Shown in pieces: positions 1 to 64,000 of a DNA stretch of 64,000 nt (position 1 is the stretch's first letter; every line of letters starts with the position of its first letter). Below the pieces are notes generated by a model. That model did no database searches. It was given only the letters and a program-made list of their open reading frames with translations, and was not told the DNA's origin. Both the position numbers and the translations under genes were made by a program. This DNA is from Edaphobacter lichenicola (GTDB lineage: Bacteria > Acidobacteriota > Terriglobia > Terriglobales > Acidobacteriaceae): assembly GCF_014201315.1 (NCBI RefSeq), contig NZ_JACHDY010000001.1, positions 1,240,001 through 1,304,000 on the forward strand, read 5' to 3'.

Positions 1-2
1 AC

Positions 3-2036
3 AGCACCGGCGTCAACTACGATCACGTCTTTTCGCCAACCTTGTTTACCGAGGCACGCTTTGGTGTAGCCCACCTTCGCAACTCAGCGCAACAGTCCGA
101 CTTTGGTACGGACGACGCTAAGAAACTCGGCATCCCCGGCACCAATCTCAGTTCGATCGATAGCGGACAAGTTGCCTTCCAGGTAAGCAACTTCGCCGGC
201 AACGGAGAAAACGGCACCACCAATCCGCTCATCGGCTACTCCCAATCGCTCCCCTGGCTCCGCGCCGAGTCGAACATCGACTTCGCCAACAACTGGACCA
301 AGATCCTTGGCAACCATGCGCTCAAAGCAGGCGTCGACATCCGCCGCATCCGCGACGATCTCCTTCAGGGAAACATCAACGCGGCTGCAGGAACCTTTTA
401 CTTCAGCGAAAACCAGACGTCCACCCCGGGCGCGCTCTCCAAGGGGCAGGCGAACGATATCGCCAGCATTCTCCTTGACACCCCGTATCAGGTAGGTCAG
501 GACACGAACAGTACCTTCCCCGCCTACCGTCAGACCTGGCTCTTCTTCTTTGTCGCCGACAAGTGGCAGGCTACCTCGAAGCTGACCGTCGACGTCGGCC
601 TGCGATATGAACTCTACCCACCCGCCACACCGCGTAAAGCGGGAGGATTTTCCAGCTACAGCCCAGCAACCAATGTGCTGACGATCGCCGGCGTAGCTGG
701 AAATCCCTCGAATATCGGAATGAAGACCGACTACACCAACTTCGCACCCCGGCTCGGCGCCTCCTTTCGCGCCACCGATTCCACGGTCCTCCGAGCCGGA
801 TTCGGCGTCAGCTACGTTCCCTTCGTAGACAACACTTACGCCTACAACTATCCCATCAAGACCAGCACCGACTACACCAATATTCCGACCTATGGTGCCG
901 CCGTACTGGGTTCCACGAATCAAGCACCAGTCAACTTCGTAAGCGGAATCCCACCCACCCCGCCCGTCCCCATCAGTGCCAATGGAACCATCACAGCAAC
1001 CGGCAACACCTTCCTCAACAGCCTTGGCAACCTGTACATCCCGCTCAACTTCAAGAATGCTTACGTCTCCTCCTGGAATGCGGCCATCCAGCAGGCGCTC
1101 CCGCATGACAGCTCTCTCCAGATCGCTTATGTTGCCAACCACGGCACGCGAATTGACTCCTCGCAGAACATCAACGTCCCCAGCGTCTACGGAGAGAGTG
1201 CAGCCTTCGATCCGTTGAACATAGCCTTTGGAAAGACCGCCTCCGTGACTCAATTCTTTCTGGGCTACTCCTCCAACTACCAATCGCTGCAAGTACAATT
1301 CACTCGCCGATTCACCCACGGCATAGCCTATGGCTCAGCCTTTACCTGGGGCAAGGCGCAAAACTATGTGACCACCCCACAAGATGGAGCCCTGCTCTTC
1401 TACAGCGGCGACCGCCGTCGCAACTACGCCCTTGCGGACTTCGACCGCAGGCTCAACTTCTCCCAGACTCTCACCTGGGAGCTGCCGGCCGGCAGGAATC
1501 ACAAGTACTTCAACTCAGGCATCGGCTCCTACGTACTGGGTGGCTGGAAGACCTCGGTCATCCTATCGGCGGTCTCCGGCCTGCCATTTACCCTCACAAC
1601 CACAAGCGCGACCCCCGGTACAACCCAGACCGTCGATCAGGTTGCCCCCTTCCACGTCCTGCATCACCACAGCAACCCTAGCGGTAGTACACAATGGTTC
1701 GATCCAACCAGCTTCAGCGTCAGCAGACTCACTGGTTGCGTATCCCCCGGTCCGTGCGTCGTTGGAAACACGCAACGAAATCAGTTCCGCGGCCCCGGCT
1801 ACTTCTCAGACAACCTGTCGCTCTTCAAAAGCTTTCCCATCTTCCGCGAGTCGTCTCTCGAGGCTCGCTTCGATGCCTTCAACCTGACCAACACACCCGC
1901 CTTCGGTCTGCCCGGAACCACCTTCGGCTCCAGTTCGTTTGGCGTCATCAGTACAACCCTCGGCAGTGGCGTCGGCAATGTCAACGGCGTCGGCGGCCCA
2001 CGTGTCCTTCAGGCGGCAGTCAAGATCGCCTTCTAA
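3..2036 (+). CDS. TonB-dependent receptor, C-terminal part (5' end outside window)
   Basis: The reading frame is open from the first bases of the window, so the gene begins upstream and only about 677 residues of the outer-membrane beta-barrel are visible. Barrel features include alternating aromatic strands (for example a TWLFFFVADKWQ stretch followed by LTVDVGLRYELYP, typical of Oar-like acidobacterial receptors) and a C-terminus ending in AAVKIAF with the terminal phenylalanine expected for barrel insertion. The N-terminal signal, carboxypeptidase-regulatory-like domain and plug must lie off the left edge. It probably imports oligosaccharides for the exported sugar enzymes that follow, but the substrate cannot be read from the sequence. 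A TTG at 42 is merely the first start-like codon and is not believed to be the start. Confidence 0.9.
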   Translation, partial: STGVNYDHVFSPTLFTEARFGVAHLRNSAQQSDFGTDDAKKLGIPGTNLSSIDSGQVAFQVSNFAGNGENGTTNPLIGYSQSLPWLRAESNIDFANNWTKILGNHALKAGVDIRRIRDDLLQGNINAAAGTFYFSENQTSTPGALSKGQANDIASILLDTPYQVGQDTNSTFPAYRQTWLFFFVADKWQATSKLTVDVGLRYELYPPATPRKAGGFSSYSPATNVLTIAGVAGNPSNIGMKTDYTNFAPRLGASFRATDSTVLRAGFGVSYVPFVDNTYAYNYPIKTSTDYTNIPTYGAAVLGSTNQAPVNFVSGIPPTPPVPISANGTITATGNTFLNSLGNLYIPLNFKNAYVSSWNAAIQQALPHDSSLQIAYVANHGTRIDSSQNINVPSVYGESAAFDPLNIAFGKTASVTQFFLGYSSNYQSLQVQFTRRFTHGIAYGSAFTWGKAQNYVTTPQDGALLFYSGDRRRNYALADFDRRLNFSQTLTWELPAGRNHKYFNSGIGSYVLGGWKTSVILSAVSGLPFTLTTTSATPGTTQTVDQVAPFHVLHHHSNPSGSTQWFDPTSFSVSRLTGCVSPGPCVVGNTQRNQFRGPGYFSDNLSLFKSFPIFRESSLEARFDAFNLTNTPAFGLPGTTFGSSSFGVISTTLGSGVGNVNGVGGPRVLQAAVKIAF

Positions 2037-2043
2037 CCAGGAA

Positions 2044-2080
2044 GAGAAGTCCCGGTACCTCTCGCCGGGACTTCTCTCCT
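2044..2080 (+). terminator. Intrinsic terminator-like hairpin after the receptor gene
   Basis: A perfect 12-bp stem (2044-2055 with 2065-2076) and a 9-nt loop lie 8 nt after the stop codon, followed by a short pyrimidine run. It probably ends the receptor transcript and separates it from the isomerase gene. Confidence 0.7.
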
Positions 2081-2227
2081 TGCTTCCAGATCTACCTTCG
2101 AGATTCGGCACGAGAGCTTCGCATCGTTGACCTCAAGAACGATGCAACTAATTAGCCAACGGATCGTCTAAAGTCCCTGTTCTCGCATCCTGCCAAAATG
2201 GCAAATAAGAAAGAGGAGTTCAAAATC

Positions 2228-3193
2228 ATGAAGAGTGTTTCCAGGCGACAGTTCATAGGGGGTTCGGCTGGCTTAGCCGCATCGCTCTCTTTGCCTATGC
2301 GCGCATGGGCCGCAACTTCGCCCTTCAAAATCGCCGTCATCTCCGACGAAATCTCTCAGGACTTCGATCACGCCTGCTCGGTCATCGCGAACGACTTCGG
2401 CCTCCACTACGTCGAGCTGCGCGAGATGTGGGGCAAGAACCTTCAGGCCTCCTCCGACGCCGAGATCGCCGAAGCACTCAAGATCCTCGCCAAATACAAC
2501 CTCCAGGTCACTGACATCGCCAGCCCGCTCTTCAAAGTGGACTGGCCCGGAGCCCCCAAATCGCAGTACAGCTCCAAAGAAGATCTTCACGGTGCCGCCG
2601 AGTCCGCCTACAAGCAACAGGACGAAGTCCTCGCCCGTTCCATCTCCCTCGCCAAACAATTCAAGACCGACAAGATCCGCTGCTTCGACTTCTGGCGTCT
2701 CGATGACGTAGCTCCCTACCGCGCAGCCATCAACGAGAAACTCCGCTCCACCGCTGAAGTCACCGGCAAACAAGGAATCCTCTTAGTCATCGAAAACGAG
2801 TTCGCCTGCAACACCGCCACCGGCCGCGAAGCAGCCAAGACCCTCGAAGCCGTACAATCCCCGCACTTCGTCCTCAACTGGGACGCGGGAAACGCCGTCA
2901 TGCGCGGCGAGCTCGACGCCTTCCCCGGCGGCTGGGACGCTCTCCCCAAAAATCGCATCCACCACTGCCACTGCAAGAACGCCGTCAAGGACGACACCGG
3001 AAAGATCGTCTGGTCGCCAGTAGACAAAGGCTTCGTCGATTGGACCGCACAGTTCCGCGCCCTCAAGCAGTCCGGCTACCGCGATGCCGTCAGCCTCGAA
3101 ACCCACTGGCGCGGAGCAGGCACGCCCGAAGCCTCCACGCGAATCAGTTGGGCCGGCATGAAGCAGTGCCTGATCAACTCAGGAACCTTCTAG
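2228..3193 (+). CDS. Tat-exported sugar phosphate isomerase/epimerase-like TIM-barrel protein
   Basis: This 321-residue protein belongs to the AP endonuclease 2/xylose isomerase-like TIM-barrel superfamily. The ATG at 2228 is chosen because AGGAG lies 9 nt upstream and the protein then opens with a twin-arginine signal (SRRQF followed by a hydrophobic AGLAASL stretch, cleavage near AWA-A). An upstream ATG at 2198 would bury the signal. Likely metal ligands are the glutamate of VIENEF, the aspartate of NWDAGNA, the histidine of HCHCKN and the glutamate of SLETHW. It is followed by a Gfo/Idh/MocA oxidoreductase and a second isomerase. In such clusters these enzymes often handle oxidised (3-keto) sugars in the periplasm; that role is inferred. 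Confidence 0.85.
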   Translation: MKSVSRRQFIGGSAGLAASLSLPMRAWAATSPFKIAVISDEISQDFDHACSVIANDFGLHYVELREMWGKNLQASSDAEIAEALKILAKYNLQVTDIASPLFKVDWPGAPKSQYSSKEDLHGAAESAYKQQDEVLARSISLAKQFKTDKIRCFDFWRLDDVAPYRAAINEKLRSTAEVTGKQGILLVIENEFACNTATGREAAKTLEAVQSPHFVLNWDAGNAVMRGELDAFPGGWDALPKNRIHHCHCKNAVKDDTGKIVWSPVDKGFVDWTAQFRALKQSGYRDAVSLETHWRGAGTPEASTRISWAGMKQCLINSGTF

Positions 3194-3240
3194 TGCTTCC
3201 ATTTACAGCGCCGTCATCCTGAACCACTTTCACCTTATGC

Positions 3241-3312
3241 CGTCATCCTGAGCGAAGTTGCTCGCGCACTTTGCGAGCAACGCAGTCGAAGGATCCCTGT
3301 ATTTCGCTTTTG
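3241..3312 (+). repeat. Dispersed hairpin repeat, copy 1 (CGTCATCCTGAGC subtype)
   Basis: The unit opens with CGTCATCCTGAGCGAAG, has a perfect 9-bp hairpin (3257-3265 with 3273-3281), then CGCAGTCGAAGGATCCCTG and an ATTTCGCTTTTG tail. A nearly identical unit is at 34943-35017; relatives are at 28778-28860 and 39365-39441. A short fragment of the same head is at about 3211. It lies in the gap before the oxidoreductase gene. Confidence 0.85.
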
Positions 3313-3364
3313 TCTCTCAACACTAGGCAAGCATCCTGCCTCAATCTCCTAAGGAGGAAAAACA

Positions 3365-4684
3365 ATGATCACCAGACGAGAGTTTCTCGACACACTGGCA
3401 GTAGGAGCAGCGGGCCTCGCTGTCGCGTCAACCGCAAAGAGTTACGCGCAGATCCTCGGCTCCAACGACCGCCTCAACTTCGCCGTCATCGGCGTTCGCA
3501 GCCGCGCCTACGCTCACCTCTCCGCCCTCAAGGCGAACAAGAAAGATGCCCGCATCACCTACGTCTGCGACGTGGACAGCAACACGCTGAAGAAGTTCGC
3601 CGACGACACGCAAAAAGAGATGGGCGAAGCCCCCACTGCCGAAAAAGACTTCCGCCACATCCTCCAGCTGAAGGACGTCGACGCCATCACCATCGCAGCG
3701 CCCGACCACTGGCACACCCCCATGGCCATCGCCGGACTGCAAGCCGGCAAGCACGTCTACGTCGAAAAGCCCTGCAGCCACAACCCTGCCGAAGGCGCGC
3801 TCCTCGTCCAGGCCCAGCAGAAGTACGGAAAGCTCGTCCAGATGGGCACGCAGCAGCGCTCCTCCCCCCACACCATCGAGATCGTCGACAAGATTCACAA
3901 CGGCCTCATCGGTCGCGCCTACTTCGCAAAAGCCTGGTACAGCAATGTAAGAAAATCAATCGGCACCGGCAAGGAAGCACCCGTCCCGCCGCAGCTCGAC
4001 TGGGACCTCTGGCAGGGCCCGGCACCGCGCCGCGCCTACACCGACAACATCCAACCCTACAACTGGCACTGGTTCAGAACCTACGGCACCGGCGAAACCC
4101 TCAACAACGGCACCCACGAGGTCGACGTCTGCCGCTGGGCGCTCGGCGTCGACTTTCCCGACCGCGTCACCTCATCCGGCGGACGCTATCAGTTCAAGGA
4201 CGACTGGCAGTTCTACGACACCCTCGTCACCAGCTTCTACTACCCCGACAAGATGATCACTTGGGAGGGCAAGAGCTGCCAGGGCATGAAGTACTACAAC
4301 CGCGACCGTGGTTCAGCCATCATGGGAACCACCGGCACCGTCCTCGTCGACCGCGACGGATACGAGATCTACGACCTCAAAGGAAACAAGACCAGCGAGT
4401 TCACCACCGGCCAAGAGACCTCCTCCTCCGATCTCACCGGCCGCGACTCCATGACCGACGCTCACTTCGCGAACTTCATCGCCGGAGTCCGCAAGGGAGA
4501 AAAACTCAACGCTCCCGTCTCCATCGGAAACGTCGCAGTCACCATGCTTCAACTCTCCAACGTCGCCTGGGAGGTCAATCGCGAGCTCCAACTCGACAAC
4601 TCCGATGGCAAGGTGCTCCACGACTCCGAAGCCATGAAGATGTGGGGCCGCGACTACGAAAAAGGCTGGGCGCCCCACGTCTAG
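3365..4684 (+). CDS. Tat-exported Gfo/Idh/MocA family oxidoreductase
   Basis: This 439-residue NAD(P)-dependent sugar dehydrogenase-like protein starts at an ATG with a strong AAGGAGG at about 8 nt. A Tat signal (TRREFLDTLAVGAAGLAVAS) precedes the Rossmann region, LNFAVIGVRSRAYAH, where the usual GxGxxG is degenerate. The conserved EKPCSHNP segment carries the catalytic-region lysine near residue 133. The C-terminal half contains DWDLWQGPAPRRAY and the histidine-rich GTHEVDVCRWALGVD seen in secreted acidobacterial and planctomycete members. It lies between two isomerase-like genes in the same direction and probably works with them on a sugar in the periplasm. The substrate is unknown. Confidence 0.88.
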   Translation: MITRREFLDTLAVGAAGLAVASTAKSYAQILGSNDRLNFAVIGVRSRAYAHLSALKANKKDARITYVCDVDSNTLKKFADDTQKEMGEAPTAEKDFRHILQLKDVDAITIAAPDHWHTPMAIAGLQAGKHVYVEKPCSHNPAEGALLVQAQQKYGKLVQMGTQQRSSPHTIEIVDKIHNGLIGRAYFAKAWYSNVRKSIGTGKEAPVPPQLDWDLWQGPAPRRAYTDNIQPYNWHWFRTYGTGETLNNGTHEVDVCRWALGVDFPDRVTSSGGRYQFKDDWQFYDTLVTSFYYPDKMITWEGKSCQGMKYYNRDRGSAIMGTTGTVLVDRDGYEIYDLKGNKTSEFTTGQETSSSDLTGRDSMTDAHFANFIAGVRKGEKLNAPVSIGNVAVTMLQLSNVAWEVNRELQLDNSDGKVLHDSEAMKMWGRDYEKGWAPHV

Positions 4685-4841
4685 ACCTCACAACACGTGA
4701 TGCCGACTGCTGTCGATCGCCAGTCCGCATCACGTTGCTCCAAATCTGCCGGGGCCGTCTCATCCATAAAAGATTCAAACACCAGCCGGCGGAGCCATCA
4801 CAACACAAACAAACCCCAGGAAAGCGCGAGTCCGACCTCTC

Positions 4842-5720
4842 ATGACCAATACGCTCTCACGTCGCAGCTTCGTCCAATCCGGCGCTCTCCTCGCGGCGGC
4901 AGGAATCACCTCCAACGCCCTTCCGTCCCTGGCGCTGCAGCCCTCGCACGTCACCGGAGCGCCGTCACCCATCCAACTCGGCCTCGCCAGCTACACCTTC
5001 CGCAACTTCACCCGAGCCCAGATGATCGGCTTCATGAAGCAGCTCAACATCACCGACCTCAACGTCAAGGACATCAAAGACCATCTCCCGATCGACCCCA
5101 CCGAAGAGGCCAAGGCCCTCGCAGACTACACCGCCGCCGGCATCAAGCTCCGCGCCGCCGGAGCCATCTACTTTCCCAAAGACGACGACGCCGACATCCG
5201 CAGCAAGTTCGAGTACTGCAAGCGCGCCGGAATCTCCCTCATCGTCGCCGGCGACCCCTCCCCCGAAACCCTCCCCCGCGTAGAAAAATTCGTCAAGGAA
5301 TACGACATCCGCATCGCCATCCACAACCACGGCCCCGAAGACAAGCTCTGGCACTCCCCCCTCGACATCCTCAAAGCCGTCAAAAACATGGACCCCCGCA
5401 TCGGCTGCTGCATCGACGTCGGCCACACCGTCCGTGCCGGCACCGACGTCGTCCAGGCCATCCACGAAGTCGGCCCCCGCCTCTTCGACGTCCACATGAA
5501 GGACCTCACCAACTTCGACAGCAAAGAGAGCCAGGTAGCCGTCGGCGACGGAATCATGCCCGTCAGAGGCATCTTCGAGGCCCTCATCAAAACCAAATAC
5601 AAAGGCTTCGTCGACCTCGAGTACGAAGTCCACGCCGACGACCCCATGCCAGGAGTCATCGCCAGCTTCTCCTACATGCGAGGAGTCCTGGCAGGAATGG
5701 GATATCTAACCCACGGCTGA
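4842..5720 (+). CDS. Tat-exported sugar phosphate isomerase/epimerase-like protein
   Basis: This 292-residue protein is a second xylose-isomerase-like TIM barrel. It begins with a twin-arginine signal (SRRSFVQSGALLAAAGI). Core barrel motifs include IAIHNHGPEDK, GCCIDVGHTVRAGTD, FDVHMKDLTNF and FVDLEYEVHADDP, which provide the histidine, aspartate and glutamate residues usual for divalent metal binding. It lies 157 bp after the oxidoreductase and is not a close copy of the 2228 gene, so it likely acts on a different intermediate. A hydroxypyruvate- or 3-keto-sugar-isomerase-like role is possible but inferred. Confidence 0.85.
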   Translation: MTNTLSRRSFVQSGALLAAAGITSNALPSLALQPSHVTGAPSPIQLGLASYTFRNFTRAQMIGFMKQLNITDLNVKDIKDHLPIDPTEEAKALADYTAAGIKLRAAGAIYFPKDDDADIRSKFEYCKRAGISLIVAGDPSPETLPRVEKFVKEYDIRIAIHNHGPEDKLWHSPLDILKAVKNMDPRIGCCIDVGHTVRAGTDVVQAIHEVGPRLFDVHMKDLTNFDSKESQVAVGDGIMPVRGIFEALIKTKYKGFVDLEYEVHADDPMPGVIASFSYMRGVLAGMGYLTHG

Positions 5721-5770
5721 TCCCACTCTATCTTCTCTGCGAACCCCGCCGTCTCCAAGTCGCCCGGATG

Positions 5771-5819
5771 CAAATCTCCTGCCGCAAATCTCCTGCCCGC
5801 AATGTCATCGTGGGCAGGA
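5771..5819 (+). other. Direct repeat and hairpin in the 5721-5967 intergenic region
   Basis: CAAATCTCCTGC occurs twice in tandem (from about 5771 and 5786). The second copy runs into a hairpin with a 10-bp stem (5791-5800 with 5810-5819, one G-T pair). TCCTGCC recurs just downstream. No T-run follows, so it may be a leader structure of the STAS gene or a weak terminator. No gene was found in this gap. Confidence 0.4.
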
Positions 5820-5967
5820 GGATGTTATCCTGCCGCAGGCTGGCACGGTGGAGCTTTCGCTGCTGCCGATCGACTTGACCATCGACTTAACCGGCGGCAG
5901 ACCATCGACAGTCGCTCTCAGGATGGGCCGATCCACCCAGCAGTTGTCGAGAAGAAGGAGCAGCATT

Positions 5968-6321
5968 TTGAACACGCTTGAGATCAAGATCATGAAGTAC
6001 GGAGAGATCGAAGCGGTCGAACTGAGCGGTGCCCTCGTCCTCGGCACTCCGGTCAACAACCTGCGGCAAAAAATCGACAACCTCACCGCTCACGGTGCAA
6101 ACCAGTTCGTCTTCAATCTCACAGGAATCACCCGCATGGACTCAAGCGGCATCGGCCTTCTGGTCATGATCATGAGTTCGACCAAGGAAGCGGGCGGAGC
6201 CTTGAAGCTTGTCAATCCATCCAAGCAGGTAACGCAGACCCTGAAGATGTGCAATCTCTTACCACTCTTCGAGATCTTCTCCGAAGAACAGGAAGCCATT
6301 TCCTCCTTCGCAAAATCCTGA
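5968..6321 (+). CDS. STAS-domain anti-sigma factor antagonist
   Basis: This 117-residue protein is a single STAS domain of the SpoIIAA/RsbV type. The conserved MDSSGIGLLV segment carries the serine (about residue 59) that is phosphorylated by the partner kinase in this family. The TTG at 5968 is chosen because AAGGAG lies 7 nt upstream and the length then matches the family; reading from the upstream ATG at 5848 adds an unrelated 40-residue tail. No anti-sigma kinase is adjacent. The PP2C/HAMP phosphatase at 47057-49309 is of the class that dephosphorylates such antagonists, but a link is speculative. Confidence 0.85.
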   Translation: MNTLEIKIMKYGEIEAVELSGALVLGTPVNNLRQKIDNLTAHGANQFVFNLTGITRMDSSGIGLLVMIMSSTKEAGGALKLVNPSKQVTQTLKMCNLLPLFEIFSEEQEAISSFAKS

Positions 6322-6479
6322 ACACGCGAAATCCTGAATACCAGAAGCGCATCCAAGAATCTGCTCTCCAACCGCAGGTCTCCAACTCCTCCTGCTCTGT
6401 CACCGGCAGCACCCAAATGCGCTAGTCAAGTACTGCTTCCAGAGATGTTGATCCGCCCGTAAGAATCAACTTCCCAACC

Positions 6480-6509
6480 TTGACAGTCTTTTGCCGTGAC
6501 GCGCATAGT
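6480..6509 (+). promoter_or_regulatory. Putative sigma-70 promoter for the TonB-dependent receptor
   Basis: TTGACA at 6480-6485 is followed after 18 nt by CATAGT at 6504-6509, about 100 nt before the receptor start. The -35 is perfect, the -10 is weak. Confidence 0.4.
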
Positions 6510-6606
6510 CTTACCGGTCAAACGTTTGCCTAGCCATATCCCTGTCCACAAAAGGACGCTCCCCTATGGCGGCAGATCCCCAGACGTTTCCCATCAGGAG
6601 GCCATC

Positions 6607-9600
6607 ATGCAACACTTTCGTTCTAGCAGCATCGCTCCTCTCACGAGGCTCCGGCACTCTCTGCTCGGCCCAACATTGCTCGCCATCCTCTTCAGCCTGT
6701 GCGCGGTCACCGCTCACGCACAATTCCGCGCATCGATCCAGGGAACCGTCAGCGATACCGAAGGTGCCGTCATTCCGGGAGCAACCCTGACCCTCACCGA
6801 TACCGACACAAACCACGTCATAACCGCCATCTCCAACGACAGCGGCACCTACAACTTCAACGCCCTCCCCCCAGACCACTTCAACCTCACCGTCGACGCA
6901 AAGGGATTCAAGCAGCAACTCATCCAGAACGTGCACATCATTCCCGAGCAATCCAATTCTGTCAATGTGACACTGTCGTTGGGTGAGGCAACAACGAGCG
7001 TCACCGTCTCCGGCGATGCCCTTCCCGCACTCGACACCGAGACCGCATCGATCAGCGGAACCGTAGACAGCAACCAGATCCAGCATCTCCCCTCCACCGG
7101 CCGCGACGTCTTCCAGCTTGTGCAACTCGCGCCCGGCGTCTTCGGCGACGGCGCACAGTCTTCAAACCCGGGCAATGCCAACCAGCTTCCTGGAACCCAG
7201 GGCCCCGGCGGCGCCAATCGAGCGAACGGCATCTTCCAAACCGAAAACGGCCCCCAGGCCAATGCCAACGGAGGCCAGTACGAGACCAACGGAATTCAGA
7301 TCGACGGCATCAGCACCGTCAGCGCAGTCTGGGGCGGAACTTCTGTCATCACTCCCTCCGAAGACTCCGTCGGCAACGTCAAAGTCCTCTCGAACGGTTA
7401 TGACGCCGAGAACGGCCGCTTCAGCGGCGCTCAAATCCAGGTCACCTCGAAGACCGGCAGCAATCAATACCACGGCAGCGCCTTCTTCCGCGCCAGCCGG
7501 CCCGGCCTCAATGCCTACCAGCGCTATAACGGCGCAGGCACCTTTCAACCTGGAACCCCGGACGAGCGCGGCCTTTTGCGAGACAGCGAAAGGGCAAACC
7601 AGATCGGCGGAAGCGTTGGCGGCCCTATTCTCCACGATAAGCTCTTCGCCTTCTTCGCCTACGAAACCCAGCGTAATAACTCGCAGACGCCGGGTACCGG
7701 CTGGTACGAAACTGCCGCCTTTCAAGCCCTCGCCCCTGCAAACAGCATCTCAAAGACATACCTCAGCTTCCCGGGCTCTCTAGTCTCGTCTTCGTCGCTC
7801 ATCAATCAAACCTGCGTCAACGCCGGCCTGACCGAGGGTGTCAACTGCGTCACCATTCCCGGTCAAGGTCTCAACATCGGTTCGCCCCTCAATCAGCCTC
7901 TAGGAACCCAGGATCTAACCTGGAAGAGCACCACCAACCCCGGCGTTGGCGGAGGCCTCTCGAACGTACCCGACATCGCCTTCTACAACACGGTGAACCC
8001 CAGCACCCAAACCGCCAGCCAGTACAACGGGCGTCTCGACGCCAACATCACCAAGAAAGACCACGCGGCCTTTGCCGTCTACTGGGTCCCTCTCGTCACG
8101 ACCAACTACAACAGTTCGGTCCGCGCATACAATCTTTTCAATCGCAAGCAGAACAACGAAGCATATTCCGTCATCTGGAACCACATCTTCTCGCCGACCT
8201 TCCTCAACGAAGCTCGCGCCAACGACGCCGGCTATCGCTTTAACGAGGTCACCTCTAACCCGCAGGCGCCCTTCGGTCTGCCGCTATCGATCGTCGACAA
8301 TCTTGGCAGTATCAGCCTTGGCACATTCGGAGCCGGTGGCCCCGGCGATCTCAATCAACACACCTTCACCTATAAAGACATCGCCACCAAGATCGCCGCC
8401 AACCACACCATCAAATTCGGCGGCGAAGTAACCCGGCTCTATTACCTCAACAACAACGTCGGCGCGGCCCGCCCAATCTACTCCTTCTACAACATCTGGG
8501 ACTTTCTCAACGACGCTCCGCATAGAGAAGACGGCAGCTTCAATCCTGCAACCGGTACACCCTCCGCAAACCGCCAGGACACTCGCGAAGACTTCTACGG
8601 CTTCTTCCTTCAAGACGACTGGAAGGCTCGCCCAAATCTGACCCTCAATGTAGGCCTTCGCTACTCGTACTTTGGCCCATTCTCCTCCAAGGAAAACAAC
8701 CTCGGCGTCGTCGTGCTCGGCGGCGGTGCCAGCACCTACACCGACCTCACTATCCGGCATGGAGGCAACCTCACCAAAGCGCAAAAAGGAAACTTCGGTC
8801 CTGAGTTTGGCTTCGCTTTCAGTCCTGATATGTTTCATGGCAAGGCTGTCTTCCGCGGAGGCTATGGTCTCAACTACAACCAGACAGAGATCTCAATCTC
8901 CGGCAACTCCGGCAACAACCCACCCGGCATTCTGGGCGTCAGCTATGCCAGCGGCAGCCCCACCGCCATCGATCCGCGAATCGTCTACGGCATCGCCGCC
9001 GATCCCAAATCGCTCTTCGGCTATCCGCCAAACCCAAACGCCATCGGAGGCTTCAACTCCGTAAACCTCCCCATCTCTGGAGGAGCCTTCCTCTATGCGT
9101 TCCAGGCCAACCAGCCCACCATCTACACCCAGCACTTCTCCCTCGACACCCAGATAGATCTCGGCCACCAGTTCGTCGCCACCGTCGGCTACCAGGGAAG
9201 CACGACCAAGCATCTCATCGTTCAATCCTTCCTCTACGTCAACGCATTTGCAGCGGGACAAGCACAAAACCCCCTCGTGCAGAACATCGACGAGTATGCA
9301 AACACCGGCAACTCAAACAACAACTCTCTGCTGCTGGGCTTCAAGCACCAGATGTCTCACCAGTTCATGTTCGACGCGGAGTTCAACTACGCGAAGACGA
9401 TGGACACCGGCTCCGGTCCCTTCTTTCAGAATCAATATCCTTACCTGCCTTACCTCGCATACGGCCGTTCCGACTTCAACTACGGCAAAGCGTTCAAGCT
9501 ATACGGCCTCTGGCAGCCAAAGTTCTTCCACGGCAATGCACTGCTATCCAAAGTAGCGGATGGCTGGTCCCTCAGCGGCATCTTCAACCTGCACACCGGC

Positions 9601-10107
9601 TTTCCCTTCACCCCGACCTATAACGTGCCGGGAGGCAACCTCTACTACGCCGCCAGCGGATACAACACACTGCGTCCGGCCTCGTATAACGGAGGCGCAA
9701 AAAGCAGCAGCAGCAATGATGCCTTTGAAAACGGCAAACCCAACCTCAACTTCCCCGACGCCGGCCCCACCCAGCCCTACTTCACCGCGCCTGTCGCGCC
9801 CACCGCGGGCTCTTCCGGCTTCGCATCCGGACTGCCGCAACTTCCCGGTATCGCACGCAACTCCTTCAACGGCCCAGGCTATAGAGACGTCGACGCAACC
9901 CTCACCAAATCCTTCGGCCTACCGAAGGCAAAGATCATTGGAGAAGACGCCGCCATCGAGATCAGAGCCGACGCCTTCAACCTCTTCAACAACATTAACC
10001 TCACCCCGGGCTCGCTTAACACCAACATCCTGGTTCCAAACTTCGGTCAGGCCAACAACGCCCTCTCCGGCCGCATCATCAACCTCCAGGCCCGCTTCAG
10101 CTTCTAG
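6607..10107 (+). CDS. TonB-dependent receptor with carboxypeptidase-regulatory-like domain
   Basis: This complete 1166-residue outer-membrane receptor is of the Oar-like acidobacterial class. The ATG at 6607 has AGGAGG 5 nt upstream and opens a signal peptide ending near TAHAQF. Residues about 40-130 form the carboxypeptidase-regulatory-like domain (IQGTVSDTEGAVIPGATLTL to SGTYNFNALPP). The plug follows (about 150-310, with TGSNQYHGSAFFRASRPG), then a large beta-barrel ending in INLQARFSF with a terminal phenylalanine. It is directly followed by two GH39 glycosidase genes, so it probably imports the oligosaccharide those enzymes process. Length (about 1100-1200) is normal for the class. Confidence 0.93.
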   Translation: MQHFRSSSIAPLTRLRHSLLGPTLLAILFSLCAVTAHAQFRASIQGTVSDTEGAVIPGATLTLTDTDTNHVITAISNDSGTYNFNALPPDHFNLTVDAKGFKQQLIQNVHIIPEQSNSVNVTLSLGEATTSVTVSGDALPALDTETASISGTVDSNQIQHLPSTGRDVFQLVQLAPGVFGDGAQSSNPGNANQLPGTQGPGGANRANGIFQTENGPQANANGGQYETNGIQIDGISTVSAVWGGTSVITPSEDSVGNVKVLSNGYDAENGRFSGAQIQVTSKTGSNQYHGSAFFRASRPGLNAYQRYNGAGTFQPGTPDERGLLRDSERANQIGGSVGGPILHDKLFAFFAYETQRNNSQTPGTGWYETAAFQALAPANSISKTYLSFPGSLVSSSSLINQTCVNAGLTEGVNCVTIPGQGLNIGSPLNQPLGTQDLTWKSTTNPGVGGGLSNVPDIAFYNTVNPSTQTASQYNGRLDANITKKDHAAFAVYWVPLVTTNYNSSVRAYNLFNRKQNNEAYSVIWNHIFSPTFLNEARANDAGYRFNEVTSNPQAPFGLPLSIVDNLGSISLGTFGAGGPGDLNQHTFTYKDIATKIAANHTIKFGGEVTRLYYLNNNVGAARPIYSFYNIWDFLNDAPHREDGSFNPATGTPSANRQDTREDFYGFFLQDDWKARPNLTLNVGLRYSYFGPFSSKENNLGVVVLGGGASTYTDLTIRHGGNLTKAQKGNFGPEFGFAFSPDMFHGKAVFRGGYGLNYNQTEISISGNSGNNPPGILGVSYASGSPTAIDPRIVYGIAADPKSLFGYPPNPNAIGGFNSVNLPISGGAFLYAFQANQPTIYTQHFSLDTQIDLGHQFVATVGYQGSTTKHLIVQSFLYVNAFAAGQAQNPLVQNIDEYANTGNSNNNSLLLGFKHQMSHQFMFDAEFNYAKTMDTGSGPFFQNQYPYLPYLAYGRSDFNYGKAFKLYGLWQPKFFHGNALLSKVADGWSLSGIFNLHTGFPFTPTYNVPGGNLYYAASGYNTLRPASYNGGAKSSSSNDAFENGKPNLNFPDAGPTQPYFTAPVAPTAGSSGFASGLPQLPGIARNSFNGPGYRDVDATLTKSFGLPKAKIIGEDAAIEIRADAFNLFNNINLTPGSLNTNILVPNFGQANNALSGRIINLQARFSF

Positions 10108-10130
10108 TGCCTCATCTTTCTTGCAGTACA

Positions 10131-10160
10131 AGAGATGCTCCCTCGGGAGCATCTCTTTCT
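10131..10160 (+). terminator. Intrinsic terminator after the TonB-dependent receptor
   Basis: A perfect 12-bp stem (10131-10142 with 10145-10156) closes on a 2-nt spacer, so the actual loop is a little larger, and is followed by TTCTT. It lies 24 nt after the stop codon. Confidence 0.75.
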
Positions 10161-10422
10161 TCAACGTCCTAAGCCGCGCAATCGGCCACCACACGGCGCA
10201 AAAAAAGGACGCCGACGCAATCCAAAAAGTGGCTGCCTCATTTATGGTGCAACAATGGTGCAACGTCATCCCGAAATTTTTTCTGCAAAAAAACAACAAA
10301 ACCCGCGTCATTCCTAACTCCGCACCACGCCAACATGGTGCTAATTCACCACGTTTCACCACCAGAAAACCACGTTGTCACCACGAATTCACCACAAGCT
10401 GCACACCCTGGAGAGATCTCTC
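10161..10422. other. Gene-free leader region with CCAC-rich imperfect repeats
   Basis: No coding frame is supported between the receptor terminator and the first GH39 gene. GGTGCAAC occurs twice (near 10242 and 10254). From about 10337 to 10400 there are repeated TTCACCAC/ACCACG units (TTCACCACGTTTCACCACC, then CACGTTGTCACCACGAATTCACCAC). Similar CCAC-rich tracts follow other genes in this window. A promoter for the GH39 pair probably lies here but no convincing -35/-10 pair was seen. Confidence 0.5.
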
Positions 10423-11997
10423 ATGATTCGATCCCGCACACTCGCCCTGGCCGCGCTTAGCCTCTGCCTTTTCAGCTCCTTATCCCTCACCGCCCAGCAA
10501 GCGGAGCAGATCCGCATCGACGCCAACGCCCCCACCACCCCCTTCCCCCACTTCTGGGAGCAAACCTTCGGCTCCGGTCGCGCCATCCTCTCCCTCCGTC
10601 AGAGCTACCGTGACGACCTTCGCACCGTCAAGAACGTAACCGACTTCAAATCAGTCCGCTTCCACGGCATCTTCATGGACGAAGTCGGCCTCTACGACCC
10701 CGACGCCACCACGAAGAACCCCGGCCTGCCTCCCGAAAAAGTTCAGGGCGCCGGCGTCTACAACTTCTCCTACATCGACCAGATCTACGACGGCCTCCTC
10801 GCCAACAACATCCGTCCTTTCACAGAGTTAAGCTTCATGCCCCGCAAGATGGCAGCCGACCCAAATCAGACGCAGGCCTTCTTCTACAAGCCCGTCGTGT
10901 CACCGCCAAAGGACTACGCCCTCTGGGACGCAATGATCACCGCCTTCGCCCAACACCTCATCGACCGCTACGGCATCGACGAAGTCGCAACCTGGAACTT
11001 CGAAGTCTGGAACGAACCCAACCTCGACTTCTGGGGCGGCCGTCCCAACATCCCCACCTACTTCGAACTCTACGATCACACCGCGCTCGCACTCAAAAAA
11101 GTCAGTCAAAGAATCCGTGTAGGCGGCCCATCGACGGCCCAGGCAGGGTACGTCGCGGACTTCCTCCAACACTGCAAAGACCACAACATCCCCGTCGACT
11201 TCGCCTCCACCCACGTCTACGCGAACGATACCGCCAAAGATGTCTTCCACACCGACGAACAGATTCCCCGCGACGTCATGGTCTATCGCGCGGTCAAAAA
11301 AGTGCACGACGAGATCGCCGCCTCACCCTACCCAAAGATGCCGCTCATCTTCAGCGAGTACAACGCCAGCTACTCCAACGAGCCCGACGTAACCGACACC
11401 ACCTACCTCGGACCTTGGCTCGCCAACAACATCCGCCAGTGCGACGGCCTCACCGAGTCGATGAGCTACTGGACGTTCTCCGACGTCTTCGAAGAGCAGG
11501 GAGTCGTCCGAACGCCCTTCTACGGCGGCTTTGGCCTCGTCGCTGCAGACGGCATCCCCAAGCCTTCCCTCAACGCCTTCGCCATGCTGCACCGCCTTGG
11601 AGACCTCAGAATTGAACTTGAAAACGATGACGCACTCGCAACCAAATCGAGCGATGGCGCGGTAGAAGTCGCTCTCTGGAACTACGCCCCACCCTACGGC
11701 ATCGGAGCCGCCTACACCCCTCCTCCCGCCAACAAAGGCCCAGACAAGAGCTTTCAGCTAACCTTCGCCAACCTCCCATCAAGCGCAAAGGTTGAACTCT
11801 TGCGAGTGGATGACGACCACGGAAACGCAGTGAAAGAGTTTGACGCCATGGGCAGGCCGCGCGACCTCACGCAGGATCAGATCAAAAAGTTGAGAGCCGC
11901 CGGTGCCATGTCGCCTGCAGAAAAACTCCGGCTCTCCAACGGTCATCTGCAGATCACTGTGCCGCCACACGGCCTGGTCGTTCTCATCGTTAAATAA
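10423..11997 (+). CDS. GH39-type glycoside hydrolase (beta-xylosidase-like), first paralogue
   Basis: This 524-residue secreted enzyme has a signal peptide (about residues 1-24, ending SLTAQQ) and a clan GH-A TIM barrel resembling GH39 beta-xylosidases. The acid/base candidate is Glu198 in FEVWNEPN; the nucleophile candidate is Glu312 in IFSEYNAS, at the spacing expected for GH39. A C-terminal beta-sandwich-like region follows from about 430. The ATG at 10423 is chosen over an upstream TTG because GGAGAG precedes it and the signal peptide starts there. It is followed at 65 bp by a paralogue. Substrate could be a xylo-oligosaccharide or another beta-linked glycoside; the exact specificity is not readable. 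Confidence 0.85.
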   Translation: MIRSRTLALAALSLCLFSSLSLTAQQAEQIRIDANAPTTPFPHFWEQTFGSGRAILSLRQSYRDDLRTVKNVTDFKSVRFHGIFMDEVGLYDPDATTKNPGLPPEKVQGAGVYNFSYIDQIYDGLLANNIRPFTELSFMPRKMAADPNQTQAFFYKPVVSPPKDYALWDAMITAFAQHLIDRYGIDEVATWNFEVWNEPNLDFWGGRPNIPTYFELYDHTALALKKVSQRIRVGGPSTAQAGYVADFLQHCKDHNIPVDFASTHVYANDTAKDVFHTDEQIPRDVMVYRAVKKVHDEIAASPYPKMPLIFSEYNASYSNEPDVTDTTYLGPWLANNIRQCDGLTESMSYWTFSDVFEEQGVVRTPFYGGFGLVAADGIPKPSLNAFAMLHRLGDLRIELENDDALATKSSDGAVEVALWNYAPPYGIGAAYTPPPANKGPDKSFQLTFANLPSSAKVELLRVDDDHGNAVKEFDAMGRPRDLTQDQIKKLRAAGAMSPAEKLRLSNGHLQITVPPHGLVVLIVK

Positions 11998-12061
11998 AAA
12001 ATGCCAAATAAAAACGGCCAAATAAAAACAGCCCTCCCCGCTGTTCAGAACGAGGTCACAA

Positions 12062-13585
12062 ATGATGCGCCGCCGAAGCAGACTCCTACCGCTCTCTCTG
12101 ATTCTTTTGTGCACTGCATGGCCGTGTTTCTCTCAGTCTCAGCCGCCCGCCGAAGAAGTCGTCACCATCGACGCCCACGCCACCACAACGCCATTCCCGC
12201 ACTTCTGGGAGCAGATGTTCGGCTCCGGCCGCGCCATCCTCACCCTGCGCGAAGCCTATCGCGAAGACCTCCGCGCCGTTAAAAAAGTAGCCGACTTCCG
12301 CTACGTGCGCTTCCACGCTATCCTGCACGACGAGGTCGGCGTCTACAACGAGGACGAGCACGGCAACCCCGTCTACAACTTCGCCTACGTCGACTCCATC
12401 TACGACGGCCTCCTGAAGAACGACGTTCGCCCCGTCGTAGAGATCAGCTTCATGCCCAAAAAGCTTGCCTTCAACCCCGACGCACTCCATCCCTTCTGGT
12501 ACAAGCAGAACGTCTCGCCACCAAAGAGCATGGAGCGTTGGGACGACCTCATCCAGCACTTCGCCCAGCACCTCGTCGAGCGTTACGGCATCGACGAAGT
12601 CTCTCAGTGGTACTTCGAGGTCTGGAACGAACCCAACATCGACTTCTGGAACGGCATCCCGCGCCAGGAGTCGTACTTCGAGCTCTACGATCACACCGCC
12701 GGCACACTCAAATCCGTCAGCCCTCGTCTGCGCGTAGGCGGCCCCGCCACCGCCGCAGCACAGTGGGTCCCAGAGTTTCTCCAGCACACCGCGGACAACC
12801 ACATCCCCGTCGACTTCGTCTCGACCCACGGCTACGCCGACGATACCGTCCACAACATGTTCGGCACCCACGAAGACATCCCCATGGACGACCGCGTAGG
12901 CCGCGCCATAGCCAAGGTACGCGGAGAGATCGATCACTCCCCCACACCTCACCTCCCGCTCTTCTGGACCGAGTGGAACGTCCCCGGCATGATGGAGGCG
13001 CGCGACACCATCTACGTCGGCCCCGCTCTCGCCAACACCGTACGCGAGTCCGCCGGCAACGTAGACATGCTCTCCTTCTGGACCTTCTCCGACGTCTTCG
13101 AAGAAGGCGGCCCCACCAGCACCCCCTTCCGCGGAGACTTCGGACTACGCGCCTTCGACGGCATCAACAAGCCCAGCTACTACGCCTACGGTCTCCTGCA
13201 CCAACTCGGCGACCAGCGTCTTGCCAACACCTCCCACAACCTGATCGTCACGCGAACATCCAACGGAGACCTGGCCATCGCAGCCTGGAATCTCGTTGAC
13301 CCCGGCCACCAAGGTCTCTCCCGCGAGCTGAACCTCCATCTGTCCGGCGTCCCGCAAAACGCGAAGGTCGCGATGCAGCGAGTCGACCAGGCCCACGGAA
13401 ACGTCCTGCCGCAGTGGGCAGCCATGGGCAAACCCAAAAACCCTACACCCGCCCAGGCCGAACAGCTAAACCGCGAGACCGCACTCCCCGCCCCGGAGCA
13501 GACCGCGCTTCACAATGGAACTCTCCACCTCAGCCTTACTCCGAATGCCCTGGTCCTGATTCAAATCGAAGACTCGCGACATTGA
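12062..13585 (+). CDS. GH39-type glycoside hydrolase, second paralogue
   Basis: This 507-residue secreted GH39-like enzyme is collinear with its upstream neighbour: FPHFWEQMFGSGRAIL and SFWTFSDVFEEGG are nearly identical in both. The acid/base candidate is Glu190 in FEVWNEPN and the nucleophile candidate is Glu304 in FWTEWN. The signal peptide ends near CFSQSQ. The two genes are probably co-transcribed and arose by tandem duplication. The nucleophile context differs (TEWN here, SEYN in the first copy), which may reflect a different aglycone or linkage preference. Confidence 0.85.
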   Translation: MMRRRSRLLPLSLILLCTAWPCFSQSQPPAEEVVTIDAHATTTPFPHFWEQMFGSGRAILTLREAYREDLRAVKKVADFRYVRFHAILHDEVGVYNEDEHGNPVYNFAYVDSIYDGLLKNDVRPVVEISFMPKKLAFNPDALHPFWYKQNVSPPKSMERWDDLIQHFAQHLVERYGIDEVSQWYFEVWNEPNIDFWNGIPRQESYFELYDHTAGTLKSVSPRLRVGGPATAAAQWVPEFLQHTADNHIPVDFVSTHGYADDTVHNMFGTHEDIPMDDRVGRAIAKVRGEIDHSPTPHLPLFWTEWNVPGMMEARDTIYVGPALANTVRESAGNVDMLSFWTFSDVFEEGGPTSTPFRGDFGLRAFDGINKPSYYAYGLLHQLGDQRLANTSHNLIVTRTSNGDLAIAAWNLVDPGHQGLSRELNLHLSGVPQNAKVAMQRVDQAHGNVLPQWAAMGKPKNPTPAQAEQLNRETALPAPEQTALHNGTLHLSLTPNALVLIQIEDSRH

Positions 13586-13785
13586 ATCGCCCAAACCCAG
13601 ACAGAATCGCTTCACCTCTCCACCGAGCCAGCGAAAAAAGAAATTCCAACTACGGAGCGACAGCGCAAATTTGTGCATCAAAAGGCAGAACAGATAAACG
13701 AAGCGCCGCATGGAGGAATTGCTCTCCTCTATTGCTAGCCCGTCCAAAGAGATCAGGATAAAATCTATGTAGAACGAGAGGGCTA

Positions 13786-14190
13786 TTGAACCTTATCCCC
13801 ATAGCGAAATGTTCGATTGAAGACACGCCTTCTCGTGCGCCTGAGATCTGCATTCTGCTCGGTCAAATCCTCATACTCCTGACAACTCTTCTTGTAGCGG
13901 TCATGCCCGTGACGGAGTATCTCTGGACCTTCGACAAGTTTCTCCGCGGCGGCCAGGACTGCGAGTTCGGACTCCTGGCTCTCGCAGCAATCCTCTGTCT
14001 CGTGCTCGTTCTCTCCCATCAACGCAGAGCAGTCCTTACCCTGATCCTCTCGCTTCGACGCGTGCTGTCTTCCCTTTTTCAGCCAGCTGATCCAACCGCC
14101 AGGTCTCTCTCCGGCCTGGTCGCGCCTGTGCAGTTCAATCTGCCGCGCAGCATCTCCCTTCACTCCATCAATCTTCCCCTACAAATCTGA
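13786..14190 (+). CDS. Small membrane protein of unknown function
   Basis: The predicted product is 134 residues and I do not recognise a family. It has two strongly hydrophobic segments (about residues 22-43 and 63-80) and a basic segment after the second, consistent with two transmembrane helices. The TTG at 13786 follows GAGAGGG by a few bases. It lies 99 bp upstream of a radical SAM gene in the same direction and may be its membrane partner; that is inference from position only. Codon quality is weaker than its neighbours, so it could be a chance frame. Confidence 0.5.
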   Translation: MNLIPIAKCSIEDTPSRAPEICILLGQILILLTTLLVAVMPVTEYLWTFDKFLRGGQDCEFGLLALAAILCLVLVLSHQRRAVLTLILSLRRVLSSLFQPADPTARSLSGLVAPVQFNLPRSISLHSINLPLQI

Positions 14191-14288
14191 TACGTCTCTT
14201 CGTGCGTTCGCAGTCGCGACTCCCTCCGAGTCACTTGCGACCTCTATCCAAACTGATCAGTTCTCATCCAGCCGATCATGGAGAAGCA

Positions 14289-15314
14289 ATGAAGAAATCA
14301 GCAGTCATCCACGCGTGGGCCAGAATTCTCGCCGGACGCGCCCCCTCGCTGTCTATCGAAATCACCAAAGAATGTCCCCTGCGGTGCCCCGGCTGCTATG
14401 CCTTCGACTCCGCACATCTCGGCGGAGACACCCAGCTCCGCGAACTCTCCGACTTCAAGGGAGACCAGCTCGTTCAGCGCGTGCTAGAACTTCTCGACAA
14501 AGAAAAGCCTCTACACGTCTCCCTCGTAGGCGGAGATCCCCTCGTCCGCCATCGCGAGCTCGAACTCCTTCTCCCACAGATCGAGGCTCGCGGCATCCAC
14601 ACCCAGATCGTCACCAGCGCCTTCCGCGTCATACCCGCCGAGTGGAAGAGATTCAAAAAGCTCCACATGGTCGTCTCCGTCGACGGCCTCCAACCCGAGC
14701 ACGACGAACGCCGCAAACCCGCCACCTACCGCCGCATCCTCAAAAATATCCAGGACGCCAACATCACCATCCACTGCACCATCACCGCGCAGATCGCCGA
14801 CCGCCCCAGATACCTCGACCAGTTCCTCCAGTTCTGGAGCAGTCAACCCGCGGTAACGAAGGTCTGGTTCAGCCTCTTCACCCCGCAGCGCGGCGCCACC
14901 GATCCAGAGATCCTCACCCCACGCCAGCGAGCCAACATCATCGCCGAGCTGCGCGAGCTCCGAAAGAAATATCCGGTCCTCGATATGCCGGATGTTGTTC
15001 TCCAAGAAATCTCTTCTCCACCAAAGACCCCCGAAGAGTGTATCTTCGCTCGAACAACTATGACCGTCTCCGCGGACCTCTCAACTAAAATCACCCCCTG
15101 CCAGTTTGGAGGCAACCCCGACTGCGAACAATGTGGCTGCATCGCCTCCATGGGACTGGCAGCAGTCGGCCACCACCGCGTCCTTGGTCCGCTCACCGCC
15201 GGCCACCTCTTCCTGGCCTCCGCCAAAATCGGCGAAGTCTGGCGAAACCTGCAAAGCCCCCTTTCTCCAAAACCTATCATCCGGATAAAAACATCTCCAT
15301 TCGAAATCCTGTGA
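14289..15314 (+). CDS. Radical SAM protein, function unknown
   Basis: This 341-residue protein carries the canonical CxxxCxxC cluster motif CPLRCPGCY near residue 33, which binds the S-adenosylmethionine-cleaving [4Fe-4S] cluster, then HVSLVGGDPLVRHREL, the GGE-like SAM-binding segment with Asp replacing Glu. A C-terminal cysteine group (CQFGGNPDCEQCGC, near residues 270-283) looks like a short SPASM-like auxiliary cluster site. The ATG at 14289 is chosen; the upstream frame from 14202 is not protein-like. It lies 60 bp before a class II aldolase. The architecture resembles the HpnH and peptide-maturase groups but I cannot assign a reaction. Confidence 0.85.
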   Translation: MKKSAVIHAWARILAGRAPSLSIEITKECPLRCPGCYAFDSAHLGGDTQLRELSDFKGDQLVQRVLELLDKEKPLHVSLVGGDPLVRHRELELLLPQIEARGIHTQIVTSAFRVIPAEWKRFKKLHMVVSVDGLQPEHDERRKPATYRRILKNIQDANITIHCTITAQIADRPRYLDQFLQFWSSQPAVTKVWFSLFTPQRGATDPEILTPRQRANIIAELRELRKKYPVLDMPDVVLQEISSPPKTPEECIFARTTMTVSADLSTKITPCQFGGNPDCEQCGCIASMGLAAVGHHRVLGPLTAGHLFLASAKIGEVWRNLQSPLSPKPIIRIKTSPFEIL

Positions 15315-15374
15315 GGAAACATGCACTTTGAAAACCGTAATGGGATTACACTTCATGGCAACGAAAGAGGAACG

Positions 15375-16043
15375 ATGATCGAAGAATGTATCGGCCGGCC
15401 CGAAGTAGAACTAAGGCGCGAACTCGTGCAGTTCGGCCGATGGCTCTCTCGACTCGGCTTCATGCCGGGAACCTCGGGAAACCTCTCCGTCAGGCTCGAT
15501 CAGGAGCGCCTGCTGGTCACCCCCACCGGCATGAGCAAGTACCTCATGCGCCCCTCCGACATGGTCATCGTCGACCTCGAAGGACGACAGCTCGCAGGCT
15601 CAAGAAAGGTCACCAGCGAACTCAGCATGCACCTCGCCGTCTACCAGATGAGAGCCGACATCGAAGCCGTCGTCCACTCCCATCCCCCCATCGCCACCGC
15701 CTTCGCCTGCGCCGGCCGCGCCCTCGACGAGATGCTCTGCCAGGAGGCCGTCATGACCCTCGGCTCAGTCCCTCTGGCCCAGTACGCCACAACCGGTACC
15801 GACGAGGTCGCAGCCAGCCTCAGACCCTTCATCCCTCATCACACCGCTATCCTCATGGCCAATCACGGCGCCGTAGCCTACGGCCCCACCCTCACCGATG
15901 CCTTCCTCAAGATGGAGACCGTCGAGCACCTCGCCCACATCCGCCTCGTAGCCCACCAGCTAGGCTCCTCGCAGACCCTTAGCGACCATCAACTGGACGA
16001 CCTGCTCCGCGCAAGACAAAAGTACCTCCGCAACGCAACCTAA
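15375..16043 (+). CDS. Class II aldolase/adducin family protein
   Basis: This 222-residue protein has the class II (zinc) aldolase fold of L-fuculose-phosphate and L-ribulose-phosphate enzymes. Zinc ligands are the histidines of VVHSHPP and the later histidine of EHLAHIR. The glycine-rich MPGTSGNLSVRL segment near residue 30 is the phosphate-binding region. The ATG at 15375 has AAAGAGG upstream. It directly follows the radical SAM gene, so the pair is probably co-transcribed. It may cleave or epimerise a sugar phosphate, but nothing ties it to the rhamnose genes, which have their own aldolase. Confidence 0.88.
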   Translation: MIEECIGRPEVELRRELVQFGRWLSRLGFMPGTSGNLSVRLDQERLLVTPTGMSKYLMRPSDMVIVDLEGRQLAGSRKVTSELSMHLAVYQMRADIEAVVHSHPPIATAFACAGRALDEMLCQEAVMTLGSVPLAQYATTGTDEVAASLRPFIPHHTAILMANHGAVAYGPTLTDAFLKMETVEHLAHIRLVAHQLGSSQTLSDHQLDDLLRARQKYLRNAT

Positions 16044-16099
16044 ATTCTCTTTCCTGGTACAGAGGCGGTGCCTTGGCAATCAATATCAAACGGGTTGTT

Positions 16100-16626
16100 A
16101 TGCGGTCAGGGATAATCCTGGCCAGGTTCAATGTAAAATTTCTTACCTTCCTCTGCTTCCTAAGCCTGGCGCTGCGCGGCACGGCACAAGAGTGCGGCGT
16201 ATGCACCAAGAACGGGATCGATATGCCGATCTCTCTAGGCATGGGTGTTGTGCGCACGCCAGAATTTTCTGCCAAACGCGGATTTTACAATGTTGATATC
16301 GACGTGAAGTGGCTTCTTCCTACTGATGAGTTGCGATGCAAAATGGGCTTCGCTGTGTCTCCATCAGATAATCACTGCAAATGGGCATCGCTTTTGGATA
16401 TTAGATGGAGGGTTCTCGATGGAAGCGAAGTCGTTGCCGAGGGTACTGACTCAGGCAGAAGCACAGGTTTTGATGCTGACAGTCGATCATTGACGAGGAA
16501 CGTAGCCAATTTTAAAGCCGCGGCTCACCACAAATCGTTGTCGAGCTAACATTTCTGAAAGATGCTAGCGCTCTTGATGTGGCGAAGCCTCGGTTGGTTG
16601 TAGAGCCACCCGGATTTGCGTTTTGA
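16100..16626 (+). pseudogene. Small secreted protein gene with an apparent -1 frameshift
   Basis: Reading from ATG 16100 (or TTG 16073) gives a signal peptide (FLTFLCFLSLALRGTAQ) and a cysteine-containing secreted domain, then stops at 16549 after an unlikely tail. From about 16522 the other forward frame reads GSPQIVVELTFLKDASALD and onward to a stop at 16624-16626, which looks like genuine protein sequence. Restoring one G in the GCGGCTC stretch near 16520 would join the halves into about 175 residues. GC content is lower than in its neighbours. Either the gene is decaying or this is an assembly error. No family was recognised. Confidence 0.6.
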
Positions 16627-16637
16627 TGCCTCCAGCC

Positions 16638-18101
16638 TCACGCACGTCCAAAGTCGATAAACGCATGTTGCGGATCGGTATGCAGCAGCGTCACATCCAC
16701 CATATCCCCCACATCCAGCCCCTGCTCGCCCCGCACCACCTTGCCCTCCACCGGCGGATCGAACACCCGCACGTACGTCCCCTTATCGTTCGCGCCGGTA
16801 ATCACTCCATGGAAGCTCTTCCCCACGCTCCCGGCCAGTGCCACCGCCGCCACTCGCTTCAGCATCGCCCGTTCCACCTTCCGCCCCGCCGACTCTCTCT
16901 CATTGCAGTGCGTCGCAATCGCCTCAAGCTCCTCATCAGTGTAAGGAGCAGCCTCGCCGGCCAGCATCGCCTTCACCACCCGCTGCGTCACCAGGTCCAC
17001 AAACCGCCGGTTCGGCGCAGTCGAGTGCGCATAGTCCTGCGCCGCCAGCCCGAAGTGCCCCGGCTGCTCCGCATCATCATCGCCCTTAGCCAGCACATAC
17101 TCTCCCGGCCCCATCAGCTTGATGATCGCCAGCGACAGATCCGGATAGTGCACCGCATCCGACTCCCTCTGTGCCTGCAAAAACGCGTTCAGCGCGCCCG
17201 AGTCAGGCTGCGCCGGCAGCACCGTCCCATGCCGCCCCACAAGCTCCACAATCCGCGCCCACCTCTCCGGCGACCGCACCACCCTGCGAATCGACGACCG
17301 CTTCGCCTCCCGCAGCATCCGCGCCATCGTCTCGTTCGTAGCGATCATCAACTCTTCAATCAAATCGCTCGCCCGATTATGAAACGCCGTCCCAATCGAC
17401 TCCACCTTGCCATCCACCACCACCGGATCGGCCTCCACCCGGTTGAACTCCAGCGCGCCCATCTTCACCCTCTGAGCCCGCAGCGCCACTGCCGCCTCAT
17501 CCTGCAGCCGCAGCTGCTCTTGCAACTCAACCGAAGCAGCCACCTTCGCATCCGGCCCCGCCTTCCCTTCAAGCCACGGCCCCACATGGCTGTAAGCCAG
17601 CTGCGCCCTGTTCCGAACCTGCGCCCTGTAGATGGCAGTGTTCTGCACCTTCCCTTCGCCATCCACCACAAACTCAACCACCACCGCCATCCGATCCTCG
17701 TCTTCATTCAACGAGGTCAGATCCGTGGAAAGCTCCGTCGGCAGCATGGAAAAGTTCCGCACCGCCGTATAAACCGTCTGCGTCTGCTCCGCCGCATGAT
17801 GATCCAGCGGCGTATCCTTCAGCACCAAAGCCGAAACATCGGCCACCCCCACCCTTACGCGCACCCCACCGTCCACGCGCTCGGCCACCTCAATCTGGTC
17901 CAGATCCCGCGAGGTGTCATTATCAATCGAAGACCACAACAACCCACGCAGATCGCGAACATCCGCATCCGCCTTCGCTCCCGCAGTCGAACGAATCGCC
18001 GCCACCTGCGCGTCGCTGCCGTCAGGAAAGTCAACAGGAAAGCCCTCGCGAACCATCTCAGCGGAGGCAGAAGCAACCAGATCAAAGGGATGAGCAGACA
18101 T
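16638..18101 (-). CDS. RNB-domain ribonuclease (RNase II/R-like, short form)
   Basis: This 487-residue protein contains the RNB exonuclease core. The active-site signature is seen as SSIDNDTSRDLDQIE (near residue 58), giving the aspartates that bind magnesium, and DYAHSTAPNRRFVDLVTQR gives the family's Y-H-T-P-R-R segment. A short S1-like segment closes the C-terminus (GVITGANDKGTYVRVF). It lacks the N-terminal cold-shock domains of full-length RNase R (about 700-800 residues). The ATG at 18101 (MSAHPFDL) is chosen over an upstream arginine/tryptophan-rich extension. It is the last gene of the rhamnose cluster, 25 bp after rhaB. Confidence 0.88.
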   Translation of the reverse strand: MSAHPFDLVASASAEMVREGFPVDFPDGSDAQVAAIRSTAGAKADADVRDLRGLLWSSIDNDTSRDLDQIEVAERVDGGVRVRVGVADVSALVLKDTPLDHHAAEQTQTVYTAVRNFSMLPTELSTDLTSLNEDEDRMAVVVEFVVDGEGKVQNTAIYRAQVRNRAQLAYSHVGPWLEGKAGPDAKVAASVELQEQLRLQDEAAVALRAQRVKMGALEFNRVEADPVVVDGKVESIGTAFHNRASDLIEELMIATNETMARMLREAKRSSIRRVVRSPERWARIVELVGRHGTVLPAQPDSGALNAFLQAQRESDAVHYPDLSLAIIKLMGPGEYVLAKGDDDAEQPGHFGLAAQDYAHSTAPNRRFVDLVTQRVVKAMLAGEAAPYTDEELEAIATHCNERESAGRKVERAMLKRVAAVALAGSVGKSFHGVITGANDKGTYVRVFDPPVEGKVVRGEQGLDVGDMVDVTLLHTDPQHAFIDFGRA

Positions 18102-18126
18102 GCAAAGGAAGCCTACCACGCGAGTG

Positions 18127-19611
18127 CTAACTCTTCGTAACCGTCTGCTCCAGAGCCAAAACCAACCGCCCCGCCCATCGCGACACCTGCTCCGCATCCG
18201 CGCCCGTCACCTCATCCCGGCTACCCTCCAGCACCGCCAGCTGCACCGCGAAGTTCCCCACCGTCGAGCTCTCCGCCGCGCCACGAAACAACTCCAACCC
18301 CGTAGCCTCCTGCGTCAGCCGATTCAGACAATCATTCTGACTCCCGCCACCCACCACAAACAACCGCTTCAACTTCTTCCCGCTATGAAACGCCACGCGC
18401 TCCAGCACCTCCGCATACCGAGCCGCCAGGCTATGAAAGATCAAACTCGCAAACGCCGGAGCATTCTCCGCACCTTCCTCCAAAGCCTCCAGCCCCATCC
18501 TCACCCGCTGCGCATTAATCCTCTGCGGCATGCCACCAGCCAGCAGCAGATCGGCGTCGTCCACATCCAGCAACCCCTCCGGCGTCGCCACCCTCTCCGC
18601 CGCCGCCACCAACTCCGGCACACTCCACTCCGGGCCCTCCTCAGCCCACTGATGCAGACACTGCCGGATCAACCACATCCCATTCACATTCTTGTGAAAG
18701 CAGACTCTCCCCCCCACCGCTCCAAGATTCGTGAAGTTCTCCGCCGCCACACCCGCATCGTTCCTCGGCTCCTTCAACACAGTCCCCACCAGCGACCACG
18801 TTCCCGAGCTGATATAAGCCCAATCATCCCCCACCGCCGGAATCCCCGCAATCGCCGAAGCCGTGTCATGACAGGCCGGAGCGATCAACACCGTATCGCG
18901 AAACGCCCCCAGCTTCGCCAACTCACCACTCAACCTGCCAACCTCAGTGCCCGGAGGAACCAGCCTCGGCGCCAGCGCAACATTCAGCTCCGCAGCCTGA
19001 AAGATCTCCTCACACCACCGCCGCCCATGCAAATCCACCATCTGCGAGTGAGTCGCGTTCGTGAACTCTGCCACCCGCGCCCCACCCCAACGCGACAGAA
19101 CATACTCCGGCAGATTCATCCACTGCTCGCCTGCAGGCAGTCCCTCCAATCGATCCGCATACAACTGATACAGCGTGTTGATGCGCAGCAACTGCACTCC
19201 CGTACACTCCCGCAGCCGTTCAGGCGCAATCTCCTCGTACAGCATCTGCTCCGCCTCAATCGTCCTCTCATCGCGATAGCAAAACGGATCGGCCAACGCC
19301 CTCCCATCCCCATCCACGCGCACATAGTCCACCGCCCAGCCATCCACCGCAATCGAACGCACGCCCTCCACAGCAATCTCCGCACAGAGTCGAAGCCCAT
19401 GCTCCAGCCCAGCTTCGATCATGCCTAAATCCCAGCGCAGTCCACCCTCCGTCTCACGCGGAGCGTTGGCAAACCGATGCACCAGCGTAATCACCGGCCG
19501 CCCCGCCACCCATCGCAGCAGCGACACCCGGCAACTCTCCGCCCCCAGGTCCACCGCCACCAAAGCCCGCGTATCCTGCGGAACCAGCGCCATATCTGGC
19601 GTCCGTCTCAT
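18127..19611 (-). CDS. rhaB: Rhamnulokinase
   Basis: This 494-residue FGGY-family sugar kinase phosphorylates L-rhamnulose to L-rhamnulose 1-phosphate with ATP. The N-terminal phosphate-binding segment is VAVDLGAESCRVSL; the family signature regions include SIAVDGWAVDYV, INTLYQLYADRL and PACHDTASAIAG, followed by AYISSGTWSLVGT and FVVGGGSQNDCLNRLTQE, as in rhamnulokinases. GGAGAGG lies 6 nt before the ATG at 19611. The gene follows the aldolase fusion by 12 bp and precedes the ribonuclease, in an operon with rhaI, the regulator and the fusion gene. Confidence 0.93.
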   Translation of the reverse strand: MRRTPDMALVPQDTRALVAVDLGAESCRVSLLRWVAGRPVITLVHRFANAPRETEGGLRWDLGMIEAGLEHGLRLCAEIAVEGVRSIAVDGWAVDYVRVDGDGRALADPFCYRDERTIEAEQMLYEEIAPERLRECTGVQLLRINTLYQLYADRLEGLPAGEQWMNLPEYVLSRWGGARVAEFTNATHSQMVDLHGRRWCEEIFQAAELNVALAPRLVPPGTEVGRLSGELAKLGAFRDTVLIAPACHDTASAIAGIPAVGDDWAYISSGTWSLVGTVLKEPRNDAGVAAENFTNLGAVGGRVCFHKNVNGMWLIRQCLHQWAEEGPEWSVPELVAAAERVATPEGLLDVDDADLLLAGGMPQRINAQRVRMGLEALEEGAENAPAFASLIFHSLAARYAEVLERVAFHSGKKLKRLFVVGGGSQNDCLNRLTQEATGLELFRGAAESSTVGNFAVQLAVLEGSRDEVTGADAEQVSRWAGRLVLALEQTVTKS

Positions 19612-19623
19612 CGCGCGCCTCTC

Positions 19624-21870
19624 CTATCGCAGATACGCTTCCGTCAAACCACCATCCACCGGAATCAAGTGTCCCGTCGTGCATCGAGCCAGAGGCCCCG
19701 CAAGGAACATAATCGCCTCCGCACAATCCTTCGGATCAATCGGCTGATGCGTCAACGTCCGCGTCGCATAAAACTGCGCCAGCACATTTCGCAATCCGTC
19801 ATCCGTATCCGTCTCTTCAAACGGCAGTTTGTACTTCTTCAACGAAGCGATCACGCGATCCCGCGGAAACATCGTCGACCCCTTCACCACCGTAGCCGGA
19901 CTGATCCCATTCACCCGCACCTTCGGCGACAGCGAAACCGCCAACTCCCGCACCAGATGACTCAACGCCGCCTTGCTCACGTCGTAAGCCTCACTGCCAC
20001 GCTTCGCCACAACCGCATTCGCCGAACTCGTCAGCACCACGCTCGCATCGATCCCCTGCTCCGCAAAGATCTTCGCCGCCTCATCCGTCAGCAGATAGTT
20101 CGCCGTAACATTAACCTCCAGCGTCAAAGCCCACTGCGCATCGCTGATCACACCATCCGGCGAAGAAGGAAACAGCGCCGCCGTATTGATCAAAATATCG
20201 ATCCCGCCAAACTGCTTCACCGTCGCCTCAAGAGCAGCCTTGATCGTCTTCCGATCACGAATATCAATGCTCGTCCAGCTGACAGCCTCTCTCCCGGCAA
20301 TCGCCTTCACCTCCTCTGCAACCGCCTCCGCGCCCTTCACGTCGCGATCGGCCACCACCACATGCGCCCCGCGTTGAGCGGCAAGCAGCGCAACCTCGCG
20401 GCCAATTCCACTCCCACCGCCAACCACCAAAGCAACCCGCCGACTCAACTCCTTCTCCGGCGGCTGTCTGCGAATCTTCGCCTCTTCCAGCTTCCAGTAC
20501 TCAATCCGAAACGCCTCACTCGGCGGCAGAGCAACATAGTTCGCATGCACCGTAAACTGATCCGCCGAAGCCGCGGGCCCAGCCTGCGGAATCTCCGGTG
20601 TCCCCGGCGAGCTTGCTCGCTGGGGTGAAATATCCTTGCAATCCACGCCCGCACCCAGGGCACCCGCGCCTTGCATCACGCCAATCGCATTGATGTAAAA
20701 CTCGCCTGTAATCCGCGACTCCGTCTTATTCTTTCCAAAGCTGAACATCCCCACACCCGGCACCAACACCACCGTAGGGCTCGCATCCCGCACCGCAGGC
20801 GAATCCTTCACCGCATGCTTCTTGTAGTACTCCGCATACTCCGCGCGATAGGTCTCAAGCGAACTCTCAATCAACTCCTTCAGCTCCGCCGGATCACCCG
20901 CCGGATTCCACTTGAGAAACATCGGCCGAATCTTCGTTCGAATAAAGTGATCCGGGCAGCTCGTCCCCAGGTGCGCCAGCTTCTCCGCCTGCGCCGAGTT
21001 CACAAACTCCATCACCTGCGGCAGATCGCTAAAGCTCCCAATCCACCGCTGCTTCCGCGACACCACCCCACGCAGATAAGGCATCACCTGCAGCGCAATC
21101 GCAGCCCTGTCTTCGCGACTCTTCACCTGCCCGCCGCAAAAGTGCTTATGCCCCGTAACCGAACCATGCCGTTCAATAAACTGCCCCAGCTGATCGATGA
21201 TCGTAATCGTATTCAGGTAGCTCTCGCGCTGCGTCTCTCCCCACGTAAACAGCCCATGCCCACCCAGCACCACGCCATCGCACCCCGGCGTCTCCTCCAC
21301 GATCTTCTTCAGCATCATGCCCAGCTCAAACCCCGGCCTCTGCCACGGCAGCCACGCCAGCTTATGTCCAAACTCTTTGTTGAACTCCTCCATCTTGATC
21401 TTCCCGTTCGCCGAGGCCGCCAGTGCGATCCCCCAATCCGGATGCAGATGGTCCACATGCGCGAATGGCAAAAACCCATGCAGCGGCGTATCAATCGAAG
21501 CCGCAACCGGATTGTTCCCGAACGTACACAGCGGATACATCTCCACCATCTCGTCTTCGAGATCCACCCCGCGATACGCCTTCTCCAGCGTCAGCAGCTT
21601 ATCCATGTAGAGCGTCGCAAACCCTGCGCGCTTGATGCTCCCCAGATCGCCCCCACTCCCCTTCACCCACAGAATCTGCTTCGTCTTACCATCCAGCGGA
21701 TCGACCTGCTCCAACTTCGAGCTCGTATTTCCCCCACCGAAGTTGGTGATCCGCAGATCCGAGCCCAGCAGGTTCGATCTGTATCGCAGCAGCTCTGGTG
21801 CATCCAGCTTCGCCGATACCGCCTCATCCCAACGATCTTCCAAAAACTTCAGGCCGCCCTGTGCCGTCAT
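19624..21870 (-). CDS. Bifunctional rhamnulose-1-phosphate aldolase / short-chain dehydrogenase
   Basis: This 748-residue fusion has an N-terminal class II aldolase domain (about residues 1-370; zinc-site HVDHLHPDWG and GGHGLFTWGE) and a C-terminal short-chain dehydrogenase (about 470-748; ALVVGGGSGIGREV for NAD binding, catalytic YDVSKAAL). It matches the known RhaEW-type architecture: cleavage of L-rhamnulose 1-phosphate to DHAP and L-lactaldehyde, then oxidation of lactaldehyde to L-lactate. The linker region near 380-440 is proline- and alanine-rich. It lies between the regulator and rhaB on the same strand. The lactate produced is the substrate of LutABC, encoded upstream. Confidence 0.93.
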   Translation of the reverse strand: MTAQGGLKFLEDRWDEAVSAKLDAPELLRYRSNLLGSDLRITNFGGGNTSSKLEQVDPLDGKTKQILWVKGSGGDLGSIKRAGFATLYMDKLLTLEKAYRGVDLEDEMVEMYPLCTFGNNPVAASIDTPLHGFLPFAHVDHLHPDWGIALAASANGKIKMEEFNKEFGHKLAWLPWQRPGFELGMMLKKIVEETPGCDGVVLGGHGLFTWGETQRESYLNTITIIDQLGQFIERHGSVTGHKHFCGGQVKSREDRAAIALQVMPYLRGVVSRKQRWIGSFSDLPQVMEFVNSAQAEKLAHLGTSCPDHFIRTKIRPMFLKWNPAGDPAELKELIESSLETYRAEYAEYYKKHAVKDSPAVRDASPTVVLVPGVGMFSFGKNKTESRITGEFYINAIGVMQGAGALGAGVDCKDISPQRASSPGTPEIPQAGPAASADQFTVHANYVALPPSEAFRIEYWKLEEAKIRRQPPEKELSRRVALVVGGGSGIGREVALLAAQRGAHVVVADRDVKGAEAVAEEVKAIAGREAVSWTSIDIRDRKTIKAALEATVKQFGGIDILINTAALFPSSPDGVISDAQWALTLEVNVTANYLLTDEAAKIFAEQGIDASVVLTSSANAVVAKRGSEAYDVSKAALSHLVRELAVSLSPKVRVNGISPATVVKGSTMFPRDRVIASLKKYKLPFEETDTDDGLRNVLAQFYATRTLTHQPIDPKDCAEAIMFLAGPLARCTTGHLIPVDGGLTEAYLR

Positions 21871-21971
21871 GTGTCAACCTCTTCGTCCTGGCCTAAATCC
21901 AGGCCCCGACTATCATTCCACACGCAACACCAATACGGCAACTATTTCCAATGAGAAAATTAGGCCAAAAC

Positions 21972-23066
21972 TCAAACCTCGCCGAGCGAATCCCGGGTCA
22001 CCATCTTATGAGCCACATAGTTGTAGGGAGGCACCGTCTGCCCCCGCAGCAGCAACAGTCCAAGATGAATCAAACTCGGCCCATACGAGCTCGCCTCATG
22101 CGACACCGACCCGATCAACGGCGACTTGTCCCTCCGCATCTCCTGCATCGCCTCCGCAATGCAATCCTGCCCCACAATCGCCACATGCTTCTCGCGCTTC
22201 TGCTCCCGCACCGCATCCACCGCACCCAGCGCGCTCGAGTCCGTAGCCGCCGCAATCAGAATGCGCCTGTCCTTCGGATGTCGCTGCAGAAAATCCGAGA
22301 TCAGCTTCTTGCTCCGGTCGCGCATCCCCCGCCCATCGATCCGCACAAACACCTCCACCGGCAGCTCCGGATGTCCGCTCCTCACCCCTTCAAACGCACC
22401 CGTAATCCGGCTCTGCACCAACTGCCCCGCCTCGGCCAGATCCAGCCCGATCACCCAATCCACCTTACCGTCCCAGTTCGCTGTCGCGTAGGCGCCCAGC
22501 GTCTCCCCAGCTTCGATCCCTACCCGATAGTTATCCACCCCGAAGTAAGTCGCATGAGGATGCGGAATATCGATCGCGATCAGCGGAATCTTCGCCCCCG
22601 CAATCTTGTCCCCGATCATCGGAGCAACCTCCTGCTCCACCTGAAACTCGATCACCAGATCCACCTTGCTCGAAACAAACTCCTCCGCATTCCGCAACGC
22701 AGTCGCTGCGTCATAGCGGTTATCCAGAATCAGCAGATCGACCCCCACCGCCGCTGCCGCATCCTTCAAACTCTCCGTCACCTCTACGGAAAACGGCATA
22801 TCCGCGCTCTGCCCGCCAAAGCCAAACCGCATCTTCTTCGGCCGCGTCACCTGCCGGTACGTCCCATCGGGAGACTGCGAAAGATATCCCCGGTGAACGA
22901 ACGTCTTCAACACCCGGTACACCGTCGTCTTCGAGATTCGCGTCTGCCGATGGATCGACTCCAGCGTCATCGGCTGGTTCTCCGCCTGCAGCAGCTCCAG
23001 AATATCCAGCGCCTTCGACAGCACCGGAATCAGATAAAGTCGTTTCGAGGTCTTTCGTACCGCCAT
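21972..23066 (-). CDS. IclR-type HTH / periplasmic-binding-protein-like fusion regulator (putative rhamnose regulator)
   Basis: This 364-residue regulator has an IclR-like winged helix at residues about 10-65 (LSKALDILELLQAENQP, then TRISKTTVYRVLKTF) joined to a type I periplasmic sugar-binding domain (about 90-320: MRFGFGGQSADMPFSVEV, LIAIDIPHPHATYFGVDNY, ILIAAATDSSALGAVDAV, VAIVGQDCIAE). The normal IclR effector domain is absent, and LacI-type regulators carry a different helix-turn-helix. The ATG at 23066 (MAVRK) is preferred to a GTG at 23090. It sits between rhaI and the aldolase fusion and probably senses L-rhamnose and binds the shared 20-nt sites. This role is inferred. Confidence 0.85.
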   Translation of the reverse strand: MAVRKTSKRLYLIPVLSKALDILELLQAENQPMTLESIHRQTRISKTTVYRVLKTFVHRGYLSQSPDGTYRQVTRPKKMRFGFGGQSADMPFSVEVTESLKDAAAAVGVDLLILDNRYDAATALRNAEEFVSSKVDLVIEFQVEQEVAPMIGDKIAGAKIPLIAIDIPHPHATYFGVDNYRVGIEAGETLGAYATANWDGKVDWVIGLDLAEAGQLVQSRITGAFEGVRSGHPELPVEVFVRIDGRGMRDRSKKLISDFLQRHPKDRRILIAAATDSSALGAVDAVREQKREKHVAIVGQDCIAEAMQEMRRDKSPLIGSVSHEASSYGPSLIHLGLLLLRGQTVPPYNYVAHKMVTRDSLGEV

Positions 23067-23225
23067 AGTCTCCCGCCGAGGAGCGACCACTCAGCCGATC
23101 CATTATGCGGCACCTGCCCCGGTTTCGCTAATGGAATTCCCACGAAGCAGCGATCAAAGCATCAGAATCTCTCTTCCCAAAACCCAACCACCGCCTCACC
23201 CCGCGACGATCAGGAGAAAACATCT

Positions 23226-24431
23226 CTAAGCATAGGTCGAAACACTGCGAGCATTCTTGCTCTCTCGCTCCCGCGTAATCTTCTCCACATATCCGCTCTC
23301 CGCCAGCGCCTTCAGAGGCTCCGCCGGAAGCCCGCGCGCCGTCCTCCACTCCCTCACAATCGGCCGCACGTCCTGCCAGAAGCTATCCCGGAAGCACTCC
23401 TCAGCCTCCACCAGCCGGCACTCCTGCTGCATCTCCGCCAGCTTCACCTGGTCAATCAGCGCGGCCTTCGCATACAGCTCCTGCGCCGTCGCCACCGTCT
23501 GCACCATCGCCTCCACCTTGCCCTTCAGGTTGTGGCTCTGGTCGATCATGAAGGCAATATCCGTGCGATCCTTCTCCTCCGCACTCAAAATCTCATGGAA
23601 GATCCGAAACACCTGGTAAGGATCGATCGAGCCCAGCGTCAGGTCGTCATCCGCGTACTTCCGGTCGTTGAAATGAAATCCACCCAGCTCCTTCACATGC
23701 AGCAGCCACGTCACGATCTGTTCAATATTCGTCGCCTGCGCATGATGCCCCGTATCCACCAGCACCTTCGCCTTCGGCCCGCACCGTCGCACCAACTCCA
23801 GAGCCATCCCCCAGTCCGCAATGTCGGTGTGATAAAAAGCCGGCTCGAACGGCTTGTACTCGACCAGCATCCGCTGCCCGTCGCCCAGCGCAGCATGCGT
23901 CGCACCAAGCACCTCTTCCATCCATCCAATCCGCTTGCGAATACTCTGCGTCCCCGGATAGTTCGACCCATCCGCGATCCACAGCGAAACATCCTTCGAC
24001 CCCAGCTCCCGCCCAATCGCCACCGACTCCAGCAGATGCTTCAACGCCATCCCGCGAATCTCCGCGCTGGGATTCGCAATCGATCCATACTTGTACTCCG
24101 CGCTCTGAAACAGATTCGGATTGATCGACCCAGCCTTCATCCCATACTTCTTCTCGAGCGTCTGAATCGCAGGAACATCCGCCGTCCCATTCGGCAGGTC
24201 CCACAGCACATGCAGCGCCACCGTCGGGCTCGCCCCCGTCAACGCATTCACCTGCGCCGCATCGCTGAACTTCTCTTCAATCGTCGTCGCCGCCCCACCC
24301 TGAAGAAACTTCCCGAACCGCGTCCCGGTATTCGCAAATCCCCACGATGGAAGCTCAATCCGAAAACCATCGAGCGCGCTGTACACCCTCTGTGCCTTCT
24401 GCTCTGCGACCCCTGCACCGTTGTTTCCCAT
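23226..24431 (-). CDS. rhaI: L-rhamnose isomerase, RhaI type
   Basis: This 401-residue TIM-barrel isomerase resembles the Pseudomonas stutzeri/Bacillus RhaI group rather than E. coli RhaA. Metal and substrate residues are visible in MLVEYKPFEPAFYHTD, VLVDTGHHAQATN and GFHFNDRKYADDD. It converts L-rhamnose to L-rhamnulose. ATG 24431 (preceded by an in-frame GTG) has AAGGGGAA about 8 nt upstream. It is the first gene of the rha operon; the 20-nt candidate operator lies 38-57 nt upstream of the start. Confidence 0.92.
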   Translation of the reverse strand: MGNNGAGVAEQKAQRVYSALDGFRIELPSWGFANTGTRFGKFLQGGAATTIEEKFSDAAQVNALTGASPTVALHVLWDLPNGTADVPAIQTLEKKYGMKAGSINPNLFQSAEYKYGSIANPSAEIRGMALKHLLESVAIGRELGSKDVSLWIADGSNYPGTQSIRKRIGWMEEVLGATHAALGDGQRMLVEYKPFEPAFYHTDIADWGMALELVRRCGPKAKVLVDTGHHAQATNIEQIVTWLLHVKELGGFHFNDRKYADDDLTLGSIDPYQVFRIFHEILSAEEKDRTDIAFMIDQSHNLKGKVEAMVQTVATAQELYAKAALIDQVKLAEMQQECRLVEAEECFRDSFWQDVRPIVREWRTARGLPAEPLKALAESGYVEKITRERESKNARSVSTYA

Positions 24432-24468
24432 CACTCGATTCCCCTTAGATCCAAGATATTACGATATA

Positions 24469-24488
24469 GAAATATACTCTCTATTGAA
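24469..24488 (-). promoter_or_regulatory. Candidate operator, copy 1 (upstream of rhaI)
   Basis: GAAATATACTCTCTATTGAA on the + strand is an exact match, in reverse complement, to 27466-27485. Read toward rhaI it is TTCAATAGAGAGTATATTTC and ends 37 nt before the ATG. It is an imperfect palindrome (AATA to TATT). Its AT-richness stands out from the GC-rich surroundings. Confidence 0.7.
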
Positions 24489-24543
24489 ACATAGGCAGAC
24501 TGCTCCTTTTTACTGTCGTTTGTCAAAAGATTTTTTCCACGCT

Positions 24544-25227
24544 TCAAACAATCAGAATCACATCCAGAGATCGCGGCCCATGCACTCCCTTGATCCGTGT
24601 CATCTCGATATCCGCCGTCGCAGACGGTCCCGAAACAAACGTAGTCGCGAGGCCAGCCGTCTCTTGCAGACGCCCCATCGCCTCCGGCACCGTCTCCACC
24701 ACATCCTCCGCCCTCACCACGCACAGGTGATAGTCCGGCACCAGCGTCGCCGCCCGCCTTCCCTGCCCCGCAACATTCTGCAGCACGAACGTCCCCGTCT
24801 CCGCAATCGCCAGCGTCGCCCCCGTCATCACCCCATCGACATCATCCAACTCCTCCGAGGACAACCCCTCATCCACCACAAACTCCACCTCACCAGCCGA
24901 AGCCGGCAGCCACCCAACCGGCATCCATTCAACCGGCAACCCCACCGGCACCACCATCCGCCGAACGCCACGCTCCACCAGCCTCTTCGCCACACTCTGT
25001 CCTACGCCCTCACCCGCAGCCCGAACCACCCGCGCGTCATAGTCCCGCAACCGATCCTCCAGCAGCGCCAGCAGCCCCTCGCGCTCCCGCGTCCCCTTCC
25101 GCCGATACTCCCGCGCAATCCCATCCCACCCAGCCCGCACCGCAACTCCATCTGACGTACCACCCCTAGCCGCCCTCACCCTGCGCAACACCTCAGCCCG
25201 CGAATTTGTAACCATATCAGTTGCCAT
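24544..25227 (-). CDS. lutC: Lactate utilization protein LutC (LUD domain)
   Basis: This 227-residue LUD/YkgG-family protein is the third subunit of the LutABC L-lactate oxidation complex. Typical segments are GLSSEELDDVDGVMTGATLA, IAETGTFVLQNVAGQGRR and LVPDYHLCVVRAEDVVETV, ending with SATADIEMTRIKGVHGPRSLD. The ATG at 25227 overlaps the end of lutB by 11 bp; a longer arginine-rich upstream extension is not family-like. The complex takes electrons from L-lactate to give pyruvate in the cytoplasm. Confidence 0.92.
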   Translation of the reverse strand: MATDMVTNSRAEVLRRVRAARGGTSDGVAVRAGWDGIAREYRRKGTREREGLLALLEDRLRDYDARVVRAAGEGVGQSVAKRLVERGVRRMVVPVGLPVEWMPVGWLPASAGEVEFVVDEGLSSEELDDVDGVMTGATLAIAETGTFVLQNVAGQGRRAATLVPDYHLCVVRAEDVVETVPEAMGRLQETAGLATTFVSGPSATADIEMTRIKGVHGPRSLDVILIV

Positions 25228-26695
25228 CTCTACCCCGCCTCTCCCACCAGTCCCGAAACGTCTCCTTCGGCATCTCCTCGAGATCCCTCGCCTGAGTCCA
25301 TCCGCCCAGCAGCCCCGGCAGCCATCCAATCCATCCCTCGCCCTGTCCATCCCTGCGCACCAGCGGCCTCTCCGCCACGCGCCCCAGCCGCTGCGCCGCT
25401 CTGAACCTCCGCTCGCTCCGAAAGATCATCGCCATCGCCTTCATCGCCCCGGCCTCCACATCAAACAACCCCGCGACCCCAGCCGTATTCTGCTTCACCA
25501 CCTTATTGCGCAGATGTATCAGCACCTCCGGAATATTGATCTTCACCGGACAGACCTCATAGCAAGCCCCGCACAGCGAAGACGCGTACGGCAGCGACTG
25601 CGCATGATGCATCTCCTGCAGCTGCGGTGTCAGAATCGCCCCGATCGGCCCCGCATACACGCTCCCATACGCATGTCCCCCCGTCTGCCGATACACCGGG
25701 CACGCATTCTGGCAGGCCCCGCAGCGAATACAGTTCAGCGTCTGACGTCCCTCCTCATCCGCCAGGATCTCCGTCCGCGCATTGTCCGTCAGCACCACAT
25801 GAAACACCCGCGGACCATCTCGCAAACCATCCCCAGAAGAAGCAGCATCCACCCCAGTCCAGATCGAGTTATACGGATTCATCCGCTCCCCGGTAGCCGA
25901 CCGCGGCAGCAACTGCAGCATCACCTCCAGGTCCTGAAACCGCGGCAGCACCTTATCGATCCCCGCAATCGTGATCAGCGTCTCGGGCAGCGTCAGGCAC
26001 ATCCGCCCATTGCCCTCACTCTCCACCACGCAAACTCCACCCGTCTCCGCAATCAAAAAGTTCGCCCCACTCACCGCCGTCTTCACCCGCAGAAACTTCT
26101 CCCGCAAAAACATCCGCGCAGCATCCGCCAGATCCTGCGGCCTCTCTCCCAACTCCGGCAGCTTCATCTCCCGCTGAAAGATCTCGCGAATCTGCTGCCT
26201 GTTCTTATGCAGCGCCGGCACCACAATATGCGACGGCCGATCCTCCCCCAACTGAATAATCAACTCCGCAAGATCGGTCTCATAGGGATGAATCCCCGCC
26301 GCCTCCAGCGCAGAGTTCAGTTGAATCTCCTCCGTCGTCATCGACTTGATCTTGATCACCTGGTCCGACCCCGAAGCCTTCACCAGCCCGACAACAATCC
26401 CTCGCGCCTCCTCCGCATCCCGAGCCCAGTGCACCACTCCACCCGCGCGCGTACAGTTCGCCTCAAACTCCTCAAGATAGAAATCCAGATACTCCATCGT
26501 GTGCCGGCGAATCTGCCTCCCTGCCTCGCGCAGCTCCTGCCAGTCCGGCATCTCACCCACCACGCGAGCCCGCTTCTCCTGGATCACGTCCGTCGCATGA
26601 CGCACATTCTTCCGCAGCTGCGTATCACCCAGCATCGCCTTCGCCGCCATAGGAAACGTCGGCGCCGTCTTCGGATCCAACCCCACTCCACTCAT
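25217..26695 (-). CDS. lutB: Lactate utilization iron-sulfur protein LutB
   Basis: This 492-residue protein has an N-terminal LUD domain (FLIAETGGVCVVESEGNGRM near residue 210) and two ferredoxin-like [4Fe-4S] motifs: CIRCGACQNACP near 310 and CGACYEVCP near 365. It matches LutB/YkgF length and layout. The ATG overlaps the lutA stop by 4 bp (ATGA), and lutC overlaps its 3' end, so lutABC is translated as a coupled operon. The probable donor of lactate is the rhamnose aldolase-dehydrogenase fusion. Confidence 0.93.
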   Translation of the reverse strand: MSGVGLDPKTAPTFPMAAKAMLGDTQLRKNVRHATDVIQEKRARVVGEMPDWQELREAGRQIRRHTMEYLDFYLEEFEANCTRAGGVVHWARDAEEARGIVVGLVKASGSDQVIKIKSMTTEEIQLNSALEAAGIHPYETDLAELIIQLGEDRPSHIVVPALHKNRQQIREIFQREMKLPELGERPQDLADAARMFLREKFLRVKTAVSGANFLIAETGGVCVVESEGNGRMCLTLPETLITIAGIDKVLPRFQDLEVMLQLLPRSATGERMNPYNSIWTGVDAASSGDGLRDGPRVFHVVLTDNARTEILADEEGRQTLNCIRCGACQNACPVYRQTGGHAYGSVYAGPIGAILTPQLQEMHHAQSLPYASSLCGACYEVCPVKINIPEVLIHLRNKVVKQNTAGVAGLFDVEAGAMKAMAMIFRSERRFRAAQRLGRVAERPLVRRDGQGEGWIGWLPGLLGGWTQARDLEEMPKETFRDWWERRGRDGN

Positions 26696-27432
26696 CGCCC
26701 TACCCCGTCTTCCCCCGCCAGAATCTCCGCCAGATGCACCGTCTTCACGCCCGTCCTCTGCCGATGCAGCGCCCCCTGAAGATGCATCAGGCAGGAGTTA
26801 TCGCAAGCCGTACAAGCCTCCGCCTTCGTATTCAAAACCGCCGTCGTCTTCTCCGCCAGCATCGCGCTCGAAACATCCGCATTCTTCACCGCAAACGTCC
26901 CGCCAAATCCGCAGCACTGCTCCAGCCCCTGCAGTTCGACGAGATCAATTCCCCGCACCGCCTTCAACAGCCGCATCGGCCCATCGCCCAGCAACAGATT
27001 CCTCAACCCATGGCAACTCGCGTGATACGTCACCCGATGCGGATAGTAAGCCCCCACATCCTCCAGCCCCAACCGCTTCGTCAGAAACTCCGAAAACTCA
27101 AACACCCTCGGCAGCAGAGCATCCACCTCCGCAATCAACTCCGCCCGTCCGCTCGCCACAGCCATCTTCGGATAGTGATCCCGCATCATCGCCACACACG
27201 ACGACGACGGCACCACCACAGCCTCCGCCCCGCGAAACTGCGCAACAAACCGCTCCAGCAGCGGCATCGCCTCCGCCTGGTAGCCGGTGTTATAGTGCAT
27301 CTGCCCGCAGCAAGTCTGCCCTCGAGGAAACTCCACCATATGCCCAAGCCGCTCCAGCACCCGCACCACAGCCTTGCCGGTCTCAGGAAACAGCGTGTCG
27401 TTATAACAAGTAATAAAGAGTGAAACTCGCAG
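26692..27432 (-). CDS. lutA: Lactate utilization protein LutA, apparently starting at CTG
   Basis: This 246-residue CCG-domain protein carries two cysteine-rich motifs (FPRGQTCCGQMHYNTGY with a later SSSC; GLEQCCGFGGTFAVK with CTACDNSCL) that ligate the cluster seen in this glycolate-oxidase/heterodisulfide-reductase-like family. Family members begin M-(R/K)-V-S-L-F-x-T-C; here the matching codons start at CTG 27432 (L-R-V-S-L-F-I-T-C). An in-frame TAG lies at 27487-27489, and no ATG, GTG or TTG occurs between it and GTG 27369. GTG 27369 would delete the conserved N-terminal 21 residues. GGAGG lies 5 nt before the CTG. A frameshift or sequencing error is the alternative. Confidence 0.88.
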   Translation of the reverse strand: MRVSLFITCYNDTLFPETGKAVVRVLERLGHMVEFPRGQTCCGQMHYNTGYQAEAMPLLERFVAQFRGAEAVVVPSSSCVAMMRDHYPKMAVASGRAELIAEVDALLPRVFEFSEFLTKRLGLEDVGAYYPHRVTYHASCHGLRNLLLGDGPMRLLKAVRGIDLVELQGLEQCCGFGGTFAVKNADVSSAMLAEKTTAVLNTKAEACTACDNSCLMHLQGALHRQRTGVKTVHLAEILAGEDGVGR

Positions 27433-27437
27433 ACCAA

Positions 27438-27442
27438 CCTCC
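27438..27442 (-). promoter_or_regulatory. Shine-Dalgarno GGAGG that fixes the lutA CTG start
   Basis: On the minus strand GGAGG is followed by five bases and then the CTG at 27432. It is the only strong ribosome-binding site near the conserved LutA N-terminus. Confidence 0.6.
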
Positions 27443-27465
27443 AGCGAAGCGCAATCTCGATATAA

Positions 27466-27485
27466 TTCAATAGAGAGTATATTTC
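27466..27485 (+). promoter_or_regulatory. Candidate operator, copy 2 (between lutA and rhaT)
   Basis: TTCAATAGAGAGTATATTTC on the + strand is the exact reverse complement of 24469-24488. It lies 75 nt upstream of the rhaT start and 33 nt upstream of the lutA start in the divergent gap, so one bound regulator could govern both. Relative to rhaT it has the same orientation as the rhaI site has to rhaI. Confidence 0.7.
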
Positions 27486-27560
27486 CCTAACGCAACTCGC
27501 GTCAGGTACGATAGTACCCGCTCAACCCAGCATCTCCATCATTCAACAGAACGAGGCTTC

Positions 27561-28742
27561 GTGGGACCCAATCCTTTCATCGGCGTCATCTATCACTGGA
27601 TCGGCGGCTTCGCCTCCGCCACCAACTTCATCCCCTTCCGCGGCATTAAGCGCTGGTCGTGGGAGATCTACTGGCTCATCCAGGGCTTCGCCGCGTGGAT
27701 CATCGCCCCCGTAGTCCTCGCCGCGCTCCTCGTCCCGAATCTCTTCGGCATCCTCCACGCCGCCCCGGCCTCCAGCATCCACTACGCCATCTTCTGGGGC
27801 ATCCTCTGGGGAGCAGGCGGCCTCACCTTCGGCCTCGCCATCCGCTACCTCGGCATCGCCCTCGGATACGCCATCGCCCTCGGCCTCTGCACCGCCTTCG
27901 GAACCCTCATCCCGCCCATCTACGACGGCTCCATCCACGTCATCCTCCACGAGACCTCCGGCCAGATCATCCTCGCCGGCGTGCTCCTCTGTCTCATCGC
28001 CGTAGCCGTCAACGGAGCCGCTGGCCTCTCGAAAGAACGCGAAGTCACCCCCGAAGAAAAAGCCGAAGCCGGAGAGACCGACTACAACTTCGGCAAAGGA
28101 CTCGCCGTCGCCATCTTCGCCGGCATCATGAGCTCCTTCTTCGCCTTCGGCCTCAAAGCCGGAGCCCCCATCGGAGCCCTCGCCAAGACCGAACTCCTCG
28201 CCCACAACCGCCTCGACCTCTGGCAGAACCTGCCCGTCCTCATCGTCGTGCTCTGGGGAGGCTTCCTCACCAACTTCATCTGGTCCGCCATCCTCATCCT
28301 CAAAAACGGCTCCATCAAACAGTTCACCGGCCAGCCCGGCCTCAACCCCATGCGCGCGACTCACGCCTCAGGCCAAACCCTGGTCGACTTCGACCCCCTT
28401 GACCCCTCCACCTACGACCACCTCGCCCCAAAAACCCTCGTCCAGAACTACATCTTCGCCTCGCTAGCCGGCCTCATCTGGTACTTCCAGTTCTTCTTCT
28501 ACTCCATGGGCCAGACCAAGATGGGCAAGTACGACTTCTCCAGCTGGACCCTCCACATGGCCAGCATCATCATCTTCGCCACCCTCTGGGGACTCTTCCT
28601 CAAAGAGTGGCGAGGCACCAGCCGCCGCACCAAAACCCTCGTAGCCACCGGCCTCTTCCTTCTCGTCAGCTCCACCATCGTCGTAGGCTACGGCAACTAC
28701 CTCAAAGCCAACGAAACCCCCACCACCATCACCACCCGCTAG
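27561..28742 (+). CDS. rhaT: L-rhamnose/proton symporter RhaT
   Basis: This 393-residue inner-membrane permease has about ten hydrophobic helices and the RhaT pattern (NPFIGVIYHWIGGFASATNF at the start, LIQGFAAWIIAPVV, WGAGGLTFGLAIRYLGIALG). It is longer than E. coli RhaT (about 344 residues), partly through the 160-180 loop and the 250-290 region. GTG 27561 follows ACGAGG. It is transcribed away from lutABC and probably shares the divergent operator. Confidence 0.9.
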   Translation: MGPNPFIGVIYHWIGGFASATNFIPFRGIKRWSWEIYWLIQGFAAWIIAPVVLAALLVPNLFGILHAAPASSIHYAIFWGILWGAGGLTFGLAIRYLGIALGYAIALGLCTAFGTLIPPIYDGSIHVILHETSGQIILAGVLLCLIAVAVNGAAGLSKEREVTPEEKAEAGETDYNFGKGLAVAIFAGIMSSFFAFGLKAGAPIGALAKTELLAHNRLDLWQNLPVLIVVLWGGFLTNFIWSAILILKNGSIKQFTGQPGLNPMRATHASGQTLVDFDPLDPSTYDHLAPKTLVQNYIFASLAGLIWYFQFFFYSMGQTKMGKYDFSSWTLHMASIIIFATLWGLFLKEWRGTSRRTKTLVATGLFLLVSSTIVVGYGNYLKANETPTTITTR

Positions 28743-28777
28743 CCACGACTATTACCACCCATTAACCCCAACCACTT

Positions 28778-28860
28778 CGTCATCTCGACCGAAGCGGTTC
28801 ACAGCCTCATCGTGAACCGCGCAGTGGAGAGATCCCTGTATTTCGCCTTTGCCGTTGCCT
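28778..28860 (+). repeat. Dispersed hairpin repeat, copy 2 (CGTCATCTCGACC subtype)
   Basis: Head CGTCATCTCGACCGAAG, a 9-bp hairpin (28794-28802 with 28812-28820), then GCAGTGGAGAGATCCCTG and TATTTCGCCTTTGCCGTTGC. It is related to 3241, 34943 and 39365. It lies just after rhaT. Confidence 0.8.
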
Positions 28861-28870
28861 CTTTTTTGTT

Positions 28871-28905
28871 GTCATTCCGTAGCGCAGCGGAGGAATCTGC
28901 TGTTG
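28871..28905 (+). repeat. Related repeat fragment (GTCATTCCG type) beside copy 2
   Basis: GTCATTCCGTAGCGCAGCGG followed by AGGAATCTGCTGTTGC resembles the same class of element with a different core. It is followed by more TTGC-rich sequence. It may be a second, degenerate unit inserted next to the first. Confidence 0.5.
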
Positions 28906-28948
28906 CCTTCGCTGTTGCTGTCCTTAACTCAACACGCAGCCACCACCA

Positions 28949-29317
28949 TCATTTATCCGTATCCTCAAACGCATACCGCCCCAGCGCAAACGGACGCGAA
29001 ACCGCCGGCTTACTATCCAAAGGATAAGAAGGATAAGGATCGACTGTCCCCGTAGGAAAACCCCAGATCTTCCCGGTTCGCAGATCCACAACGACCTTCC
29101 CATACACCTGCCCCGTCCCATCCGGATACCGCAGATTCTGCACTCCCGGCTCGATGTAGAACGCGTGAGCAGCCGCCGAGTCAGCCACAACCGGTGGTGG
29201 AGACACATACGGCCTCGCAGCGATCGCAACCAGCGCCACCGCAATCACAGACAGAAGAACATTCGTCAGCGCACCTTTTCTCACGAGGACCTCCCTCACC
29301 AACAAACTCCGCCGCAT
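28949..29317 (-). CDS. Hypothetical membrane-anchored protein
   Basis: This protein is about 122 residues from ATG 29317 (MRRSLLV). One hydrophobic segment (about residues 17-33, TNVLLSVIAVALVAIAA) suggests an N-terminal anchor; the rest is a small extracytoplasmic domain containing GKVVVDLRTGKIWGFPTG and ending in FALGRYAFEDTDK. The family is not recognised. AAGG lies directly before the ATG. It stands alone between the repeat after rhaT and a small zinc-binding protein on the other strand. Confidence 0.7.
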   Translation of the reverse strand: MRRSLLVREVLVRKGALTNVLLSVIAVALVAIAARPYVSPPPVVADSAAAHAFYIEPGVQNLRYPDGTGQVYGKVVVDLRTGKIWGFPTGTVDPYPSYPLDSKPAVSRPFALGRYAFEDTDK

Positions 29318-29420
29318 CCTTATTCCCAATTTTGGACGAGAACCCGCACCAAAAGCCTCACCGGAGAGAAACAATTCTCAAGAACCTAACACTGGCAACC
29401 TCCCTGCCGATAAAGCCCCC

Positions 29421-29630
29421 ATGTTCTCAAAGCCGAAGTTCTCCGACGGAAGATTCTGCCCCCACTGCAACACCGAATCCCTGCACCGCTCGCACCGTCG
29501 CGGCTGGGACTGGTTCTTCCACTATCTGGCTCTGCGCCCTGTTCGCTGCACCTGTTGCTGCCAGCGCTTCTACGCCCCCCGAACCGCCTACGGCCCCCAT
29601 ATCCGCCCCCATACAGGCCATTCGCGATAA
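29421..29630 (+). CDS. Small CxxC zinc-ribbon-like protein
   Basis: This 69-residue basic protein has two cysteine pairs (FCPHCNTE near residue 12 and RCTCCCQRFY near 42) that could bind one zinc. The spacing resembles a short zinc ribbon. It lies 12 bp before mtnA on the same strand and may be co-transcribed. Function unknown. Confidence 0.65.
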   Translation: MFSKPKFSDGRFCPHCNTESLHRSHRRGWDWFFHYLALRPVRCTCCCQRFYAPRTAYGPHIRPHTGHSR

Positions 29631-29642
29631 ACTAGAAGGGAC

Positions 29643-30710
29643 ATGATCCCTACCCTCGAATGGCTCCCCACCGGCGTTAACTTCCTCGACCAGACCAAGC
29701 TCCCCCTCGAGGAGACCTACGTCCTCGCCACCGACTACAAGCAAGTCGCCACCGTCATCCGCGACATGATCGTCCGCGGAGCCCCAGCCATCGGCGTCTC
29801 TGCCGCGATGGGCATGGCCATCGGCATCGACCGCAGCATCGCCACCACCCTCCCCGCCCTCACCGAAGAGGTCGCCCTCATCGCCAAGACCCTCGCCGAA
29901 ACCCGCCCCACCGCCGTCAACCTCTTCTGGGGCATCGACGAGATCCGCAATCTCTACATCCAACTCGCCGCCAAAGACACCGCCATCTCAGAGATCAAAT
30001 CCGCCGTAGTCGCGAAGGCCCGCCGCATGTACGACGAGGACATCGCCGCCTGCAAACAGATGGGCGCGCACGGCGCCTCACTCCTCCCCAAAGAGGGCAC
30101 TGTCCTCACCCACTGCAACGCCGGAGCCCTCGCCACCTGCGGCTACGGCTCAGCCCTCGGCGTCATCCGCGCCGCAATCGAGCGCGGCCACAAGATCGAC
30201 GTCTTCGCCGACGAGACCCGCCCCTTCCTCCAGGGTGCCCGCCTCACCGCATGGGAGCTCATGAAGGACAACATCCCCACCACCGTCCTCTGTGACAACA
30301 TGGCCGCCTCGCTCATGCGCCAGGGCCGCATCCAGGCCGTCATCGTAGGAGCAGACCGCATCGCCGCCAACGGAGACGTCGCCAACAAGATCGGCACCTA
30401 CGGCGTAGCCATCCTCGCCAAAGAGCACAACATCCCCTTCTACGTCGCCGCCCCCTGGTCCACCCTCGACCTCGCCACAGCACACGGCGACAGCATCCCC
30501 ATCGAGCAGCGCGACGCCCGCGAGGTCACCCACTCCAACGGCAAGCAGATGACCCCCAACGGCGTAGCCATCGAGAACCCAGCCTTCGACGTCACCCCTG
30601 CAAAGTACGTCACCGCCATCATCACCGAGCGCGGCGTCCTCACCGCCCCCTACAACAACTCCATCCGCGCCATGTCCAAACAGACCGAATCCGAGCTCAC
30701 CGCAGTCTAG
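29643..30710 (+). CDS. mtnA: S-methyl-5-thioribose-1-phosphate isomerase
   Basis: This 355-residue enzyme of the methionine salvage pathway converts methylthioribose 1-phosphate to methylthioribulose 1-phosphate. It has the eIF2B-like fold with the N-terminal [20 protein letters not shown] motif. The catalytic cysteine lies in [20 protein letters not shown] (near 160) and the catalytic aspartate in [21 protein letters not shown]-type sequence near 240. Length is normal. No other salvage gene is adjacent. Confidence 0.95.
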
Positions 30711-30958
30711 GAATCTCACGACGACTAAAGTTGCCCGCGGATAAACCGGCAATCTCATCTGGGGGTGTTCACTTATCTGGACGCACCCAGAAACCCACCA
30801 CAACCAACTCCGCACAACGATCTCCCGCCATCGTTGCAATCCGCTTTGCCTGCATCAAAAAAATAAGGACCGTAGGTACGCCACGCCTCTCCCCCTAACT
30901 GGCACTAAACCCATCACGCCCGTATCCTTAAACAGATAGGTTCAACCAGACACACCGC

Positions 30959-31264
30959 GTGAAACATCCCCTCTTCAATCCGCGTGCCCACTCTCTTCTA
31001 CGCGGCAGCCTCCTCGTACTCCTCAGCCTCGCCGTCTCTCTTCTCCTCTCCGACTTTCCCCACAACCGCGCCACGCTCTTCCTCATCCTTCCCGTCCTCT
31101 TCGCCATCGCCGGCACTGCAGACACCGTCCGTTGCATGCAGCGCCGCTGGAGCTTCTATCACGCCGGGGTCATCCTCTGCATCTACATGGACCTCATGGC
31201 CCTCTGCATGATTCTCTTCTTCCTCCTCTACCCCTACGCCCGCTGGATCGCCTCCTCCCAATAG
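30959..31264 (+). CDS. Small membrane protein, unknown
   Basis: This 101-residue protein starts at GTG 30959 and has three hydrophobic segments (about residues 16-31, 40-53 and 71-92). No family was recognised. It begins after a 248-bp gap following mtnA in which no gene was seen, and ends 128 bp before mscL. Confidence 0.65.
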   Translation: MKHPLFNPRAHSLLRGSLLVLLSLAVSLLLSDFPHNRATLFLILPVLFAIAGTADTVRCMQRRWSFYHAGVILCIYMDLMALCMILFFLLYPYARWIASSQ

Positions 31265-31392
31265 CCCGCCCCAGCCCGTTTTCACCCCTCAACTATCCTC
31301 AAGCCTTAAAAATCTCCTGCGTTATACTCGCCGCACCGGAACAAGCAGTGATCAACGGTTCCCATGCACGATCAAACTAGGAGACTGACCTC

Positions 31393-31791
31393 ATGTTCAA
31401 AGGATTCCGCGATTTCATTCTGCGTGGTAACGTCGTCGATCTTGCCGTCGCCGTCATCATCGGAGCTGCATTTACCGCCATCGTCACCTCGCTGACTGAA
31501 AAGATCATCAATCCCCTCCTGGGCGCAGTCATCGGCAAGCCCAACTTCGGCTACCTCATCGCCCACGTCAACGGCGGCGAGATCCGCTATGGCGACTTCA
31601 TCACCGCAATCATCAACTTCCTCCTCATCGCCAGCGTCGTTTACTTCTTCCTCGTACTGCCGATTCAGTACCTCTTGAAAAAATTCCACCCCGCAGTTGT
31701 CGAGCCGCCAGCCACTAAACCCTGCCCCCAGTGCCTCGGCGACATCCCCATCCCCGCCACGCGCTGCAAGTTCTGCACTCAACCCGTATAG
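31393..31791 (+). CDS. mscL: Large-conductance mechanosensitive channel with C-terminal zinc ribbon
   Basis: The 132-residue protein has the MscL N-terminal helix (MFKGFRDFILRGNVVDLAVA), TM1 (VIIGAAFTAIVTSL), the periplasmic loop, TM2 (FLLIASVVYFFLVLPI) and a KKF charged turn. Instead of the usual cytoplasmic helix bundle it ends with CPQCLGDIPIPATRCKFC, two CxxC pairs typical of a zinc ribbon. AGGAG lies about 9 nt upstream. The channel opens under membrane tension during hypo-osmotic shock. The zinc ribbon could stabilise or regulate the pentamer; that is inference. Confidence 0.93.
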   Translation: MFKGFRDFILRGNVVDLAVAVIIGAAFTAIVTSLTEKIINPLLGAVIGKPNFGYLIAHVNGGEIRYGDFITAIINFLLIASVVYFFLVLPIQYLLKKFHPAVVEPPATKPCPQCLGDIPIPATRCKFCTQPV

Positions 31792-31809
31792 CCTTCTCTC
31801 GAAAAAGGA

Positions 31810-31858
31810 ACACGTCGAAGCGGCTCACAATCCATCGTGAACCGCTTCGACGTGTTTG
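31810..31858 (+). terminator. Strong hairpin after mscL
   Basis: A 19-bp stem with one mismatch (31810-31828 with 31837-31855) and an 8-nt loop lie 18 nt after the mscL stop. No long T-run follows. It is palindromic enough to work in both directions. Its core resembles the hairpin of repeat copy 28778 (CGAAGCGG-TTCAC), so it may be derived from that family. Confidence 0.65.
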
Positions 31859-31990
31859 CAGCCACCCATTGCAGAGACTCAACCGCCTCGATAGAAGCCT
31901 CTGCCCTCAGAACTTACCCGCCCAAAATCCTGCCGAAACTCAATTCTGCGATACCCTGATATCTCAACAACCCACACCGAGGCCCACGAC

Positions 31991-34198
31991 TTGACTCGTC
32001 TCCGCACCGTAGCCTGCCTGCTCCCTCTCGCCGCCCTCACCCTGGCCCAGTCTCCCGCCCCGCAGGTCTTCGGCTACCGCGACTTCGCCCAGCAGGCAAA
32101 GTGGGACAAAGTCTTCATGGCCGTCCCCGACGCCGCACTCGCCGGCCAGCACCTCAAGACCCTCACCGCCGCCCCCCACTGGGCCAGCTCGCCCGAGGAC
32201 TACGCCACCGCCGTCTACGTCGCCGACAAGTTCAAAGCCGCCGGCCTCGAAACCCAGATCATCCCCTACAAAGTTCTCCTCACCAAACCCGTCAAGATCG
32301 TCATCGAAGCCTTCGACGCCGACGGCAAAAAGCTCATGTCCGGCCCCACGCCCGAGCATGTCGACCCCAACAAATTCGGCGGCGACCCCTTCCAGGACGA
32401 CCCCCGCATCCTCCCCGCCTTCAACGGCTCCTCCCCCTCCGGCGACGTCACCGCCGAGGTCATCTACGCCAACTACGGCACCCTCGCCGACTTCCAGCAG
32501 CTCGCCAAATTAGGCATCAGCGTCAAAGGCAAAATCGTCCTCGTCCGCTACGGCGAAAACTTCCGCGGCATCAAGACCTACATCGCCCAGCAGTACGGAG
32601 CCGTCGGCGTCCTCATCTACTCCGACCCCGCCGACGACGGCTACTTCCGCGGCGACATCTACCCCCGCGGCCCCTACCGTCCCGAGACCGCCGTCCAGCG
32701 CGGCTCCATCCAGTTCCTCCCCATCTACCCCGGCGACCCCACCACCCCCGGCGTAGCCTCCACCCCCGACCTACCCGACTCCAAACGCATCCCCATCGAC
32801 AAGCTGCAAAACAACCAGCCCACCATCCCCACCAACCCCCTCTCCTACCACGACGCCGCCCCCATCCTCAAAGCCCTCGGCGGAGCCGAATCCCCCCGCG
32901 ACTGGCAGGGCGCACTCCCCTTCACCTATCACCTCGGAGCAACCGGAACTCTCGGAGCAGGTGGAAATCTCGGAGCAGGCGGAACCCACAGCACCCCTCC
33001 CAAAATCACCGTCCACATGCACCTCGAGCAGGACGTCGCCCTCCGCACCATCTGGGACGTCACCGGCACCATCGACGGAACCGACCCCGCCCAGAAAGAA
33101 GACTGGGTCGTAGCCGGCAACCACCGCGACGCCTGGGTCTACGGCGCAGTCGACCCCAACTCCGGCACCGCCGCCATGCTCGAAACCGTCCACGGCCTAG
33201 GCGAGCTCCTCAAACAGGGTTGGAAGCCGCAACGCCGCATCGTCATCTGCAGCTGGGACGCCGAAGAAGAAGGACTCATCGGATCCACCGAGTGGGCCGA
33301 GCAGCATGAGACCCACCTCGCCCACGCCGTAGCCTACTTCAACACCGACGTAGGCGTAGCCGGCCCCAACTTCGACGCCGCCGCCGTCCCCTCCCTCAAA
33401 CAGTTCGTCCGCGAAGTCACCAAGGAAGTCGCCAGCCCCAAGGGCGGAACCGTCTACGAACAGTGGAAGGCCGACCAGGCAACCGCCCCTACCCGCCGCA
33501 GCCGCAAGCCCATTGAATCCACCGACTCTGACGTCCACATCGGCACCCTGGGCTCCGGCTCCGACTACACCCCCTTCATCCAGCACCTCGGCGTCCCCTC
33601 CACCGACATCGGCTCCGAAGGCCCCTACGGCGTCTATCACTCCGTCTTCGACAACTACAACTGGTTCACCAAATTCGCCGACCCCACCTTCGTCTACGAG
33701 CAGCAGCAGGCCCGCGTCTTCGGCCTCGAGATCCTCCACATGGCCGACGCCGACGTCCTCCCCTACGACTACCAGCTCTACGGCAAAGAGATCGTAGGCT
33801 ACCTCGAGGCCGCGCAGAAACAAGCCACCACCAAAAACCTCACCCTCGACTTCACCGCCGCCCAAGCCGCAGCCAGCCGCTTCGCCGCCGCCGGCGCCGC
33901 CATCCGAGCCGCCCAGTCCGCACCGCCGTCGAACCCCGCGGCGCTCAACCAGTCCCTGCGCGAAGCCGAAGGCGCTCTCCTCAACCCCGAAGGTCTCCCC
34001 AAACGCTCCTGGTACAAACACACCATCTACGCCCCAGGCGAGTTCACCGGCTATGCCGCCGTCGTCATCCCCGGCGTCAACGAGGGCATCGACGCACCCG
34101 ACGCACCCCGAGCCCAATCCCAGCTAGCCGCCCTGGCCGCAGCCCTCAATCGCTCCGCCGCCATCCTGGAGTCCGCCAACAAGGAAGCCGCCAAATAA
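31991..34198 (+). CDS. Secreted M28 family metallopeptidase (glutamate carboxypeptidase II-like)
   Basis: This 735-residue protein has a short signal peptide (about residues 1-19, ending TLAQSP), a PA domain (about 150-290) and an M28 zinc peptidase core. Zinc ligands are visible in NHRDAWVYGAVDPNSG (H and D), DAEEEGLIGS (catalytic E and ligand E), FNTDVG (D) and YHSVFDNYNWF (H). A C-terminal dimerisation-like helical domain follows. Length and layout match the GCPII/transferrin-receptor-like group. It starts at TTG 31991 with GAGG 8 nt upstream. It contains a three-fold GAGG(N/T)L-type glycine-rich repeat near residue 315-330. It likely degrades peptides outside the cell. Confidence 0.92.
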   Translation: MTRLRTVACLLPLAALTLAQSPAPQVFGYRDFAQQAKWDKVFMAVPDAALAGQHLKTLTAAPHWASSPEDYATAVYVADKFKAAGLETQIIPYKVLLTKPVKIVIEAFDADGKKLMSGPTPEHVDPNKFGGDPFQDDPRILPAFNGSSPSGDVTAEVIYANYGTLADFQQLAKLGISVKGKIVLVRYGENFRGIKTYIAQQYGAVGVLIYSDPADDGYFRGDIYPRGPYRPETAVQRGSIQFLPIYPGDPTTPGVASTPDLPDSKRIPIDKLQNNQPTIPTNPLSYHDAAPILKALGGAESPRDWQGALPFTYHLGATGTLGAGGNLGAGGTHSTPPKITVHMHLEQDVALRTIWDVTGTIDGTDPAQKEDWVVAGNHRDAWVYGAVDPNSGTAAMLETVHGLGELLKQGWKPQRRIVICSWDAEEEGLIGSTEWAEQHETHLAHAVAYFNTDVGVAGPNFDAAAVPSLKQFVREVTKEVASPKGGTVYEQWKADQATAPTRRSRKPIESTDSDVHIGTLGSGSDYTPFIQHLGVPSTDIGSEGPYGVYHSVFDNYNWFTKFADPTFVYEQQQARVFGLEILHMADADVLPYDYQLYGKEIVGYLEAAQKQATTKNLTLDFTAAQAAASRFAAAGAAIRAAQSAPPSNPAALNQSLREAEGALLNPEGLPKRSWYKHTIYAPGEFTGYAAVVIPGVNEGIDAPDAPRAQSQLAALAAALNRSAAILESANKEAAK

Positions 34199-34272
34199 CC
34201 ACCAACCCACCACAAACCACCATCCCAAACACCACAATCAGCCATCCCCACGTAGCTGGCTGACATGAGCCT

Positions 34273-34354
34273 CCGACCAACGGGAGGACCACGCGAAGCT
34301 TTAAAAAGGCGTGCGAACGCCCGCCCTCCGCGCAGGAGGCCCGTCCGGCAGGAC
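34273..34354 (+). repeat. Half-copy of the inverted-repeat element
   Basis: CCGACCAACGGGAGGACC at 34273-34290 and the 26-nt segment 34329-34354 (ending CCGTCCGGCAGGAC) also occur, in the same order, in each arm of the 200-bp inverted repeat at 46852-47051. The middle part differs. It lies in the 34199-34487 gap, where no gene was seen apart from a CCAC-rich tract directly after the peptidase gene. Confidence 0.8.
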
Positions 34355-34487
34355 ACCAGCCTTAAAGAGAAATAAAACCATCCCCCAAAAGGTGCATCTT
34401 TCGTTGCCGAAGTGGGATATCCCCAGTTAGTCACCTGCCCCATGATTACTCTCAAGACGGTCAAAGCCGCCCAAAGGAGACTCCCCA

Positions 34488-34589
34488 ATGGTCCACGATC
34501 TCGTTTTAGCTTTGGTATTTCTCGCAATGATTATTGCTCCTGCACTTCTTGCCATGCGATCTGACAAACAGGAGAAAGATATTCTCTAG
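34488..34589 (+). CDS. Short single-helix membrane protein (33 residues)
   Basis: An ATG with GGAG 8 nt upstream opens a 33-residue peptide: MVHDLVLALVFLAMIIAPAL followed by a charged tail ending in QEKDIL. One transmembrane helix with a short cytoplasmic tail is predicted. The good ribosome-binding site and the clean amphipathic layout suggest a real small membrane protein. Confidence 0.55.
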   Translation: MVHDLVLALVFLAMIIAPALLAMRSDKQEKDIL

Positions 34590-34668
34590 ACTCACCCCTG
34601 TGCTGCCGCCCCACGGAGTAAGTTGTTGCCAGCCCACACCAACCCGCATCCTCCACCGCATCGCGGGC

Positions 34669-34830
34669 ATGGCCTTCAACTTCAGCGCTGACCAATTCGA
34701 GCCGTCCTTCGAACCCAGCTCTGAGCTACCCCGTGCCGCCCAGCAGCCCAGTCCGATTCGCCCCCGACGCAACAAACTCGCAGCCACCGCTACGAGCCAA
34801 CCTAAACCAAACTCCTCCCCAAAGAGATAG
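34669..34830 (+). CDS. Short proline-rich protein (53 residues), uncertain
   Basis: From ATG 34669 a 53-residue frame (MAFNFSADQFEPSFEPSSEL, then a basic SPIRPRRNKLA tail) ends exactly where a terminator hairpin begins. Composition suggests a disordered peptide. No strong ribosome-binding site was seen. It could be chance. Confidence 0.4.
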   Translation: MAFNFSADQFEPSFEPSSELPRAAQQPSPIRPRRNKLAATATSQPKPNSSPKR

Positions 34831-34865
34831 GCCGCCTCCCAAACCAGGGACGCGGCCTTTTTCTA
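34829..34865 (+). terminator. Intrinsic terminator
   Basis: A 7-bp stem (34829-34835 with 34852-34858) is followed directly by TTTTTCT. It would end transcripts of the short genes at 34488 and 34669. Confidence 0.7.
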
Positions 34866-34942
34866 TAGAACCACTGCCAACCCGAACAAAGCAGCCATCC
34901 CGAACAAAGCCTCCACCCCCAACTAAACCGCCCCCTCACGAT

Positions 34943-35017
34943 CGTCATCCTGAGCAAAGTTGCTCGCGGCACTTTGCGAGCAACGCAGTCGAAGGATCCC
35001 TGTATTTCGTCTTTGCC
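34943..35017 (+). repeat. Dispersed hairpin repeat, copy 3 (CGTCATCCTGAGC subtype)
   Basis: It is nearly identical to 3241-3312: head CGTCATCCTGAGCAAAG, hairpin GTTGCTCGC/GCGAGCAAC, CGCAGTCGAAGGATCCCTG and TATTTCGTCTTTGCCGTTGC. GTTGC-like units continue to about 35050, up to the thiC 3' end. Confidence 0.85.
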
Positions 35018-35062
35018 GTTGCCGTTCCCTTCGCGGTTGCACTCTCCCGCAACCGCCGAAAG

Positions 35063-36631
<1,569 letters not shown>

Positions 36632-36704
36632 CTAAACGCTTCCCTGACGCTTCCCAGCCGCTTCCCGCAAAGTTTGCCGCGCTCAGCTTCCGGCTGGCCG
36701 CCCC

Positions 36705-36740
36705 AGAAAGAAGGGCCCTCCGTGCCGCGGAGAGCCCTTT
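36705..36740 (-). terminator. Terminator after the methyltransferase gene
   Basis: A 12-bp stem with one mismatch (36711-36722 with 36728-36739) and a TTCTTTCT tail read in the minus direction ends the methyltransferase transcript ahead of thiC. Confidence 0.65.
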
Positions 36741-36823
36741 CGACTTTGTGCGAGGTCGCGATTCGAGGCCCGCAACTCCCAGAGGAGCCCGCACAAGGCA
36801 GCATCCTCCTACCTCCCCGCGTG

Positions 36824-37846
36824 CTAAGCCTTGCTTACGATCATCGTCTGCACTGCTCTATGCAGCGCGTGGCTTTCAGAAGACGCAAACCCCGCCTCGC
36901 CAAACAGCCTCTCGTACTCAGCGAAGGTATAGGCATCCCCCGCCGCTGTCGTCCCCAGCATCATCATCGCAAATCCCGCAGCCATCGGCGGCGAAACGCG
37001 ATCGTCATTGGGCACAAAGTCCAGCGTCACACAGCGCCCTCCTGGAGCAAGCGACGCCCGGATCTTGCGCATCAGCCCCGCGCAGGTCGGTGGATCGAAG
37101 TGATGAAAGAAATTCGTCACCATCACCACATCGTACGGCCCGCCAAACTCCACCTCGAACGCATCCCCAGGCAGCAGTCGGTGACGGTCCGCGACGCCAA
37201 ACTTCGCAGCGTTCTCGGTTGCGACCGCCAGCACATTGGGCCAATCAAGCGCCGTAATCTGCGCCTTCGGATTCTGCTTGGCGATCATAATCCCATACAG
37301 CCCATGTCCGGCCGCGATGTCCAACACCCGCACCTCCCCATCGCCCGCCACCAGCTCCGCCACCTCCCCCGCACCAGGAATGACCATCGGCGCCATCTGT
37401 CTCGCAAAATCGACCCAGATCGGATTGTCGTGGCTGACCGTCCCGTCCCCCGGAAGCGTCGTCGTTCCATTCCGCACCACGTCGGTCAAGTTGAGAAACG
37501 GAGCGATCATGCGAGGATCGAGAAGAAACTTCGCGATGCTCCCGAAGTACGCCGGCGAGCTCCGATCCAAAAACGTAGCTGAATTAACCGTCAGCGAATA
37601 CTCCTCGCCACTCTTCGCAAGAAATCCACTGATCACCAGGTAGTCGCAAAGAATACGAATCCCGCGACTCGACGCCTTCACCGCCTTCGCAATCGCCTCC
37701 GCGCTGCGGCTCCCGCGTGCAACTTCTGTGAACACATCAAGCTCAATCGCAGCCTTCAAGGCCACAGAGCGCTGGTAAGCGTTTAATGTGTCGAAGATCA
37801 TCCCGGGATCGGGCTCAGGGGCAGCGGACGTACCTGGCATTGTCAT
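36824..37846 (-). CDS. SAM-dependent O-methyltransferase-like protein
   Basis: This 340-residue protein has an N-terminal winged-helix dimerisation domain (about 15-100) and a class I methyltransferase fold. Motif I is VLDIAAGHGLYGIMIA, with the acidic loop ITALDWPN, then VVMVTNFFHHFDP and LAPGGRCVTLDF. This is the layout of hydroxyneurosporene/acetylserotonin-type O-methyltransferases. No biosynthetic partners are adjacent, so the substrate is unknown. Confidence 0.85.
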   Translation of the reverse strand: MTMPGTSAAPEPDPGMIFDTLNAYQRSVALKAAIELDVFTEVARGSRSAEAIAKAVKASSRGIRILCDYLVISGFLAKSGEEYSLTVNSATFLDRSSPAYFGSIAKFLLDPRMIAPFLNLTDVVRNGTTTLPGDGTVSHDNPIWVDFARQMAPMVIPGAGEVAELVAGDGEVRVLDIAAGHGLYGIMIAKQNPKAQITALDWPNVLAVATENAAKFGVADRHRLLPGDAFEVEFGGPYDVVMVTNFFHHFDPPTCAGLMRKIRASLAPGGRCVTLDFVPNDDRVSPPMAAGFAMMMLGTTAAGDAYTFAEYERLFGEAGFASSESHALHRAVQTMIVSKA

Positions 37847-38122
37847 AAGTCCGCCATTCTACACACAGAATTTTGCGCGTCGAGAAAAACCGCAGGTAAG
37901 CCCTGTTTCACGGAATTCATCACCCTTTCCACCCAGCAGTAATAAGTCGAATTCCACAGCCAACCCTCTCTGCAACCTCGCATCCTACCCAGCAGAACGC
38001 AGAACGACCGTGAGCACCCCGGCTTGAACGTTCGCCGCTCTCACCCACACCTTACGCAACACCAAAGACGCCTCCGCGCGCCAGCGGGAACATCTCGCGA
38101 TTTTTCCAAAAGGAGCATCACC

Positions 38123-38656
38123 ATGAAGCTATTCTCCGAGAACATCGAAGACCTCCGCACCCTCTACATCGCCAACCTCAAAAAGGCGCTCGACATGGAG
38201 CAGAAGATCACCAAGGCCCTCCCCACCATGATTGAGAAGTCCACCGACCCGCAACTGGCCACCGCCTTCCGCAATCACCTCACAGAGACCCAGGGCCACG
38301 TAGCTAAAGTGGAAAGCATCCTCCGCGACGCCACCAACGGCAACGCCGACACCTCCACCTGCAAAGCCATCTCCGCCCTCATCACCGAAGCCGAGGACAA
38401 CATCAAGGACGCAGGCGACACCAGCATCCGCGACATCACCCTCATCGCCTCCGCCCAGCAGGTCGAGCACCACGAGATCGCCGTCTACGGCACCCTCCGC
38501 ACCTGGGCCGAACTCCTCGGCGACGACGACGCAGCCGACCTCCTCGACAGCATCCTCGACGAAGAGAAGAACGCCGACGAGCTCCTCTCCACCATCTCCG
38601 ACAGCGTCAACACCACCGCCGCCGAACCCAAAACCGTAACCAGCACAGCCGTCTAA
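38123..38656 (+). CDS. DUF892 ferritin-like protein (YciE/YciF family)
   Basis: This 177-residue four-helix protein starts at ATG 38123 with AAAGGAGC upstream. It begins with LFSENIEDLRTLYIANLKKA and carries the glutamate/histidine ligands of the family (EQKITKAL, HLTETQGHV, QQVEHHEIAVYGTL, DEEKNADELL). The family is linked to stress responses. A strong bidirectional terminator follows. Confidence 0.92.
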   Translation: MKLFSENIEDLRTLYIANLKKALDMEQKITKALPTMIEKSTDPQLATAFRNHLTETQGHVAKVESILRDATNGNADTSTCKAISALITEAEDNIKDAGDTSIRDITLIASAQQVEHHEIAVYGTLRTWAELLGDDDAADLLDSILDEEKNADELLSTISDSVNTTAAEPKTVTSTAV

Positions 38657-38667
38657 GCGCTTTCTAA

Positions 38668-38706
38668 AACGAAGCGGAGATCCCAACGATCTCCGCTTCG
38701 TTCGTC
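38668..38706 (+). terminator. Bidirectional terminator between convergent genes
   Basis: A perfect 15-bp stem (38668-38682 with 38688-38702) and 5-nt loop lie between the 3' ends of the DUF892 gene and the GNAT gene. It is AT-flanked on both sides. Confidence 0.8.
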
Positions 38707-38715
38707 TCAATCCCC

Positions 38716-39249
38716 TCAAATCAAATCGAGCTCCCAGGTCTGTCCTACGAGATCTTTCCCAAAGCTGTGGTGCGGCTCTTCTTTCACCAACCTGAACCCA
38801 GCTCTCTCATAGATCCGATGCGCGCCTGTAAGAATGCTCTGCGTCCACAAAACCACTCTCTTGTATCCCGCGCCCCGCGCAAAACGAACGCACTCACTCA
38901 CCAGTGCATCTCCCAACCCCATGCCCCGCGCACTTGGCTCAACAAACAGCAATCGCAGCTTCGCCGTCTCAGCTTCCGTCGGATGCTTCACCAGAAACAC
39001 ATGCCCCACACTCTTGCCATCCACCTCAGCAATCCAGCAGCGCTCTCGCTCAGCGTCGAAGTTCATGACGAACTCACTCACAATCCGCGCCACCAACGCT
39101 TCAAACGTCTCATCCCATCCATACTGCTCGGCATATCCGAGACCCTCTCGATAGACAATCCACCCCATGTCTCCCACTCGATGCGGGCGCAGACTATAAG
39201 CCATCCGACCCCGATCACTCTTGCCTGCAACTCCCCCAGCGGTCTCCAT
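38716..39249 (-). CDS. GNAT family N-acetyltransferase
   Basis: This 177-residue acetyltransferase has the acetyl-CoA-binding core ([20 protein letters not shown]) and the C-terminal [24 protein letters not shown]. The sequence matches the acetyltransferase half of known MarR-GNAT fusion proteins ([18 protein letters not shown] at the start, [14 protein letters not shown]), but the MarR helix-turn-helix half is absent. ATG 39249 is used; ATG 39204 (MAYSLRPH) is an alternative start. Confidence 0.88.
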
Positions 39250-39364
39250 ACCTCTACTCTACTTTTCACTCCCAACATGCGAAAGGGCCACCTCATTCAC
39301 CTCCGGCAAAGAGGCCAGCAGCCTGCCCAGATCGTGCTTCAACCTGTCCAGAAACTTTACAGAT

Positions 39365-39441
39365 CGTCATCTCGACCGGAGCCGTGCAGTCTTATCGCAC
39401 GGCGCAGTGGAGAGACCCCCGCATTTCGTCTTTGCAGTTGC
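39365..39441 (+). repeat. Dispersed hairpin repeat, copy 4 (CGTCATCTCGACC subtype)
   Basis: Head CGTCATCTCGACCGGAG, a perfect 7-bp hairpin (39381-39387 with 39397-39403), then GCAGTGGAGAGACCCCCG and CATTTCGTCTTTGCAGTTGC. It differs from copy 2 mostly within the hairpin, where changes are compensatory. Confidence 0.8.
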
Positions 39442-39457
39442 TTGTTTTCAGTTGGGA

Positions 39458-40714
39458 CTAAGGATTCAGCGTGTCGTTCTGCGCAAACCCCTTCTCAAGC
39501 TCGCGCCGTATTTCAGGAGTGTCTTCCAGCACGCCGCATCGGTCGAGTTTGATTGGCGAGTCTTTTGTTAGGATGTCGTGCTTTTCGTCATTTCCAACGG
39601 GAAACACGATGTACCGCCTTCCTGGAACCAGATCTTCGGACTCCTCAGGCGGTGAAGTATATTCATTCCCGTGAAAGGGGTGTGCGTTTACGATCGCGCC
39701 ACTCAGCCAGGGAGCAGGTTCCTTGAGAGAGGTAACAACCCGGACTTTTGCCACAAAGGGATCGGACTCGGGGTCGTTCTCGATCTTCGTCAGAGCCTCG
39801 ACGGCTAAAACAAAGCGGGCGTCCCGCGCGTGCGCCCACACAGGAATGTTGCTGCAGGGAGGGATTGGCGTCTGAACATAGGAACTAGATTCGGGCCTTG
39901 GAGGTGGTATCGGCACAGTGGGGCTGGATGAGTATGGATCGTCGTAGAGGTGCCACTCTTTGGATGCAGGTAATAGATCTTCAATGTGTGAACACGCGAT
40001 CAACTGAGTAAAGCAGGAGAAATTGTACGACGTCAGGCGCTCAATCTCGGCAGGTGGAGTATGGGTGGAATAGTAGACAACCTCAAACTGGCAGTTGATC
40101 TCGCAGCCCCCTGGCCTTCCTACTTTGTAGTACGGGTGTTGGGCGAGTTCATCCTCAGAGCCCATATAAGCCGGCCAATTCTCTATTGTCCGATGAAGTC
40201 TCTGGTAACTCACGGCACTGATAGAGAGACTCCGGGGCCAATCGTTATCCCTTCGGATCCTCCTGGTGGGGACGGTGACGCCGATCCCGCTGCCTGTTCT
40301 CCAGATGGTCCCGTCATGAACCGTGAAGGAAGCATAAAATACTGCGTCGCGGCCACCGAGCCATTCGTAGAGATTGAATCGGTCGTGCGCAGAAAACCAT
40401 TCCACCCAAGCGCGGCGGGGAGCATTGGGGTTTTGATATCTGATGGTGCCCATGCCGATTGCGTATTGGCAACTTGCAGCCGTGCAGCTTCCGTCGTAGT
40501 GGCCCCACGCTCCCCAGCGATTCATGAGACGCTGCGCATCGGCCCAGGTGCTTTGGTAGAGGCGAATCTGATGCATATCTGCTGACAGCCGCTCGGCTCG
40601 CCAGCGCGATAGTATCAGCTGAATCTGCACTGCCAGAAAAATGAGCAGCACCAGAGACACAACCACCCAACCCGCAAAGCGGACCACCCGCACAGTCCAC
40701 ATTCTAAAGGTCAT
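39458..40714 (-). CDS. Hypothetical membrane-anchored protein
   Basis: This 418-residue protein has a single N-terminal transmembrane anchor (about residues 11-32, FAGWVVVSLVLLIFLAVQIQL) and a large extracytoplasmic domain with several cysteines and a proline-rich stretch near residue 265-290. I do not recognise a family. Codon use is less C-biased than its left-hand neighbours. The next gene on the same strand, 40824-41447, also encodes an exported unknown protein. Confidence 0.75.
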   Translation of the reverse strand: MTFRMWTVRVVRFAGWVVVSLVLLIFLAVQIQLILSRWRAERLSADMHQIRLYQSTWADAQRLMNRWGAWGHYDGSCTAASCQYAIGMGTIRYQNPNAPRRAWVEWFSAHDRFNLYEWLGGRDAVFYASFTVHDGTIWRTGSGIGVTVPTRRIRRDNDWPRSLSISAVSYQRLHRTIENWPAYMGSEDELAQHPYYKVGRPGGCEINCQFEVVYYSTHTPPAEIERLTSYNFSCFTQLIACSHIEDLLPASKEWHLYDDPYSSSPTVPIPPPRPESSSYVQTPIPPCSNIPVWAHARDARFVLAVEALTKIENDPESDPFVAKVRVVTSLKEPAPWLSGAIVNAHPFHGNEYTSPPEESEDLVPGRRYIVFPVGNDEKHDILTKDSPIKLDRCGVLEDTPEIRRELEKGFAQNDTLNP

Positions 40715-40823
40715 ATCAGGTTAGACACCACGAAAAGTGAAAGTGCACCTGACCTCAAGTACATTTGAGATGTGTGATGAATTCATATCGTCTGGCGCAA
40801 CCACCCGCAACTGTTCCCTGCAA

Positions 40824-41447
40824 CTACTTTGCGCCGACGCACGCTGTATAGGTCGAAAGAAATCGATCTCTCATCATGCGATAGTCCTCAATCGTTTGGA
40901 AGCTTCGGTCCTTTGGCTCCTGATTCAAAAAATAAATTGTAGTCACCATTCTCGTCGCATCATTCAACAGCAGATAAATACCCAGCACTCCACCCTCAAG
41001 TTTGTCTCTATCCAGCCCACGAATATCCAGACCGTTCAGCTTCGGCTTCAACCCATAGTTTCTTGTGCTGTCTTTACTCGATGCCAGGAAGTAGTCGAAG
41101 TTGTCGACCAATGTCTGTCTCGTCTCCGCATAGTCCTTCTCCGGCAGTATCTCTACCTTCACGTTGGCGTAGAAATCCTTCCCGGGATACGCGAACATCA
41201 CCCTTCGCCCCTCTACCATCCCAACCTGTCTCGGTCCCTTCAGGGTTTCAACCGTTCGCTCGTGAATGCCCGGCGCCAACGGCGACGTCTCCACCACCGC
41301 AAGTTCATCGCTGAACCTGCATCCCGTATAACGATCAAACGCCGAACTGTCCAAACGAACACTGCTCTGCGCTACCGATGACACCAGCGAAGAAACAAAC
41401 GAAGAGAAGACAAACCCGCAAACTAGCAAAATCGATCCTTTACGCAT
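40824..41447 (-). CDS. Hypothetical secreted protein
   Basis: From ATG 41447 (MRKGSILLVCGF) the product is 207 residues with a clear signal peptide to about SSVAQS. The mature part includes VMFAYPGKDFYANVKVEILP and IYLLLNDATRMVTTIYFLNQ, mixed alpha/beta in character. No family recognised. It is transcribed away from the ccm operon. Confidence 0.8.
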   Translation of the reverse strand: MRKGSILLVCGFVFSSFVSSLVSSVAQSSVRLDSSAFDRYTGCRFSDELAVVETSPLAPGIHERTVETLKGPRQVGMVEGRRVMFAYPGKDFYANVKVEILPEKDYAETRQTLVDNFDYFLASSKDSTRNYGLKPKLNGLDIRGLDRDKLEGGVLGIYLLLNDATRMVTTIYFLNQEPKDRSFQTIEDYRMMRDRFLSTYTACVGAK

Positions 41448-41510
41448 TGCCGAACCATATCTCAAACGCCTGCTTCGAAGAAGCCCAAAAAGCTCCTTAG
41501 CGCATAAAGC

Positions 41511-41531
41511 GTGGACGAGACTCTAGTCCAC
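41511..41531. promoter_or_regulatory. 21-nt palindrome upstream of the 41447 gene
   Basis: GTGGACGAGACTCTAGTCCAC is palindromic apart from one mismatched pair and the centre. It lies 64 nt upstream of the minus-strand start, a position suited to an operator. The 41448-41877 gap holds no gene. Confidence 0.35.
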
Positions 41532-41710
41532 GAACATAACGGGAGAAAATCTTGTCAAGCCCCACCTATGACAAAACCCGCGCCCAGAGCACCTTTTGTC
41601 GTGGCGTATTACCCCCCGCCAATCGTCTAAAATAGAAGTAGCAAACAGGAATCAATAGACTCCCGCTCCGCCCACACAACCAGGAGCGCAACTACAACAA
41701 AACAAATATT

Positions 41711-41739
41711 TTGTACGCAAGTCATTTGGATGGAATACT
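41711..41739 (+). promoter_or_regulatory. Possible promoter for the ccm operon
   Basis: TTGTAC at 41711-41716, a 17-nt spacer and AATACT at 41734-41739 lie 138 nt before ccmE. Each hexamer matches consensus only partly. A G-run/C-run hairpin (GGGGGG-TA-CCCCCC near 41808-41822) lies between it and the gene. Confidence 0.3.
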
Positions 41740-41877
41740 TTACAGACACACCCTCTCTGCAACCGATTCATTCCAATAGACTTCCGCCCAAAATACCCTC
41801 AGGGGGGAGGGGGGGTACCCCCCAACCGGTTGACTACCCAAATCGAACCCGCGAACGTAGACTGAAAGACGAAGAAC

Positions 41878-42333
41878 ATGGCAAACGCACTCCACAAGAG
41901 CCCGATCAAATTCATCGTCGCCACACTCATCATCGTGGCCACCATCGCCTATCTCTCGTTCACCGGCGGCCGCGACAACAAGAGCTACTACGTCACCATC
42001 GGCGAGCTGCAGGGCATGGGCAACAAAGCCTACGTCCGCCACCTCCGTGTAGCCGGCAACGTCGCCCCCGGCAGCATCCACCGCGTAGGCACCAGCGCCA
42101 CCTTCGACCTCCTCGAACAGGGCCGCAAACTCTCAGTCGTCTACCAGGGCTCCGAGCCGCCGCCCGACACCTTCAAGGACGATGCCCAGGCCCTCGCCGT
42201 CGGCACCTACGGCCACGACGGCGTCTTCCACGCCACCCAGCTCCAGGCCAAATGCGCCTCCAAGTACGCCCCGGCGCCGGCCTCTGCAACCCCGGCCACC
42301 ACCGCCGCCGCAACCCCTCCCACAACCCGCTAA
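41878..42333 (+). CDS. ccmE: Cytochrome c maturation heme chaperone CcmE, CxxxY variant
   Basis: This 151-residue protein has one N-terminal transmembrane helix (about 11-29) and an OB-fold domain (YYVTIGELQ, LRVAGNVAPGS, LSVVYQGSEPPPDTFKD). The heme-binding motif, HxxxY in E. coli, is here KCASKY: a cysteine replaces the histidine, as in the CxxxY-type CcmE of Desulfovibrio and archaea. The C-terminal tail is alanine/proline/threonine-rich. It is the first gene of the ccm operon and carries heme from CcmABCD toward apocytochromes. Confidence 0.92.
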   Translation: MANALHKSPIKFIVATLIIVATIAYLSFTGGRDNKSYYVTIGELQGMGNKAYVRHLRVAGNVAPGSIHRVGTSATFDLLEQGRKLSVVYQGSEPPPDTFKDDAQALAVGTYGHDGVFHATQLQAKCASKYAPAPASATPATTAAATPPTTR

Positions 42334-42352
42334 CCGCCGCGCACGAAAAAAT

Positions 42353-43120
42353 ATGACGCAGACGGCAGAGACAACCCGCAGCAGCATCTCTCCCTCCGCC
42401 GCCGACACGGACTGCATCTCGCTCGACTCCGTCTCCAAGATCTACGGCACCTTCGCCGCCCTCCGCAACGTAACCACCAGCTTCTGCACCGGCTCCTCGA
42501 CCGTCATCCTCGGCGAAAACGGAGCCGGAAAATCCACCCTCCTCCGCATCATCGCCGGCCTCATCACGCCCACGCGCGGCCGCGTCACCGTCTTCTCCGG
42601 CCATCCTCACCTGCAACGCCGCCGCATCGCCTACATGAGCCACTCGCCCATGCTCTACGACGAGCTCACCGCCATCGAGAACCTGAACTACTTCTCCTCG
42701 CTCCATCGCGAAGGAGGCTGCGCCTGCGTCGGCAACCCCGAGATGGCCCTCCGCGCCGTCGGCCTCGACCCCAAACTCAACCGCCCCGTAGGCCAGTACT
42801 CCCAGGGCATGCGCCAGCGCACCTCGCTCGCCCGCGTCCTCCAGACCGACCCCGAGATCCTCCTCCTAGACGAGCCCTTCTCCAACCTCGACGCCGCTAG
42901 CGCCCGCCATATGGTCGAGCTCCTCGCCGACTTCCGCACCTGGCCCGTAGCTCCAGTCAACGGAGTAGCCGGCGCCCGCACCATCCTCCTCACCACCCAC
43001 CAGTCCGCTCTAGCCGAACCCATCGCCGACCGCACCCTCACCATGCGCAACGGCCAGATCGTAAGCTCCCAGCAGACGAACCACCACATCACGGACTCCC
43101 CAGCCGAGGCCGCTGGGTGA
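42353..43120 (+). CDS. ccmA: Heme exporter ATP-binding protein CcmA
   Basis: This 255-residue ABC ATPase has Walker A GENGAGKST (about residue 55), signature YSQGMRQR, Walker B ILLLDEPFSNLD and an H-loop TTHQ. It releases holo-CcmE from CcmC/CcmD with CcmB. ATG 42353 is chosen; the frame upstream overlaps ccmE and is not family-like. Its stop overlaps the next start by 4 bp. Confidence 0.9.
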   Translation: MTQTAETTRSSISPSAADTDCISLDSVSKIYGTFAALRNVTTSFCTGSSTVILGENGAGKSTLLRIIAGLITPTRGRVTVFSGHPHLQRRRIAYMSHSPMLYDELTAIENLNYFSSLHREGGCACVGNPEMALRAVGLDPKLNRPVGQYSQGMRQRTSLARVLQTDPEILLLDEPFSNLDAASARHMVELLADFRTWPVAPVNGVAGARTILLTTHQSALAEPIADRTLTMRNGQIVSSQQTNHHITDSPAEAAG

Positions 43121-43638
43121 AGACGCCTGCCCCAGCCAAGACCAACGCCGCCCGCCTCCTCGACACCCTGGGCATCCCCTACGAACTCCGCCCCTACGAG
43201 GTCGATCCCGACGACCTCACCGCCCTCTCCGTCGCCCGCAAGATAGGCCTCCCCCCCGAGCAGGTCTTCAAAACCCTCCTCGCCCACACCAACACCGGCG
43301 CCGCCGGCCCAAAAGGGATAGACCACGTCTTCGCGGTCATCCCCGGCGACGCCGAACTCGACCTCAAAAAACTAGCCCACGCCGCCGGCGCAAAAAAAGC
43401 CGAACTAGCCTCCCTCAAAGAAGTCGAGCCGCTCACCGGCTACATCCGCGGCGGAGTCACCGTCATGGGAGCCAAAAAGCCCTTCCCAGCCTTCGCCGAC
43501 GAGACCATCGAACTCTTCGACCAGATCTCCGTCTCCGCCGGCCAGCGTGGCCTCCAGCTCCTCCTCGCTCCCGCCGACTACCTCCGCGCCGCCAAAGCAA
43601 CCCTCGCCGACCTCACCAAAGGCCACGCGCCGGCATGA
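43117..43638 (+). CDS. ybaK: Cys-tRNA(Pro) deacylase YbaK/EbsC
   Basis: This 173-residue YbaK-type editing-domain protein (LDTLGIPYELRPYEVD; VFKTLLAH; VFAVIPGDAELDLKKLA; GYIRGGVTVMGAKKPFP) hydrolyses mischarged Cys-tRNA(Pro). GTG 43117 overlaps the ccmA stop (GTGA) and its stop overlaps ccmB (ATGA), so it is translationally coupled inside the heme-export operon, an uncommon location. Confidence 0.92.
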   Translation: MKTPAPAKTNAARLLDTLGIPYELRPYEVDPDDLTALSVARKIGLPPEQVFKTLLAHTNTGAAGPKGIDHVFAVIPGDAELDLKKLAHAAGAKKAELASLKEVEPLTGYIRGGVTVMGAKKPFPAFADETIELFDQISVSAGQRGLQLLLAPADYLRAAKATLADLTKGHAPA

Positions 43639-44324
43639 AGTACCTCCAGCACGTCCTCGACCACCTCCGCAAAGACCTCCGCCTCGAGTGGCGCTCCCGC
43701 GACTCCATCAACGGGATGCTCTTCTTCTCCCTCCTGGTCGTCGTAGTCTTCGGCCTCGCCTTCGACCCCACCAGCTACCCCACAATGGCCCGCCAGATCT
43801 CCGGCGGAATCCTCTGGGTAGCCCTGCTCTTCGCCTCCATCACCGCCCTCAACCAGTCTTGGACCCGGGAGCAGCGCAACAACGTCCTCGAAGCCCAGCG
43901 TATGGCCCCCTCCCCCGCCTCCGCCCTTTTCCTCGGCAAAGCCCTCGCCAACATGCTCTTCGTCCTGGCCGTCGAGGCGGTCCTGGCCCCCATCTTCATC
44001 GTATTTTTCAACCTCCACGCCCTCGGCAACGTCTGGCTCCTCGCCCTCATCCTGCCGCTAGGAACCTGGGCGCTAGTCGTCAACGGCACCTTCTTCGCTG
44101 CCCTCGGACTTCGCGCCCGCAACCGCGAACTGCTCCTCCCACTTCTCCTCCTCCCTATCTCCCTCCCGGCCCTCCTGGCAATGGTCCAGGCCACCACCGG
44201 GGTTCTCACCGCAGACCTCGACTCCATCCAGATCAACACCTGGATCAAGCAGCTCCTCGGCTACGACATCATCTTCACCACGGTCTGCATTCTGCTCTTC
44301 GAGACCGTCCTCAACGCCGAATGA
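43635..44324 (+). CDS. ccmB: Heme exporter membrane subunit CcmB
   Basis: This 229-residue inner-membrane protein has about six hydrophobic helices. CcmB-type segments include HLRKDLRLEWRSRDSINGML at the start and LEAQRMAPSPASALFLGKAL near residue 80. It partners CcmA. It begins inside the ybaK stop codon. Confidence 0.92.
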   Translation: MKYLQHVLDHLRKDLRLEWRSRDSINGMLFFSLLVVVVFGLAFDPTSYPTMARQISGGILWVALLFASITALNQSWTREQRNNVLEAQRMAPSPASALFLGKALANMLFVLAVEAVLAPIFIVFFNLHALGNVWLLALILPLGTWALVVNGTFFAALGLRARNRELLLPLLLLPISLPALLAMVQATTGVLTADLDSIQINTWIKQLLGYDIIFTTVCILLFETVLNAE

Positions 44325-44348
44325 CCGCATTCGCGATAAACTAGATCC

Positions 44349-45086
44349 ATGGAGCAGCGTACCCCCACTCTCCGCAGCGTCGCCTGGCTCTGGTTTGGAA
44401 TCAGCGTCGCTGTGCTCGCCGTCGGCTTCCGCCAGGCCATCTTCCTAGTCCCCACGGACGCAGCGCAAGGCAACGTCGGGCGTATCTTCTACTACCACGT
44501 CCCCATCGCGATGTTGAGTCTGATCTTCCCGTACATCAACTTCGTAGCTTCGCTCTTCTATCTCTACTGGCGACGTCGCGACCCGCTCAAGGCCCTCACC
44601 GCAGATGCCTTGGCTCTTAGCACTGCGGAAGTGACCGTCGTCTACTCCAGCATCTGCCTCCTCACAGGTATGCTCTGGGGACGCGCCACCTGGGGCATCT
44701 GGTGGACCTGGGACCCCCGCCTTACCAGCATGCTGCTCCTGTGGCTGCTCTATGTCAGCTACCTCATGCTGCGCAGCTTCTCCTCTACCGGCCAGACCCA
44801 CACTCTCGCCGCGGTCCTCTCGGTCTTTGCCGCAGTCGATGTTCCCATCGTCTACATGTCCATTCGCTGGTGGCGCACCCAACATCCTGCGCCAGTCTTC
44901 GGAGGCGGACCTGACTCAGGTATCGATCCCTCCATGCTTCCCGCCTTCTATTGGAATCTGGCGGGCTGGACTCTGTGGGGTATCTGCATCGTTCTCTTCC
45001 GTTTCGCCCTCGAGCGCCGCCGCCAACTTGCCGAACAGGAAGCCGCCCTGCAGGCCATCGAAGCTTCTTTGGAGATTCCGCAATGA
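44349..45086 (+). CDS. ccmC: Heme exporter / heme-handling protein CcmC
   Basis: This 245-residue membrane protein carries the tryptophan-rich heme-handling motif WGIWWTWDPRLTSML (near 115-130) and conserved histidines (FYYHVPIAML; SIRWWRTQHP) expected to hold heme for transfer to CcmE. About six transmembrane segments. It is 24 bp after ccmB, and its stop overlaps the ccmD-like start. Confidence 0.93.
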   Translation: MEQRTPTLRSVAWLWFGISVAVLAVGFRQAIFLVPTDAAQGNVGRIFYYHVPIAMLSLIFPYINFVASLFYLYWRRRDPLKALTADALALSTAEVTVVYSSICLLTGMLWGRATWGIWWTWDPRLTSMLLLWLLYVSYLMLRSFSSTGQTHTLAAVLSVFAAVDVPIVYMSIRWWRTQHPAPVFGGGPDSGIDPSMLPAFYWNLAGWTLWGICIVLFRFALERRRQLAEQEAALQAIEASLEIPQ

Positions 45087-45226
45087 CCTGGCGTTCGTTC
45101 CTCGATATGAGCACCATGCCTCACCGGCACCTGCTCTTCGCCTACGTGGCAGTATGGGTTATTCAGGGAGGATACTTCGCATGGACCGTCTGGAACTGGG
45201 TTCATGTGCGGGATGGCCGCCGCTAA
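45083..45226 (+). CDS. ccmD: CcmD-like small membrane protein
   Basis: A 47-residue protein with one transmembrane helix (LLFAYVAVWVIQGGYFAWTV) and a basic C-terminus starts within the ccmC stop codon (ATGA). Size, position and helix placement match CcmD, which stabilises the CcmC-CcmE complex. Confidence 0.8.
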   Translation: MTWRSFLDMSTMPHRHLLFAYVAVWVIQGGYFAWTVWNWVHVRDGRR

Positions 45227-45425
45227 AAATCAACGAAGCCGCGGGGGACCACAGCTTCGTTGTCCGAGTAGGAATTGCACGTGATGCTGTCAATCGTCCT
45301 TCGATGAATCAGCATCGCCAACCTAAACACCAGATGGCTCCAGAAGTTTCGGGGAATAGCGAAAAACTCTTCGCCTATCGCACTTCCCCTTGCCGCCCTT
45401 GGAACACCTCGATAGACTCCGAACA

Positions 45426-46643
45426 GTGCCCACGCCCCACCTTTCTTCCTTTCGTTTCGTCATGCTCGCAGCCTTTGGGCTCCTCAACCTCTCAGGTTGC
45501 CGCAGGAGCAGCTTCCCCGACGTTCCAGCCGGCTATCGAGAGTACGCCTACATCAGCAACGGAGGATCGAATACAGTCACGGTGCTGGATCTCGTCTATC
45601 TGCGTCAGGATCGCACGCTCCAGGTCGGCGCGAACCCAACCAATCTGGCTGTCAATCCGGCCCGAAATGAGATCTACGTCGCCAACGCTCAGTCCGGCAC
45701 CATCTCCGTAATCGACGCCGAGGCGAATCGTGTCGTTGCGACAATTTCGGTCCACCGCCAACCGTACTTCATCGCTGTCGACCCCACTGGACACCGGGCC
45801 TACGTCGCCAACTACGGCTCCAACAGCGTCAGTGTTCTTGATCTTGATCGCCGACGCGAAGTCTCCGTCGCGGGTGCTGGCGAGCAACCCGCTCAGGCGC
45901 ACATCTCGCCTGACGGCCGCACTCTTGTAGTCACGAATCATGGCAGCGGCAGTGTGTCTCTCTTCGATGTAACTCCCTACGACTCCGCCAAGCCGTCGTC
46001 TGGAATGGCCATACATCTTCGTTCGACATCTTCCGGCTGTCCGGGAGCGGCGGACACTGTCATTTTGCCCGACTCCTCGAAGGTCTTCGTGGCCTGCTCC
46101 GCGGGACATCAGGTGATGGCAGTAGGTCTTGCGGCAGCGCCTGGATCGTGGGCTGCAAAACAAAATCCATCGCTTACAACGGACCATATGCTGGCCTTGC
46201 TTGATGTTGGGAAGACGCCGGTTCATCTTGCAATGAAGCCGGATGGCGGGGAGATCTTCGTTTCGAATTTTGACTCGGACAGCTTCTCCGAGATCGCTAC
46301 GTGGACCAATGAGGTTGGGGGAACTTACTCCATTGGAAACAGGCCGGTTCACGGAATAGTGAGCCGTGACAACAGCATGCTTTGGGTTTCGAATCAGGGT
46401 GCTGATTCTATTGGGCTCTACAGCATCGACGACGGGAAGCTGGCGGGCAGTGTGCGCACGGGTTCGGGGCCGGGTGCGCTTGCGTTTTCGGAGGATGAGC
46501 ACCTCTTGCTGGCTGCGGATACGCATTCGGGCGATGTTGCGGTTGTTCGGACGGCGGGAAAGCAGGGGCCGGCGCTCTTTACCATTCTTCCCGCTGGAAT
46601 CTCTCCCAACTCGATTGCGATTAAAGCGATCCAGGAAAAATAG
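45426..46643 (+). CDS. YVTN-type beta-propeller lipoprotein
   Basis: This protein of about 405 residues has an N-terminal lipoprotein signal with a lipobox-like LSGC, followed by repeated propeller blades (YISNGGSNTVTVLDL, IYVANAQSGTISVIDA, AYVANYGSNSVSVLDL, IFVSNFDSDSFSEIA, LWVSNQGADSIGLYS). It probably acts outside the cell in binding; enzymatic residues are not evident. GTG 45426 is preferred to TTG 45390 because the signal then starts cleanly. The base composition flips from C-rich to G-rich inside this gene, near 46190. Confidence 0.85.
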   Translation: MPTPHLSSFRFVMLAAFGLLNLSGCRRSSFPDVPAGYREYAYISNGGSNTVTVLDLVYLRQDRTLQVGANPTNLAVNPARNEIYVANAQSGTISVIDAEANRVVATISVHRQPYFIAVDPTGHRAYVANYGSNSVSVLDLDRRREVSVAGAGEQPAQAHISPDGRTLVVTNHGSGSVSLFDVTPYDSAKPSSGMAIHLRSTSSGCPGAADTVILPDSSKVFVACSAGHQVMAVGLAAAPGSWAAKQNPSLTTDHMLALLDVGKTPVHLAMKPDGGEIFVSNFDSDSFSEIATWTNEVGGTYSIGNRPVHGIVSRDNSMLWVSNQGADSIGLYSIDDGKLAGSVRTGSGPGALAFSEDEHLLLAADTHSGDVAVVRTAGKQGPALFTILPAGISPNSIAIKAIQEK

Positions 46644-46851
46644 GAATTTCGAGAAAAAAGTTTGGCGTGGTGGGCGGCTGGACTTCTGTCGTTTTTGCTG
46701 GGTTTTTGAGGGGTGTTTTGGAAAAAGTGAGTGTTTGATCGTGGTTATTTGATGGTGTGATTGTGGTGAAATGCGTGGTGGAGATGGTGTTCTGACATCG
46801 CATCTTTCGTCGCTGAAAAATACGCCACGTTTTCCAACTATTTTTTCAGGA

Positions 46852-47051
46852 GTTGTCCTGCCGGACGGGCCTCCTGCGCGGGCAGCGGTCACTTCGTGAC
46901 TTGTATACCGCTTCGCCTGGTCCTCCCGTTGGTCGGAGGAGAAATTGATTCCGACCAACGGGAGGACCAACGCAGATCGTCGGCTGCAAGAAAGGTATAC
47001 GCGTCACGAAGTGACCGCTGCCCGCGTAGGGCGCCCGTCCGGCAGGACAAC
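46852..47051. repeat. 200-bp interrupted inverted repeat between convergent genes
   Basis: Nested matching arms are: 46852-46870 with 47033-47051, 46877-46900 with 47003-47026, 46903-46909 with 46994-47000, and 46919-46936 with 46951-46968, around a 14-nt loop. Unequal spacers (46910-46918 and 46969-46993) show that the arms are diverged copies. A half-unit is at 34273-34354. It may be a palindromic MITE-like or REP-like element and would form a strong cruciform or terminator between the converging genes. The preceding gap (46644-46851) is GT-rich on the + strand and holds no gene. Confidence 0.85.
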
Positions 47052-47056
47052 TTCCT

Positions 47057-49309
47057 TCAGGTCTTGCGGGCGAGTACGAGGGTGATGTCGTCGGGTTGCT
47101 CTTCGGCGCCGATCCAGGCGTCGAGCGCCAGCATCACCTGGCCGGAGATAACGTGCAGGGGCTGATCCCGGTAGCGTGCGACGACCTCCATCATGCGCTC
47201 TTCGCCAAACTCGCCGAAGTCGTTCTCCGGCTCCGTCACGCCGTCGGAGTAGGCGACCATGATGTCTCCCGGCTGCATGTGGAATCGGTCTTCTTCGTAG
47301 CTCATGCCGTCCATGAGCCCCACCACGGTACCTCCCTTGTCGAGCCGGCGGATGTGACCGTCGCGGCCGAGGACGAGAGGCGGAAGCTGTCCTGCGTTGG
47401 AGTAGGTCATCATGGCAGTGGCGACGTCGTAGTGAGCGAGAAACAGGGTTGCGTACTTCTCCGGCTGCGTACTGCGGTAGAGGTGCCGATTGAGCAGCGA
47501 GAGGATGCGCCCCGGCGATTGGAATAGCTCGTCGCAGTCTCCGCCACGGCCTTCCCTGCTGGCCATAAGCCCGGCCACACTGGATTCGCTGTAGACGAGC
47601 TCTTCACTGGCGAAGCGGTAGGCCCGCACGGCGGAGTGGAGCGTTGCCATGAGCAGCGCCGCGGAGATTCCCTTCCCGCTGATGTCGCCGATGGCAATGC
47701 CGACGCCGGTCTCGCGGCGGTCCACCATGCCTGCATGGGCTTCTTCGTGAAAGACGAGAAAGTCGTAGTAGTCGCCGCTGACCGAGCGTGCAGGGCGGCA
47801 GACTCCGTGCAGATCGAGCGTTGCGAGCCCCTGGGCGTGAAGCGGAAAGAGGTTGGCCTGCACCTCCTGCGCGATGGAGATCTCGTTCTGCAGCCGCTCT
47901 TTCTCTTTCTGTTCTTCAAGGAGGCGCTTCAGTGATCCTGACATGGTGTTGAAGGATCGGCTTAGTTCGGCCAGCTGATCGTTACTTTTTACCCCAATGC
48001 GATAGTCCAGATTGCCACGGTCGATGTGTTCGGTTGCGCTGTAGAGATCGGCCACCGACGAGGTGATGGAGCGGCTGAGACCGATCGCCATCCACAGCGC
48101 CAGAAGTTCAATGAGCGCAAAGACCACGCAGAGCAGGACGATCGCGATGCGCAGAACGCTGGTTACAATGCCGCCGAGCGAGGAGCCGAACAACTGGTTA
48201 TAGAGAAGAGACGGCCGGGAGTTTATCGCTATGAGAACGTTGTCCCGCTCGCCTGTGTCCCAATCGACGATCGGTTCAGTCGAAGGAAAGCTCACGCGGG
48301 CGTCAACGAGGTTGACGGCTGGCGGCTCGGTACCACCGACGATCCAGTTCGATCCGCCGTTGATTCCATCGGGACCAACTGCGAGTCTGGCCCCCCGACT
48401 CGATTTTTGAGTAGGTGCGGGAGTGCCGGCGTTGGTCGCCGCCTTATTATCCCGGCTGATATCGTTGGCGGCTCTTCCGGCGCGCTGGGGCAGCAGGCTC
48501 GCCTGTCCCAGGCCTTCCGCGATCAACTTCAGGAAGGCGCTGTCCACCGGTAGGCTCGACATTAGAGTGAAGAGGCGACCGTCGTTCCACCTCTTCTGAT
48601 GAAGGGTGACAAGATAGAGGTCATGGCCGTCCAGAACCAACCCTGAGAATTCACCACTCGGCAGTTCCGTCGCCCAGGGAGGAAGACCGAACGGCGCTTT
48701 TCCGTTATATTTTGGGCCAAGGTCGAGCTGAGCGCCGTTCATAAACACGCGGATCTGGCGATGCAACCTCATGCGGGGAACTTCGAGACGAGCTACTTCC
48801 CCGGCCTGTTCGATGGTCTGAATGGCACCGCCAATTTGGTCCGCTGTATCCTTTGGCCGTTCGGCGACGAGCGCGGTGGTAAGGTCGGCGCGGTGGCCAC
48901 TCTCGTTTCTCATCTGGATTAACTCGGCCTGCAGCCTGGAGTCGGTGAGGTGGATGGCGAACTGCCCGGCTGCGACGTAGGCCAGCACAGCAACCAGGGT
49001 AAGGAACAGGACTACCGGTGCGAGACCGATGAGCAGATAGGTGAGCACCAGTTTGTTGCGAAGGCTCCAGAGCAGATGCTTTCGCACCAGCTGCCAGACG
49101 AGGGGAACGACAACCGAGACCAGCGCAATTCCAACAAAAAACTGCAGCACTCCCAGAAACGTTCCGAATCCGCCTGGGATCCAGCGACGGACGAACAGCA
49201 CGCAGAACCACAGTCCAAGCCACGCTGCGGCGCCGGCAAGACCTGTCGGCAGCCGTTCTCTCAGCAGGCTAAGAACGCGCGGCCCGGTAGGGCTATTCGG
49301 GTCTTGCAT
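47057..49309 (-). CDS. HAMP / PP2C-type (SpoIIE-like) serine phosphatase
   Basis: This 750-residue membrane protein has several N-terminal transmembrane helices (about 12-115), an extracytoplasmic region (to about 370), a further helix (about 375-400), a HAMP domain (about 400-455, SSVADLYSATEHIDRGNLDYR), a short coiled coil (LLEEQKEKERLQNEISIAQE) and a PP2C/RsbU-type phosphatase (SGDYYDF; GIAIGDISGKGISAALLMA; GDIMVAYSDGVTEPEN). Such enzymes dephosphorylate STAS antagonists. Its start overlaps the end of the YihY gene by 17 bp. Confidence 0.92.
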   Translation of the reverse strand: MQDPNSPTGPRVLSLLRERLPTGLAGAAAWLGLWFCVLFVRRWIPGGFGTFLGVLQFFVGIALVSVVVPLVWQLVRKHLLWSLRNKLVLTYLLIGLAPVVLFLTLVAVLAYVAAGQFAIHLTDSRLQAELIQMRNESGHRADLTTALVAERPKDTADQIGGAIQTIEQAGEVARLEVPRMRLHRQIRVFMNGAQLDLGPKYNGKAPFGLPPWATELPSGEFSGLVLDGHDLYLVTLHQKRWNDGRLFTLMSSLPVDSAFLKLIAEGLGQASLLPQRAGRAANDISRDNKAATNAGTPAPTQKSSRGARLAVGPDGINGGSNWIVGGTEPPAVNLVDARVSFPSTEPIVDWDTGERDNVLIAINSRPSLLYNQLFGSSLGGIVTSVLRIAIVLLCVVFALIELLALWMAIGLSRSITSSVADLYSATEHIDRGNLDYRIGVKSNDQLAELSRSFNTMSGSLKRLLEEQKEKERLQNEISIAQEVQANLFPLHAQGLATLDLHGVCRPARSVSGDYYDFLVFHEEAHAGMVDRRETGVGIAIGDISGKGISAALLMATLHSAVRAYRFASEELVYSESSVAGLMASREGRGGDCDELFQSPGRILSLLNRHLYRSTQPEKYATLFLAHYDVATAMMTYSNAGQLPPLVLGRDGHIRRLDKGGTVVGLMDGMSYEEDRFHMQPGDIMVAYSDGVTEPENDFGEFGEERMMEVVARYRDQPLHVISGQVMLALDAWIGAEEQPDDITLVLARKT

Positions 49310-50258
49310 CGTTTGCCGCCTCCAGTTCCGCCTGCCGTGCCAGCTTCAGGGTATGTCTTGTTGCCGAAAAATGCGCGCCCGCCAGCAACAGCAAGCCGGA
49401 AAGAAACGCCCACATCATCAACCCTACGGAAATATAAAACGGCCCGTATACGGACTGAAAATCGAGCCAAGGGAGGGCCTTGATATAGAGGTACTTCGCC
49501 ATCTGCCACAGCAGGCCGATGACGATCGCCGTCGGGAGAACCGCTCGCGCCGGAATCTTTCTGTAGGGCAACACCCAATAGATTAGAAAGAACATCAGGA
49601 TGCTCGCAAGCCCGGCGCAGAGCTTGAGGAAACCGAAAGAGACAAAGTGGAAGACGATGTTTTCCGTATGGCCGAAGAAGACCCAGGCCAGGATGGTCTG
49701 CTGGCTGGCCGTGGAGGCGACCGAGGCCATCGCCAGGAAGCCGACCGCAAAGGCAAGCCCGAGGGATATGGCCTGATTGTGGAGGTAGCTTCGGTTTTGG
49801 CGCACTCCCCAGACCCTGTTCAACGCAACCTCGAGCGGCAGAAAGACGCCTGTGGAGGTGACGAGCAGCATGACCAGCGAGAAGAGCTGGGTTCCCTTGT
49901 GGGGGTGGGCCAGCAGCTGCATGTTTCGCATGACGAAGTCCTGGCCGACGGGAAGGAGATTCTTCATCATGTCGCCGACGATGGCCTCCATCGAGCGCGA
50001 GTGAAAGACGCTGCGGCAGAGGGTCAGCAGCAGTACGATGAAGGGGAAGAGCGAAAGGATCACGTTAGCGGCCACGCTGAACGCGTAGGTATGGACCTCG
50101 GTGCGGGCCATGTAGCGGGCCAGGGCGACGATCTGTGCCGACAGGCCGTATTCGCGAACGACGGGCGCGACGTCCTCGATCGGCTTCGGCGGCAGGTCTG
50201 GCTGGTCGGTCTTCGAAGACGCGGGAGCGTCGGGTTTGTCGGGAAGAATTGACGGCAT
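49293..50258 (-). CDS. YihY/BrkB family membrane protein
   Basis: This 321-residue integral membrane protein has the YihY/virulence factor BrkB pattern: RTEVHTYAFSVAANVILSLF, then SLVMLLVTSTGVFLPLEVALN RVWG-type sequence, and a later YWVLPYRKIPARAVLPTA. Six hydrophobic helices. It is translated just before, and overlapping, the phosphatase; coupling suggests the two act together. The C-terminal tail is charged. Confidence 0.9.
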   Translation of the reverse strand: MPSILPDKPDAPASSKTDQPDLPPKPIEDVAPVVREYGLSAQIVALARYMARTEVHTYAFSVAANVILSLFPFIVLLLTLCRSVFHSRSMEAIVGDMMKNLLPVGQDFVMRNMQLLAHPHKGTQLFSLVMLLVTSTGVFLPLEVALNRVWGVRQNRSYLHNQAISLGLAFAVGFLAMASVASTASQQTILAWVFFGHTENIVFHFVSFGFLKLCAGLASILMFFLIYWVLPYRKIPARAVLPTAIVIGLLWQMAKYLYIKALPWLDFQSVYGPFYISVGLMMWAFLSGLLLLAGAHFSATRHTLKLARQAELEAANDARPE

Positions 50259-50352
50259 AGGAGAGTTCGATGCAAGATCCGGCGAGCGGCGACCGGCGAT
50301 TCACTCCGATGCTAGCAGAGGGTGCCCGTTTTTGGTGGTCGCTGGTGTTGGC

Positions 50353-51546
50353 TTAGGAGGACTGGCGGTTTGGAGCGGTCGTGAGGCTGTCGTGAGGCGT
50401 CGCGAGGCTGTGGATGCGTGCTATGGCCCATTGAGACGACTCGGCCAGCACAAGATCTTCGGCTGCGCTCCATTGCTCGAGCTGGGGAAGGAACTGCGTG
50501 TCGCCGGTGTTTCCCATGGCGATGGCGACGTTGCGATGCAGTCGCTTCAGACGGGTTCGCTCGAGGGGAGAGCCCTTGAACCATCGCTTGAACGCTGCGG
50601 AGTCCATCTCGGCGAGCCAGGCGAGGGGCGGATTGATCAACTGTCTTCGCGCGAGCATGCCGTCGTTTTGGGAGATGGGAGAGCGGCGGTTCCAGGGGCA
50701 GACGTCCTGGCAGATATCGCAGCCGAAGACCTGGCGGCCAATCGGCTCGCGTAGCTCTTCGGCGATGACGCCTTTTTTTTCGATGGTGAGGTAGGCGATG
50801 CAGAGTGAGGCATCCATCTCACGCGGCGCGACCAGTGCGTTGGTGGGGCAGGCGTCGAGGCAGCGGGTGCAGCTTCCGCAGCGGTCGGCAGCGACTTCGA
50901 GCTCGAACGGGGACGATACCGGGATCGAGGTGATGATGACGCCGAGCAGAAGCCAGGAGCCGAGCTTCTGATCGAGGATGCAGGTGTTCTTGCCGACCCA
51001 GCCGATGCCGGCCTTTGCGGCTGCGGAGCGCTCCACCAGGGGGCCGGTGTCGACGTAGCAGCGAGTCTGGCAGGAGAACCGCTCGTGGAGTTGCGATTCG
51101 ATTTTTTTGAGGCGGCTCAGTAGCTCGTCGTGATAGTCGGTGGGGGCGAGCTCGTTGGGGTTTGCGGGATCGGTGCGGCCGCTCCAGGCGTAGCGGGCGA
51201 TCCAGCCGGTGCCGGGTGTGGATTCGTCGATGGAGAGCGGGGCGGAGGCGTTGTAGTTCAGCGCACAGACGATGACCGACCGCGCCCAGGGCATCGCGAT
51301 CTGCACATCGCTTCGAAGAAGGACTCCTTGCTCGTCGCGGCGCTTGAGGTAGTCCATCTCGCCTGCTCGGCCGGCTTCGATCCAGGCTTCGAATCGATGC
51401 GCGTCGAGTGGCTTATTGTCTTCGGGATTGCCTGTGGCGACTGGCGCTACTCCTGCAGTATCGAAGCCGGAGTGCACGGCTAACTCACGCAACCATTGCT
51501 TGAGGTCGGAGGTCCACGCCGCGGCGGGTTGTGGTGTCTGCGCCAT
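50353..51546 (-). CDS. queG: Epoxyqueuosine reductase QueG
   Basis: This 397-residue cobalamin-dependent enzyme performs the last step of queuosine synthesis. Two [4Fe-4S] motifs are visible: CGSCTRCLDACP and CDICQDVCPWN. Family segments include VDTGPLVERSAAAKAGIGW and GKNTCIL. ATG 51546 has GGGGGAGA upstream; the frame continues upstream for 85 residues but is not protein-like. A HEAT-like C-terminal part (HRNVAIAMGNTGD) is present. Confidence 0.94.
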   Translation of the reverse strand: MAQTPQPAAAWTSDLKQWLRELAVHSGFDTAGVAPVATGNPEDNKPLDAHRFEAWIEAGRAGEMDYLKRRDEQGVLLRSDVQIAMPWARSVIVCALNYNASAPLSIDESTPGTGWIARYAWSGRTDPANPNELAPTDYHDELLSRLKKIESQLHERFSCQTRCYVDTGPLVERSAAAKAGIGWVGKNTCILDQKLGSWLLLGVIITSIPVSSPFELEVAADRCGSCTRCLDACPTNALVAPREMDASLCIAYLTIEKKGVIAEELREPIGRQVFGCDICQDVCPWNRRSPISQNDGMLARRQLINPPLAWLAEMDSAAFKRWFKGSPLERTRLKRLHRNVAIAMGNTGDTQFLPQLEQWSAAEDLVLAESSQWAIARIHSLATPHDSLTTAPNRQSS

Positions 51547-51625
51547 TAGGCTCTCTCCCCCGCAATGAAGCATCTCTTTGATCACCTTCAGGATAAATTG
51601 CTGAGAGTAACGCTTCCGATCGAAT

Positions 51626-52723
51626 CTAAAACTTCGGCGTGCTTGCGAGGATCGTCTCATACTGATTGATCTGGTCGAACGTGTAGGCCTGCATGTCAGC
51701 TCCCGCTTCGTGCGCCTTATACCAGCGGACGAGCCAATCGAGCGCGTCGGCAAGATGCAGGTGCGGCGTCCAGGCCAGGTCGGCGCGGGCTCGGCTTGCA
51801 TCGAGTTTGAGATAGCCGGCTTCGTGCACGCTGGGGTCTTCGTCGAGAACCCACGAGGCGCCGTCGCCCCAGGTGCGCGTCATGCGCTCTGCAATCCAAC
51901 CTACGGGGCGCGCGTCGTTGTCTGCAGGGCCGAAGTTGTAGGCTGTTGCGTACTTCGCGGGCTCTGCGGAGAGCAGCTTTTCTGCGAGACTCAGATAGCC
52001 GTGGAGCGGCTCAAGCACATGCTGCCAGGGACGTATCGCGTGCGGGCGACGAATAGGCACTGGCTTGCCGGAGAGAAAACCTCGAACGAGGTCAGGGAGC
52101 AAGCGGTCGAGTGACCAGTCGCCTCCGCCGATGACGTTACCGGCGCGTGCGGTGGCGATGGCCACGCGGTGGTCGGCGATTCTGTCGACCGGGAAGTAAG
52201 ACTGCCGGAAGGCGGCGGAGACGATCTCGGCGCAGGCCTTGGAGCTGGAGTAGGGATCGTAGCCGCCAAGGGGATCGGTCTCGCGATAGCCCCACACCCA
52301 CTCTTTGTTCTCGTAGCATTTGTCGGTGGTGACCGAGACTACGGCGCGAACCGACGGCGTACGGCGAACCGAGTCCAGCACGCGAGCTGTGCCGATTACG
52401 TTTGTCTCGTAGGTGGTGATGGGATCGTCGTAGGAGAGACGCACCAGAGGCTGCGCAGCGAGGTGAAAGACAACCTCCGGGGCGAAGCTCTTCATGGAGC
52501 TCTCCAGATGAGCCGCGTCGCGAATGTCACCGCGAATGTCTTCCACTCTGCTGCCTATGCGCGCGGCGTCGAAGAGGCTGGGTGTCGTGCACGGGTCGAG
52601 CGAGTAACCTCGGACCTCTGCACCCAGGCGAGAGAGCCACAGAGCGAGCCATCCACCCTTGAAGCCGGTATGCCCGGTGAGGAAGACGCGCCTTCCAGCC
52701 CAGAACTTCGCATCGTGCGACAT
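51626..52723 (-). CDS. rfbG: CDP-glucose 4,6-dehydratase
   Basis: This 365-residue short-chain dehydrogenase/reductase converts CDP-glucose to CDP-4-keto-6-deoxyglucose. NAD-binding GHTGFKGGWLALWL (near residue 17) and catalytic YDPYSSSKACAE are seen. Further RfbG-type segments are YSLDPCTTPSLFD and IRRPHAIRPWQHVLEPL. It follows the cytidylyltransferase gene, its partner in the pathway, on the same strand. Confidence 0.93.
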   Translation of the reverse strand: MSHDAKFWAGRRVFLTGHTGFKGGWLALWLSRLGAEVRGYSLDPCTTPSLFDAARIGSRVEDIRGDIRDAAHLESSMKSFAPEVVFHLAAQPLVRLSYDDPITTYETNVIGTARVLDSVRRTPSVRAVVSVTTDKCYENKEWVWGYRETDPLGGYDPYSSSKACAEIVSAAFRQSYFPVDRIADHRVAIATARAGNVIGGGDWSLDRLLPDLVRGFLSGKPVPIRRPHAIRPWQHVLEPLHGYLSLAEKLLSAEPAKYATAYNFGPADNDARPVGWIAERMTRTWGDGASWVLDEDPSVHEAGYLKLDASRARADLAWTPHLHLADALDWLVRWYKAHEAGADMQAYTFDQINQYETILASTPKF

Positions 52724-52823
52724 GAAACCCTCCGCCTCCCTGGTTATAAATCCTTCGCCTCTACTTCCAAATTCGTAGAACTGTAGCGCGCTCGGTGGCG
52801 ATTCGTATCGTGACGCAAGCGAT

Positions 52824-53594
52824 CTACCAGGTCTTCCAGGGTGCTTTGCCCGTCTGCCAGAGCTCTTCCAGATGCTGCTTTTCGCGGAGAGTATCCATCG
52901 CTTGCCAGAAGCCGCGGTGGAAGAAGGCGTGGACCTCTCCTTTGTTCACGAGCGTCTCGATGGGCTCCCGTTCGAACATCTGCGAGTCATCGGTGACGGC
53001 ATCGATTGCTGAAGGTTCGAGGACGAAGAAGCCGCCGTTGATCCATCCTCCCTCGTCGGACGGCTTTTCCTGGAAGGAGTAGATCTGCGTGTTGTTGAGT
53101 CCCAGTGCGCCGAAGCGGGCGATGGGCTGGACACTGGTCAGCGTGACGGCCTTCCGGTGCTGTTTGTGAAATGCAATCGATGCCGTGATATCGACATCTG
53201 CGACCCCGTCACCGTAGGTCATGCAGAAGGGCTCGCCCGGATCGAGGTACTGCCTCACGCGACGAAGGCGGCCGCCCGTTCCGGTCAGCTCGCCGGTATC
53301 GACCAGCGTGACGCGCCATGGTTCGGCAACGGAGTTGTGCACCTGCATCTTGTTCAACTGCATGTCGAAGGTGACGTCGGACATGTGGAGAAAGTAGTTC
53401 GCAAAGAACTCCTTGATCACGTAGCCCTTGTATCCGCAACAGATGATGAAGTCGTTGATGCCGTGCTGGGAGTAGATCTTGAGAATATGCCAGAGCATCG
53501 GCAGTCCACCGATCTCCACCATCGGCTTGGGTCGAAGCGTAGTCTCCTCCGCCAGTCGTGTTCCAAGTCCACCCGCGAGGATGACTGCTTTCAT
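52824..53594 (-). CDS. rfbF: Glucose-1-phosphate cytidylyltransferase
   Basis: This 256-residue nucleotidyltransferase makes CDP-glucose from CTP and glucose 1-phosphate. The N-terminal signature is ILAGGLGTRLAEETTLRPKP; other conserved regions are MTYGDGVADVDI and FHRGFWQAMDTLREKQ. ATG 53594 has AAGGAA upstream; the 18-residue extension from 53648 is not family-like. Confidence 0.94.
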   Translation of the reverse strand: MKAVILAGGLGTRLAEETTLRPKPMVEIGGLPMLWHILKIYSQHGINDFIICCGYKGYVIKEFFANYFLHMSDVTFDMQLNKMQVHNSVAEPWRVTLVDTGELTGTGGRLRRVRQYLDPGEPFCMTYGDGVADVDITASIAFHKQHRKAVTLTSVQPIARFGALGLNNTQIYSFQEKPSDEGGWINGGFFVLEPSAIDAVTDDSQMFEREPIETLVNKGEVHAFFHRGFWQAMDTLREKQHLEELWQTGKAPWKTW

Positions 53595-53694
53595 GCTTTG
53601 ATTTCCTTCCGCCCGGAAGTGCTGCGAAGCGTTAGCCTTCGTGACCAAGTATCTATGTTGTATCTATGTTTCGCCAAGTCACGTCTAATTCCCT

Positions 53695-54696
53695 CTAATT
53701 GCCCGACAAGCTATTTGTAACCGTGGACGTCAAGGATAGGTTGTCCCCTTCCGCTACTCCGGCTACATCTTCAATGATGGTGAGAGGCTGCTTCTTCAGC
53801 TGTTGATACATACGGCCAAGATATTCGCCGATGATGCCGAGAAGCATCGCATTGATGCTGATCGATGCCAGGCTGAGAGCGGCCAGTGTGGCAAAGCCTG
53901 CCGGCCATTGCGAGCGGAAGATCAGCTTTGCCGAGGTGTAGCCGATGATCGATATCAACGTGATCACCGAGATGATAAGTCCGAAGTAGGTGGAGAGACG
54001 GAGCGGCACCACAGAATGATTCAGGATTCCATCCAGCGCGAGCGACACCAACTTTGAAAACGGGAATTTACTCTCTCCGCGAAGCCTGGCATTGCGGCTG
54101 TACGGTATTCCAACCTGCTTGAAGCCCATCGTGGCGATGGTGCCGCGCAAGTAGGGTTGAGCGTCTTCGAAGCTCTTGAGGAGATCGATGATGCGCCGGC
54201 TGATCAGACGAAAGTCGCCCGCATCGACCGGAATCTTCTCTTCGCTGAGTCGATCGATCAGACGATAGAAGATGATTCTTTGCAGATTGAGAAGCCAGGA
54301 CTCCTGCCGTTTGATGCGGACGCCATAGACGACATCGGCTCCCTGCTGCCACTCCTGCAAAAATGTCGCGATCAACTCGGGAGGATCCTGGAGGTCAACG
54401 TCAAGCTGGATCGCTGCGTCGCCACGCGCGCGGGTGTAACCTGTCATGATCGAGCGCTGGAATCCGAAGTTTCTCGAGAATCGATAGGCATGGACCCGGC
54501 TATCTCGCGCGGCGAGATCCCGCAGCAGGGGAAAGGTCTGATCAGAGCTGTGATTGTCGGTGAAGACAAATTCGAACCGGTATAAGTCCTCTAGTTTTCC
54601 CGTCTCAGCGCACACGGCATCGTAGAAAGGAAGGATGTTCGCCTCCTCGTTGAAGACAGGCACTACGATTGAAATAAGCGGCTTTACCGGGGTCAA
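53695..54696 (-). CDS. GT2 glycosyltransferase with C-terminal membrane helices (GtrB/DPM1-like)
   Basis: This 333-residue protein has a GT-A domain (ISIVVPVFNEEANILPFYDA; LDVDLQDPPELI for the nucleotide-sugar/metal site) and two C-terminal transmembrane helices (about 232-255 and 270-295). The layout matches polyprenyl-phosphate sugar transferases such as GtrB. It starts at TTG 54696. In this cluster it likely loads a sugar onto a lipid carrier for surface polysaccharide. Confidence 0.88.
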   Translation of the reverse strand: MTPVKPLISIVVPVFNEEANILPFYDAVCAETGKLEDLYRFEFVFTDNHSSDQTFPLLRDLAARDSRVHAYRFSRNFGFQRSIMTGYTRARGDAAIQLDVDLQDPPELIATFLQEWQQGADVVYGVRIKRQESWLLNLQRIIFYRLIDRLSEEKIPVDAGDFRLISRRIIDLLKSFEDAQPYLRGTIATMGFKQVGIPYSRNARLRGESKFPFSKLVSLALDGILNHSVVPLRLSTYFGLIISVITLISIIGYTSAKLIFRSQWPAGFATLAALSLASISINAMLLGIIGEYLGRMYQQLKKQPLTIIEDVAGVAEGDNLSLTSTVTNSLSGN

Positions 54697-54742
54697 AGAG
54701 GCTCTCTTCCTGCTCTCTACTTTAGTGTGGTTTCAGCTAAAG

Positions 54743-55684
54743 TCAACAATCACGAACGGACTTCCAGGTTTTGGTGAGGCCCTCTTCCAGGGAGATGGCT
54801 GGACGCCAGTTGAGAGCGGAAAAAGTTGTCTCTGCAATCGGTTCGTAGGAAAAGATCTCGCCTGTCTTATACGGAAGGGCTCCGTAGCGAATGAGCCCGT
54901 GGCGCCGTGTGATGCGCTCGATCCGTTCCAGGCAATCTCTCACCGTAACCACTTCACCAGAGGCCAGGTTGAAGGAACGACCCTCGACGCCCTCTCTTAC
55001 AAGAGCGCTGACGACACCCTTTGCTACATCCTCCACGTGGATAAAGTCGCGTGTCTGCCTGCCTTCGGTGACTGCAATCTCTTTTCCTTCGAAGAGCGAT
55101 TGCAGCACCTGTGGGATGAGCATGCGCGGAGCCTGAAAGGGGCCATAGACGACCGATGGCCTGAGAACCACGACAGGAAGCTGAAAGGCGCGATGAAACA
55201 TCCTGGCATAGGCTGTGATCGCCGCCTTGCTGGCGCCGTAGGGCGAGGCGGGGTCCGATGCGGTGTTCTCATCGAAGGGTCCGGTGACTGGACCGAACTC
55301 CTCACCCGAGCCGAGGAGGATAAGCCGCTTCACCTGCATCTCTGCGCAAGCCGTCATAAGATCGAGCGAGGGAAGCAGATTCGTCTCGAGCGTGCTTCGA
55401 ACCGCTTCGGCGCTGCGATTTGTCGTTACCGCTGCGTGAAGATGGACCACGTAGTCGGGTTTCGCGGATTGAACCGATTCTGCCAGCTTGTCCGGCCGGT
55501 CGAACCAGAGCGTTTCGATGGATCTGGCTGGGTGTTCGGGACGACGAGCGGTGCGGCTGCGGTCGGCGACGGCAATGACGGTTGCGTCGGCTCTCTGAAG
55601 CTGATCGACAACATAGCCTCCGAGGAAGCCGGTCGCCCCGGTAACGACGACTCTCTTCCCGGAGAGGTCTGCACTTCTCAACAT
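54743..55684 (-). CDS. NAD-dependent epimerase/dehydratase (CDP-sugar reductase-like)
   Basis: This 313-residue extended short-chain dehydrogenase has VVVTGATGFLGGYV for NAD(P) binding and catalytic YGASKAA. Conserved LRPSVVYGP and DFIHVEDVAKGVV segments are present. By context with rfbF and rfbG it may act on a CDP-deoxysugar, similar to RfbJ/RfbS enzymes, but substrate choice is inference. It is 46 bp upstream of the glycosyltransferase on the same strand. Confidence 0.85.
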   Translation of the reverse strand: MLRSADLSGKRVVVTGATGFLGGYVVDQLQRADATVIAVADRSRTARRPEHPARSIETLWFDRPDKLAESVQSAKPDYVVHLHAAVTTNRSAEAVRSTLETNLLPSLDLMTACAEMQVKRLILLGSGEEFGPVTGPFDENTASDPASPYGASKAAITAYARMFHRAFQLPVVVLRPSVVYGPFQAPRMLIPQVLQSLFEGKEIAVTEGRQTRDFIHVEDVAKGVVSALVREGVEGRSFNLASGEVVTVRDCLERIERITRRHGLIRYGALPYKTGEIFSYEPIAETTFSALNWRPAISLEEGLTKTWKSVRDC

Positions 55685-56127
55685 CTGCCTCCGCTGACTA
55701 CAGCTTCGAAGATTTCTAGGATTTCGAAGATGAGACTCATTTGCATCTCGCTCGCACCATATTAGATGAACTAAAGTTGCGCGTCGGAGCCTTGTCGAGT
55801 GAATCGTCTGATGACCCGCCGCTCAGCGCAGCGAACGGTTGCGTGCAGCCAGGTGAGGGTGGGATCGCTGAGGATACAGGCGGCATTGCACCAGACCCAC
55901 CTTTGCCGGTAGACTTGTCATAGCTGGGCAGGATCTCCAAGTCTTCTGAGAAATGCCCGGTTACAGATCACTATCGATGGATGTGCGCTCTTCGCATCTC
56001 GCGCCTGCTGGTGTTGCGGCTGCCATCGATAGGTTAGTTACAGTTCCTCAGACTGCAATTAACACCACACTGGCACCGCTGCTTTGGCCACGCCAAAGAC
56101 AAGGTCCAGGGTGATTGATAGAAATGC
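55685..56127. other. 443-bp gap without a supported gene
   Basis: Short open frames exist on both strands (about 55741-55923 + and 55737-55940 -), but neither has a ribosome-binding site nor protein-like composition. The gap separates the CDP-sugar cluster from tRNA-Ser and marks the end of the G-rich + strand segment. Confidence 0.5.
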
Positions 56128-56219
56128 GGAGAGGTGGCAGAGCCCGGTTGAATGCACCTGACTCGAAATCAGACATAGGCGTAAGTCTATCGGGGGTTCG
56201 AATCCCTCCCTCTCCGCCA
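56128..56219 (+). tRNA. tRNA-Ser (anticodon CGA)
   Basis: Acceptor arms GGAGAGG and CCTCTCC pair. The anticodon arm CTGA-CTCGAAA-TCAG gives anticodon CGA at 56164-56166 (serine, UCG codons). A long variable arm (ATAGGC-GTAA-GTCTAT) is typical of tRNA-Ser. The T loop GGTTCGAATCC is intact and CCA is encoded at 56217-56219. Confidence 0.97.
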
Positions 56220-56238
56220 TTCAACCTGTTCCCGGACA

Positions 56239-57648
56239 TCAGGTCTTCCGTCGCCATTTCGCACTCAGAAAAACTGCCGCACCGCCACCGACAAGTAGAA
56301 AAGTTGAGCCGAGTATCTTGGCGATCGCCAATCCTTTGTGCGGTTCGTCGTCAGGCGGAACGAGAGCCAGAACAATCGTCAGCAACGTAGTAATCAGCCC
56401 GACAGAGGCGAGTAGAACTGCAACTGCCCTTCCGCCCGGAAACCGTATTCCTCCGCGGGGAAAAGGTTCGCGCTGCAACCTGATCATCGCCAGGAAGAGA
56501 AAGACAAATGGGATGAAGTAGGTGACGATCGACATGCTTACGAGCAGATCGTAAGCGCTCTGCACCGTGCTGCCGGCCTGGCTCAGCAACGCACAGAGCA
56601 TTCCCGCAACACCATAAAAGATGATCGCGATCCATGGTGTTCCCCACCTTGCATGGACGCGTCCGAAGGCCTTAGGCAGGTATCGGTCGATGCCGGCCAC
56701 AAAGGGTAGCCGCGAGGTGGAGGAGAGGAAGGAAGCGGCTCCTCCGATGCTGTTGAGCGCAAGGAAAAGCGCGATCACTACGACGATCCACGAAAGTCCG
56801 AGACGTGCGCACATTACCTGAATGGCGCTTGCGAAGCCGCCGACACCGCTGATCTGGGCGCTCGGCAGTGCGACGAGCAGTGCGATGGTTCCGGCGATAT
56901 AGCTCGCCGCGAGAATGATCCCCGAGACGATAAGGGCACGAGGAATGGTGCGCCGCGCGTTCTTGATCTCCTCGCTCATAAAGGAGCCCGTCTCGCAGCC
57001 ACCGAAGGCAAAGAAAATCGTCGACCAGAAGATCGCATTCTTAAGATCGGCGTGTGGGGTCATACTCGCCGCCGTGAACTTCGTGGCGGACCCGAAGCGG
57101 AAGACGCTGACGCCCGCGATCACTAGCAGGATAAGGATTGGAATCCAGCTCCCAAATGCGCCTATGCTGTTCAGCCATTTCCCGAACTTCAACCCAAGAA
57201 CGTTGAGCACTGTAATTACCGCGAGGCATACCAGAGCAAACAAGAGGTAATAGCTTCCAGTAGCGGCTAACTTCTGGCCGTTGTGAAATGCGAAGAGCAA
57301 GCTACCCGCTCCGAAGTAGAGCACCGCGGGGAAGTATGGAAGATTACTCATCCAGTAGGTCCAGGCAGCGAGAAAACCTGAAAAGTCGCCAAAGGCACGC
57401 TGCGTCCAGACGTAGAGTCCGCCCTCCTCCGGATAGCGCGCCGAGAGTTCGAGCACACTCGCAGCGAGAGGCACGAAGAAGAAGAGACACGCGAAGATCC
57501 AGACGAGGATCGTGCTCGGACCGGCCGCAGCCGCGGTGGCTACCCAGCGCAAACTCAGTCCGCCAGCAATGTAGAAGAGGGTTAGATCGAAGAAGCCCAA
57601 CTCGCGCTTCAGGAGCTGCTTCTCTCCCAAATGGCCGGGTTCAATCAT
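56239..57648 (-). CDS. APC family amino acid permease
   Basis: This 469-residue integral membrane protein has about twelve helices and APC-superfamily features (LTLFYIAGGLSLRWVA in helix 1, ELSARYPEEGGLYVWTQRAFG, and FFAFGGCETGSFMSEEIKNARR). It begins 4 bp inside the end of the FAD oxidoreductase gene (ATGA), so the two are probably co-expressed. Substrate not determinable; candidates are amino acids or amines. Confidence 0.9.
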   Translation of the reverse strand: MIEPGHLGEKQLLKRELGFFDLTLFYIAGGLSLRWVATAAAAGPSTILVWIFACLFFFVPLAASVLELSARYPEEGGLYVWTQRAFGDFSGFLAAWTYWMSNLPYFPAVLYFGAGSLLFAFHNGQKLAATGSYYLLFALVCLAVITVLNVLGLKFGKWLNSIGAFGSWIPILILLVIAGVSVFRFGSATKFTAASMTPHADLKNAIFWSTIFFAFGGCETGSFMSEEIKNARRTIPRALIVSGIILAASYIAGTIALLVALPSAQISGVGGFASAIQVMCARLGLSWIVVVIALFLALNSIGGAASFLSSTSRLPFVAGIDRYLPKAFGRVHARWGTPWIAIIFYGVAGMLCALLSQAGSTVQSAYDLLVSMSIVTYFIPFVFLFLAMIRLQREPFPRGGIRFPGGRAVAVLLASVGLITTLLTIVLALVPPDDEPHKGLAIAKILGSTFLLVGGGAAVFLSAKWRRKT

Positions 57649-59267
57649 CGAGCCTCATCCAGATCGCGAAGCACCGCCATCGCAGCATTGCGCCCGTTGA
57701 TGCCGATCACGCTGCCGCCTGGGTGAGTACACGCACCGCACAGATAGACGCCCTTCATCGGAGTTCTCGCGGCGAGGCGCTTGCTCCACATGTAGGCAGG
57801 AAGGCACTCGCCCTGGAAGATATGTCCGCCGGTCAGACCGACCTTCTGCTCGATGTCAGGCGGTCCCAGCACCTGCACGTCGACTACAGCGTCTTGCAGA
57901 TTGCTGCAAAAGCGGCCGATCGAACGCAACGCGAGGGCCTTTGCCTCGCTGCGATGCTCCTCCCAACTGCCTGACGCAAACTTGTAGGGAACGTACTGCG
58001 CGAAGACGCTCATGGTGTGCAGGCCCGCTGGAGCTACGGTTGCATCGTGCACACTCTGGAAATAAAGTTCGCACCAGAGTTGCTCCGGAAGGGTTCCCGC
58101 ACGAGCTGCGGCATAGCCGGCCCTCCACTCGGCCTTCGTCAACGGAGCATTGATCTGGCCGTAGTGATGTGGCTCTTCGACTCCCGGCCGAGCGGTAAAG
58201 TTCGGCAGTTCGCGAAGCAATACATTTAGTTTGACGGTACATCCTTCGATCGGCACCGAGCGCACCTTGGCAGCCCAGGCCGGGTCCGCACCCGCATCCA
58301 ACATGCACAAGGTGCGGATTGGGTCTGCATTGGATACGACCACCCGCGCAGTGATGCGCTCTCCACCCTCGAGCAGCACGCCCTCGCCGGGAAGAATCCG
58401 CGCCACGTTGACGCCCGCGGCCACAACCGCTCCGGCCTCGCGGGCAGCATCGCAGAAGTAAAACGACACCATCCCCATGCCGCCTTTCACATAACCCCAC
58501 ATGCCTGGCATGCCACCGAGCCGGCCGGAAGAGTGGTGGAAGCGAATGGAGGCCGTACCGGCGTCGAAGGGGCTCGCGTTGGTGCCGATCACGCCTTGCC
58601 CCAGATAAGCAGACTGCAATCGGTCGTCGACAAGATAGCGCTCGACAAACTCCGCCATCGACCAGCTGAAAAGAAGATGGTGCGCTTCGACGTCATCTTT
58701 GAGCAGATCTTCGAGTTGCTCCTGTGCGGGCGCATCGCCAATCCACAGATCGCGCCGGCCCTCGTGTGGATTGCCGCTAGCGATGCCGCCTGAAGGCCGA
58801 AGCTTATCTCGCAATCTACGGACTACGTCATTCATCGCACGCCAGCCTTCAACGTCGCGCGGCGAGAAGCGGCGAACTTCTTCTTCACATCGAGTGTCAT
58901 CGTCCCAAAGCTGAATGCTGCTGCCGTCCAGAAAGGGCACAAAGAGCCCGTTGACAGCAGGTGTCCACGTAAAGCCACGGCTTGGCAAGCCGAGTTCCTC
59001 GATCACGAGCGGATGCAGCAGCCCGGCAAGATACGCACAGGGAGACATCCGGACACCGGGAAATGGCTCTTCGACCGTGCAAGCTCCCCCAACTCGCTCA
59101 CGGCTCTCGAGCACGAGTACGCGTTGACCTGCCCGGGCCAGGTAAGTCGCGCACGCCAAGCCGTTGTGGCCCGCCCCCACAACGACCGCATCCCAGTGAC
59201 GCGCGGCAATCTCCTTGAGCGGCACCGGAAGCCCGACTTTTCCTAAGATCGCCGCCGTCGCAGACAT
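57645..59267 (-). CDS. FAD-dependent phytoene-desaturase-like oxidoreductase (PYROXD2-like)
   Basis: This 540-residue flavoprotein has the dinucleotide-binding motif VVVGAGHNGLACATYLARAG near residue 25, an ESRERVGGACTVEEPFPGVR stretch after it, and the C-terminal FAD motif GVYLCGACTHPGGSVIGING. It resembles phytoene dehydrogenase-related/PYROXD2 proteins rather than true carotenoid desaturases; no carotenoid genes are nearby. ATG 59267 (MSATAAI) or 59285 (MLILAC) may be the start; neither has a clear ribosome-binding site. It overlaps the permease by 4 bp. Confidence 0.85.
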   Translation of the reverse strand: MSATAAILGKVGLPVPLKEIAARHWDAVVVGAGHNGLACATYLARAGQRVLVLESRERVGGACTVEEPFPGVRMSPCAYLAGLLHPLVIEELGLPSRGFTWTPAVNGLFVPFLDGSSIQLWDDDTRCEEEVRRFSPRDVEGWRAMNDVVRRLRDKLRPSGGIASGNPHEGRRDLWIGDAPAQEQLEDLLKDDVEAHHLLFSWSMAEFVERYLVDDRLQSAYLGQGVIGTNASPFDAGTASIRFHHSSGRLGGMPGMWGYVKGGMGMVSFYFCDAAREAGAVVAAGVNVARILPGEGVLLEGGERITARVVVSNADPIRTLCMLDAGADPAWAAKVRSVPIEGCTVKLNVLLRELPNFTARPGVEEPHHYGQINAPLTKAEWRAGYAAARAGTLPEQLWCELYFQSVHDATVAPAGLHTMSVFAQYVPYKFASGSWEEHRSEAKALALRSIGRFCSNLQDAVVDVQVLGPPDIEQKVGLTGGHIFQGECLPAYMWSKRLAARTPMKGVYLCGACTHPGGSVIGINGRNAAMAVLRDLDEAR

Positions 59268-59476
59268 ACAGGCCAGTATCAACATCCGAGTCGTAATAGC
59301 AAAGCAAAAACAGATGTGGACCTCGGATACTCCGTTCCGCCCGACTGCGGCTGGCCAGAGCAGCCATGGAGCAATCTGGCTTCCCTGCTCTATCTCCCGC
59401 CTGCGAGACAAAATCTTTTGCGGAGAATATCGTTGCAGGTAGTGGTCAATTTCATGATGCGAGGACAGGGCACGTG

Positions 59477-60820
59477 TTGAATCGTCGAAATTTCCTGAAA
59501 GCCGCGGGAACAGCAACCGCGGAGACGTTGCTGGGATCAAGGATGTATGCGCTCGCAACAGCTCAGACCAGCCCTGCCGCGCCGGTTGCAGCCAACGATC
59601 ACATCCAGCTCGCGTTAATCGGGGCCGGCATTCAGGGCCAATTCGACACAAAGGTCGCAGTGCAGGTTCCCGGCGTGAAGCTGGTGGCCGTAGCAGACTG
59701 CTACGACGGCAGGCTCGAGCGCAGCAAGGAGCTCTGGGGCAGCGACATCTTTACGACACGCGACTACAAGGAGATCCTGGCCCGCAAGGATATTGACGCC
59801 GTCCTCATTGCCACGCCGGACCATTGGCACAAGCAGGCAGCCGTCGACGCCATGAACGCGGGCAAGGATGTCTACTGCGAAAAGCCGATGATCCATCTGT
59901 ACTCCGATGGACCCGAGATGATCGAGACCGCCCGCAAAACAAACCGCATCATCCAGGTCGGAAGCCAGCGCGTAAGCTCGATCATCTACGCGAAGGCGAA
60001 GGAGCTGCTAGCTTCGGGCGCCATCGGCCAGCTCAACATGGTCACAGCACGCTGGGACCGCAACTCCTCCATGGGCGCATGGAACTACACCGTGCCGCTC
60101 GACGCATCGACCGAAACCTGCGACTGGCCGCGCTTTCAGGGGACTGCCCCCAAAATTCCCTTCAACGCGGAGCACTTCTTCCAGTGGCGCAAATGGAAGG
60201 CCTACAGCAGTGGCGTAGCAGGCGATCTCTTCGTGCACCTCTTCAGCGGCACTCACTTTATCACTGGATCGCATGGCCCCACGCGAGCGATGGCAACTGG
60301 AGGCCTGCGCTTCTGGAAGGATGGCCGCGACGTCCCCGACGTGATGCTTGGCCTCTTTGACTACCGCGAAGGATTCAACCTCAGCCTCCGTGTGAACTTC
60401 GTCGACGGCGGCGAGGAGAGTGAAGGACTTATCTTTACCGGATCTGAGGGCACAATGGAGATCGCAGGAAGCACAGTCAGCGTAAACCGGGTGCCTCTCC
60501 AGAAAGAACCCGGCTACACCATTGGCACCTTTACCGATGCGATGCAAAAACGCATCCTTGAAGACTACCGGCAGAAGTATCCGGTCACGCATCCATCGGG
60601 TGGTCCGACAGCCGGATATGAGAAGTATGTTGCTCCCGCTGGATACAGCGACAGCTATGACCACTTCAGTAACTTCTTCTCGACGGTTCGCACGCGGAAG
60701 CCGGTTGTGGAAGATGCGGTGTTTGGTTTCCGCGCCGCCGGCGCTGCACTACTGAGCAATCTCAGCATGGAGCGTGGTGAGGTCGTAAAGTGGGACCCGG
60801 ACGCGATGAAGCTCGTGTGA
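59477..60820 (+). CDS. Tat-exported Gfo/Idh/MocA family oxidoreductase
   Basis: This protein of about 447 residues has a Tat-like start (NRRNFLKAAGTATAE), Rossmann motif LALIGAGIQGQFDTK, VEKP-equivalent DVYCEKPMIHLYSDG and the conserved ATPDHWHKQAAVDAM. It is a different subgroup from the 3365 gene (GDLFVHLFSGTHFITGS). TTG 59477 follows AGGG by 6 nt; GTG 59474 is an alternative. It is monocistronic and probably oxidises a sugar or inositol-like substrate outside the cytoplasm. Confidence 0.88.
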   Translation: MNRRNFLKAAGTATAETLLGSRMYALATAQTSPAAPVAANDHIQLALIGAGIQGQFDTKVAVQVPGVKLVAVADCYDGRLERSKELWGSDIFTTRDYKEILARKDIDAVLIATPDHWHKQAAVDAMNAGKDVYCEKPMIHLYSDGPEMIETARKTNRIIQVGSQRVSSIIYAKAKELLASGAIGQLNMVTARWDRNSSMGAWNYTVPLDASTETCDWPRFQGTAPKIPFNAEHFFQWRKWKAYSSGVAGDLFVHLFSGTHFITGSHGPTRAMATGGLRFWKDGRDVPDVMLGLFDYREGFNLSLRVNFVDGGEESEGLIFTGSEGTMEIAGSTVSVNRVPLQKEPGYTIGTFTDAMQKRILEDYRQKYPVTHPSGGPTAGYEKYVAPAGYSDSYDHFSNFFSTVRTRKPVVEDAVFGFRAAGAALLSNLSMERGEVVKWDPDAMKLV

Positions 60821-60948
60821 AATATCTCTGAAAAATCAATTGATCGCGACGCAACTCCCCTGAAAGTCAATCTCTAACTCAAGAATTCTTTGTAAAAAAT
60901 GCCGGCTTCAAACGTTTTTGTAGGGCGAAAACTGCCAACACTCCTCGA

Positions 60949-60978
60949 TTGACAAGCAACTAAAACGCAGACTATCTT
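60949..60978 (+). promoter_or_regulatory. Putative sigma-70 promoter for the beta-helix protein
   Basis: TTGACA at 60949-60954, an 18-nt spacer and TATCTT at 60973-60978 end 19 nt before ATG 60998. The leader would be very short. Confidence 0.5.
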
Positions 60979-60997
60979 TGCCGGCGCAATCCACCCC

Positions 60998-62854
60998 ATG
61001 CGTACCGGAGTTGCCAACGTGAGATACAGAGCAAGCAAATCTATCCCTGCGAAGCCAGCCTTCGCGCGCCTCGTCGGAACACTTCTCTTAGCAGCAGGTG
61101 CACTTACCAGTTCGGCCGTCGCTCAGAACACATCAGATCTCGGCCCAAACGTTTACATCTTCGATCCCAGCATGTCGACGAGCCAGATCCAGGCAACAGT
61201 CGACTCCATCGCCAGCCAGCAAACAGGCAATCAGTTCGGAACTCAACGCTATGCCCTGTTATTCAAGCCGGGTGTCTACGGCAGCCCTGCTACTCCACTC
61301 AACTTCACGGTAGGCTTCTACACCGAGGTGGCCGGATTGGGCGCTTCGCCGGACGATGTCGTCATCAACGGTTCCGTCGATGTTTACAACCAGTGCTTCG
61401 GCCCGAACAATTGCATCGCGCTCGACAACTTCTGGCGGTCGCTGTCGAACCTCGCCATCAACGTCAACACGCCTAACTTTGGCTGCTACTCCGGCGAGTT
61501 CTGGGCCGTCTCGCAAGCTGCCCCGATGCGCCGCGTCCACATCACCGGCAACAGCACGCTCATGGACTACTGCACTCCCCCCTCGTTTGCGAGCGGAGGC
61601 TTCATCGCCGACTCCCAAACCGGCTCCATCGTCAACGGGTCCCAGCAGCAGTTCTACGTGCGCAACAGCAACATCGGCACCTGGTCGAACGGGGTCTGGA
61701 ATCAGGTCTTCTCCGGTGTCACAGGAGCGCCGGCGCAGAGCTATCCGAATCCTACCTACACGACCCTTCCGAGCACGCCGGTAAGCCGCGAGAAGCCCTT
61801 CCTCTACTTCGACAGCAATGGCAAATACAAGGTCTTTGTTCCCACTCTGCAGAAAAACTCGTCCGGTATCAGCTGGTCAAACGGAAGCGCGCCTGGTCAA
61901 TCCAGGTCGATCAATAACTTCTTCATTGCGAACCCCTCAACCAATGTGGAGGAGATCAACCTCGCGTTGCTCTTTGGCAAGAGCCTAATCCTCACGCCGG
62001 GCGTCTATCAGCTCAGAGACACCATCCGCGTCCTGTATCCCAACACTGTCGTATTAGGCCTCGGCTTCGCCACGCTTGTCCCGCAGACCGGCAGGCCAGC
62101 TCTAACCGTCACGGATGTAGACGGCGTGCGGATCGCAGGGCTTATCGTGGATGCCGGCCCGATCAACTCCGACGCGCTCGTCCAACTCGGCAGCTCGAGA
62201 CTGAGGAGCCTGGACAACCGTTTCGGGATTAACCTCTTCCGGGATCACTCCTCGAATCCATCCTCCTTGAGCGACGTCTTCTTCCGCATCGGCGGAGCCG
62301 CCACTGGAAGCGCCACCACGAGCCTCGAAATCAACAGCAACGACGTCCTGCTCGATGACATCTGGGCATGGCGCGCAGACCACGGCACCGGAGTCGGTTG
62401 GATAGTAAACACCGCAGACCATGGCCTGGTCGTCAACGGCGACAACGTAACCGCAACCGGCCTCTTCGTGGAGCACTACCAGAAGGAGCAGGTACTGTGG
62501 AACGGCAATGGCGGCGAGACCATCTTCTACCAGAGTGAACTGCCCTACGATCCGCCGAGCCAGAGCGCATGGACCGACGGAACCGCCAATGGCTATCCAT
62601 CGTACGTCGTCTCCAACTGGGCCACGACGCATCAGGCATACGGTTTGGGCATCTACTCTTTCTTCAATCAAGGGATCAACATCATCGAAGACAACGCGAT
62701 GACAGTTCCCAACGCAAGCGGAGTAGCTATTCACGACGTCGGCACAGTCTGGCTCAATGGCAGCGGGCAGATCACCCACGTCATCAACGGGCAAGGCGCA
62801 ACGGTGAACAGTAGCAACGCGGATACGCTGAGCCCTGTCGTGCTCTACCCGTAA
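60998..62854 (+). CDS. Secreted right-handed beta-helix-like protein
   Basis: This 618-residue protein has a signal peptide (about 1-42, ending SSAVAQN) and pectate-lyase-like beta-helix character (VVINGSVDVYNQCFGPNNC, LSNLAINVNT, IRVLYPNTVVLGLGFATLVP, VRIAGLIVDAGPINSDALV). Actinobacterial and acidobacterial homologues are often labelled adenylyl cyclase or coagulation factor 5/8 domain protein; no cyclase motif is visible here. It may be a polysaccharide-acting enzyme related to GH55-like beta-helix proteins; that is inferred. Confidence 0.8.
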   Translation: MRTGVANVRYRASKSIPAKPAFARLVGTLLLAAGALTSSAVAQNTSDLGPNVYIFDPSMSTSQIQATVDSIASQQTGNQFGTQRYALLFKPGVYGSPATPLNFTVGFYTEVAGLGASPDDVVINGSVDVYNQCFGPNNCIALDNFWRSLSNLAINVNTPNFGCYSGEFWAVSQAAPMRRVHITGNSTLMDYCTPPSFASGGFIADSQTGSIVNGSQQQFYVRNSNIGTWSNGVWNQVFSGVTGAPAQSYPNPTYTTLPSTPVSREKPFLYFDSNGKYKVFVPTLQKNSSGISWSNGSAPGQSRSINNFFIANPSTNVEEINLALLFGKSLILTPGVYQLRDTIRVLYPNTVVLGLGFATLVPQTGRPALTVTDVDGVRIAGLIVDAGPINSDALVQLGSSRLRSLDNRFGINLFRDHSSNPSSLSDVFFRIGGAATGSATTSLEINSNDVLLDDIWAWRADHGTGVGWIVNTADHGLVVNGDNVTATGLFVEHYQKEQVLWNGNGGETIFYQSELPYDPPSQSAWTDGTANGYPSYVVSNWATTHQAYGLGIYSFFNQGINIIEDNAMTVPNASGVAIHDVGTVWLNGSGQITHVINGQGATVNSSNADTLSPVVLYP

Positions 62855-62894
62855 GCACCGAGCATTTCAGAAACAGATTGCATCGATCATCACT

Positions 62895-62941
62895 GAGGGG
62901 CAGCAGACGTCGAGGGGCAGCAGACGTCATGCTGTCCCTCA
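62895..62941 (+). terminator. Tandem 17-nt duplication and hairpin between convergent genes
   Basis: GAGGGGCAGCAGACGTC occurs twice in immediate tandem (62895-62911 and 62912-62928). The second copy pairs with TGCTGTCCCTC (to about 62940) to form a hairpin. It could end transcription of the beta-helix gene, or of the NiCoT gene from the other side. Confidence 0.5.
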
Positions 62942-63007
62942 ACTGCTTTGTCCCATCGCATCACTCAAAGAATCACGAGTTACAGCTCACGCAATCACAA
63001 GGCACAA

Positions 63008-64000
63008 TCACGTGCTCACCTCCAACTCGTCGAACCTGCGCCACTTGTAAAACCAGATCGAGACGATCCAGCTCAAGGCAAAGAGTCCAATGATGACGTA
63101 GCCCAGCGTGCCAAAGTTTTCATTGAGAGTTCCAACCCAGGACCAGAACGTCCCGTGAAAGTGAAACTGGTCGACCATCAACCCCAGGGCTTCGATCCCC
63201 CCCACCATCACCGCGACGATAACCGAGATCAGAGTGATCGTCATGTTGTAGTAGATCTTGCGAATCGGCTTCACAAAGGCCCAACCGTATGCGCCCAGCA
63301 TCAAAACGTTGTCCGTCGTATCGATCAGAGACATGCCTGCCGCAAACAGCGCAGGAAACACCAGAACCGACCAAAGCGACAATCCCCTTGCAGCCTCGGA
63401 GGCCGAGAGGCCAACCAGTCCAATCTCCGTCGCCGTATCGAACCCAAGGCCAAACAGGATGCCGAGCGGGTACATGTGCCAGCTGTGCCGGATCAACGCG
63501 AACATCGGTCGAAAAAGACGAGACAGAAATCCGCGGCTGCCCAGCAGCAGATCGAAGTCTTCCTCAACATACCGCTCTCCTCGACGAACCCGCCGGAAAG
63601 CGAGATATACCGACCGCAGAACCGCCATGTTCACGATCGCGATCCCAAAGAGAAACAGCGTCGAGACGAGCGTCCCAACTACTCCGCCGATGTGTCTCGC
63701 TGCATCCAGTCGATGTTGCAGCGACAGTGCCGTTGCCGAGATAGCAATAGACCCCAGCACCACAATCGTCGAGTGGCCGAGCGAGAACATGAATCCCACC
63801 GCAACCGGCCGTTTGCCCTCCTGCATCAACTTCCGCGTTACGTTGTCGATCGCTGCAATATGATCGGCGTCGACCGCATGCCGCAGGCCGAAGCTGTAAG
63901 CCAGAAACGCAGTCCCCAGCAACACGGGATAGTGTCGAAACGCAAGAAACGCCCACATCCATGCGGAAACATTCATCAGGAGCAAAAGGCTGTAGATAGC
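63008..64000 (-). CDS. NiCoT family nickel/cobalt transporter (5' end outside window)
   Basis: The minus-strand frame runs open to the window edge (331 codons visible) and lacks its true start. The NiCoT signature HAVDADHIAAIDN is visible in helix 2, with later GLGFDTATEIGL and LFAAGMSLIDTTDN motifs. About eight transmembrane helices. A TTG at 63985 falls inside the first helix and is not believed. It imports Ni(II) or Co(II); the metal cannot be decided. Queuosine reductase in the window is cobalamin-dependent, but no direct link is shown. Confidence 0.92.
   Translation of the reverse strand, partial: AIYSLLLLMNVSAWMWAFLAFRHYPVLLGTAFLAYSFGLRHAVDADHIAAIDNVTRKLMQEGKRPVAVGFMFSLGHSTIVVLGSIAISATALSLQHRLDAARHIGGVVGTLVSTLFLFGIAIVNMAVLRSVYLAFRRVRRGERYVEEDFDLLLGSRGFLSRLFRPMFALIRHSWHMYPLGILFGLGFDTATEIGLVGLSASEAARGLSLWSVLVFPALFAAGMSLIDTTDNVLMLGAYGWAFVKPIRKIYYNMTITLISVIVAVMVGGIEALGLMVDQFHFHGTFWSWVGTLNENFGTLGYVIIGLFALSWIVSIWFYKWRRFDELEVST

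Follow-up and report, generated by a model that had tools for sequence, protein, structure and literature searches.

A predicted operator shared by L-rhamnose and L-lactate oxidation genes in Edaphobacter lichenicola, with an IclR-type protein carrying a ribose-binding-type sensor as candidate regulator

Rhamnose is a sugar of pectin and plant glycosides, and little study has been given to gene regulation in the Acidobacteriota, which are abundant decomposers in soil. The regulators of rhamnose utilization that PMC3870299 lists are of the AraC, DeoR and LacI types. RhaS and RhaR of E. coli, both of the AraC family, exert a rhamnose-responsive control of rha genes that includes rhaT; a DeoR-family RhaR controls the rha operon of Chloroflexus aurantiacus, an organism with RhaEW; and a LacI-family RhaR of the Actinomycetales has a local rhamnose regulon that was predicted from palindromic motifs. 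The terms "IclR" and "Acidobacteri" do not occur in the main text of that paper. Here, a stretch of 64,000 nt of E. lichenicola (the window), which includes a cluster of rha and lut genes (Table 1), was analyzed. Sequence comparisons make it highly probable that a 20-mer found in this cluster is the operator core of a local L-rhamnose regulon that includes lutABC, and that its regulator is a protein combining an IclR-type helix-turn-helix with a ribose-binding-type sensor.

Table 1. Features of the rhamnose-lactate cluster (window positions). Bit scores of the three operators are from a matrix built without the window sites.
Feature	Positions	Strand	Remarks
rhaB, rhamnulokinase	18127..19611	-	TIGR02627 best model, score below cut-off
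rhaEW (rhaD), bifunctional rhamnulose-1-phosphate aldolase / short-chain dehydrogenase	19624..21870	-	NF006189, TIGR02632 above cut-off
Operator 3, before rhaEW (rhaD)	21928..21958	+	third and last genome model match; 29.8 bits; C at position 12
Candidate regulator, between rhaI and rhaEW	21972..23090	-	Pfam: HTH_IclR (aa 24-73) + Peripla_BP_4 (aa 93-351)
rhaI, L-rhamnose isomerase	23226..24434	-	TIGR02635, 488 bits, slightly under cut-off 531
Operator 1, before rhaI	24459..24489	-	contains first 20-mer copy; best model match in own genome; 36.7 bits
lutC (LUD domain)	24544..25227	-	PF02589
lutB, L-lactate oxidation iron-sulfur protein	25217..26695	-	TIGR00273 above cut-off
lutA (CCG domains)	26692..27432	-	PF02754, two stretches; reading frame
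Operator 2, divergent lutA-rhaT gap	27465..27495	+	contains second 20-mer copy; second model match; 32.7 bits
Promoter-like site toward lutA, CTGACG-18-TATACT	27476..27505	-	consensus scan, 1 found vs 0.2 expected; weak; -10 inside operator 2
rhaT, L-rhamnose/proton symporter	27561..28742	+	PF06379; NF010024, 463 bits vs cut-off 468

The original prediction described two perfect copies of the 20-mer in reverse-complement arrangement, and these were found at 24469-24488 (+) and 27466-27485 (-). The gaps that hold them are richer in AT than the window as a whole (36% and 48% GC compared with 59%), and the reading of both copies toward rhaI and toward rhaT is TTCAATAGAGAGTATATTTC. When up to three mismatches were allowed, a search of the whole genome (4,880,565 bases) returned the same two matches only, with none for the reversed-pattern control, and unrelated copies elsewhere were absent at this stringency. 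The 20-mer proved to lie at the core of a larger site of about 31 bp whose symmetry is imperfect. De novo motif discovery on 158 upstream regions (40 random starts) reached a log-likelihood of 529, compared with 138-145 in three shuffled sets (15 starts each). A model built on 61 sites of relatives, none of them from the window, had three matches in the genome, all within the cluster; the 61 sites, which also underlie the matrix of Table 1, were those that scored at least 18 bits in the vicinity of a regulator, rha or lut gene, and the training regions of the selecting matrix included the window. In a 17-row footprint, operator 1 stands out as the main conserved block of non-coding sequence before rhaI, and operator 3 is a more divergent copy, absent from the original prediction, that is conserved in relatives.

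In 40 loci of relatives and the window, a site was found before 23 of 30 rhaI, 18 of 20 rhaT, 10 of 11 lutA and 23 of 25 rhaEW genes, and before none of the rhaB (0/27), lutB (0/11) and lutC (0/11) genes. The sites mark operon heads, and the seven rhaI genes without one all follow a site-bearing rha or lut gene on the same strand. The conservation before rhaI and rhaT, a lack of which would have refuted the original prediction, extends to lutA and rhaEW, and it holds across genera. Further loci were fetched, many of them selected for a match of the 61-site model, and sites occur at rha or lut genes located at least 10 kb from the regulator gene or on a contig other than its own (L096, L100-L106, L111, L112). 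The last two are lutABC clusters remote from the regulator gene, both fetched for the model match there; together with the lutA count in the regulator-centered loci and the window, they support the suspected link between lutABC and rhamnose. Six of the seven loci fetched for rhaI (L102-L108) have a site of at least 18 bits at a rha gene, the exception being L107, whose fetched span also covered a model match. Other sites in relatives adjoin genes for alpha-L-rhamnosidase (GH106), GH88/GH35 and outer-membrane barrel proteins. Sites at such genes, and sites distant from the regulator gene, fit the expectation for a rhamnose regulator that acts in trans.

Enzymes of the RhaEW type produce L-lactate and DHAP, and lutABC would belong to a rhamnose regulon because RhaEW makes L-lactate. 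The IclR/Peripla_BP_4 protein would bind, probably as a dimer, to all three operators, those ahead of rhaI and rhaEW-rhaB and the one in the lutA-rhaT gap, the single site in the gap serving both lutABC and rhaT. Its most likely role would be that of a repressor, with L-rhamnose or an early catabolite bringing about its release. The rhamnose and lactate genes are probably turned on together when rhamnose is present, and co-induction of lutABC would let the cell oxidize the RhaEW-derived lactate to pyruvate. Activation of the same regulon by the same protein, binding the operator with L-rhamnose and recruiting RNA polymerase, is unlikely, even if E. coli RhaS and RhaR are activators (PMC3870299). 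The operators are centered 81 nt before the start codon of rhaT and 73 nt before that of rhaEW, distances compatible with a site over the -35 region, but just 40 nt before rhaI and 48 nt before lutA, which argues against activation. The lutA start is probably a CTG at 27432, preceded by GGAGG, with a homologous start codon identified by eye in 11 rows. The -10 element of the sole promoter-like match lies within the operator, which is a blocking position, and many LacI-type sensors act in repressors. Since consensus scans of the three regions gave only this weak match, the repressor-like positions of the operators are something that we infer.

The candidate regulator, which probably starts at the ATG at 23066 (assigned by eye), has an IclR-type winged helix-turn-helix (PF09339, 54.9 bits vs a cut-off of 22) and a sugar-sensing domain of the periplasmic-binding-protein (PBP) type (PF13407, 86.6 bits; PF00532, 30.2 bits; both above cut-off). 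At E <= 0.001, there was no Pfam match to the IclR effector-binding domain, the C-terminal stretch being Peripla_BP_4, and no match to a LacI-type N-terminal helix-turn-helix, in the place of which HTH_IclR was found. The LacI family has a PBP-type sugar sensor, as does the candidate regulator. In a fold search with the predicted structure, the best PDB match of the sensor part was a ribose-binding protein; the model (mean pLDDT 70.6, 15 sequences) supports the fold class only. Orthologues, counted by hand at 55% identity or more with fragments included, were found in 47 of 150 genomes of the family.

Paralogues of this protein are frequent in Acidobacteriaceae genomes. At six rha loci located beside a 35-38% identical paralogue, the presumed recognition helix of which differs, the window motif is absent (five) or weak (one, 16.0 bits). 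Motif discovery on 27 upstream regions, and then on 22 shorter ones, from nine rha loci (six beside the 35-38% paralogue) gave no clear site for a paralogue operator, and the best patterns from the 27 regions were rejected as seemingly derived from conserved coding sequence.

Linkage and co-occurrence support the proposal that the IclR/PBP fusion protein is the candidate binder. The regulator gene has rha genes nearby in most of the 40 loci fetched, and rhaI is present in 44 of 47 regulator-positive genomes compared with 17 of 103 regulator-negative ones. At a cut-off of 18 bits, with gene matches beginning after query residue 60 dropped, a site was found at a rha or lut gene in 40 of 43 genomes with the regulator vs 2 of the 17 rhaI genomes without it, a comparison in which training sites had come from most of the regulator-positive loci and Fisher p-values are inflated by related genomes. 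Two of the 17 fell just below the cut-off (G101, 17.6 bits; G013, 16.0 bits), and at 15 bits the count is 4/17. Three genomes with the regulator (G019, G089, G135) have no site of at least 18 bits at a rha or lut gene, and no site accompanies the second rhaI locus of G031 or that of G135. These counts, the nearby rha genes and the presence of a site upstream of 11 of 41 regulator genes (that of the window is without one) make it improbable that the operator is a real regulatory site bound by a different, unlinked regulator, with the IclR/PBP protein as a mere neighbor. Such a regulator would explain why 5 of the 103 regulator-negative genomes (G012, G022, G037, G084, G085) have a model match at E <= 0.1, and why G008, 100% complete and without the regulator, has retained a site of 21.6 bits at lutA; the G084 contig breaks off at a place where the regulator gene could be located.

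The dyad symmetry of the site set peaks at the site center, where 0.43 of pairs are complementary vs 0.285 with columns permuted, a value reached in 6 of 5000 permutations. In the single window sites the symmetry is weak and marginal (9/15, 7/15 and 5/15 complementary pairs; shuffle fractions 0.025, 0.097 and 0.253). A palindrome-seeded EM run was rejected as evidence of symmetry, as it stays symmetric by construction, and the column-permutation test was used instead. In relatives, the strong half of the site can point toward the genes or away from them. Both window copies do have the same orientation toward rhaI and rhaT, as claimed, but orientation is less meaningful than was implied because the motif is longer, partly palindromic and has its strong half in either direction. 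If the operons instead shared promoter elements or an RNA leader, this would account for the AT-richness, the closeness to start codons and the TATACT on one strand; both the symmetry and the variable direction of the strong half speak against this reading, as does the fact that the site tracks the regulator gene, and three genome matches are too few for a housekeeping promoter, which leaves it very improbable. Chance, recent duplication and an RNA element were rejected as explanations of the 20-mer, and a functionless trace of recent duplication, gene conversion or chance, suggested by 20 identical bases inside 3 kb, is scarcely credible given the conservation across genera, the two window matches at up to three mismatches vs none in each of 100 dinucleotide shuffles, and flanks so dissimilar (16/40 identical bases upstream, 12/40 downstream) that recent duplication of a longer segment is not the source of the copies.

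Base counts at position 12 separate the operators, with C in 21 of 29 rhaEW sites vs 0 of 48 rhaI, rhaT and lut sites. The chances are about even that the combination of an IclR-type DNA reader with a ribose-binding/LacI-type sensor represents a distinct regulator group, to which a regulon is first assigned here, and that its operators form two conserved subtypes, which may let a single regulator set different thresholds for the aldolase/dehydrogenase step and for the uptake, isomerase and lactate steps.

The analysis yields a predicted operator, a predicted regulator with an unusual combination of domains, and a proposed regulon that joins the use of rhamnose to the oxidation of L-lactate; among relatives, the proposed regulon takes in alpha-L-rhamnosidases and outer-membrane barrel proteins as well. 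It also provides a handle on the paralogues of the candidate regulator in the family. As in RhaR-type local regulons, genomes that encode the regulator have a conserved motif ahead of their rhamnose catabolic operons. In domains and phylum, the system differs from the LacI-family RhaR of the Actinomycetales by its IclR-type DNA-binding domain and by belonging to another phylum. The DeoR-family RhaR is of a different protein family, and DeoR-type motifs are described as imperfect direct repeats, whereas the site described here is an imperfect inverted repeat; E. coli RhaS and RhaR are activators of yet another family (PMC3870299). The likeness to the IclR family (KdgR, PcaR/PcaU/PobR) is in the N-terminal winged helix, which matches HTH_IclR and the N-terminal part of the PcaR/PcaU, BhcR and KdgR models; unlike in that family, the C-terminal part matches Peripla_BP_4 and not the IclR effector domain. 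The candidate regulator, HTH_IclR joined to Peripla_BP_4, would add a further non-orthologous type to the AraC, DeoR and LacI types of rhamnose regulators covered in PMC3870299.

The original prediction placed a perfect AT-rich 20-mer in the rhaI and lutA-rhaT control regions. Sequence search confirmed it at both positions, and allowing up to 3 mismatches there was no third copy, scattered or otherwise, in the 4.88-Mb genome. The sequences around the two copies are dissimilar. A de novo motif search of 158 upstream regions, those of the window included (input of up to 20 kb round 40 regulator orthologues from 38 genomes), returned tTtCAATAGaGAAattaTTTC, with a log-likelihood of 529 vs 138-145 in three shuffled sets. 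The full site is about 31 bp long with imperfect dyad symmetry, which peaks at centre 16, above every other centre tried. There, 0.43 of the pairs are complementary; permuted columns gave 0.285, and 0.43 was reached in 6 of 5000 permutations. The 20-mer takes in the strong half (CAATAG) and the inner portion of the second one; the complete site is longer than the 20-mer originally noted. It is a real, conserved operator.

A sequence-only model was built from 61 sites of relatives and none of the window, the 61 having been chosen with a matrix that had seen the window. Up to E = 10 it gave three matches in the own genome (150 of 247 first-look candidates scored), all within the rha/lut cluster and none outside. 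Matrix scores in the window were 36.7, 32.7 and 29.8 bits, with the next best at 7.2. The operator before rhaEW was absent from the original prediction; it is a distinct subtype with C at position 12, kept across genera. Of the 41 genomes sampled from the genus, 31 had a match at E <= 0.1, often three inside some 6 to 9 kb, and 10 had none.

Features of the window and predicted sites in relatives (L, fetched locus; G, genome of the family sample)
Feature	Location	Remark
20-mer	24469-24488 (+); 27466-27485 (-)
Operator 1, before rhaI	24459-24489	model match 24460-24489
Operator 2, lutA-rhaT gap	27465-27495	model match 27466-27493
Operator 3, before rhaEW	21928-21958	model match 21930-21958
Regulator gene	21972-23090 (-)
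Probable lutA start, CTG	27430-27432 (-)	preceded by GGAGG
RNase II-type exoribonuclease gene, RNB domain	16638-18197 (-)	ORF overlaps rhaB end (18127-18197)
Second regulator copy	L068 (G098:C2:965173-966264)
Sites by GH106 alpha-L-rhamnosidase genes	L107, L061, L058, L101	L101 also GH88
Sites by GH88 and GH35 genes	L113, L100
Sites by OMP_b-brl_4 outer-membrane barrel genes	L110, L050, L053, L043, L051	TonB-receptor-like build
Sites by GDSL hydrolases	L109, L048	L109, also bestrophin-like gene; L048, also short-chain dehydrogenase
Site by GH39-like gene	L099	also 230 nt before rhaI
Site by fucose/arabinose-isomerase-like gene	L115
Site by phosphoesterase	L114
Site within an ORF	L115:14998
Site with neighbours outside domain scan	L053:987
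Further sites, 15-18 bits, beyond the 18 inspected	L033:130, L053:4450, L061:9322, L066:7310, L099:699
30.3-bit site, genome without regulator	L115:8336 (G012)	ahead of fucose/arabinose-isomerase-like gene

The genes run rhaB, rhaEW, regulator, rhaI, lutC, lutB, lutA (all -), then rhaT (+). RhaEW (bifunctional rhamnulose-1-phosphate aldolase/dehydrogenase) and LutB passed curated family cut-offs; RhaI, RhaB and RhaT had the expected best family with scores under cut-off. At the position homologous to the lutA start, 10 other alignment rows have ATG, GTG, TTG or CTG.

As predicted, the site is conserved upstream of rhaI and rhaT in relatives, and it is also kept at lutA and rhaEW. Counting the window, which also helped train the matrix, sites of at least 15 bits lie upstream of rhaI in 23/30 loci, rhaT in 18/20, lutA in 10/11, rhaEW in 23/25 and the regulator gene in 11/41. 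None was found upstream of rhaB (0/27), lutB (0/11) or lutC (0/11), and the seven site-less rhaI genes (L049, L051, L052, L064, L070, L071 and L072) all stand downstream of a site-bearing rha or lut gene; the site thus marks the heads of operons. In alignments, the operator stands out as the chief conserved stretch of non-coding DNA ahead of rhaI (17 near-relative rows), is conserved together with part of its flank before lutA (9 rows), and is accompanied by a second block closer to the gene before rhaEW (16 rows). In L033, L118, L119, L127 and L129 the regulator and rhaI are 3-5 kb apart, yet the rhaI operator is retained.

The proposal that the IclR/periplasmic-binding fusion is the regulator of this operator is well supported by co-occurrence and linkage. 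Orthologues (at least 55% identity, counted by hand) are present in 47 of 150 family genomes, and rhaI in 44/47 regulator-positive and 17/103 regulator-negative genomes. A site of at least 18 bits within 400 nt upstream of rhaI, rhaT, lutA or rhaEW was found in 40/43 regulator-positive genomes examined (G000 left out) vs 2/17 regulator-negative genomes with rhaI (Fisher p 1.8e-9, kinship ignored, with training sites drawn from most regulator-positive loci). Two more of these 17 fell just below the cut-off (16.0 and 17.6 bits). Random windows of the same loci, true sites included, reached 18 bits in 51/2025 cases, and Markov surrogates gave no site of at least 14 bits. Genome-wide, the model matched at E <= 0.1 in 26/47 regulator-positive vs 5/103 regulator-negative genomes. 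In L096, L100-L106, L111 and L112, sites are kept at rhaI, rhaEW, rhaT or lutABC genes that are on a different contig from the regulator gene or at least 10 kb away from it, and L107 has none at its regulator-distant rha/lut gene; the sites at distant genes argue, at the level of sequence, that the binding factor acts in trans.

The protein carries HTH_IclR followed by Peripla_BP_4. In its predicted structure (pLDDT 70.6) the N-terminal part, helices and two strands, is winged-helix-like and the rest has a ribose-binding-protein fold. It is 99% identical to its Edaphobacter lichenicola M8US30 counterpart. In a phylum-wide sample of 297 genomes, 22 have it at E <= 1e-100, and every one of these belongs to the same family as the window's genome. 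The second copy (L068), found within the same genus, is 62% identical, with no rha or lut match within the fetched 20 kb. Six rha clusters (L078, L080, L083, L088, L092 and L093) adjoin a 35-38% identical paralogue and are of another kind; five lack the window motif, and L078 has a weak site (16.0 bits) at lutA. The helix presumed to recognise DNA has the sequence PKTMxFR in five of these paralogues, NKGLCFR in the sixth and SKTTVYR in the window's own protein. Only L093 (G135) shares its genome with a regulator orthologue. The scanned stretch of L080 matched Peripla_BP_4/Peripla_BP_1 and not HTH_IclR at E <= 1e-5.

Position 12 is C in rhaEW sites of 21/29 genomes, vs 0/22 for rhaI and 0/26 for rhaT/lutA. 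Over all columns, the difference between rhaEW and other sites was reached by 0/2000 label permutations (kinship ignored), and the smaller one between rhaI and rhaT/lutA sites by 22/2000. G133 and G104 retain the rhaEW subtype though rhaI, not the regulator, is the upstream neighbour of rhaEW. Our guess is that the subtypes reflect graded affinity.

Neighbouring ORFs were inspected at 18 hand-picked sites of relatives, 17 of them unassigned to a rha or lut gene, and most were scanned for domains. The sites in L050, L053, L058 and L061 are directly beside the regulator or rha cluster; others are kilobases off or on other contigs. Rhamnosidases are targets that a rhamnose regulator should control.

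Operator centres lie 40 nt (rhaI), 48 nt (lutA), 81 nt (rhaT) and 73 nt (rhaEW) from the start codon, and a promoter-like CTGACG-18-TATACT pointing to lutA has its -10 inside operator 2; these distances and the -10 favour blocking of RNA polymerase. The regulator would block the polymerase at the operators until rhamnose or an early catabolite lifts the block; we infer the ligand, the dimer and the sign of regulation. The suggested tie between lutABC and rhamnose control gains from the predicted operator before lutA and from the RhaEW product. According to PMC3870299, the RhaEW of C. aurantiacus yields L-lactate and DHAP from L-rhamnulose-1-phosphate; lutABC would therefore complete the route, carrying this L-lactate on to pyruvate. 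An excerpt of PMC7074687 has a Granulicella strain growing on rhamnose.

PMC3870299 also places lldD/lldEFG under RhaR control in some Actinomycetales and Rhodobacterales, and it catalogues rhamnose regulators from six phyla as AraC, DeoR and LacI types; its main text contains neither IclR nor Acidobacteri as a term. Searches of open-access literature turned up no paper on this regulator, its domain pair or an Acidobacteriota rhamnose regulon. A local sugar regulon is a known kind of system; within the open literature searched, this type of regulator and its motif seem to be new.
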